A stretch of DNA of 28,015 nucleotides. Source: a virus. Every line of letters begins with the position of its first letter. Positions within the stretch are counted from its first letter, which is position 1. The notes below the pieces were generated by a model that saw nothing but the letters and a program-made list of their open reading frames with translations, was not told the DNA's origin and did no database searches. Location of the stretch: positions 1 to 28,015 of IMG/VR virus record IMGVR_UViG_3300042321_001272; one strand, 5' to 3'. Positions 1-28,015 of this stretch are shown here, in pieces. A program made the position numbers and the translations under genes.

Positions 1-348
1 TTGCGCAATACGCTAGCCGACATGATGGCGTTGAATGGTATCGCCAATGCAGAGCGGTATTTCTCGCCGCCGCAACCGCCGCAACCGCCCGCCCCGGAGG
101 CGCCGCCGCAGGCCGATCCGGCGCAAGCGATGGTGCAGGCTGAAACCATTAAGGCGCAGGCCAAGATGGCAAGCGATAGCCAGCGGCTGCAATTCGAGAT
201 GCAAAAGGCGCAGATGGACGATGATTTCCGCCGCGACCAGATGGAGCAAGACCTGATGATCGAGGACGCCAAGCTGCAAAAGTCGATTGATACGGAGGCG
301 GTGAAGGCCGCGCAAATGGTTCCGCGTCAATTCCAGGGTGGGATGTAA
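1..348 (+). CDS. Portal protein, C-terminal fragment (5' end outside window)
   Basis: The reading frame is open at the left edge, so this is the last 115 residues of a longer protein. It has a Pro/Gln-rich linker (PPQPPQPPAPEAPPQ, about residues 24-38). A long charged Gln/Met-rich helix follows (about 42-100). That arrangement is typical of the C-terminal barrel or crown of P22-like podoviral portals, the dodecameric ring through which DNA is packaged and ejected. The downstream small gene, scaffold and capsid gene are the expected neighbours. The TTG at base 1 is not taken as the true start. The family assignment rests on composition and context because the portal core is not in the window. 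Confidence 0.75.
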   Translation: MRNTLADMMALNGIANAERYFSPPQPPQPPAPEAPPQADPAQAMVQAETIKAQAKMASDSQRLQFEMQKAQMDDDFRRDQMEQDLMIEDAKLQKSIDTEAVKAAQMVPRQFQGGM

Positions 349-599
349 TGGACATTCTGCGGCGGGCGGAAAGGGCAAAGGCAATAATCAACGATCCTAT
401 TTTCGTTGAAGCCTTTGATGTGGTATTAAGTAATCAGACTGCGGTTTTCGCCAGTATGGACGCGACCGAAAGTCAGATCATGGAAGCGCATCGGATGGTC
501 CGGGCGCTAAAGGCGGTGAAGGATCAAATCCTGTCAGTGATGATAGACGGGAAAGTCTTTGAGCACCGAATGCAAAAGGGAAAGCAGGACCGTGGATAA
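348..599 (+). CDS. Small conserved phage protein between portal and scaffold
   Basis: This 83-residue, mostly helical protein has no recognised domain. Its ATG overlaps the portal stop by one base (TAATG), so translation is probably coupled. Small proteins of this kind commonly sit between the portal and scaffold genes in podoviruses, but I cannot assign a role. The C-terminus is strongly basic (EHRMQKGKQDRG). The gene overlaps the scaffold start by 8 nt if that gene begins at GTG 592. Confidence 0.75.
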   Translation: MDILRRAERAKAIINDPIFVEAFDVVLSNQTAVFASMDATESQIMEAHRMVRALKAVKDQILSVMIDGKVFEHRMQKGKQDRG

Positions 600-1530
600 C
601 ACGACTGCCGAAAACGGACTGATGGGCCTGATCATGCAGGTGCCAGCCGAGGCGACGGAAGAAGCCCCGGAAGAAGAAACTGTTGCGCAGGAGCAGTCTG
701 ACGAGGACGACGCAGAGAGCGCGACGGAAACCGATACTGATGAAGCCGAGGAAACCGAGGAAGCCGAGGAAGCAGGCGATGCCGTGCAGATGTTCACCGT
801 AAAGGTGGACGGACGCGAACAGCAAGTCCCGCTTGACGAGCTACTCCGGGGGTATTCAGGGCAGGCTTTTATTCAGAAGGGTATGCGTGAGGTCGCTGAT
901 ACCAAGAAACAGGTCGAAGCGGAACGCGCGGATATCCAAGCCCAGCGCCAACAGCTAGTCCAGATCGCAGAGTTGCTGCAAACCGGCAATATGCCATTGC
1001 AGCCCCCTACGCCTCCTGACGAGCGCCTTAGACAGACCGACCCGTTTGCCCATATGGAGCAGACAACGGCCTATCTCATGCAGTTGCAACAGTATCAGAA
1101 CGCGCAAGCGGCAATGCAGGAATTGCAGTCGCGAACCGTGGCCGAGCAGATTGCGCAGCATGAAGCCTACAGGGCCGAGCAATACCAGCTTCTTTTGCAA
1201 TCAATCCCCACGCTGGCCGACCCCGAAAAGAAGGCCAAGGTTGAAAGCACGATGAAAGAAGTCGGGCAGAATTACTACGGGTTTTCTGAGGAAGAAATCA
1301 GGTCGCTGACGGACGCGCGCATGTATCGTGTCTTGCACGATGCGGCGCAGTTCCGGCGGATCATGGAAGGCAAAGCGGCACCTGTGCCAAGCCAAAAGCC
1401 GAAAACGGCGGTTGTAAAACCGGGCGCCAAGGCCAGCGGCAATTCGGCAAATAGGGTGGCTGCAAGGGAAGCGCGGGCGAAAGCAATGAGCACGGGGGAC
1501 CTTACCTCGTATCTGTTGACCCCTTCCTAA
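592..1530 (+). CDS. Capsid assembly scaffolding protein
   Basis: The 312-residue protein is very acidic at the N-terminus (about residues 15-65, Glu/Asp/Thr-rich). A short VKVDGREQQVPLDELLRGY segment of the kind seen in many phage scaffolds follows, then long Gln-rich coiled coil. The C-terminus is basic and Ala/Lys-rich, as expected of a scaffold that contacts the capsid shell through a basic tail. It lies directly before the capsid gene. I chose GTG at 592, which has AAAGGGAAAG upstream, over the in-frame TTG at 559, which would overlap the previous gene much more. The role is to template procapsid assembly and then leave the head. This is inferred from composition and position. Confidence 0.85.
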   Translation: MDNTTAENGLMGLIMQVPAEATEEAPEEETVAQEQSDEDDAESATETDTDEAEETEEAEEAGDAVQMFTVKVDGREQQVPLDELLRGYSGQAFIQKGMREVADTKKQVEAERADIQAQRQQLVQIAELLQTGNMPLQPPTPPDERLRQTDPFAHMEQTTAYLMQLQQYQNAQAAMQELQSRTVAEQIAQHEAYRAEQYQLLLQSIPTLADPEKKAKVESTMKEVGQNYYGFSEEEIRSLTDARMYRVLHDAAQFRRIMEGKAAPVPSQKPKTAVVKPGAKASGNSANRVAAREARAKAMSTGDLTSYLLTPS

Positions 1531-1542
1531 AGGAACCCGGCA

Positions 1543-2541
1543 ATGACTGCCAATGCAAATACCAACCTGACGTATAACGTCACCACGATCCGCGAAGACC
1601 TCCAGGAAGCCTACACGTTTCTGGACAACATCCTCGATACGCCGTTCCAGTCGGCAATCGGGCGCGGGAAAACGCCCAACCGCTATTTCGAATGGGTGGA
1701 AGTGAACCTTGCCGCCCCGAACCTGACGAACCGGGTTATCGAAGGCGAAAACGACCCCGGCAACGATGCGCCGACAAACGGCACCAAACTGGCAAACTAC
1801 ACCCAGCTTTCGGACATGATTTCCGAGGTTTCTTCGACTGCCGAGGCGGTCGACGGCGCCGGCAACATTCAGGCGATGGCGAAGCAAATCGACCTGAAAA
1901 TCAAGGAATTGCGGATCGGCATGGAAGCCATGCTTCTGCAAAACATCGCGGCGAACGCTGGCGCGGCGGGCACCGCGCGGGCCACGGCGGGCCTTCCGGC
2001 CTTCCTGCGCACCAACGTCAGCCGCGCCACGGCGGGCACTCCTGGCACCAACCCGACGCTCTCCGGCACCACGGCGGGCTTCCCGAACGCGGCGGCTGGC
2101 GACGGCACCGTGCGGGCGCTGACCGAAACGCTGTTTAACGATGTCATCGCATCGTGCTGGCGCAACGGCGGGCAGCCGTCGATTGTGCTCTGCGGCGATC
2201 TTGTGAAGCGCAAGATTTCGTCCACGTTCAGCGGCACCTCGACCCGGTATCAGGAGTTCAAGGACAAAAAGATTAACGCGGCGGTCGATATCTACGTCTC
2301 GGATTTCGGCCAGCTTCAAGTCCTGCCGACGCGCTATCTGGAAACGCGCACCACGGCAGGGCGTGACGTGTTTATCCTTGACCCGCGCTATGCGCAGGTG
2401 AAGTTCCTGCAAACGATGAAGCAGGAGCCGCTTGCCAAGACGGGCCACTCGGAACGCCGTATGATTTCGGTGGAATACGGCCTGCAAGTGGACTCCGAAA
2501 AGGCGCACGGCATTGTCGCGGATATCAACGGCGCGCTGTAA
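1543..2541 (+). CDS. Major capsid protein, SU10-like (DUF5309 type)
   Basis: The 332-residue protein matches the SU10-type capsid family in pattern. It has an early TPFQSAIGRGKTPNRYFEW segment (about residues 32-50), a charged helix carrying the ELRIGMEAMLL run, and a C-terminal SVEYGLQVDSEKAHGI motif close to the end. It has an HK97-like fold by family knowledge and forms the icosahedral shell. The start ATG lies 12 nt after the scaffold stop and has AAAGGAA upstream. A strong hairpin follows the stop codon, which fits a highly expressed late gene partly insulated from the genes downstream. Confidence 0.92.
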   Translation: MTANANTNLTYNVTTIREDLQEAYTFLDNILDTPFQSAIGRGKTPNRYFEWVEVNLAAPNLTNRVIEGENDPGNDAPTNGTKLANYTQLSDMISEVSSTAEAVDGAGNIQAMAKQIDLKIKELRIGMEAMLLQNIAANAGAAGTARATAGLPAFLRTNVSRATAGTPGTNPTLSGTTAGFPNAAAGDGTVRALTETLFNDVIASCWRNGGQPSIVLCGDLVKRKISSTFSGTSTRYQEFKDKKINAAVDIYVSDFGQLQVLPTRYLETRTTAGRDVFILDPRYAQVKFLQTMKQEPLAKTGHSERRMISVEYGLQVDSEKAHGIVADINGAL

Positions 2542-2548
2542 GAAACAG

Positions 2549-2572
2549 GCGGTCCCCGGTGACGGGGTCCGC
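2549..2572 (+). terminator. Hairpin terminator after the capsid gene
   Basis: GCGGTCCCCG (2549-2558) pairs with CGGGGTCCGC (2563-2572) across a GTGA loop, with one T-T mismatch. The tail is TTTCCCTTT. It sits 7 nt after the capsid stop and probably acts as a partial Rho-independent terminator or mRNA-stabilising hairpin, since related late genes continue downstream without an obvious new promoter. Confidence 0.6.
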
Positions 2573-2591
2573 TTTCCCTTTGGAGAGAGCA

Positions 2592-2744
2592 ATGACGAAA
2601 ATCAGGATCACGACTGACCGGCTTCCGCACCATCCGCCCAACGGGACGGAATATGAGGAGGAGGATGAAATGGCCGCGCGCCTTGTGGAAATGGGCTTGG
2701 CCGTTTTTGTCGAAGAAAAGACAAGGAAGCCGCGCCGTGACTAA
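2592..2744 (+). CDS. Small acidic protein following the capsid gene
   Basis: This 50-residue protein has an acidic centre (GTEYEEEDEMAARLVEMGLA) and a basic tail (KTRKPRRD). The ATG at 2592 has a strong GGAGAGAG ribosome-binding site. An in-frame upstream start would lie within the capsid terminator hairpin. The pattern of an acidic patch followed by AARLVEMGLAV resembles small head-associated phage proteins that recognise a lysine/valine-limited surface, but I cannot name a family. It overlaps the next gene by 8 nt. Confidence 0.65.
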   Translation: MTKIRITTDRLPHHPPNGTEYEEEDEMAARLVEMGLAVFVEEKTRKPRRD

Positions 2745-3030
2745 CGAATACGGGGTGGCCGAGACAGTCACCATTGAGGATGACAAGATCGTCAAATCCA
2801 GGTCGCAAGATGTGACCGGGATGCTGGACTACATCAAGGAGTTTGCGGAGGTTGCGCCTTCCATGCATGGGGATGCTGCATGGCGTTTCGTCGGGCGCAT
2901 TCCGGTCGTCGTGATGGAACAATGGATCAAGGAATGCGGCGCCAAGTTCGGTTCGCAGGAATTGAACGAATACATCAGGAAAAAGCTGATGAGCGGAGAG
3001 TTTTCCAAGCTGGTCGTCAAGGGTTACTGA
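2737..3030 (+). CDS. Conserved small phage protein downstream of capsid
   Basis: This 97-residue protein carries the segment VVMEQWIKECGAKFGSQELN followed by a basic KKLMSGEF stretch near the C-terminus. Similar small proteins follow SU10-like capsid genes in other podoviruses, but their function is unknown to me. I chose GTG at 2737, which overlaps the preceding stop by 8 nt and has AAGGAAG about 9 nt upstream. The longer in-frame ATG at 2653 would lie deep inside the previous gene and add a Trp/Arg-rich leader that looks artefactual. Confidence 0.75.
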   Translation: MTNEYGVAETVTIEDDKIVKSRSQDVTGMLDYIKEFAEVAPSMHGDAAWRFVGRIPVVVMEQWIKECGAKFGSQELNEYIRKKLMSGEFSKLVVKGY

Positions 3031-3031
3031 A

Positions 3032-3361
3032 ATGACCGATACCCCCTTGTCCACACAACTAGAGGGTGTAAAGATAGCTATGGATGCGGTCCAACTGGCG
3101 CGGGTGGCAACTATGGTCGAAGGGCAAGGTGCAATGCTCAAAACCATCCGGGATGATGTCGAACATACTGGCAAGCAGCTTAGCCAGATGCAGCGCGATA
3201 TCGACGGCTTGAAACGCGACGTGGGCGAGATGAAGCCGATCACTCAGCAATTCAGCAATCTGCGCAACATGGGGTTGGGGATGATTATCCTGCTTTCCAT
3301 GATGGGCGGCACCGTCTTTGCGATCTGGCAGTATGCCAAATCGGTCATGCTCGGGCAGTGA
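3032..3361 (+). CDS. Coiled-coil protein with one C-terminal membrane helix (XhlA-like architecture)
   Basis: The 109-residue protein has a heptad-like helix over about residues 25-75 (DDVEHTGKQLSQMQRDIDGL). One hydrophobic segment follows near residues 80-102 (GLGMIILLSMMGGTVFAIW), with a short basic tail. The architecture of a coiled coil followed by a single C-terminal membrane anchor resembles XhlA-type lysis accessory proteins. That role is inference only; a virion membrane-contact protein would look similar. Its stop overlaps the next start by one base (TGATG). Confidence 0.75.
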   Translation: MTDTPLSTQLEGVKIAMDAVQLARVATMVEGQGAMLKTIRDDVEHTGKQLSQMQRDIDGLKRDVGEMKPITQQFSNLRNMGLGMIILLSMMGGTVFAIWQYAKSVMLGQ

Positions 3362-3537
3362 TGCGAGTTGACGTTCCGCCCCGTTTGACGTATGCCAGAA
3401 ACCAGGCGGGGGACTTGTGTTTCTTCTCGAACGGCAAGCCGGTCGGGACGATCAAGAGAGACGATCTCCCGCAGATGATACTCGCGGCGGCAAGGGAGTT
3501 GCAGGCCGTAAAGCATGGGGCGGGGAATGAGCCTTGA
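3361..3537 (+). CDS. Small hypothetical protein (58 aa)
   Basis: The frame starts with ATG at 3361, sharing one base with the previous TGA, and ends at TGA 3535-3537. The product (MRVDVPPRLTYARNQAG...) has a short beta-rich start and a C-terminal helix. No family is recognised. The tight coupling on both sides (TGATG upstream, an 11-nt overlap with the next gene) and normal codon use support it as a real small late gene. Confidence 0.6.
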   Translation: MRVDVPPRLTYARNQAGDLCFFSNGKPVGTIKRDDLPQMILAAARELQAVKHGAGNEP

Positions 3538-3757
3538 TACAAGTCTAGAGGTTGCCGACCGGGTTGTCGGGCGCGTCCAGAGCGGCGTAGTGCCGTTCCG
3601 GGCGATGAATGCAACCGAGGAATACCATGTCATCGCGGCGTTACGGTATTACCGTGATATCGCGTTGAAGGCGGCTGAGGTCGCGGCAGAGAACATCAGA
3701 ATGGCGGAAGAATTGGACGCTTACCGGAAAAGAGCGGCTGACGGTATCAACATCTAG
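3527..3757 (+). CDS. Small helical hypothetical protein (76 aa)
   Basis: The product is largely helical (ATEEYHVIAALRYYRDIALK, then Ala/Glu-rich) with no recognised domain. I prefer ATG 3527 because a GGGGCGGGGA purine tract lies just upstream. ATG 3515, four codons earlier, would place that tract inside the gene. It overlaps the preceding 58-aa gene by 11 nt and is followed 9 nt later by the exported protein gene, with GGGGGAAG before that start. Confidence 0.65.
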   Translation: MSLDTSLEVADRVVGRVQSGVVPFRAMNATEEYHVIAALRYYRDIALKAAEVAAENIRMAEELDAYRKRAADGINI

Positions 3758-3766
3758 GGGGAAGCT

Positions 3767-4036
3767 ATGTGGAAACTCGCGGCGATCATGGCGCTTGCGG
3801 CCAGCCCGGCAGCGGCGAATTGCGCGGATACTCCGAGTGTGGTCGAGTATTTGGCGACTCAGTTCGGGGAGAGCATCCAGGCTACGGGCTTGGATAATGA
3901 CGGTTTCGCGATGGTGGTATGGGCCAACCGCGAGACGGGGACATGGACGGTCACGGTATCGTCTGCGGAAGGCGTCACATGCGTGATCAGCGCCGGTTCG
4001 ATGTATGAGCGGGAAGCGGACGGGGAGCCGGTTTGA
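3767..4036 (+). CDS. Small exported protein with signal peptide
   Basis: The 89-residue product begins with a classic signal peptide: MWK, a hydrophobic LAAIMALAASPAAA core, and probable cleavage after AAA near residue 17. The mature part is about 70 residues with two cysteines (near residues 19 and 72) that could form a disulfide in the periplasm. No family is recognised. Exported phage proteins in late operons may act in lysis or superinfection exclusion, but nothing here decides between these. GGGGGAAG precedes the ATG. The stop overlaps the next gene's TTG start (TTGA). Confidence 0.7.
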   Translation: MWKLAAIMALAASPAAANCADTPSVVEYLATQFGESIQATGLDNDGFAMVVWANRETGTWTVTVSSAEGVTCVISAGSMYEREADGEPV

Positions 4037-5136
4037 AAACGCCGCGCCAGATTGCTGCTGAGAAGGCGGTTGCGGAAGCCGGGGGCAACAAGTCGGAAGC
4101 CGCCCGGCGGATGGGCGTAGACCGAACGGCGGTTCGCGATCTGTTGCGGCGGGCGCGCAAGAACGATGAAGCTGTTGAGGCTGCCATGCGGCATGTCGGG
4201 ACAGAAATCGTGCCGAATGGCATGTGGGTCAAGACCAAGCCGGAAGGCGATACGCCGGGCTATTCGGTGTATCTGCGGCCGCAGGATGATCAGGTCAGCA
4301 TCGCGGAGAGGATGCGTGAGGTTTTCGAGACCATCACGCCCGCCCCTGCGGCGCCTGCCCCGCCTTACACGGGCGCCGATCTGGCAACGCTTTATCTGCT
4401 GGCGGATGCTCACCTTGGCCTGATGGCATGGGGCAAGGAGACGGGCGAGGATTGGGACTTGGCGAAGGGAGACAAAAGGCTGCGCGATTGGATCGGGCAA
4501 TGCATCGCGGCTTCTCCGGCGTCCAGGGTGGGCGTCATACTGAGTATCGGTGACACAACCCACGCCAATGACTACAGCAACCAGACGCCTCGCTCCAAGC
4601 ATGTGCTCGACGTAGACACGCGGCATTACAAGACGATTGACGTTGCGGTCAAGGCGCTGGTCTATGCGACGGATATGGCTCTTGAAAGGCATCAGCACGT
4701 TGTCGTCGCGATCCTGCCGGGCAACCACGATCCTGAGGCGTATATCGCTCTGCGCATGGGCCTGTATTACCGCTACATCAATGATGAGCGTGTGACGGTC
4801 CACAATGATCCGGGCGAGTTCTGGGTGTATCAGCATGGCCGATGCATGGTCGCTACGCACCACGGGCACAAGGCCAAGCCGGACAAAATGGTGATGATGC
4901 TGGCCGATGACTACGCCGATATATGGGGCAACACGCGGTTTCGTTTTCTGTTCACCGGGCATTTCCATCATTACAAGGCGTCAGATATCGGTGGGGTGCA
5001 ATGGGAGCAATTGCGGGCCATGTCGGCCCGAGACGCTAACGCTGTGTCGAATGCCTATGTCGGCAGGGCGCAGCTTCAAGCCGTCACCCTGCACAAGGAG
5101 CGCGGAGAGGTTCACCGGGTCAAGGTGAACGTGTGA
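4033..5136 (+). CDS. HTH domain fused to calcineurin-like metallophosphoesterase
   Basis: The 367-residue protein has two parts. Residues 4-43 form a Fis/resolvase-like helix-turn-helix (GGNKSEAARRMGVDRTAVRD). From residue 115 the metallophosphoesterase signature appears in order: DAH (125-127), GD (173-174), GNHD (230-233), HHGH (276-279) and GHFHH (309-313). These are the ligands for a binuclear metal centre. The family hydrolyses phosphodiesters, including nucleic acid or nucleotide substrates, so a DNA-directed nuclease or phosphatase is plausible. A TTG start at 4033 gives a TTGA overlap with the exported protein gene. It closes the rightward late operon and converges with the leftward operon only 4 nt away. 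Confidence 0.85.
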   Translation: MKTPRQIAAEKAVAEAGGNKSEAARRMGVDRTAVRDLLRRARKNDEAVEAAMRHVGTEIVPNGMWVKTKPEGDTPGYSVYLRPQDDQVSIAERMREVFETITPAPAAPAPPYTGADLATLYLLADAHLGLMAWGKETGEDWDLAKGDKRLRDWIGQCIAASPASRVGVILSIGDTTHANDYSNQTPRSKHVLDVDTRHYKTIDVAVKALVYATDMALERHQHVVVAILPGNHDPEAYIALRMGLYYRYINDERVTVHNDPGEFWVYQHGRCMVATHHGHKAKPDKMVMMLADDYADIWGNTRFRFLFTGHFHHYKASDIGGVQWEQLRAMSARDANAVSNAYVGRAQLQAVTLHKERGEVHRVKVNV

Positions 5137-5140
5137 CGGC

Positions 5141-5569
5141 CTAAGAGCGGGCGTCATCTGCAAGGCGGGTCACAGCCCAACCTGGCAAGATAAGGGAGCC
5201 TTCAAAATCGGCGCCTAATAGCGTGACACCGCGCCAGTCGCATCCGATCAAGTTGGCGTTGCGAACACGTGCCCCTGAAAAATCTGCGCCGGACAGGATA
5301 GCACCTTCCATATCGACACCATCCATATCCGCGCCGAGGAAATTGCACCCGGTCAAGTCGGCGTCACGAAACTCGGCATGTGTCAGGACCGCGCCGCTAA
5401 AGTCGCAACGCCGCAAGTCGGACTCGCTGAAACCGGCGGCTGATAGCAGCGCTCCGCGAAAGTGCGAGCCATACCATACGCGTTTCGAGAGGTTGCGAAA
5501 GCGCAAGTCCTTGCCGCTAAGATCGACTTCCTCCCCGGCGGGTAGGGCGTCCAATTCTTCCTGTGTCAT
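5141..5569 (-). CDS. Pentapeptide-repeat protein
   Basis: The 142-residue protein is built of A(D/N)LXX-type pentapeptides over most of its length, for example ADLTGCNFLGADMDGVDMEG, following an N-terminal MTQEELDALPAGEEV cap. Such repeats fold into a right-handed quadrilateral beta helix. Some members (Qnr, MfpA) mimic DNA and bind gyrase, while others have no known partner, so the target here is undecided. The start at 5569 has GGAGA upstream and an ATGA overlap with the membrane protein gene. A longer in-frame start at 5602 lies inside that gene. This is the last gene of the leftward operon. Confidence 0.85.
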   Translation of the reverse strand: MTQEELDALPAGEEVDLSGKDLRFRNLSKRVWYGSHFRGALLSAAGFSESDLRRCDFSGAVLTHAEFRDADLTGCNFLGADMDGVDMEGAILSGADFSGARVRNANLIGCDWRGVTLLGADFEGSLILPGWAVTRLADDARS

Positions 5570-5805
5570 TCTGTGTCTCCCTTCCGCGCCAGCCAGCGCC
5601 ACTTCACACCATCGTTATGCATATGGCCTAATGCAACCCCGCCGTAGCAAAGACCCGTAAACAGAGAAGCACCCACTATCGCGATGTTCCCCACTGATTC
5701 GGTCTCCAGACGGACGCCGGCGACAGCGAGAAACAGCGTCAAATACCCGTAAATGGCAAAAGGCGCCACAACGGGCAAAAGCCACTTGAAGTCGAAGTTG
5801 GTCAT
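5566..5805 (-). CDS. Small inner-membrane protein, two helices
   Basis: The 79-residue protein has two hydrophobic segments, about residues 8-31 (LLPVVAPFAIYGYLTLFLAV) and 40-60 (NIAIVGASLFTGLCYGGVAL). A polar basic tail (KWRWLARKGD) probably lies in the cytoplasm. No family is recognised. It is coupled by ATGA overlaps to genes on both sides. An early small membrane protein in a leftward phage operon could be a superinfection-exclusion factor, but there is no direct evidence. Confidence 0.7.
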   Translation of the reverse strand: MTNFDFKWLLPVVAPFAIYGYLTLFLAVAGVRLETESVGNIAIVGASLFTGLCYGGVALGHMHNDGVKWRWLARKGDTE

Positions 5806-6218
5806 GATCCGTTTCCTTTTTTGTCCAGCATGTCGCTTCTAGCGTCCGATGCCATTGCAAGTTCGGCCTCAGAGAACGTATGGACCTCTGCCTCTCCGCG
5901 CCGCAAAGCTGTGATGATGTTCCTTTCCTTCCGGGTCAGCAGGGCCTTCACCAAGTCATCCATTCTTCCTTCCGCGCCATGCAGCGCCACTGCAAGTTTC
6001 GCCTGAAGCTCTGCGATCCGGGCGGCTGCTTCATCTGGCAGCGGGGCGAAGGCGACAGGTTCATCAATGTCGCAATCGTTTAAGTTGCTATACCAGACAT
6101 GATCGTCTCCATCCCATACGCATTCCGTCCAAACAAAGTATTCCGGCTCGACTGCAATGCGCCCGAGGCACGTATACCTATCCGGGCGATCCTTCTCAGG
6201 CGGTGGGTTCCAGGTCAT
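5802..6218 (-). CDS. Hypothetical early protein with helical C-terminus
   Basis: The 138-residue protein has an N-terminal Trp/Asp-rich beta part (YFVWTECVWDGDDHVWYSNL) ending in VAFAPLPDEAA. This resembles the ending of DUF551-like phage domains, which close with a W-x-PLP or similar motif. The rest is helical. Assignment to DUF551 is only a resemblance. It has ATGA overlaps on both sides within the leftward operon. Confidence 0.65.
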   Translation of the reverse strand: MTWNPPPEKDRPDRYTCLGRIAVEPEYFVWTECVWDGDDHVWYSNLNDCDIDEPVAFAPLPDEAAARIAELQAKLAVALHGAEGRMDDLVKALLTRKERNIITALRRGEAEVHTFSEAELAMASDARSDMLDKKGNGS

Positions 6219-6385
6219 GGGGTGTCCTTCTCTGCTTCCGGAGCGGCAGCCACCGAAGCGGTGCGTAGTTGATCACGGAGGCGCTCAACCTCCGCTTCAA
6301 GGCGCGCGATAGCAGCATCCCGCGCGGATACGTCAGGCGTGGAAGCAGACCACATCGGCGGGGTGAACGGTCGGCCCTTAAACAT
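6215..6385 (-). CDS. Small coiled-coil protein (56 aa)
   Basis: This frame begins with ATG at 6385 (complement) and ends with TGA at 6215-6217. It encodes MFKGRPFTPPMW followed by a coiled-coil helix (IARLEAEVERLRDQL) and KDTP at the end. The ribosome-binding site is near perfect (AAAGGAGGAT, 5-6 nt upstream). The stop overlaps the next start as ATGA. These signals make it a genuine gene despite its size. The EVERL helix and final DTP resemble the C-terminus of the gene at 7206-7595, suggesting a shared module. Confidence 0.7.
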   Translation of the reverse strand: MFKGRPFTPPMWSASTPDVSARDAAIARLEAEVERLRDQLRTASVAAAPEAEKDTP

Positions 6386-6575
6386 GGCTATCCTCCTTTA
6401 GCCACTTGTTTTCCACCTTAAGCTCTGCGATGCGATAGAGTAGCTCCGCAATCTTTTTGTCCTTGCGGCGCCCTTCCTCTGCAAGTGTCGCGATCTTGAC
6501 CCGCAAGTCAGCGGCCTCGTATTCATATTCCCGGCGGATGCGCGCTATTTCTACATCCATGTTGTAGTCGCTCAT
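6378..6575 (-). CDS. Small coiled-coil protein (65 aa)
   Basis: Almost the whole product is a charged amphipathic helix with heptad-spaced Leu/Ile (YRIAELKVENKWLKEDSHV at the end). It probably oligomerises or partners with the neighbouring coiled-coil proteins at 6215-6385 and 7206-7595. The family is unknown. It has an ATGA overlap with the upstream gene and an 8-nt overlap with the downstream one. Confidence 0.65.
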   Translation of the reverse strand: MSDYNMDVEIARIRREYEYEAADLRVKIATLAEEGRRKDKKIAELLYRIAELKVENKWLKEDSHV

Positions 6576-6862
6576 GGAGTGACCTCCGGCGTTTCGGGTT
6601 CTTGGAGGACGACCAGCACAGATTTACCAGAGACCGCAAACACAATGTCGGCCATCATGTCGAGGGTGAGGTAGCGCGGGTTGCTAAGCACCTTGGCAAT
6701 CGCTTCCTGGGTATAGGGCAAAAGGTAGCTCAAAGCTTCCACGGTTTGATCGTGAGCGTTCACCTCGTCCACCATTGCCAGCCAAGCACGGCAGCGCGCG
6801 ATCATACGGCGCTGGCGAACGTGAATGTCAAAGTCATCGTCGGTTTCCCAGTGATCAGTCAT
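6572..6862 (-). CDS. Hypothetical protein, degenerate XRE-like HTH
   Basis: The 96-residue protein carries YTQEAIAKVLSNPRYLTLDM followed by MADIVFAVSGKSVLVVL (residues about 50-87). This resembles the end of a Cro/cI-type helix-turn-helix (LTLDTLADI-ALG pattern). The recognition-helix region between QEAIAKVL and RYLTLD is shortened, so DNA binding is doubtful. It may be a decayed regulator or a partner of one. The N-terminus is acidic. It is ATGA-coupled on both sides. Confidence 0.6.
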   Translation of the reverse strand: MTDHWETDDDFDIHVRQRRMIARCRAWLAMVDEVNAHDQTVEALSYLLPYTQEAIAKVLSNPRYLTLDMMADIVFAVSGKSVLVVLQEPETPEVTP

Positions 6863-7209
6863 GGGGTGTCTCCTTTCTGCGCGCTATCGTCGGCGATGGC
6901 GCGAAGGGTGCGTGCCATGTCCGTCAGGCCGACGACGCTGGGGTAAATGGGGCGACCATCGCGCGCGCCTTGCGCCCAAGCTTCTAGGCTCTTTGCTATT
7001 AGCAGCACCTCCCGCAGCCGCACGTTGTCCGCCTCTGCGGTTTCCAGCGCGGCAACACGCTCCGCTCTTACGAGCACCACTCGCTTGCCCCACAGTTTCG
7101 CGGCCTCGGCTACTGCGCGCTCGTCGCCGGTCAGGATCACGCAAGCGCCATTCGGCATTTCCTCGCTTGGCAGATTGGCGCCAACGATTTGAACAAGTAG
7201 TTCTGTCAT
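6859..7209 (-). CDS. Hypothetical early protein (116 aa)
   Basis: The start chosen is ATG at 7207-7209, which gives an ATGA overlap with the upstream gene. A start nine codons further up lies inside that gene. The product begins MTELLVQIVGANLPSEEMPN and contains an AERVAALETAEADNVRLREV coiled-coil segment. It ends GDTP like several neighbours. It has no recognised domain. Confidence 0.65.
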   Translation of the reverse strand: MTELLVQIVGANLPSEEMPNGACVILTGDERAVAEAAKLWGKRVVLVRAERVAALETAEADNVRLREVLLIAKSLEAWAQGARDGRPIYPSVVGLTDMARTLRAIADDSAQKGDTP

Positions 7210-7595
7210 GGGGTGTCCTCCTCTGGTGTGTGCCAAGGCGCGACAGATTCTGGGTGGTCATTGACGGCAAAGGCGGGAACGGTGCCCCAGTGTCGCGGTG
7301 CCAGCGCATTTGCCAGCCTGCTGTTTTCTGCCGTCAGGCGTTCGCTCTCTGCGGTCAGCCGCTCGACCTCCGCCTTTAGCTCCGCGACCTGATCTATCCA
7401 GAAGCGGCCAGCATCGCGCGTCTCGTATGTCACCGTGATCGGCGCGTCAGACTTTAGCCACACCGCCACGGATGTGCCGTCAGCGCGCCCCATGGAGAGG
7501 AACCAGTGGTCGTCGTCCATTTGCTCCAGGTGCGCCCCGCCCACAGCAAACTCGTGCGGGACGCCGTTTTGGTCAAACTCGATCCTCTCGGTCAT
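7206..7595 (-). CDS. Hypothetical early protein with coiled coil (129 aa)
   Basis: The N-terminal half looks beta-rich (FDQNGVPHEFAVGGAHLEQM). Residues about 68-95 form a clear leucine heptad helix (VAELKAEVERLTAESERLTA). The protein ends in EEDTP, as do its neighbours. No family is recognised. It is coupled by ATGA overlaps. The similar coiled coils in this operon suggest a set of interacting early proteins; that is inference. Confidence 0.65.
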   Translation of the reverse strand: MTERIEFDQNGVPHEFAVGGAHLEQMDDDHWFLSMGRADGTSVAVWLKSDAPITVTYETRDAGRFWIDQVAELKAEVERLTAESERLTAENSRLANALAPRHWGTVPAFAVNDHPESVAPWHTPEEDTP

Positions 7596-7897
7596 TCGCC
7601 GCCCCTTTGCGGAACAATGGCGTTGATAATGGCTTCCAGCTTTTCGACTCTGGCAGCCAAATCAGCGAGCGGGTCGGCAGGCTTGACGGGCTCGGCAGGC
7701 TTTACGACGCGGAAGGCGATGATGTCGCCGTCATCGTCATGAACCCAGCAATGATCCGCAGCCAAGGCGTAGTTGCTGGTATCTCTTTCGGGACTTCCAT
7801 CGTAGTTTATCGAGACAACATCCACGACTGCCTCCGGGTTAACCGGGCATTCCCCGCCGTTCCAGCCGTGCCATTCGCCGTCATTGTAGTCGGTCAT
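7592..7897 (-). CDS. Hypothetical protein, paralogue of the gene at 10369-10629
   Basis: The product starts MTDYNDGEWHGWNGGECPV, nearly the same as the start of the rightward gene at 10369. Both continue to a (D)HCW or DLCW motif followed by DFRV/AFRV, Pro-rich text and a helix. The C-terminal 30 residues form a coiled coil (LAARVEKLEAIINAI). The start at 7897 has CGGAGACACC upstream; a longer start at 7945 lacks this support. The function is unknown. The Trp/Gly/Cys/Pro-conserved N-terminus marks a small phage domain found in both arms of the divergent early region. Confidence 0.7.
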   Translation of the reverse strand: MTDYNDGEWHGWNGGECPVNPEAVVDVVSINYDGSPERDTSNYALAADHCWVHDDDGDIIAFRVVKPAEPVKPADPLADLAARVEKLEAIINAIVPQRGGE

Positions 7898-7925
7898 TTC
7901 GGTGTCTCCGCTGTAGTGCTGACGT

Positions 7926-8258
7926 TCACGAGTTGCGATTGGCATTCCAGGTTTCCAGCAAGCGAATAAAGGGTTCTGGGTTATCCAGCATCCGATTAAT
8001 GGCTTTATTTATACCGGCAAAATAGCTGGTATAAATCTCGTAGTCGCCAGCGTAATAACGCCCGCCATGCCCCGGTTCTACCGGGTCAACAGCAGGCCCA
8101 AGAATGTCGTGCAATTGGCATTGGATGTCATCACGGTAAGCAGCTTGCGCTGTGTCGAACTCCATGCCCGACTTACTGACATAGACAACGCGCTCCTCAC
8201 GCACGATCTCGCCGTTGGGTTCCGTGCTCTCGGTGATGTATCGTTTGGTCTGTATCAT
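7926..8258 (-). CDS. Hypothetical early protein (110 aa)
   Basis: The product begins MIQTKRYITESTEPNGEI and contains VVYVSKSGMEFDTAQAAYRD, a pattern seen in phage proteins that carry a short strand followed by a D-x-x-x-A-A helix. The C-terminal half includes GRYYAGDYEIYTSYFAGINK. No family is assigned. It is coupled to the upstream gene by an ATGA overlap and separated from the next gene by 28 nt that include the latter's ribosome-binding site. Confidence 0.65.
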   Translation of the reverse strand: MIQTKRYITESTEPNGEIVREERVVYVSKSGMEFDTAQAAYRDDIQCQLHDILGPAVDPVEPGHGGRYYAGDYEIYTSYFAGINKAINRMLDNPEPFIRLLETWNANRNS

Positions 8259-8515
8259 TCATCAATCTCCCAAGGCGTCACGGCCTCAAACTTGTCGGTC
8301 TTGAACCGAAGCCATGCGGCGCGGTCATTGATCCGCGCCTGCATGTCTCCGGGAAGGGCAGAGATGCTGATCTGCCGTGTCCGCAGATGATCCGTCCATG
8401 CTGACGAGGGCGTTACCCGCGACAGGCTTGCATCGGCGGCGACAAACTCGACAATAACGTCGCCAAAGTCGTCATCGTCAAAGGTTGCGTAAGACACGTA
8501 GTCGGTGGTTCGCAT
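8255..8515 (-). CDS. Hypothetical acidic early protein (86 aa)
   Basis: The start is ATG at 8515 (complement), placed about 8 nt after GGGGAG. ATG 8521 is possible but too close to that site. Much longer starts would run through the repressor gene. The product begins MRTTDYVSYATFDDDDFGDV and contains WTDHLRTRQISISALPGDMQ. It is the first gene after the repressor in the leftward operon. No domain is recognised. Confidence 0.65.
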   Translation of the reverse strand: MRTTDYVSYATFDDDDFGDVIVEFVAADASLSRVTPSSAWTDHLRTRQISISALPGDMQARINDRAAWLRFKTDKFEAVTPWEIDE

Positions 8516-8546
8516 CAGCATTCTCCCCTGCTTCGCTTTATCCCTA

Positions 8547-8729
8547 CTAGGCTTCTGCCACGCTGTCAACCCCGATTGCAGAGAGAATGCTGGCGAGGGT
8601 TTCGGGGCGCGGCGACTTACCTGGGATGCTGTTTTCGATGTTCCACAGGGTCTGGCGGCTGATACCAGCATCGCGGCAGATGGCGGTGCGGGTCTTGCCC
8701 GAGGCGGCGATTTTTTCGGTCAGTGTCAT
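8547..8729 (-). CDS. XRE/Cro-type repressor (60 aa)
   Basis: The whole protein is one helix-turn-helix domain. KIAASGKTRTAICRDAGISR forms the first helices and turn, QTLWNIENSIPGK the recognition helix, and LASILSAIGVDSV the closing helix. A perfect AAGGAGG lies upstream of the ATG at 8729. It is the first gene of the leftward operon and faces the rightward early operon across a divergent promoter region. It is therefore the natural candidate to bind there and set the early switch, like Cro. It lacks a cI-type C-terminal dimerisation or cleavage domain, so RecA-triggered induction is not expected. Confidence 0.85.
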   Translation of the reverse strand: MTLTEKIAASGKTRTAICRDAGISRQTLWNIENSIPGKSPRPETLASILSAIGVDSVAEA

Positions 8730-8752
8730 GTCATGGTCCTCCTTGTGAGGCT

Positions 8753-8781
8753 CTTATAGCGCGCCGGTAGACGGGTTACAA
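8753..8781 (-). promoter_or_regulatory. Leftward early promoter
   Basis: On the complement, TTGTAA (8776-8781) and TATAAG (8753-8758) are separated by exactly 17 nt. They lie just upstream of the repressor gene's ribosome-binding site. The -10 matches the sigma-70 consensus at five of six bases and the -35 at four of six. This promoter would drive the twelve-gene leftward operon. Confidence 0.65.
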
Positions 8782-8788
8782 ATAATAG

Positions 8789-8817
8789 TTGACGGGCCGT
8801 CGCGCGTGGTCTAGGCA
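8789..8817 (+). promoter_or_regulatory. Rightward early promoter (TTGACG-17-TAGGCA)
   Basis: The -35 TTGACG and -10 TAGGCA have a 17-nt spacer. The ATG of the first rightward gene lies 54 nt after the first base of the -35. The -35 sits only 7 nt from the leftward -35, so one bound repressor could cover both. GACGGG occurs at 8770 and 8791, 21 bp or two helical turns apart, and could be part of an operator. Confidence 0.65.
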
Positions 8818-8842
8818 CAGATGAAACCAAGGGAGAGACGAC

Positions 8843-9271
8843 ATGACCCCGCTCTACACCATCGCCCGCGACATCGACGACGCTCTCGGCGGCACCGCCT
8901 GCGCGGACGCGCTTGAGGCCAGCACCGCCGATCAGTCGCTGGTCCTCTGGAGGTTCCTCGCCGCCGTGCTGAGGGAGATGAAGCCGGAACCGGGAAAGGT
9001 TCAGGCGGCGATTGACCCCGTCATCGCCGGGATGGACAGGCTCGGGCGCGGAGAGGACTGGCCCAAGGCGGATGCGCGGGCGGCGCGGGCGGCGACGGCG
9101 GCGGCGGAAGCGGCGTGCGCGACGGAGGCGGCGGAAGCGGCGTGCGCGACGGAGGCGGGCGCGCGGGCGGCGTGGGCGGCGGATGCAGCGTGGGCGGCAA
9201 CCTTCGCCGACGTTCCCCGCGCCCGGCAGCGCGACATCCTACTCCGGCTGATCCAGGAGGCGAGCGCATGA
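8843..9271 (+). CDS. Early protein, first of three tandem paralogues
   Basis: The 142-residue protein begins MTPLYTIARDIDDALGG and contains LVLWRFLAAVLREM near residue 35. It ends RQRDILLRLIQEASA. The two following genes share all three blocks. The middle (residues about 75-120) is almost pure Ala/Glu/Arg low complexity, including a perfect nine-residue repeat (AEAACATEA twice) made by a 27-nt tandem duplication. GGGAGAGAC precedes the ATG. No known family is recognised. As the first gene after the rightward early promoter it would be among the earliest products made. Confidence 0.8.
   Translation: MTPLYTIARDIDDALGGTACADALEASTADQSLVLWRFLAAVLREMKPEPGKVQAAIDPVIAGMDRLGRGEDWPKADARAARAATAAAEAACATEAAEAACATEAGARAAWAADAAWAATFADVPRARQRDILLRLIQEASA
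9104..9157 (+). repeat. 27-nt perfect tandem duplication inside a coding region
   Basis: Two identical copies of a 27-nt GC-rich unit lie at 9104-9130 and 9131-9157. The unit is nine codons long and in frame, so each copy adds AEAACATEA to the protein. It probably arose by replication slippage in GCG-rich sequence. Confidence 0.9.
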
Positions 9272-9708
9272 CCCCGCTACATCGTATAGCCCGCGATATA
9301 GACAAAGCTGTAGGCGGGCGGGTTTGCCGGAACGCGATACGCGATGCATCAAAAGCTGGCACCGACCTGCGGCCTGTTCTGTGGCGGTTTCTGGCTGATG
9401 TGTTGCGCGCGATAAAGCGCGCCCCGGATCAGGTGCAAATCTTTGTCGATTTTGTGATCGACGGGTTCGACCGGCGCGAGCGTAATATGGCGTTCCCCGA
9501 GGTAGACCGTGACAAGTGGGACGCGGCGAAACTGCAAGCCCCGTTTTCGGCCGCCTTGGCGGCGGCTGGCAGGGCGGCGGCGACATGGCAAAAGCCGCTT
9601 AAGCGCGGGCTGGCGGCGAGCGTGGCTTACTGCGCGGCCCTCGCCGGGGCAACGCGCTTTCACCAGTGGCATATCTTTCTGAGGCTAGTCAGGGAGGCGA
9701 GCGAATGA
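9268..9708 (+). CDS. Early protein, second tandem paralogue
   Basis: The 146-residue protein starts MTPLHRIARDIDKAVGG and contains PVLWRFLADVLRAIK, and its C-terminus is HIFLRLVREASE. These blocks match the genes on either side. The middle is different and lacks the Ala/Glu repeat. The start is set by an ATGA overlap with the upstream stop and by a GGAGGCGAGC ribosome-binding site inside the upstream gene. The function is unknown. Confidence 0.8.
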   Translation: MTPLHRIARDIDKAVGGRVCRNAIRDASKAGTDLRPVLWRFLADVLRAIKRAPDQVQIFVDFVIDGFDRRERNMAFPEVDRDKWDAAKLQAPFSAALAAAGRAAATWQKPLKRGLAASVAYCAALAGATRFHQWHIFLRLVREASE

Positions 9709-10145
9709 CCATGATAGCACTACTCGCGAAGGGGGTAGACGATAGGCTAGGCGGGACGGTATGCCACGATGCCGTCGATAGCGCAGAGGACCCAAGCGGC
9801 AGGCTTATGTGGGAGTTCCTCGCGGGCGTCCTACGGGCAATGCCGCCCGGAAACCCGAAAGATGGCGCAATAGGCGCCGTCATCCGTAGCCTTGATGATT
9901 TCGGCGTCGGCGGGATATGGCATACGGAGGATGTGTTACCGGATGACTATCTCGATGAACGATACCAGGCTGCATTCGCGGCCTCGTGGGCGATGAAAAG
10001 CGTGCTGTTTCCAGCGTGGTGGCTTGGCGCCCAGATGGCGACGGTATGCGCGTGGTCGGCCATGTGCGCGGCGGAAAATGCGGGTGTTACAATCGAGAAG
10101 CAGAGGGATATCCTGTTGAAGGTCATCGGAAAGGGGAGCAAATGA
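9705..10145 (+). CDS. Early protein, third tandem paralogue
   Basis: The 146-residue protein starts MTMIALLAKGVDDRLGG and has LMWEFLAGVLRAM followed by a C-terminal KQRDILLKVIGKGSK. It is the most diverged of the three but keeps the GG-x-x-C spacing, the W-x-FLA-x-VLR helix and the final RDIL helix. A central hydrophobic and Trp-rich part (SVLFPAWWLGAQMATVCAWS) may contact a membrane or a protein surface. An ATGA overlap fixes the start. Confidence 0.78.
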   Translation: MTMIALLAKGVDDRLGGTVCHDAVDSAEDPSGRLMWEFLAGVLRAMPPGNPKDGAIGAVIRSLDDFGVGGIWHTEDVLPDDYLDERYQAAFAASWAMKSVLFPAWWLGAQMATVCAWSAMCAAENAGVTIEKQRDILLKVIGKGSK

Positions 10146-10372
10146 CAGAGCCGACCAGAGTAACCATCAAATATCATCGCATAGGTAACGCTCAGGGCGT
10201 GTATCATGTCATGATCCAGCGTCCAAGCGGGATTGTAAACGATGACTTTGTGAGGCTTACGGTGCATGGTGTGAAAACAACCGCTACCGATATGGGCCTG
10301 CGGGCAGGCAAGCGCCTCACAGCGGCATGTAGGGAAGCCCGGGAAACCGGCAGAGCGGAGTTCGAGATATGA
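10142..10372 (+). CDS. Small hypothetical early protein (76 aa)
   Basis: The start at 10142 gives an ATGA overlap with the preceding stop, and AAAGGGGAG lies just upstream. The product begins MTEPTRVTIKYHRIGNAQGV, looks beta-rich, and ends in a basic helix and EFEI. No family is recognised. Confidence 0.7.
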   Translation: MTEPTRVTIKYHRIGNAQGVYHVMIQRPSGIVNDDFVRLTVHGVKTTATDMGLRAGKRLTAACREARETGRAEFEI

Positions 10373-10629
10373 CAGACTACAATGACGGTAACTGGCACGA
10401 ATGGAAGGGCGGGGAATGCCCGGTTGATCGGCGCGCGCTTGTTCAAGTCCTGTGGGTTAGACCTGAGGAGGGCTTTATGGGTGGGCCATATAGCGACGTT
10501 GATTGGGCTGGTGATTTGTGTTGGGACCATGATGGAAAGGCAGATATCACTGACTTTCGCGTCATAGAGCCAGCCGCATCAGCGCCCGCCGATCCTTATG
10601 ACGCCGTGCTTTCTGAGATTAAGATATGA
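10369..10629 (+). CDS. Hypothetical protein, paralogue of the gene at 7592-7897
   Basis: The 86-residue product begins MTDYNDGNWHEWKGGECPV and shares the later DLCW/DFRV block with the leftward gene at 7592-7897. It lacks that gene's C-terminal coiled coil. The conserved W, GGECPV and CW positions suggest a small folded domain. It is coupled by ATGA overlaps on both sides. No function is known to me. Confidence 0.72.
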   Translation: MTDYNDGNWHEWKGGECPVDRRALVQVLWVRPEEGFMGGPYSDVDWAGDLCWDHDGKADITDFRVIEPAASAPADPYDAVLSEIKI

Positions 10630-10874
10630 CAGACCCCCGCTCGCAAGCCCTAGCCTATCGCATATGGGGATATGCAGGCCCGCGCGAATGGGACGTGACA
10701 CTGGCAGAGGTCGCGGACGCGCTGGGTGAGCCGGTGCCAGCGGTCAGGGCCGTCATAGTGAGCCGCCAGTGGGCCAACCGTATGCGCAGGCCAGCACAGC
10801 GCACGGCGATCATACAGGAGAGGTCAGGCATGATCCTGGATATCAAGTTCGAGGATGACGCAAGTTGGATTTGA
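10626..10874 (+). CDS. Small protein with possible helix-turn-helix (82 aa)
   Basis: The segment VTLAEVADALGEPVPAVRAV reads as a helix-turn-helix (A-x-x-LG-x-x-x-x-x-V). It is followed by RQWANRMRR, a basic stretch that could contact DNA. It sits just before the RusA-like gene and overlaps it by 4 or 10 nt depending on the start. A role as an early regulator is possible but unproven. Confidence 0.65.
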   Translation: MTDPRSQALAYRIWGYAGPREWDVTLAEVADALGEPVPAVRAVIVSRQWANRMRRPAQRTAIIQERSGMILDIKFEDDASWI

Positions 10875-11221
10875 CCATCGAATTGCCGTGGTATCCGAAA
10901 GAATTGTCCCCGAATGCGAGAGTGCATTGGGCAGTAAAGGCTAACGCTGTCAAAAAGTATCGGAATGCTTGTGCTTGGGCAGCGCGAGCACAGGGGCTTA
11001 TGCCGAGTAATGCGGACGAGGTTGTTATGACAATCGAGTTCCGCGAACCGGACAAAAGACCACGGAATAAAGACAATATGATTGCGTCAATCAAGGCGCT
11101 ACAGGATGGCCTAATGGACGCTATCGGGATTGACGACAGCAAGTTTGTCGTGGCTCACAAGATCGGCCAGGTAGCGAAACGCGGCAAGGTGATCGTTACA
11201 ATCAAGGGGGAGGGCGAATGA
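10865..11221 (+). CDS. rusA: RusA-like Holliday-junction resolvase
   Basis: The 118-residue protein has the RusA family layout. It has an N-terminal beta region (LTIELPWYPKELSPNARVHW), then RPRNKDNMIASIKALQDGLM with the conserved Asp, then IGIDDSKF with the paired acidic residues, and a C-terminal strand ending in VIVTIKGE. Together the acidic residues hold the catalytic metal. RusA dimers cut four-way junctions made during recombination or replication. The start is TTG either at 10865 or at 10871; the latter would give a TTGA overlap like that at 4033. It lies immediately before the replication initiator. Confidence 0.85.
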   Translation: MDLTIELPWYPKELSPNARVHWAVKANAVKKYRNACAWAARAQGLMPSNADEVVMTIEFREPDKRPRNKDNMIASIKALQDGLMDAIGIDDSKFVVAHKIGQVAKRGKVIVTIKGEGE

Positions 11222-11925
11222 GCATCAAGCTGATGGCGTATTTTTGGGAGGCCGGGCCGGAAAACCAATCCGAGCGGTTTGTCCTCTTGGCATTGGCAGA
11301 TTACGCCAATGACGCCGGGGAATGCTGGCCGTCGCTCGATGCCTTGGCGCGCAAGACATGCCTCACAGAGCGGGGCATACGGGCTATCATCCGGCGCCTT
11401 GAAGCTGGCGGGTGGCTGGACGTTGATGAAAGCGCCGGTCGCAACAGGTGCAATCTTTACCGCCTGCGCACCCGGAACGAGGTTCCCCCGGAACGTGGTT
11501 CCCCCCGGAACGTGACTGCACAAACCCGGAACGTGGTTCCGCCTGACCCGGAACGTGGTTCCCCCAAACCATCATATAACCATCAAGAACCGTCAGAAGA
11601 GAAGAAGCGCGCGCGAGACGCGGCGTCCGAGGCGCTGAACCAGTGGGCGTCTCCGCAAGCGGTCGCCAGCTTCCTGGCCTATCGCAAGCAGAGGTCAAAG
11701 CCCCTGACCGCGACGGCGGCGGCGCGGCTGGCGAACAATCTGAGGGACATATTCAACGCGGGGGGTTCACCAGATGACGCACTCGGCCTTGCAGAGGAGC
11801 GGGGATGGCAGACCGTCACCCGCGAATGGTATTTCAACGCTGAGCGAGGAACAAATAACAAAAGGCGTGGAATGGCTGAGGCGTTTGCGGCAGTTGCCAG
11901 TAGATCAGCGCCCCGCGCGGGATGA
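11218..11925 (+). CDS. Replication initiator (O-like, winged-helix N-terminus)
   Basis: The 235-residue protein begins with a winged-helix domain typical of phage replisome organisers (ADYANDAGECWPSLDALARK, then CLTERGIRAIIRRLEAGGWL). A flexible linker (about residues 85-120) follows, whose codons make up five iteron-like repeats. A C-terminal helical domain comes next (ALNQWASPQAVASFLAYRKQ). The arrangement mirrors lambda O: DNA-binding N-terminus, origin repeats within the gene, and a C-terminal partner-binding part. It probably binds the repeats and recruits the helicase-loading machinery. The start overlaps the resolvase stop as ATGA. Confidence 0.82.
   Translation: MSIKLMAYFWEAGPENQSERFVLLALADYANDAGECWPSLDALARKTCLTERGIRAIIRRLEAGGWLDVDESAGRNRCNLYRLRTRNEVPPERGSPRNVTAQTRNVVPPDPERGSPKPSYNHQEPSEEKKRARDAASEALNQWASPQAVASFLAYRKQRSKPLTATAAARLANNLRDIFNAGGSPDDALGLAEERGWQTVTREWYFNAERGTNNKRRGMAEAFAAVASRSAPRAG
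11471..11562 (+). repeat. Five iteron-like repeats: candidate replication origin
   Basis: CCCGGAACGTGGTTCC or close variants start at 11471, 11487, 11504, 11525 and 11547. Copies 2, 4 and 5 are identical over 16 nt, copy 1 has one change, and copy 3 keeps only the left half. Each complete copy has 5-bp inverted arms, GGAAC and GTTCC. The last three starts are 21 and 22 nt apart, two helical turns. A more A/T-rich stretch follows (11563-11600) and could be the unwinding region. Confidence 0.72.
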
Positions 11926-12328
11926 TGTCGAGCGGATCGTGGCGAAATTGATGGAACCTGCTAATCCGGTGTGGTGCCTTGCGCGAATAGCGGCGCTTCT
12001 AATGCCGTATTACGACCGGGATACGCCGCAGGGCATTCGCGAAATGGAGGCAGAGGATTGGCGCGAGGCGCTGGCGGAATATCCTCAATGGGCAATTGAG
12101 CGGGCGGTCAGATGGTGGAAGGGCGCGGATAATCCGAACCGGCGACGGCGCCCGATGGAGGGGGATATTGCCGAGAGATGCAGGGTCGAGATGGACGGCG
12201 TTCCGAGTGCGCTAATCGCGATGGGCGCGCCGGTGCCGCAAATCCAGGAGCATCGTGAGCGGATCAGCGCGGAGAGGGCTGCGGAGATCATGCAGGAAGC
12301 GGGCTTTGCGCCAAAGCGTATGCCGTGA
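11774..12328 (+). CDS. Probable replication accessory protein
   Basis: The 184-residue protein contains QITKGVEWLRRLRQLPVDQR, then WCLARIAALLMPYYDRD. A helical domain ending YPQWAIERAVRWWKG and RRPMEGDIAERCRVEMDG follows. The W-A-I-x-x-A-x-x-W pattern before a Pro-containing block is common in phage proteins next to O-like initiators, some of which load the replicative helicase. No ATPase motif is present, so a lambda-P-like role is a guess from position. If the ATG at 11774 is the start, the gene overlaps the initiator by 152 nt in another frame. GTG 11867 is the main shorter alternative. Confidence 0.7.
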   Translation: MTHSALQRSGDGRPSPANGISTLSEEQITKGVEWLRRLRQLPVDQRPARDDVERIVAKLMEPANPVWCLARIAALLMPYYDRDTPQGIREMEAEDWREALAEYPQWAIERAVRWWKGADNPNRRRRPMEGDIAERCRVEMDGVPSALIAMGAPVPQIQEHRERISAERAAEIMQEAGFAPKRMP

Positions 12329-12485
12329 GAGAGGCGGCAGGGTGGGATCGTGTTGTCCCGTTGAACCGCAGAGAGGCAGCCCCCCTGCCGCGCGATGGTT
12401 GTATGCCGGGGAAGGGCGCGTTGCAAGAGGGTTGACATGGGGGCGGCTTGGCTCTAGGGTCGCGCCAGACAGAGGGAGAGGCAAC
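12329..12485 (+). promoter_or_regulatory. Intergenic region with long hairpin and early-type promoter
   Basis: GCGGCAGGG (12334-12342) can pair with CCCTGCCGC (12383-12391) around a 40-nt loop. Further on lies a promoter of the recurring type: TTGACA (12432-12437), 17-nt spacer, TAGGGT (12455-12460). The next ATG is 54 nt after the start of the -35, with AGAGGGAGAGG upstream. No gene is seen in this stretch. Confidence 0.65.
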
Positions 12486-12887
12486 ATGCAACAGGTTTTC
12501 GGGCCGGAGACAAAGTTAGGCGATCCGGTATACTCGATATATAAAAACGCGCTTTCTACCACGCTGCAACGTGGCGTAATCGAGCGTTTGGAGCCTCGAT
12601 TTGTCGTTGCAATGGGCAGGAAATATTGGCGCTTATCCGGCTTTTCAAATGAAGATGGCGCGGCAGATAAACTGGTCCCCGCAACGGCGGAGATGACAGA
12701 TTTATTTGAGCGGAAGGTCGCGCGATACTGCTGCAATGTTGTCGGCCATTTTTTGTGGGAGGTAGAAGAAGAAACCGCTGTTGAAATAGCGGCGCAGATA
12801 CCGGAAGCGTTGAGGCGCATGGCCGGTGTAAAAGACTATGACGAGCAAAGCGTCCGCGTATGGGGAGAGGAAAACGATGATGTCTGA
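12486..12887 (+). CDS. Hypothetical protein (133 aa)
   Basis: The product begins MQQVFGPETKLGDPVYSIYK and includes VARYCCNVVGHFLWEVEEET and a C-terminal acidic tail. It is not recognised. The ATG follows a strong AGAGGGAGAGG site and its own promoter. Base composition is visibly richer in A/T than in the genes on either side, which may reflect recent acquisition. It overlaps the next gene by 11 nt. Confidence 0.7.
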   Translation: MQQVFGPETKLGDPVYSIYKNALSTTLQRGVIERLEPRFVVAMGRKYWRLSGFSNEDGAADKLVPATAEMTDLFERKVARYCCNVVGHFLWEVEEETAVEIAAQIPEALRRMAGVKDYDEQSVRVWGEENDDV

Positions 12888-13188
12888 ACACATGGAAACG
12901 CGGGAACATGACGCAATCAACTTTTACGGAGGACCCAAAGACGCTTCGGTGCGTCTGAGGGCCGAGCCTGTAAACGGAGGCGATGCAAATCCTCCGGGCG
13001 TGGCAGAGTATCTTATCACGCTCGAACGATACTTTGTGGATACGGACTTGGAATTGGGATGGTGGCCGATTGCGTCATTGGTCCTGCGATCCCGGTCTAA
13101 TTTGTTCGGGGATTTGCCCGGGACAGAAAGTTGGTGGCTGCTTATACCAGGTATGGATGAAGTGAAAACGCAGGGAGACAACAAATGA
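12877..13188 (+). CDS. Hypothetical protein preceding SSB (103 aa)
   Basis: The start is ATG 12877 (or 12880), about 8 nt after GGGGAGAGG inside the previous gene. The product begins [20 protein letters not shown] and contains [20 protein letters not shown]. No family is recognised. Its stop overlaps the ssb start as ATGA, so it is probably co-translated with ssb. Confidence 0.68.
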
Positions 13189-13619
13189 GCGTCAACAAGG
13201 TCATTCTCATCGGCAACCTTGGCCGAGACCCGGAGACCCGGACATTCCAGAACGGGGGCAAGGTCTGCAATCTCCGGGTGGCATGTTCCGAGACATGGAA
13301 GGACAAGACCACGGGAGAGCGCAAGGAACGCACCGAATGGGTGGCGGTGGTCATCTTTGCGGAACCGCAAATCCGGTTCGCGGAGCAATACCTGCGCAAA
13401 GGTTCGCGGGTCTACATCGAGGGCAAGCTGGAAACGCGCAAGTGGCAGGACCAGAGCGGTCAGGAGAAGTATGCGACCGAGGTTGTGATCCGGCCCTACG
13501 GCGGGGAAGTCCAGGCTCTTGACAAGCCGCAGGGGGGCGATGCATCGCACCAGCAACCGGCGGCCCATGAGGCGCCGCAGCGGCAACCGGCGCCCTATGA
13601 CGACGATATCCCCTTCTGA
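13185..13619 (+). CDS. ssb: Single-stranded DNA-binding protein
   Basis: The 144-residue protein is a standard SSB. The OB fold runs over about residues 1-110, starting [19 protein letters not shown]. Characteristic segments [20 protein letters not shown] and [20 protein letters not shown] follow. A Gln/Pro-rich flexible tail leads to the acidic tip DDDIPF, which binds partner proteins such as recombination and repair enzymes. It coats single-stranded DNA during phage replication and annealing. Its start overlaps the previous stop by ATGA, and a new promoter begins right after its stop codon. Confidence 0.96.
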
Positions 13620-13626
13620 ATAGGGG

Positions 13627-13655
13627 TTGACAGGTAGGGCAAGACGGTTTAGTGA
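13627..13655 (+). promoter_or_regulatory. Promoter after ssb (TTGACA-17-TAGTGA)
   Basis: The -35 TTGACA is perfect and the spacer is 17 nt. The -10 TAGTGA is weak but begins TAG like those of the sister promoters. The expected transcription start, about 13662, coincides with the base of the inverted repeat at 13662-13690. Confidence 0.55.
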
Positions 13656-13661
13656 AGAGGT

Positions 13662-13690
13662 GGCCGGGGTTCGTCCCAACGACCCCGGCC
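13662..13690 (+). promoter_or_regulatory. GGCCGGGG inverted repeat at the 5' end of a transcript
   Basis: GGCCGGGGT (13662-13670) pairs perfectly with ACCCCGGCC (13682-13690). Two more C-G pairs follow beyond a one-base bulge, around a TCCCAA loop. No T-run follows, so it is not a simple terminator. The same right arm (CGACCCCGGCC) recurs at 15806-15816. It may be an operator over the start site or a leader hairpin. Confidence 0.6.
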
Positions 13691-13755
13691 TGAAACCAAG
13701 GATGCGATTGGCTTCTCTTGCATAATGCCAGAGCGGGCCAGCATCCGCAACATGG

Positions 13756-14523
13756 ATGCGACTTATGGCACTCAAGAAACAAGACGCTGGCGAGCTTCAT
13801 ATCGACGCCTTGAAGCAGGGGCGGGTTCGCCTTCGCCTGATCGGCACCATGCCGCTCTACATGAACAGCATGAGCCTCAAGGCCAAGCGCGATCTGCTGA
13901 TCGGCGGAGGACGCAAGACGGCGGCGCAGAAGAAGGAATTGAAGCACGATCCCGAGAATGAGTTTCGGTCGAGTGCTCACACAAAGCGGACGGGCGACAC
14001 GCTGCTTTGCTTCCCGGCATCAGGCGTCAAGTCTGCGATGGCGACGGCGGCGCTGGAAACGCCGGGCATCACCAAGTCCAGCGTCCAGAAAACGATCTTT
14101 CTTCCGGAGCAATCCATCCAGGTATGGGGGAAGCCATACCTGAAACTGGACGTGGTGCGCAGCGCGGACATGAACAGGACGCCCGATATCAGGAGCCGGG
14201 CATTCCTGCCGCGCTGGTGCGCAGAGGTCCATATCGCCTTTTCCATGCCGACGCTTTCGGCCTATTCGGTGGCGACGTTGCTTGCGAATGCGGGCGTTAT
14301 CGTCGGCATCGGGGACTTTCGGCAAGAGAAGGGGCGCGGGTCCTACGGGACGTTTGCGGTCGCTGGCGACGAGCTGGGCGACTGGCAGGGCTATTGGGAT
14401 GAAGTGACCCAAGAGGCGCGTGAGGTTCAACAGGCGGCGCTGGATCATCCCGAGTGGCAGGACGATGAGACTGAGATGCTGATGAATGTGCTGAAAGAGG
14501 AGAGGATGCGCCGGGCGGGATAA
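13756..14523 (+). CDS. Conserved phage protein of unknown function (255 aa)
   Basis: The protein begins MRLMALKKQDAGELHIDALK and contains a basic patch (KAKRDLLIGGGRKTAAQKKE). Its most distinctive block is ANAGVIVGIGDFRQEKGRGS followed by YGTF, a glycine-rich turn between strand and helix. Similar proteins with V-G-x-GDxR and a G-x-(F/Y)G-x-F ending occur in other phages near SSB or recombination genes. I know no proven function. The glycine-rich loop recalls RAMP-type ferredoxin-like folds, but that is only a resemblance. The start could be ATG 13756 or 13765; neither has a strong ribosome-binding site. Confidence 0.75.
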   Translation: MRLMALKKQDAGELHIDALKQGRVRLRLIGTMPLYMNSMSLKAKRDLLIGGGRKTAAQKKELKHDPENEFRSSAHTKRTGDTLLCFPASGVKSAMATAALETPGITKSSVQKTIFLPEQSIQVWGKPYLKLDVVRSADMNRTPDIRSRAFLPRWCAEVHIAFSMPTLSAYSVATLLANAGVIVGIGDFRQEKGRGSYGTFAVAGDELGDWQGYWDEVTQEAREVQQAALDHPEWQDDETEMLMNVLKEERMRRAG

Positions 14524-14530
14524 TGCAAAC

Positions 14531-14558
14531 GCGGCGGGCTGCTACGGTGGCCTGCCGC
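14531..14558 (+). terminator. Hairpin after the 13756-14523 gene
   Basis: GCGGCGGGC (14531-14539) pairs with GCCTGCCGC (14550-14558) with one mismatch and a 10-nt loop, 7 nt after the stop codon. It has no T-run. It marks the boundary between the gene and the first G-rich array and may be a weak terminator or RNA-end hairpin. Confidence 0.45.
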
Positions 14559-14568
14559 GCTGGTTGCG

Positions 14569-14745
14569 GCGGTTAGGGTTGGGCTAGGCAAGGCGTGGCT
14601 TGGCAAGGCAAGGCGGTTAGGGCGGGGCCCGGCAAGGCGGGGCACGGCGGTTGAGGTCTGGCCCGGTATGGCATGGCCGGGATCGGCGCGGCGGTCTAGG
14701 CATGGGCTGGCTCGGCAAGGCGGGGCACGGCGGTTAAGGCAAGCC
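14569..14745 (+). repeat. G-rich pentad array A with five GCGGT(T/C) boxes
   Basis: GCGGTT or GCGGTC boxes start at 14569, 14613, 14647, 14691 and 14730, so the intervals are 44, 34, 44 and 39 nt. Between boxes a GG occurs every 5 nt (GGCAAGGCGTGGCTTGG style), with the other three bases variable. The array is strongly G over C on this strand. It ends in a 7-bp hairpin (GCAAGCC-CATC-GGCTTGC, 14739-14756) just ahead of the gene at 14792. No protein coding is supported here. Confidence 0.85.
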
Positions 14746-14791
14746 CATCGGCTTGCAATCCATCAATGCAAGGTAAACCAGAGGAGAAATC

Positions 14792-15280
14792 ATGAAGTTC
14801 ACGACGAAAACACGGCAGGCAATCATCGACGGGTATCTCGCCCAAACCGGGCGGAATATGTTTGTCCCTAGTGAGTTTGTCGATTGGCTGGCAGACAACC
14901 CGGACCATGAGGCTTACGGGTGGTTCTACGGCAAGGACGACACAGAGGCGGCGCGCGAATACAGGATCGGGCTTGCGCGGCGCATGGCATCAGGGCTGCG
15001 CATCGTGGTGCATCAGGAGGTGTCGGTCGGGTCGGTGGTCCACATCACGACGAAGGAATACCCGGCATTCGTCTCGCCCATTGCCGGGCGGCGGATCGGC
15101 GGCGGCTATGTGCCGTTTGATCCGACCGATGAAGGCGCGACGGCTGACCTGCGCAAACAGGCGGCTGTCTCTCTCAGGGCGTGGCTGTCTCGGTATCGCG
15201 GCGCTGCCGATGATATCGACCTGCGGCCCATTGAAGAAATCGTGATGCTATTGAGCGGAAGCGTGGCAGAGGCGGTCTAG
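14792..15280 (+). CDS. Hypothetical protein between the two G-rich arrays (162 aa)
   Basis: The product begins MKFTTKTRQAIIDGYLAQTG and has a probable alpha-helical N-terminus (FVDWLADNPDHEAYGWFYGK). A beta-rich middle follows (SVGSVVHITTKEYPAFVSP), with a helical C-terminus. The basic-aromatic N-terminal half could bind nucleic acid, but no family is recognised. AGAGGAGAAATC gives a good ribosome-binding site. The stop codon lies within a perfect 9-bp hairpin. Arrays of the same grammar flank it on both sides, so it may be a movable cassette or the protein that acts on the arrays. Confidence 0.75.
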   Translation: MKFTTKTRQAIIDGYLAQTGRNMFVPSEFVDWLADNPDHEAYGWFYGKDDTEAAREYRIGLARRMASGLRIVVHQEVSVGSVVHITTKEYPAFVSPIAGRRIGGGYVPFDPTDEGATADLRKQAAVSLRAWLSRYRGAADDIDLRPIEEIVMLLSGSVAEAV

Positions 15281-15288
15281 CCTCTGCC
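15265..15288 (+). terminator. Perfect hairpin spanning the stop codon
   Basis: GGCAGAGGC (15265-15273) pairs perfectly with GCCTCTGCC (15280-15288) around GGTCTA, which contains the first bases of the stop codon. No T-run follows. It probably stabilises or ends the transcript of the 14792-15280 gene before array B. Confidence 0.5.
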
Positions 15289-15295
15289 GGATACG

Positions 15296-15759
15296 GCGGT
15301 CGGGGTTCGGCGTGGCAGGGTCTGGCGAGGCAGGGCGGTTAGGGTATGGCTTGGCAGGGCCAAGTAGGGCACGGCGGTTGGGGTTTGGCCAGGTATGGCA
15401 AGGCATGGCCAGGCATGGCGGTTAAGGCACGGCCTGGCAAGGCGGGGCGAGGTCAGGTAGGGCGCGGCGGTTAGGGCGTGGCACGGCGCGGTCTGGTTTG
15501 GCGGGGCGGTTAGGGTTAGGCACGGCGCGGTCTGGCCGGGCGTGGCACGGCGGTTAAGGTTAGGCATGGCAGAGCTTGGATGGGCACGGCGGTTTAGGCG
15601 GGGCTTGGACTGGCGGGGACGGGTGAGTCATGGCATGGCGGTCAAGGTATGGTCAGGCTGGGCGTGGCGGGGCGGTTGAGGCGCGGCGAGGCACGGCGAG
15701 GTTGGGCTCGGCGGTTGTGGCTAGGCACGGCTAGGCGAGGAAAGGCAAGGCGGTTGACG
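15296..15759 (+). repeat. G-rich pentad array B with twelve GCGGT(T/C) boxes
   Basis: Boxes start at 15296, 15335, 15374, 15418, 15467, 15506, 15550, 15589, 15638, 15672, 15711 and 15750. The intervals are 39, 39, 44, 49, 39, 44, 39, 49, 34, 39 and 39 nt, all 4 modulo 5. Between boxes a GG pair falls every 5 nt, with mostly C next and two free bases. No two units are identical, so the spacing is conserved far better than the sequence. The last box (GCGGTTGACG) supplies the -35 of the next promoter. No coding sequence is supported in these 464 nt. Confidence 0.88.
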
Positions 15760-15782
15760 CAAGCTGATGAATGGAATAGAAA
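15754..15782 (+). promoter_or_regulatory. Promoter of the recombination operon (TTGACG-17-TAGAAA)
   Basis: The -35 TTGACG is embedded in the final GCGGTT box of array B. The spacer is 17 nt and the -10 is TAGAAA. It would drive the ERF, NinB and Ref-like genes. Confidence 0.65.
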
Positions 15783-15783
15783 A

Positions 15784-15816
15784 GGCCGGGGGAGATACAA
15801 GACCTCGACCCCGGCC
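15784..15816 (+). promoter_or_regulatory. GGCCGGGG inverted repeat over the transcription start
   Basis: GGCCGGGG (15784-15791) and CCCCGGCC (15809-15816) are perfect inverted arms with a 17-nt loop. The right arm shares CGACCCCGGCC with the element at 13680-13690. The left arm overlaps the expected start of transcription, so an operator is as likely as an RNA hairpin. The ERF ribosome-binding site (GGGGAGAAAC) follows. Confidence 0.6.
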
Positions 15817-15845
15817 AACGATCACCTCATGGGGAGAAACACAAG

Positions 15846-16535
15846 ATGACCGACACCAAATCTAATGCACAACCGGCGGCGGGTCAAGGCATCGTCGCGG
15901 CGATTGTGAAGGCGCAGCAGGAAATGGGGCCTGCGCTGAAACAGTCCAACAATCCGGCATTCCGGTCGAAGTATGCCGACCTCGGCAACGTCATGGATGC
16001 ATGTTTGCCCGCGCTTAATGCCAATGGCATCGCGGTGGTGCAGCCTATCGGCCAGGATGACCACGGCATTTTTGTCCAGACGGTATTCCTGCACATGTCG
16101 GGCGAGCGGCTGGAATGTCGGGTGCCGCTTATCATCGGCAAGAATGACATGCAGGGCTTCGGATCAGCGGTGACCTACGCCCGGCGTTATGGGCTGATGG
16201 CAATGGCCGGTATCGCGCCGGAGGATGATGATGGGAACGCAGCGGCGGCATCGGTCAAGACAACCCCGGCAACGGCAATGTCGGGTGGGCTTCTACAGGC
16301 TTGGGAGGACAGCATCCTAGACAGCCTGCCGGAAAACCCTTCGCCGCGCGTCAAGGCAGAGGCATTCGCCAAGGCCATTTGCGAAGGTTTCGCAGGCAAA
16401 GGCGAGAAGGCGCTTGATACCGAATGGGATCGGCGGAAGAAGTATATCGACGCCTTCCAGAAGAATTACCCCGACCTTTATGGGCAGGTGGTCGAAGCCT
16501 ATGAGCGGCGCAAGGCGGAGATGTTTTCGGCATGA
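15846..16535 (+). CDS. erf: ERF-family single-strand annealing recombinase
   Basis: The 229-residue protein has the ERF core: NPAFRSKYADLGNVMDACLP (residues about 38-57), GIAVVQP, RLECRVPLIIG, and the family hallmark FGSAVTYARRYGLMAMAGIA (about 101-120) followed by EDDDGNAA. The C-terminal part is helical and charged. ERF proteins form rings that anneal complementary single strands, promoting genome circularisation and phage recombination, typically with SSB. It is the first gene after the array-linked promoter and is coupled to ninB by an ATGA overlap. P22 Erf is the classic relative. Confidence 0.93.
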   Translation: MTDTKSNAQPAAGQGIVAAIVKAQQEMGPALKQSNNPAFRSKYADLGNVMDACLPALNANGIAVVQPIGQDDHGIFVQTVFLHMSGERLECRVPLIIGKNDMQGFGSAVTYARRYGLMAMAGIAPEDDDGNAAAASVKTTPATAMSGGLLQAWEDSILDSLPENPSPRVKAEAFAKAICEGFAGKGEKALDTEWDRRKKYIDAFQKNYPDLYGQVVEAYERRKAEMFSA

Positions 16536-16903
16536 TCCGTCTTGTCGGACAGCGGCAGCGCGACTTTGCGATTGAGGCAATCCGCAACGCCCCGGATGGG
16601 TATATCGTAACCATCCGGGAGCCGACCCGAAATGCCGACCAGAACGCAAAGCTATGGGCGATGCTGACCGATGTTGCAGACGCCAAGCCGGGCGGACGAG
16701 CTCATACGCCAGAGACATGGAAGGCATTGTTTATGCACGCTCTAGGGCATCAGGCGCGCTTCCTGCAAGGGCTGGACGGCGAGGTGTTCCCGGTGGGCTT
16801 CAAGTCATCGGGGCTATCGGTGAGAGAAATGTCGGCGCTGATTGACTTCATAGGCGCGTGGGGGACGGAACAGGGTGTGATGTGGAGGGAGAAATGGGAC
16901 TGA
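16532..16903 (+). CDS. ninB: NinB recombination mediator
   Basis: The 123-residue protein matches NinB (lambda Orf). It contains EPTRNADQNAKLWAMLTDVA, then ETWKALFMHALGH, LDGEVFPVGFKSSGLSVREM, and a final LIDFIGAWGTEQGV helix. NinB binds single-stranded DNA and helps load annealing or strand-exchange proteins, functioning in place of RecFOR. It follows erf with an ATGA overlap and precedes the HNH gene with a 10-nt overlap, giving a compact recombination operon. Confidence 0.92.
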   Translation: MIRLVGQRQRDFAIEAIRNAPDGYIVTIREPTRNADQNAKLWAMLTDVADAKPGGRAHTPETWKALFMHALGHQARFLQGLDGEVFPVGFKSSGLSVREMSALIDFIGAWGTEQGVMWREKWD

Positions 16904-17220
16904 CAGGACAGGGGCCGACCTTCAAGCCGCCGAAACGCATCAGGGATACCGGGCGGCTTGGGCGCTTGGCATCAATGCGGTGCATCATCTGTGATCTATA
17001 CGGGTTGCCGCAAAACTCGCCCACCCAGGTTCACCACTGCATTCATGAGCGCCACGGCACGAGGCGATCCGGCGATGACCTGACCATCCCGCTTTGCGAG
17101 GGGCATCATCTCGGCATGTTCGACAAGAGCAAGGTCGCGCTTCACCGAGAGCCTGACGAATGGCGGCGGCTATATGGCGACGATTACGAATTGATCGAGG
17201 CCGTAAATGACAGACTGTGA
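16894..17220 (+). CDS. Ref/HNH-like phage nuclease
   Basis: The 108-residue protein has a CIIC zinc pair, then VHHCIHERHG, then RRSGDDLTIPLCEGHHLGMF. This C-x2-C, HH, R-x-D, LC-x-x-HH order matches the RecA-dependent nuclease (Ref) and DUF968-type HNH families, which cut DNA at recombination intermediates. The GGAGGGAGAA site inside ninB selects ATG 16894. The longer in-frame start at 16858 has no such site. It is coupled to ninB and overlaps the next gene by 14 nt. Confidence 0.82.
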   Translation: MGLTGQGPTFKPPKRIRDTGRLGRLASMRCIICDLYGLPQNSPTQVHHCIHERHGTRRSGDDLTIPLCEGHHLGMFDKSKVALHREPDEWRRLYGDDYELIEAVNDRL

Positions 17221-17557
17221 CGCGCGGCAAGCCTATGAGCGCGCATATGGCCGGGCCTATGCGCTGCTATGCAAGAAAGAGGGCCACGTTCAATGGTTAC
17301 CGCCGGGCATCAAGAACAGCGGCGAGCGCAAGGACGGCAACAATGCCGCGCGCAAGATCGACATCATCATGCGCCCGGTGATCGACTACATCAGGGACAA
17401 TCCGGGGGTGTCATCAAAGGACCTGCGCGCGCATTTTCGGTTCGGTCAAAGCGATTGGCGTTATATCAGGCACACGGGGGCGTATCGTTACAACCTGATC
17501 GTGGTGCCAGGAAATCGCGCTATCGGCGGCAAGTTCTATCTGCCGGAGGGCATGTAA
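17207..17557 (+). CDS. Hypothetical protein with possible winged helix (116 aa)
   Basis: The product begins MTDCDARQAYERAYGRAYAL. Its C-terminal half (MRPVIDYIRDNPGVSSKDLR followed by AHFRFGQSDWRYIRHTG) reads like a winged-helix domain, with a helix, a turn after NPGVSS and a basic recognition helix. This may be a DNA-binding accessory of the recombination operon. It overlaps the Ref-like gene by 14 nt and shares one base with the next start. Confidence 0.68.
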   Translation: MTDCDARQAYERAYGRAYALLCKKEGHVQWLPPGIKNSGERKDGNNAARKIDIIMRPVIDYIRDNPGVSSKDLRAHFRFGQSDWRYIRHTGAYRYNLIVVPGNRAIGGKFYLPEGM

Positions 17558-17700
17558 TGCGGCTGCGTTCGATCCGGTGGCTGATCGAGGATGTGTCTGC
17601 GATGCGCGAATGCGCAGTTTGGCTAAGAGACAACGGCTATCGCGCGGTTCCGACATGGGGGCGGCGCGGATCGGTATGGGTGATTGTCGGGCGCCGGTGA
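17557..17700 (+). CDS. Small basic protein (47 aa)
   Basis: The frame runs from ATG at 17557 (one-base overlap, TAATG) to TGA 17698-17700. The product MRLRSIRWLIEDVSAMRECA... is Arg/Trp-rich and ends RRGSVWVIVGRR. It is not recognised. The start coupling supports it, but at this size it remains tentative. Confidence 0.5.
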   Translation: MRLRSIRWLIEDVSAMRECAVWLRDNGYRAVPTWGRRGSVWVIVGRR

Positions 17701-17843
17701 TGGTCTGCTCCGCCTCAATCTGTCGGGGCGGTCCTCGGAAAACTCGCTTCAACTCGCGGGGCAGACTTTCAACGGCGCCAGAATAAGGGTTGACAAGACT
17801 GAGTGCAAGAGTTAGGGCGGTCATGCCAAGGAGGGAGATACTC
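17701..17843 (+). promoter_or_regulatory. Intergenic region with promoter for helicase-methyltransferase block
   Basis: GTCTGC just after the previous gene can pair with GCAGAC near 17761 to form a long-range stem. The recurring promoter follows: TTGACA (17790-17795), 17-nt spacer, TAGGGC (17813-17818). The helicase ATG is exactly 54 nt after the first base of the -35, with AAGGAGGGAGA upstream. No gene is supported in this stretch. Confidence 0.65.
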
Positions 17844-19232
17844 ATGGGTCATGTCAATAACGCGCAATCGAGACTGCAAGAATATCGCACGTTTATCGAA
17901 AGCAAAACGCACCTTGCCGGTGAGTTTGGCTTTGCGCCAATATATGACAACCCGCATTGTCATGATTTCCAGAGGCACCTAATCGACTGGTCTTTGCGCC
18001 GCGGGCGGTCTGCAACATTTGCCGATTGCGGCCTTGGGAAAACGCTTATGCAGCTTGTGTGGGCGCAGAATGTGATCGAAAAAACAAATAGACCCGTTCT
18101 GATATTGGCTCCTCTTTCCGTATCATCCCAAACAGTCGATGAGGCGACCAAGTTTGACTTATGTGCAGTTCGCAGTCCAGACGGGAAACTGCCGCCCGAT
18201 GCAAATATCATCACAACAAACTATGAGCGGCTTCATTATTTTGATCCGGCAGATTTTTCCGGCGTTGTTTGCGATGAAAGCTCAATCCTGAAAAACTTTG
18301 ACGGGGCTATTCGTGACGGCATAACAAAGTTTATGCGCAAGGTAGAATATCGCGCCATGTTTACGGCCACACCTTCCCCGAATGATTATACCGAGCTCGG
18401 CACCTCATCAGAGGCGCTTGGGGATATGGCTTATATGGACATGCTTCAAGCCTTCTTTAAGTCAAATGACGATACCTTGCATCCCGCGCATATTGGCCAA
18501 CAATGGACCTTCAAAGGACATGCAGAGCCGCATTTCTGGCGGTGGGTTGCGTCATGGGCGCGCGCGGTGCGCAGGCCGTCTGATCTGGGATATTCGGACG
18601 CGGCATGGGTTTTACCGGAGCTGATCGAAGTCAGGCATGAGATCGAGAGCAAACCGCTTGACGGCCAGTTGTTTGCGATGCCGGTTAAGGGATTGCCCGA
18701 GGAGCGTGAGGAGCGCAAAGCGACTATCCGTGAAAGGTGTGATGAAGCCGCGAGGCTTTTGACGCAACATGAAAGCGGCGTGGCATGGTGTCACTTTAAC
18801 GCTGAAGCGGAATACTTGGCGGAAATAATACCAGGTGCGGTTAACCTATCTGGCGCCGACAGCGACGAGGCGAAGGACGAAAAGTTCGTCGCATTCCGGT
18901 CTGGGCAAATCAAGTATCTGATCACAAAGCCCAAGATTGCGGCATTGGGTGTGAACTGGCAGCACTGCAATGCTTGCACCTACTTTGATGACTACAGTTA
19001 CGAGCAGTATTATCAGGCGGTGCGTCGTTTTTGGCGGTTTGGGCAGAGGCGCCCCGTGACGGTTCACCAAATAGGAACAACATCGCTCGCCAATGTTGCC
19101 AAGTCGCGCAAGAGGAAGGCTGAGGCCGCTGACAAGATGTTCGCCGAAATGATGGCGCACATGATTGAAGCGCAGGACCATCGCAAGATTTTCGGAAATG
19201 GCATGAAAGTGGAGAGACCGAAATGGCTGTAA
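17844..19232 (+). CDS. SNF2/DEAD-type helicase
   Basis: The 462-residue protein has a full SF2 helicase set. Walker A is DCGLGKT (61-67) and motif Ia is LILAPLSV. The Walker B variant is DESS (144-147) and motif III is TATPSPND (174-181). The C-terminal QAVRRFWRFGQRRPV (391-405) is a motif VI typical of SNF2 proteins. It should translocate on double-stranded DNA using ATP. The start is ATG 17844, after AAGGAGGGAGA; earlier in-frame starts lie within or too close to the promoter. It overlaps the methyltransferase gene by 10 nt, a pairing common in phages. Composition is more A/T-rich than the surroundings. Confidence 0.9.
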   Translation: MGHVNNAQSRLQEYRTFIESKTHLAGEFGFAPIYDNPHCHDFQRHLIDWSLRRGRSATFADCGLGKTLMQLVWAQNVIEKTNRPVLILAPLSVSSQTVDEATKFDLCAVRSPDGKLPPDANIITTNYERLHYFDPADFSGVVCDESSILKNFDGAIRDGITKFMRKVEYRAMFTATPSPNDYTELGTSSEALGDMAYMDMLQAFFKSNDDTLHPAHIGQQWTFKGHAEPHFWRWVASWARAVRRPSDLGYSDAAWVLPELIEVRHEIESKPLDGQLFAMPVKGLPEEREERKATIRERCDEAARLLTQHESGVAWCHFNAEAEYLAEIIPGAVNLSGADSDEAKDEKFVAFRSGQIKYLITKPKIAALGVNWQHCNACTYFDDYSYEQYYQAVRRFWRFGQRRPVTVHQIGTTSLANVAKSRKRKAEAADKMFAEMMAHMIEAQDHRKIFGNGMKVERPKWL

Positions 19233-20242
19233 ACGATCAATTTATCACTGATGACTATGCTATCTATAATGGGGATTGCGTAGAGGTCATCGCCGACCTA
19301 CCAGATGCATCAATCGATATGTCTATATATTCGCCGCCTTTCGCCGGGTTATTTCAATACTCTGGCGATGAGCGAGACATGTCGAACTGCTACGATTACG
19401 ACGAGTTCTATGGGCAGTATGCTTTTTTGGTCCGAGAAATGCACCGGATCACAAAGCCAGGGCGGATCAACTGCGTTCACTGCATGGACATCGGTGAGGA
19501 TAGTTTGGGGAACTGCCACGACCTGCCGGGTAACATTATCCGACTTCATGAGGAAGCGGGCTTCAAGTTTATGGGTCGGCGATTGAAATGGAATGAGCCT
19601 CTTTCGGTTCGTCTGAGGACTATGGTGAGGGGCTTGGCGCATAAGACGATCTGCGACGATAGCACACAATCCAGTATAGCAAATGCCGATTATATCTTGT
19701 TCTTCCGTAAGGGTGGGGAAAACCGTGTTCCGGTTACTCATGAAAATGGGTTTCTTCGCTACTTTGGTTCTGATCCAATTCCTCCCGAGGCAATGCAATG
19801 GCGCGGCTATGATGGCGATCAGAAGAAAAACCGATTTTCGCAGAACGTCTGGCGGCGATATGCTTCGAGCGCGTGGTTGGATATCCGTTCGTCTAACGAT
19901 CAGATTTGTGGCGATGGACTTCGCGCTCGGGCTGTAGTGGATGATGGCGAGGCCAGGGAACCGGATGACGTAAAGCACGTTCACCCGCTGATGCTAGACA
20001 TCATTCATCGGTGTGTGGAGTTATATACAAATCCAGGCGAGACCGTGTTTACCCCGTTTATGGGGGTAGGTTCAGAGGTCTATAGCCCTGTTTATCTAGG
20101 CCGTCGCGGCATCGGGGCCGAGCTGAAGGGGAGTTATTATCGGCAGGCAGTCAAAAATATCGCAAAGGCGAAGGAAGATTACATTTCTGACGCGGCTGGC
20201 GACATGCTTTCCCTAGTTGACAAGCCAACCAGAACAGTATAG
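19223..20242 (+). CDS. DNA methyltransferase, beta-class (N6-adenine or N4-cytosine)
   Basis: The 339-residue protein has catalytic motif IV SPPF (37-40) before the AdoMet-binding motif FMGVGSEV (279-286) and a following GIGAEL (296-301). That order defines the beta class. SPPF occurs in both N4-cytosine and some N6-adenine enzymes, so the modified base cannot be read from sequence alone. The middle (RFSQNVWRRYASSAWLDIR) probably includes the target-recognition region. There is no partner restriction enzyme, so self-protection against host restriction is the likely role. It is translated together with the helicase through a 10-nt overlap. Confidence 0.9.
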   Translation: MAVNDQFITDDYAIYNGDCVEVIADLPDASIDMSIYSPPFAGLFQYSGDERDMSNCYDYDEFYGQYAFLVREMHRITKPGRINCVHCMDIGEDSLGNCHDLPGNIIRLHEEAGFKFMGRRLKWNEPLSVRLRTMVRGLAHKTICDDSTQSSIANADYILFFRKGGENRVPVTHENGFLRYFGSDPIPPEAMQWRGYDGDQKKNRFSQNVWRRYASSAWLDIRSSNDQICGDGLRARAVVDDGEAREPDDVKHVHPLMLDIIHRCVELYTNPGETVFTPFMGVGSEVYSPVYLGRRGIGAELKGSYYRQAVKNIAKAKEDYISDAAGDMLSLVDKPTRTV

Positions 20243-20245
20243 AAG
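20217..20245 (+). promoter_or_regulatory. Promoter at the end of the methyltransferase gene
   Basis: TTGACA (20217-20222), a 17-nt spacer and TAGAAG (20240-20245) form the recurring promoter. It lies inside the 3' end of the methyltransferase gene, so the TAG of the -10 is also its stop codon. The next ATG (20278) is 61 nt after the -35 start, behind AAAGGGAGAGACC. Confidence 0.6.
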
Positions 20246-20277
20246 GGCGTTGATGAACATCAGAAAGGGAGAGACCG

Positions 20278-20640
20278 ATGACCGACACCATGAAGCAGAT
20301 GGCCTTGCAGACGATGCATCGACTGCGTTCTGCGGCGGATGAAATGATGCTGACCTATTACACCAGCGGCCACGTCGCGGAAATCCACTACGCCTATGCG
20401 CTGAACGATCTGCGCCGGGTGGTGGAAATCCTGGGCGACAGCTTAGGCGCCGACCAGAAGCCAGCCGCAGACAGCCACGAGCGCGCCGCCAGCGCCCGCT
20501 TGATCGCAGCGGCGCCGGAGATGCTGGCGGCGCTGGAAGCTGCGGAATCGTCCCTTTCGCAGTTTGACATAAAATGGGTCGCTGACGCGCTTGGCAAAGT
20601 CCAAGCCGCAATCACCAAGGCAAAGGGGGACGCGGAATGA
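20278..20640 (+). CDS. Hypothetical phage protein (120 aa)
   Basis: The product is helical and includes ARLIAAAPEMLAALEAAESS, a motif seen in many small phage proteins of unknown function (RLIAAAPxLLEALE). It begins MTDTMKQMALQTMHRLRSAA. AAAGGGAGAGACC precedes the ATG. Its stop overlaps the next start as ATGA. Confidence 0.72.
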   Translation: MTDTMKQMALQTMHRLRSAADEMMLTYYTSGHVAEIHYAYALNDLRRVVEILGDSLGADQKPAADSHERAASARLIAAAPEMLAALEAAESSLSQFDIKWVADALGKVQAAITKAKGDAE

Positions 20641-20987
20641 CGGTCGAGCGCAACATTAAGTTCGTGTGGAGGGTTGACCCGCCGCCTACTGGCCAGTTCC
20701 GGAGCTTTGAGCGCAGAGCATGGCCAAGCGCAGAAGTAAACGGCAATCCAGCGCTTCGCATCGAATGCGAGGCCAATGACGGTTATACTCCTGCGCGGGC
20801 GCGCGGAGAAAAACCGCACGGGCTGCTGAGCGTTCGGGTGGCTGACTACCGAAACGGGAAACAGTTCCGTTGGCGGACTCTAAAGCAAGATTTTTCGACC
20901 CTTTCGGAGGCGAAAGCGGCTGGAGAAGCGTTTCTGCGAAAGTATCCTGACTTTCTAGCAATTCAGGCAAAGGGAGAGACGGAGTGA
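20637..20987 (+). CDS. Hypothetical protein (116 aa)
   Basis: The product begins MTVERNIKFVWRVDPPPTGQ and looks like a beta-rich domain ending in a helix (LSEAKAAGEAFLRKYPDFLA). It is not recognised. It is coupled by an ATGA upstream and a GTGA downstream overlap. AAAGGCAAAGGGGG before the start resembles the site of the following genes, as if these small genes share a copied junction. Confidence 0.68.
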   Translation: MTVERNIKFVWRVDPPPTGQFRSFERRAWPSAEVNGNPALRIECEANDGYTPARARGEKPHGLLSVRVADYRNGKQFRWRTLKQDFSTLSEAKAAGEAFLRKYPDFLAIQAKGETE

Positions 20988-21430
20988 CTGGCGAATACCG
21001 GATCACGAGAAAACTCCCCGGCTTGCGCGAAATACGGGAGGAACTTTACGGAAAAGAACGGCCAAAGGATCGCGATTATGAGATCAGGGAAGAAATCACC
21101 GGCTTGCGCGCGCAGTTGGAGGAGGAGCGCGAAAAAGGCGGGATAAGTATCGAGGGACAATTGGCCGGTTACTTTGTGGCCCTAAAGTGGCGCGAGCGGG
21201 AAGCTCGCCGGGCTAAGACGCGGCTGAACAGGGTTGTGGAGATATACGACGCTGCCCGCGCGGCCGGAAATTACGCCATGTCGGATCAAATCCGCGCGGC
21301 GCTGGACGTAGGGCCGGGGATGGACTGGCTGAAAGAGGCTTCCCGTTACAGGGAAAGGTTCGACGTTTCGACCGGGGGCAGAAGCGTCAATTTTGTGGCG
21401 AACGTCAAGGCAAAGGGGGACCAGGAGTGA
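20984..21430 (+). CDS. Hypothetical charged helical protein (148 aa)
   Basis: A GTG start gives a GTGA overlap with the previous stop, behind GGCAAAGGGAGAGACG. The N-terminal half is a charged helix (ITGLRAQLEEEREKGG). Near residue 95 it has AARAAGNYAMSDQIRAALDV, which resembles the short GNYAxSDxIR segment of cysteinyl-tRNA synthetases and related small proteins. A functional link is not supported. The C-terminus contains GGRSVNFVANVKAKGDQE. Confidence 0.7.
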   Translation: MTGEYRITRKLPGLREIREELYGKERPKDRDYEIREEITGLRAQLEEEREKGGISIEGQLAGYFVALKWREREARRAKTRLNRVVEIYDAARAAGNYAMSDQIRAALDVGPGMDWLKEASRYRERFDVSTGGRSVNFVANVKAKGDQE

Positions 21431-21630
21431 CAGGCCGTTATTATGCTCGCCCGGCAACTTATTCCGTTGATTGGCGTTATTGGTCTGTCGCTGACAGGGA
21501 GAAAGGCGGCTTGAACGTGACGTCGGAGCTTATTCGGCAGCACCTCAACCCCAGCCGCGAAGGTGCGGTTTTTACGGACCGTGGTACGGCAGAATACTTG
21601 GCTAAAATCGCCAATGGGGGTGCGGCATGA
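21427..21630 (+). CDS. Small hypothetical protein (67 aa)
   Basis: The GTG start overlaps the preceding stop as GTGA, and AAAGGGGGACCAGGA lies just upstream. The product begins MTGRYYARPATYSVDWRYWS and has a helical C-terminus. No family is recognised. ATGA couples it to the next gene. Confidence 0.65.
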   Translation: MTGRYYARPATYSVDWRYWSVADREKGGLNVTSELIRQHLNPSREGAVFTDRGTAEYLAKIANGGAA

Positions 21631-21932
21631 CCGCAAACAACATGCCGATCCTTTATCAGAATGTCATGTATGGGCTAAGAACCGATCTCGGCCGGGACGC
21701 GTTTCTTTGGGCCGCAGAGCGCACTCAGAATGACAGGATGCTTTATAGGGCCGAAGATTTTGCCCATGAGGTGGAATATCTGGTCAGAACATTAGCGCCC
21801 ATGCTTGACATTGCGGCAACGCAAGCCGGGCAAGAAAAGCATGACCCCGACCTGATGCGGTTTATCCTCACGCGACATGCCAACTGGCGGTTCGGCGGCA
21901 ATGTATCCCCATCATACGCAGGTGCAGCATGA
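21627..21932 (+). CDS. Hypothetical protein (101 aa)
   Basis: The product begins MTANNMPILYQNVMYGLRTD and is mostly helical (AEDFAHEVEYLVRTLAPMLD). No family is recognised. It is ATGA-coupled on both sides, with GGGGGTGCGGC before the start. Confidence 0.68.
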   Translation: MTANNMPILYQNVMYGLRTDLGRDAFLWAAERTQNDRMLYRAEDFAHEVEYLVRTLAPMLDIAATQAGQEKHDPDLMRFILTRHANWRFGGNVSPSYAGAA

Positions 21933-22072
21933 CCAACCGTCCCGATCTCCCCCGGTTCGCAAACCTTCGCGATGGTGGGAACATGCCGCAGAGGGGGAAC
22001 ATAAGGGCGGGCCTCGCGCTATTCGTCGCCTTCGCGGGGGTCGTGTTCCTGGCCGTAGGATTTGGGCTGTAG
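21929..22072 (+). CDS. Small membrane protein (47 aa)
   Basis: The frame runs from ATG at 21929 (ATGA overlap) to TAG 22070-22072. The N-terminus is polar and basic. The last 22 residues form one hydrophobic helix (AGLALFVAFAGVVFLAVGFG). A single-pass, N-in small protein of this type could be a holin-like or exclusion factor, but there is no direct evidence. It is followed one base later by the methylase-like gene. Confidence 0.6.
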   Translation: MTNRPDLPRFANLRDGGNMPQRGNIRAGLALFVAFAGVVFLAVGFGL

Positions 22073-22073
22073 C

Positions 22074-22721
22074 ATGAAGTTACGGGTCCTGATAGGGTGC
22101 GAGACGTCAGGCCGAATGCGGCAAGCCTTCGCCGCGCTCGGGCATGAGGCATGGTCAGTCGATTTACTCCCCGCAGAGGACGGCAGCAATCGCCACATCA
22201 TCGGCGACGTGCGCGACCATCTGGCCGATGGATGGGATTTGGCAGTCATGCATCCGCCTTGCACCAGGCTTTGCAATAGTGGCGTCCGCTGGCTGCACAA
22301 GCCGCCGCCCGGCAGGACGCTGGCGCAGATGTGGGCAGAGCTCGATGAAGGCGCGGCACTCTTTTCGGCTTGCTGGCAGGCCCCCGTGCCGCGCGTGGCA
22401 CTGGAAAACCCGATCATGCATCGCCATGCAAGAGAGCGGATGCCCGCCGATCTGCCCCGCCCGCAGATCGTGCAGCCTTGGTGGTTCGGTGACCCCTATT
22501 TCAAGGCCACGGGCTTTTATCTGCGCGGCCTGCCGCCCTTGACGCCTACACGCATCCTCGCTCGGCCGCGCCCCGGAACCGACGCGCACAAGGCATGGTC
22601 GGCAGTTCACCGCGCGCCGCCCGGTCCTGGCAGATGGAAGGAGCGCAGCCGGACATTCCCCGGTCTTGCAATGGCAGCGGCGGCGCAATGGTCAGCGGCG
22701 GCGCTCGCAGACGTGGCTTAA
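22074..22721 (+). CDS. C5-cytosine methyltransferase-like protein
   Basis: The 215-residue protein starts MKLRVLIGCETSGRMRQAFA, a methylase motif I variant. Residues 60-67 are HPPCTRLC, where Cys63 would be the nucleophile of a C5-cytosine enzyme. Later blocks include ALENPIMHRHARERM and WWFGDPYFKATGFYLRGLPP, typical of the short phage C5-like family. It is well below the 300-400 residues of full C5 methylases and lacks an evident target-recognition domain, so it may modify DNA with little specificity or act on free nucleotides. An upstream in-frame start (22062) would extend it into the membrane protein gene. Confidence 0.78.
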   Translation: MKLRVLIGCETSGRMRQAFAALGHEAWSVDLLPAEDGSNRHIIGDVRDHLADGWDLAVMHPPCTRLCNSGVRWLHKPPPGRTLAQMWAELDEGAALFSACWQAPVPRVALENPIMHRHARERMPADLPRPQIVQPWWFGDPYFKATGFYLRGLPPLTPTRILARPRPGTDAHKAWSAVHRAPPGPGRWKERSRTFPGLAMAAAAQWSAAALADVA

Positions 22722-22727
22722 GATATC

Positions 22728-22946
22728 ATGCCGCGCGCTGATCTATTCCAGCTCCCCCCACACGAGCGCATGACGCCCGGCGAGTGCCTGGAATACTGCG
22801 CCCGCAACGCCGGTGACCTCAAAGAGGTAATCGTGATCGGGTTCGACCATGACGACGAGCTAGTGATCCGATCATCAGGAATGACGCGGCGCGATGCTCT
22901 CTGGCTTCTCATGGCCGGGGTGGATCATGCGAAAGAGTGCGATTAG
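22728..22946 (+). CDS. Small hypothetical protein (72 aa)
   Basis: The product begins MPRADLFQLPPHERMTPGEC and has EVIVIGFDHDDELVIRSSGM followed by a helix and ending KECD. The beta-strand then helix pattern is typical of small phage proteins, but no family is recognised. A start at ATG 22770 (MTPGEC) is possible. It is the last gene before the promoter at 22951. Confidence 0.6.
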   Translation: MPRADLFQLPPHERMTPGECLEYCARNAGDLKEVIVIGFDHDDELVIRSSGMTRRDALWLLMAGVDHAKECD

Positions 22947-22950
22947 GGGG

Positions 22951-22978
22951 TTGACAGACCGCCCGCATGGTGTATGGT
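22951..22978 (+). promoter_or_regulatory. Promoter (TTGACA-16-TATGGT)
   Basis: TTGACA (22951-22956), a 16-nt spacer and TATGGT (22973-22978) lie 55 nt upstream of ATG 23006. GAGGGAGAGAC is the ribosome-binding site. It is the only member of the recurring set with a canonical TAT -10 start. Confidence 0.65.
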
Positions 22979-23005
22979 CAGGGCATCAACTGAGGGAGAG
23001 ACAAA

Positions 23006-23203
23006 ATGACTGATCTTCACAGCCTTCACGCCATCGCAACAAAACTAGACAACGAGTTTCAAGACGCTCTTGTGGCCGTCTATGGCGCAAAGCTCGCGTC
23101 TACTGCGCGTTATTATCATGTGGCAGATCACGACGATGCCGAAGTAATCCGTCTCAGTGTCGCATATCGTGAGGCAATCAAGGCGCTGTTTCCGCCCAGA
23201 TGA
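23006..23203 (+). CDS. Small hypothetical protein with own promoter (65 aa)
   Basis: The product begins MTDLHSLHAIATKLDNEFQD and is mostly helical, with RYYHVADHDDAEVIRLSVAY. No family is recognised. It has its own early-type promoter and a strong GGGAGAGAC site. It stands alone before the terminator at 23360, so it may be an early single-gene transcript. A regulator of the late genes is possible, but there is no evidence of DNA binding. Confidence 0.72.
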   Translation: MTDLHSLHAIATKLDNEFQDALVAVYGAKLASTARYYHVADHDDAEVIRLSVAYREAIKALFPPR

Positions 23204-23359
23204 CTGGCCGCCATGACACATCTGTGAGGGCCGGCGACGCCTATTCGCGCCGACAAGATACTTGCACAAAATCAGCCTACTTGGTATGGATTAGAGCATA
23301 AGATCGTGCCGTAGCAAAAAATCGGTGTGACTCGTCTTCGCATCGCCAATCCTGCGGCC
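23204..23359 (+). other. Non-coding stretch before the late terminator
   Basis: No gene is supported here. TTGCAC (23262-23267), 17 nt and TATGGA (23285-23290) make a weak promoter-like pair that could serve the packaging genes. The phage's pac site might also lie in or near this region because the terminase genes begin just downstream. Neither can be confirmed from sequence alone. Confidence 0.4.
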
Positions 23360-23395
23360 AAAGAGGCGCGACGGCTCAAACCTTCGCGCCTCTTT
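23360..23395 (+). terminator. Strong hairpin terminator before terminase genes
   Basis: AAAGAGGCGCGA (23360-23371) pairs perfectly over 12 bp with TCGCGCCTCTTT (23384-23395) around a 12-nt loop. The stem's A/T ends give T-runs on both strands, and ACTTTTGG follows. It would end the early rightward transcript and could work in both directions. Confidence 0.8.
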
Positions 23396-23446
23396 ACTTT
23401 TGGAGTGCTCGCCAGCATAATGCGCTTGCGCAGCGTGAGTGCAGGC

Positions 23447-23776
23447 ATGCCTAGACCAGATCCGCCTTTGGAGACACGATGGAAACCCGGGCAAACTGGC
23501 AATCCCGGCGGGATATCGCGCGAGCGGCGCAGGCTTATCAATGAGGCCGCAGAGATTGCCGCGCGTGTGCTTCTGGCGCAGATGCAAGCCGTCGAGGAGC
23601 AGGCTAGGCGCGATGCTGGCGAGACAATCACGGCAGACGTTCACCGCGTGGTAAAGGACGTGCTTGATCGGGCAGACGGAACGGCGCGCCAGTCGATAGA
23701 TCACACGTCGACGGATGGCACGATGTCACCGACACGGATCGTGATTGAAGCAGCCGATGACAACGGCCAGGATTAA
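23447..23776 (+). CDS. Terminase small subunit (DUF5681-type N-terminus)
   Basis: The 109-residue protein begins MPRPDPPLETRWKPGQTGNP followed by GG, the KPGQ-GNPGG signature of DUF5681, often found in phage small-terminase-like proteins. A helical region follows and ends VVKDVLDRADGTARQSIDHT, where the LDRADG-Q pattern is also typical. It probably recognises the packaging site and delivers DNA to the large subunit. ATG 23447 is chosen because longer starts run into the terminator hairpin, but its ribosome-binding site is weak. GTG 23435 is an alternative. Confidence 0.75.
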   Translation: MPRPDPPLETRWKPGQTGNPGGISRERRRLINEAAEIAARVLLAQMQAVEEQARRDAGETITADVHRVVKDVLDRADGTARQSIDHTSTDGTMSPTRIVIEAADDNGQD

Positions 23777-25058
23777 GCTTCCTCCCAAGGTCGTCTCAGT
23801 CCTGTCGCCCAATCGCGGATCGGCGCGGTATCGTTGCCTTTATGGTGGGCGAGGATCGGGAAAGTCCTATAGCGCCGCGATCATGGCAGCTGTCTGGGGA
23901 TACGCAGAGCCGCTGAGAGTGCTTTGCGTCCGGGAATATCAGGTCAGCATCAAGCAGTCTTTTCACGCCGAGGTGAAGGCTGCGATTGAGGCTCATGACT
24001 GGCTATCGGCGCACTATGACGTAGGCGAGGATTACCTGCGCGGATCGAATGGGACGGAGTTCATCTTTCGCGGCTTGAGGAGGAATGAGCAGAGCATCAA
24101 GTCGCTGGCCAAGATTGACCTGACCGTTGTGGAGGAAGCCGAGGACATTCCAGAGGCGGCATGGCTTGCCTTGGAAGCGACCGTGTTTCGCCAGCCCATG
24201 TCCGAGCTATGGTCTATATGGAACCCGCAGACAGAGAACAGCCCGGTTGATCGGCGCTTCCGCAAATGGAAGCCGGACGGGATGCTGATTGCGGAATTGA
24301 ACTGGAGGGATAATCCTTACTTCCCGGCCGGGCTTGAAGCCTTGCGGAAAGAGCAAGAGCAGAACCTTGACCCGGCAGTATATGCGCACATTTGGGAAGG
24401 CGCATACCTGGCGCAGGTGAAGGGCGCATACTACGCCGATCACATCCATCGCGCGCGACAGGAAAACAGGGTCGGTTTCTTCGTCCGGCATTCCATGAAT
24501 AAGGTCCATGCCGTTTGGGATATCGGATCGACCTCTACAGCGGCGGATGCGACCGCGATCTGGATTGTCCAATACATCGGGGAGGAGCTGCGCTTCCTTG
24601 ATTATTATGAGGCAGTCGGGCAGGAGTTTTCCGCCCACGTCGCATGGCTGAGATCGAATGGATGGGGCGATGCTGTATGCGTCCTGCCGCATGATGGTGC
24701 GAGGCATGACGCGGTTTTCAGCGTCACGCCGGAGAAGTTTCTGCGCGAGGCGGGTTTCCAGACTGCCGTAGTGCCCAATCAAGGCAAGGGCGCAGCGATG
24801 CAGCGGGTTCACGCTCTGCGCGGCATATTCCCCAGGTGCCGTTTCCACGAGGAGCGGACCGAGACAGGGCTTGCGACCTTGGCGCTATACCATGAGCGAT
24901 GGGACGAGGAGCGCGGCATTGGGCTAGGGCCGGAGCATGACAAGTCCAGCCATTGCGCCGATGCTGCGGGCTTGGCGGCGGTCTATGCGGCGCAGGCCGT
25001 CAATATGGGGCAGGCGAGGCTTCCGCCTATCAGGCGCAATCTGCGGGGCATTGCATAG
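23757..25058 (+). CDS. terL: Terminase large subunit (PBSX/P22 type)
   Basis: The 433-residue protein is the DNA-packaging motor. Walker A is GGRGSGKS (30-37) and Walker B with catalytic Glu is LTVVEEAE (122-129). The C-terminal nuclease domain has Asp255 in VWDIGSTS, Asp313 in HDGAR and Asp402 in HDKSSHCADAAG. It belongs to the Terminase_3 group. It pumps DNA into the procapsid through the portal and cuts concatemers. The ATG at 23757 overlaps the small subunit gene by 20 nt; a TTG four codons earlier is less likely. The length is normal for the family. Confidence 0.95.
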   Translation: MTTARIKLPPKVVSVLSPNRGSARYRCLYGGRGSGKSYSAAIMAAVWGYAEPLRVLCVREYQVSIKQSFHAEVKAAIEAHDWLSAHYDVGEDYLRGSNGTEFIFRGLRRNEQSIKSLAKIDLTVVEEAEDIPEAAWLALEATVFRQPMSELWSIWNPQTENSPVDRRFRKWKPDGMLIAELNWRDNPYFPAGLEALRKEQEQNLDPAVYAHIWEGAYLAQVKGAYYADHIHRARQENRVGFFVRHSMNKVHAVWDIGSTSTAADATAIWIVQYIGEELRFLDYYEAVGQEFSAHVAWLRSNGWGDAVCVLPHDGARHDAVFSVTPEKFLREAGFQTAVVPNQGKGAAMQRVHALRGIFPRCRFHEERTETGLATLALYHERWDEERGIGLGPEHDKSSHCADAAGLAAVYAAQAVNMGQARLPPIRRNLRGIA

Positions 25059-25104
25059 CGCCGCACAATGAATTGTGTTAGTGTCTCTGCGAATGGAGGC
25101 GCGA

Positions 25105-25500
25105 ATGCAATTACGGGGCTTGGTGGATTTCATTGATGGCGGTGGGCTTGGCAAGGCCGGGCCGCAATTCGAGGGTGGCGCACTGGCTGACCTTCTCAAC
25201 GCAATCGGCGTGTCGCCTTATGGCGCCAAACGCCGAGCGGGGCAGGTCAAGGCCGTAGGGCAGACGCTGGAGGATATCTTAGGCCAACTGCGGCAATCGC
25301 AGATGCAAACGCCAATGCAGGTGCCGACCAGAGCGCCGATTCAAGCGCCGACTGCGGCACCGGCACAGAGCGATGTAAGCCGGTTCACTAGGCCGGAACC
25401 AATTACAACGGTGAAGCTGGACCGCTCGACGCCATACGGGCAGATGCCGACAGAGGAGCTTGTCCGGATCATTGATGCCGCATTGAGAAGGGCCAGGTAA
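25105..25500 (+). CDS. Hypothetical virion-region protein with Pro/Gln linker (131 aa)
   Basis: The start is ATG 25105, 5 nt after GGAGG; ATG 25093 is possible. The N-terminal half (LVDFIDGGGLGKAGPQFEGG) looks folded. Residues about 65-95 form a Pro/Gln/Ala/Thr linker (MQTPMQVPTRAPIQAPTAAP). The C-terminus is a short helix (PTEELVRIIDAALRRAR). Its place between the terminase and the adaptor suggests a virion or ejection protein, but no family is recognised. Confidence 0.7.
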   Translation: MQLRGLVDFIDGGGLGKAGPQFEGGALADLLNAIGVSPYGAKRRAGQVKAVGQTLEDILGQLRQSQMQTPMQVPTRAPIQAPTAAPAQSDVSRFTRPEPITTVKLDRSTPYGQMPTEELVRIIDAALRRAR

Positions 25501-26117
25501 TGCCGTCGACCTATGCTGAGTTGCTGACGACGATTGCCGAGACGCTGATGCGTGATGACCTTGCATCGGTTATCCCGTCATTCGTGGCGATGGGTGAGGC
25601 GCGGATCAATCGGGACGTGCGCCACTGGCGGATGGAAAAGCGAAGCACGGCCGATCTGGATACGCAATACAGCGTTCTGCCGACTGACTTTGTGCAGCCG
25701 ATCCGCTTGCAGATGGTGTCCGGCGGGGAGGTGAAGCCGATCAGCACGGCCCAGATGCTGCAATTGCGGGCGGATCGGTCGGACCTTGCCGGAAAGCCTG
25801 ACAGCTACGCGCTGACGGCGGGAACGCTTGAGCTATTCCCGACGCCGGATCAGGCCTATGAGGCGAGCTTGGTCTATTACGCGCGGGTTCCGGCATTGTC
25901 GGACACGGTGACGACAAATTGGCTGCTGACAGAGGCGCCGGACGTGTATCTCTACGCGTCCTTGGTCCATTCGGCGCCTTATCTGCGGGAGGATGCGCGG
26001 GTCCAGGTATGGGAAGCCTTGGCCGCGCAAGCGATTGACCGGCTTAACACCAGTGGCGCGGCGACCAAATACGGTGGGACCGGCCTAGTCATGCGGACAC
26101 GAAGGGGCGCGCCATGA
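25500..26117 (+). CDS. Head-tail adaptor (SU10-type adaptor)
   Basis: The 205-residue protein begins MPSTYAELLTTIAETLMRDD, then SFVAMGEARINRDVRHWRME. That N-terminus is typical of SU10-type adaptor proteins, which bind beneath the portal. The middle (YSVLPTDFVQPIRLQMVSGG and LELFPTPDQAYEASLVYYAR) is the conserved beta part. The C-terminus has DVYLYASLVHSAPYLREDAR. The start shares one base with the preceding stop (TAATG) and the end couples to the next gene by ATGA. It would seal the packaged head and join it to the tail. Confidence 0.85.
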   Translation: MPSTYAELLTTIAETLMRDDLASVIPSFVAMGEARINRDVRHWRMEKRSTADLDTQYSVLPTDFVQPIRLQMVSGGEVKPISTAQMLQLRADRSDLAGKPDSYALTAGTLELFPTPDQAYEASLVYYARVPALSDTVTTNWLLTEAPDVYLYASLVHSAPYLREDARVQVWEALAAQAIDRLNTSGAATKYGGTGLVMRTRRGAP

Positions 26118-26509
26118 GCTTTACCAATCACCTTGAGACGCTGATCCTGCAATGGGCTTTCACCACGGGTTCGGCAACGCGGCCTACGGCTTGGCATGTG
26201 GGCTTGTTCACTGCGGCACCGGGCGAGACTGGCGGCGGGACTGAGGTATCGGGCGGATCGTATGCTCGGCAGTCGGCAACCTTTACGGTGTCGGGCAACC
26301 TGGCCACGAACAGCGCCGCTATCGAGTGGCCAGCGGCAACAGCGTCATGGGGGACCATCAGTCACGCGGCGGTGTTTGACGCGTCGACGGGCGGGAACAT
26401 GCTCGGATATGCTACGCTTCAATCGGGCGGCTCCCCGGCCACGTTCACCATCGGATCGGGCAGCGTTTTCCGCATTCCTTCGTCCGATCTTGATATCACG
26501 CTGGACTGA
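26114..26509 (+). CDS. Gp80-like structural protein
   Basis: The 131-residue protein has the Gp80-like pattern: an N-terminal helix, WHVGLFTAAPGETGGGTEVS followed by GGSYARQSATF, then a WGTISHAAVFDAS strand pair and a C-terminal beta hairpin. Family members are virion or tail-associated proteins in podo- and siphophages, often annotated as tail-fibre related. It may be a tail or neck component. The start overlaps the adaptor stop by ATGA. Confidence 0.8.
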   Translation: MSFTNHLETLILQWAFTTGSATRPTAWHVGLFTAAPGETGGGTEVSGGSYARQSATFTVSGNLATNSAAIEWPAATASWGTISHAAVFDASTGGNMLGYATLQSGGSPATFTIGSGSVFRIPSSDLDITLD

Positions 26510-26515
26510 CCTGGC

Positions 26516-26959
26516 ATGATGCGACTGTTTCGGGATATCTGGGGCGAGGCTAATCGCCCTGATGACTATGCGGATAGCCCGTATGAGGCTTTCATAAACC
26601 AATTCGGGCACATCGCGCTTGGCGCGTTTGTGTGCGCGCTGGTGAGTGCTGGTTTCGGGGCGGTTTTCGGTGAAATGCCACCGCGATTGGCGGTTTTTCT
26701 CGGCATTCTGGTAGCGTATTTTGTTCTGATTGAGTGGAAATTGCAGGGTTACAGACCTGTAGACAGCATTACGGACGCGGGCTTTGTCGGGATCGGCGCG
26801 GCGCTTCCTCTGGTGGCGCTGGAGGAGGTCAAGCTTTGCGGGCGATATGTTCTTGAATTGCATTCCATGGCTACGGTGGCCGTTTTGCTTGGCGCGGCAA
26901 TCGCGCTTTTCGCTCATGTCGCCTTGATTATCAGGCGCCGCAAAAACGAGGGCAGTTGA
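26516..26959 (+). CDS. Membrane protein, four helices (147 aa)
   Basis: Four hydrophobic segments lie at about residues 30-52 (GHIALGAFVCALVSAGFGAV), 58-76 (LAVFLGILVAYFVLIEWKL), 84-104 and 118-139 (ATVAVLLGAAIALFAHVALI). The end is basic (RRRKN). The N-terminal FINQFGHIALG and central RPVDSITDAGFVG recur in small phage membrane proteins whose function is unknown to me. Possible roles are holin-like or host-membrane control during infection. It sits among structural genes with only a 6-nt gap to the Gp80-like gene. Confidence 0.75.
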   Translation: MMRLFRDIWGEANRPDDYADSPYEAFINQFGHIALGAFVCALVSAGFGAVFGEMPPRLAVFLGILVAYFVLIEWKLQGYRPVDSITDAGFVGIGAALPLVALEEVKLCGRYVLELHSMATVAVLLGAAIALFAHVALIIRRRKNEGS

Positions 26960-27174
26960 TGTATATCGAAGTGAAGCCGCCGCGCGTGATTTACACGGCA
27001 GAAACGAATGACTGGCGGTTAAGCATCGGGGACGGTCTGTTTGTGATCGAACCGATTGCGACCGGCGGGCTTGTCTATTCCAGCGGCGTCAATCTGGACA
27101 ATCTTGCCGCGCTGATTGTGGCCGCGAAAGAGGACGCTATCGGCATTCGCGGCACGAATTGGGAGGGCGACTGA
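26959..27174 (+). CDS. Small hypothetical protein (71 aa)
   Basis: The product begins MYIEVKPPRVIYTAETNDWR and looks like a small beta-sandwich domain with VNLDNLAALIVAAKEDAIGI near the end. The start is ATG 26959, sharing one base with the previous TGA. A TTG one codon earlier is possible. The family is unknown; the position suggests a virion-associated protein. Confidence 0.65.
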   Translation: MYIEVKPPRVIYTAETNDWRLSIGDGLFVIEPIATGGLVYSSGVNLDNLAALIVAAKEDAIGIRGTNWEGD

Positions 27175-28015
27175 TGGCGGCTCTTACCGACCTTTCGGAC
27201 CTTGTGAACCGGCTTTCCGGCGGGTCGAGCGGGGCGCCGGAAACGCAAGTTCCCTTCAAGATAGCGCGGATTTCAGGCGCGGCGGCGGCGACACCTATCG
27301 CGGGGCGCCTGCATTCTGCCTGGCAGTATGACGGCCTTCCGGCGGGCGGATCGGCGCCGGGGGCGGCTGCGATACCTACGGCATCCACACAAGGCGCTGC
27401 GCCGTATACCAATGCGGCCTCTGGCAAAGAAAAGTTCATGCAAAGCATCGCCGTCCTTCCGGCGGTGGGCGGCAATTATACCCTGTATGACCGGCTCTTT
27501 CACATGAGCGGCTTGAGCGGCACGAGCACATCGTCGCAGACCGTGCAGGGAAGCCCTGCAAGCCCCGCTATCACTCGCAATACGGGCGGGGTCGGGAATG
27601 TCGTCTTTCTGGAGATATACACGCTGATCGGAACGACATCGGCGACTTGCACGGTGACCTATATTGACCAGGACGGCAATTCCGCGACTGCCACAACGCA
27701 ACTCGGGGGGACAAACTTCCGCGAGGCAACGCGCCTTGTGCGGGTTCCGCTTGCGGCCGGGGATACGGGCGTGAGGTCGGTTACATCGGTTCAATTGTCG
27801 GTCTCGACGGGCACGGTGGGGGACTTTGGCGTGACGATTGCGCGGCCTATCGCAACGATATCGGGCGCGAGCGGTATCGGGGCGGTCAGGGATTTTGTCG
27901 TCGGCCAGCCGGGTATGCCGATCATGGTGGATAATATGTGTCTGGCGTGGGCGTATTCGCCCGTTTCTGCTACTGCGACCGAATTCACGTCAGCATTCAC
28001 GGCTGTGGAGAAATA
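27174..28015 (+). CDS. Structural (tail-region) protein, 3' end outside window
   Basis: The frame starts at ATG 27174, sharing its first base with the preceding TGA, and stays open to the window edge, giving at least 280 residues. The text is Gly/Ala/Ser/Thr-rich with repeated beta strands (VVFLEIYTLIGTTSATCTVT) and few charged helices. A short Leu/Asp N-terminus (MAALTDLSDLVNRLSGGSSG) precedes it. This is typical of phage virion proteins downstream of Gp80-like genes. The exact role cannot be read without the missing C-terminus. Confidence 0.78.
   Translation, partial: MAALTDLSDLVNRLSGGSSGAPETQVPFKIARISGAAAATPIAGRLHSAWQYDGLPAGGSAPGAAAIPTASTQGAAPYTNAASGKEKFMQSIAVLPAVGGNYTLYDRLFHMSGLSGTSTSSQTVQGSPASPAITRNTGGVGNVVFLEIYTLIGTTSATCTVTYIDQDGNSATATTQLGGTNFREATRLVRVPLAAGDTGVRSVTSVQLSVSTGTVGDFGVTIARPIATISGASGIGAVRDFVVGQPGMPIMVDNMCLAWAYSPVSATATEFTSAFTAVEK

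What the first reader, a model, noticed from the sequence alone, without database searches (positions are those of the whole stretch)
15296..15759. Phase-locked G-rich array: GG every 5 nt, boxes spaced 4 modulo 5
Twelve GCGGT(T/C) boxes are separated by 39, 39, 44, 49, 39, 44, 39, 49, 34, 39 and 39 nt. With array A the total is 15 intervals, every one equal to 9+5n. Between boxes a GG falls every fifth base while the other bases vary freely. Sequence is degenerate but spacing is exact, so something appears to read the phase. Options are a protein that tracks GG every half helical turn, short-loop two-layer G-quadruplexes in the displaced or RNA strand, or a repeat that grows by pentad. I know of no described element with this grammar.
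Basis: seen in the sequence. Interest (0 to 1): 0.88.

Follow-up and report, generated by a model that had tools for sequence, protein, structure and literature searches.

The report
Phage RNA guides against rival phages
The regularly spaced G-rich stretch is a bank of RNA guides (a VIPR system, first described in April 2026) with which this phage, probably one of Rhodobacteraceae bacteria, can recognise genes of competing phages; one of its guides reads out a conserved stretch of a rival recombination gene.

Summary
The array is real, and it belongs to a system described months ago: VIPR (Viral Interference Programmable Repeat; preprint PMC13142463). The gene beside it (13756-14523) is a Vipr protein. 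Its family profile hits the solved SUSP1 Vipr structure (PDB 36pp, E 2e-39), and its model matches Csm3/Cas7 (Z about 10). In 74 sequenced pieces of Vipr-carrying phages, all 40 arrays lie within 2 kb of a vipr gene, on its strand. The pentads are GGY-NN. Only the NN pairs carry information, and they are read against DNA with one base skipped, usually the codon wobble base.

Three results are my own. (1) The box is a 7-nt punctuation, GGCGGTY, between guides; this is why every interval is 9+5n (250 of 278 intervals in relatives). (2) The one-base-skip code holds in this clade: 7 guides with strict targets against 0-3 in controls, all 7 wobble-aligned. (3) Unit 15588-15636 spells Y-G-L/F-L-G-R-D/E-I/M-I/M and matches 18/18 bases in Sak4-like recombinase genes of 16 virus contigs; the same pairs in reverse order match none. 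A related phage's guide matches this phage's own vipr gene perfectly.

New member of a known kind. Expression and silencing are inferred, not shown.

The parts
13756..14523 (+). vipr gene: RAMP/Cas7-like Vipr protein, 255 aa
   Evidence: phrog_4652 E 4.9e-12; family profile hits PDB 36pp 'SUSP1 Vipr protein' E 2.3e-39; AlphaFold pLDDT 88; Foldseek and VIA to Csm3/Cas7, Z about 10
14344..14367 (+). Site in this phage's own vipr gene that a guide of a related phage (L015) matches 16/16
   Evidence: the L015 phage's own vipr differs at one codon there
14568..14742 (+). Array A: 5 boxes and 4 complete guide units of GGYNN pentads
14792..15280 (+). Candidate VIPR accessory protein (vap), 162 aa, between the two arrays
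   Evidence: family found in 78 of 80 relatives of this clade and homologous to Saal gp52 and Ecliptus gp20; not similar to the SUSP1-clade partners; confident model without a known fold match
15295..15757 (+). Array B: 12 boxes and 11 guide units of GGYNN pentads (the finding)
15588..15636 (+). Guide unit B7: box (NN = TA) plus 8 pentads; NN string TA GG TT CT GG CG GA AT AT, predicted target the Sak4-like ssDNA-annealing ATPase gene
   Evidence: 18/18 in 16 virus contigs, all the same gene family and frame; reversed-order control 0; six Rhodobacteraceae Sak4 genes with one mismatch
15637..15643 (+). Example of the 7-nt punctuation core GGCGGTY that separates guides (following box)
   Evidence: target matches start at the last two bases of the preceding box and end at the next core

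Best explanation
It is a VIPR locus. The two arrays would be transcribed on the + strand into guide RNAs (vrRNAs). Vipr, a Cas7-like protein, would line up along the RNA, one subunit per pentad, holding GGY and exposing NN. The NN pairs would pair with DNA of a rival phage while one target base per triplet is skipped, usually the codon wobble base, so synonymous changes do not help the rival. Bound Vipr would repress the gene. Each stretch between boxes is one guide: it starts with the last two bases of a box and ends at the next GGCGGTY core. One guide here names the Sak4-like recombinase gene of other phages. Shown here: array, grammar, gene, fold, linkage, strand, and target matches under the one-base-skip code. 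Shown in the preprint for other members (SUSP1 and P. fulva VIPR): RNA expression, RNP formation, DNA binding, repression. Inferred for this phage: transcription, processing at the boxes, repression.
For: Linkage: 66 of 80 vipr relatives carry arrays; 82 of 120 loci found by the GG pattern alone carry vipr, with 145 same-strand against 2 opposite-strand gene-array pairs; 40 of 40 arrays in 1.33 Mb of vipr-carrying phage records lie within 2 kb of vipr, same strand. Identity: PDB 36pp 'SUSP1 Vipr protein' E 2.3e-39; Csm3/Cas7 fold. Grammar as published: GGY/NN. Code: 199 guides against 6.4 million positions gave 7 guides with strict hits at skip 1 against 1, 1, 2 (skips 0, 2, 4) and 0-3 (NN order permuted); loose hits 37 against 17-22; all 7 strict best hits wobble-aligned. 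Targets: Sak4, terL, terS, vipr. This window's B7 unit: 16 contigs at 18/18, reversed order 0.
Against: No transcript data for this phage. Of the other 14 units only four were scanned in viral contigs: B3 gave 0 hits, B5 one chance-like hit, A2 seven hits in mixed genes, and A0 over 120 hits in AT-rich contigs in mixed frames, so uninformative. The 16 Sak4 contigs share one conserved motif and are not independent. Guides here have 6-9 NN pairs, shorter than the 9-16 repeats published for type II. No Rfam match, and no promoter-like or terminator-like site flanks the arrays in a convincing way. 14 of 80 vipr relatives show no array at the threshold.
Confidence: 0.95

Rival explanations
1. The array acts as DNA: a protein tracks GG every half helical turn on double-stranded DNA, for example at a replication origin or a recombination site near the ERF gene.
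For: The array lies between recombination genes (ERF, NinB), and GG recurs every 5 bp.
Against: One-sided orientation with the gene (145 to 2; 40 to 0); in other phages the cassette lies among tail or capsid genes or on the opposite strand to its neighbours, so it is not tied to replication; NN pairs match rival genes under the skip-1 code.
Confidence: 0.02
2. The G-rich strand folds into two-layer G-quadruplexes that act as a structural or regulatory element.
For: GG tracts spaced by 3 nt are compatible with two-layer quadruplexes (sequence only).
Against: Quadruplexes would not need a pyrimidine at position 3, a constant 7-nt punctuation, or NN pairs that spell codons of rival genes; no structural test was made.
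Confidence: 0.02
3. A slippage-grown pentanucleotide repeat without function.
For: Tandem arrays can expand by slippage; B4 and B5 share a partial NN string.
Against: GGY is kept while NN are hypervariable in relatives at 39-71% GC; box intervals are conserved mod 5; arrays occur beside vipr; targets are in frame.
Confidence: 0.01
4. VIPR, but each functional guide spans two or more inter-box units (the published 'staggered arrays with overlapping vrRNAs'), with the box inside the guide.
For: The preprint reports staggered overlapping arrays (fig. S18, not readable here), and published guides have 9-16 repeats, more than one unit here.
Against: In 8 guide-target pairs the match begins at the box NN (15 of 16 bases) and neither the box GG, the preceding pentad, nor the next core is matched. 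An RNA can still overlap the next unit as its 3' tail.
Confidence: 0.2

Closest known systems
VIPR systems (Vipr + vrRNA + vap), PMC13142463, bioRxiv 2026.04.26.720920; type member Escherichia phage SUSP1, PDB 36pp
   Same: Vipr homologue, GGY/NN pentad arrays on the gene's strand, one-base-skip code with wobble alignment, targets in competing phages and in other vipr genes, one small accessory gene
   Different: 7-nt punctuation GGCGGTY instead of separate guides with a structured 3' tail; shorter guides (6-9 NN pairs in this window, up to 15 in relatives); accessory protein unrelated to the SUSP1-clade partner; Rhodobacteraceae-related phage
Class 1 CRISPR-Cas Cas7 subunits (Csm3, Cmr4, type VII Cas7)
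   Same: RAMP fold with glycine-rich loop; subunits on a repeating RNA with interrupted base pairing (established knowledge)
   Different: 6-nt periodicity and contiguous spacers in CRISPR; no CRISPR repeats or cas genes seen in the parts of the window examined
RNA anti-CRISPRs and other phage decoy RNAs
   Same: phage-encoded non-coding repeats that use Cas-like proteins (from memory)
   Different: here the phage brings its own protein and the variable bases match rival genes; no host Cas repeat resemblance was sought

Membership tests
VIPR | Vipr protein: minimal single-RRM RAMP homologue | tested here: met
   Profile of the family hits 36pp SUSP1 Vipr at E 2.3e-39; model pLDDT 88; Csm3/Cas7 fold Z about 10
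VIPR | Array of alternating GGY/NN motifs next to vipr, same strand | tested here: met
   96 pentads, 93 GG; linkage and strand
VIPR | NN pairs read with a 1-nt skip, skip at wobble positions | tested here: met
   clade-wide enrichment at skip 1 (the skip-3 hits are attributed to leftover arrays); window unit B7 to Sak4
VIPR | Targets are competing phages or mobile elements | tested here: met
   Sak4, terL, terS and vipr genes of other phages
VIPR | Accessory gene vap | tested here: inconclusive
   A conserved small gene sits between the arrays in 78 of 80 relatives, but its identity with vap1-6 cannot be checked: the preprint's supplement is not readable here
VIPR | vrRNA expressed and bound to Vipr | not testable with these tools
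   needs RNA sequencing and pull-down
VIPR | Invariant structured 3' tail on each guide (type II) | tested here: inconclusive
   No hairpin tail was seen by eye between units in this window and no Rfam match, while wV8 has hairpin-like spacers; no systematic fold was run
Class 1 CRISPR-Cas | Palindromic CRISPR repeats with unique contiguous spacers | tested here: not met
   array is pentad plus 7-nt core; no CRISPR-like repeat in the tandem-repeat scan of the window
Class 1 CRISPR-Cas | cas gene set (Cas10, Cas5, Cas6, Cas1/2) | tested here: inconclusive
   The neighbouring genes checked are phage replication and recombination genes; not every gene of the window was scanned

The most novel reading that the evidence does not exclude
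An undescribed VIPR architecture in which a 7-nt core (GGCGGTY here, GGCAGGY elsewhere) both ends one guide and starts the next, so that a dense array carries short abutting guides (6-9 NN pairs) with a new accessory protein, and in which related phages aim guides at each other's vipr genes.
Probability: 0.35. Interest if true: 0.6.

Novelty: new member of a known kind. Interest (0 to 1): 0.5.

Why it matters
VIPR is a newly described RNA-guided system proposed to predate CRISPR. This member gives an independent test of its non-contiguous code in a distant phage clade, explains the 9+5n grammar as punctuation between guides, and points to a web of guides among Rhodobacteraceae-related phages aimed at recombinase, terminase and vipr genes. 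It offers a natural system with short guides and no obvious hairpin tails in which to study guide processing.

Tried and rejected
(1) Coding repeat: the frames across the array come from the pentads; no family match was sought for them. (2) Replication origin or recombination site: rejected because the cassette sits among tail or capsid genes in Medea1, LittleE, Ecliptus and phiHSIC. (3) First literature searches with repeat words found nothing; the PDB sequence search supplied the name. (4) Searching the window's units in the first 2 Mb of loci gave no excess over other skips; the comparison of 795 pentad runs was also weak, with reversed-order controls scoring up to 18. The clade test became clear only with box-delimited units and a larger set. 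(5) Unit A0: over 120 hits in AT-rich contigs (median GC 0.35), mixed frames, judged chance. Unit A2: 7 hits in unrelated genes, undecided. Unit B5: one hit, no consistent frame. (6) Skip 3 gives 14 strict units, which I attribute to incompletely masked arrays, since skip 3 is the array's own spacing. (7) Accessory protein: no Pfam or PDB match and no convincing fold match; function left open. (8) Rfam on six relatives with odd spacers, to look for ribozyme-interspersed arrays: no match.

Full report
What was claimed and what is there. The twelve boxes of array B and the five of array A are at the stated places, and all 15 intervals equal 9+5n. Of 96 pentads between boxes 93 begin with GG, and the third base is nearly always a pyrimidine, so the unit is GGYNN. 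Chains of GG at step 5 score 53 and 23; whole-window shuffles reached 8 and local shuffles 9.

How it was identified. A sensitive DNA search found similar arrays in Mycobacterium phages and, weakly, in Pseudomonas phage LESphi2. In those loci and in the window the neighbouring gene belongs to one family, phrog_4652. The family was collected from IMG/VR, and arrays were collected independently by a pattern of eleven GG at step 5. 66 of 80 gene-first loci have arrays. 82 of 120 array-first loci have the gene, with 145 same-strand and 2 opposite-strand pairs. In 1.33 Mb of further sequence, mostly from gene-carrying phage records, all 40 arrays lie within 2 kb of the gene, on its strand. Arrays persist even in wV8, a Felix O1-like phage, and in other loci near 39% GC.

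The protein. AlphaFold gave pLDDT 88. Foldseek and VIA-align place it with Csm3 and other Cas7 proteins (Z about 10). A profile search of PDB sequences returned 36pp, 'SUSP1 Vipr protein', at E 2.3e-39. The preprint PMC13142463 defines VIPR: a Vipr protein and vrRNAs of alternating GGY/NN motifs, NN pairs read with a one-base skip that tends to fall on the wobble position, directed at competing phages, with expression, binding and repression shown for other members.

What this window adds. (a) Punctuation. Across relatives 250 of 278 GGCGGTY intervals, and 86 of 99 intervals of a second kind of break, are 4 mod 5. Both breaks can be written as a 7-nt core (GGCGGTY or GGCAGGY) in place of the 3-nt GGY, which gives 5n+9 by arithmetic. 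(b) Guide limits. In eight guide-target pairs the match starts with the last two bases of a box (15 of 16 bases agree) and stops at the next core; flanking box bases are not matched. The units were searched with those two bases included, which favours this result somewhat. (c) Code. For 199 box-delimited units against 6.4 million masked positions, skip 1 gave 7 units with strict and 37 with loose hits; skips 0, 2 and 4 gave 1, 1, 2 strict and 18, 21, 18 loose; permuted units gave 0-3 and 17-22. All seven strict best hits are wobble-aligned.

Targets. Unit 15588-15636 (TA GG TT CT GG CG GA AT AT) occurs 18/18 in 16 virus contigs, all in frame in one gene family, a Sak4-like ssDNA-annealing ATPase, AAA_24. 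The same pairs in reverse order occur in none, and another 18-base unit in none. In 385 genomes of the family of Pararhodobacter marinus (Rhodobacteraceae) seven places match with one mismatch against none for the backward control, and six are Sak4 genes. The 16 contigs share a conserved motif, so they count as about one event; independent support comes from units of other phages (L014/L021 and L179) that also point to Sak4. Two units (L071, L073) point to terminase large-subunit genes. A unit of phage L015 matches vipr genes of many relatives, including this window at 14344-14367 (16/16), while its own vipr differs at one codon.

What is inferred. Transcription, processing at the boxes, and repression are not shown for this phage. 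The host group rests on relatives (Pararhodobacter marinus, a Rhodobacteraceae MAG). The gene at 14792-15280 is a candidate accessory protein by position and conservation only.

Verdict. A VIPR locus: a new member of a kind first described in April 2026, with a box-punctuated architecture that may or may not be the preprint's 'staggered arrays'.

Noticed in passing
window 11471-11514: Tandem 16-bp repeats (CCCGGAACGTGGTTCC, 2.7 copies) inside the lambda O-like replication initiator gene (11218-11925): probably the replication origin iterons of this phage.
   Followed up: no
window 8843-10145: Three successive ORFs with similar starts (MTPLYTIARDIDDALGG, MTPLHRIARDIDKAVGG, MTMIALLAKGVDDRLGG) look like tandem paralogues; the first carries a 27-bp repeat.
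   Followed up: no
window 5141-5602 (-): Reads like a pentapeptide-repeat protein (ADLTGCNFLGADMDGVDMEGAILSGADFSGA).
   Followed up: no
L005 2971-3042: Mycobacterium phage Gaia has a short GG-pentad array next to its capsid gene but no vipr within the 6 kb read: an orphan array.
   Followed up: partly
L207 2647-2950 and 4030-4330: In Felix O1-like phage wV8 the pentad runs alternate with hairpin-like repeats, part of which the record annotates as a direct repeat DR_4.
   Followed up: partly
L189, L124, L157: In some relatives separate blocks of 12-15 pentads end in a T-run (GGGTTTTTTA, GGCTTTTTAA), looking like one short RNA each with its own terminator.
   Followed up: no
L199 5150-5396: An array of strictly alternating GGTYN and GGCCA pentads, almost without variation in NN, no vipr in the stretch: perhaps a different element.
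   Followed up: no
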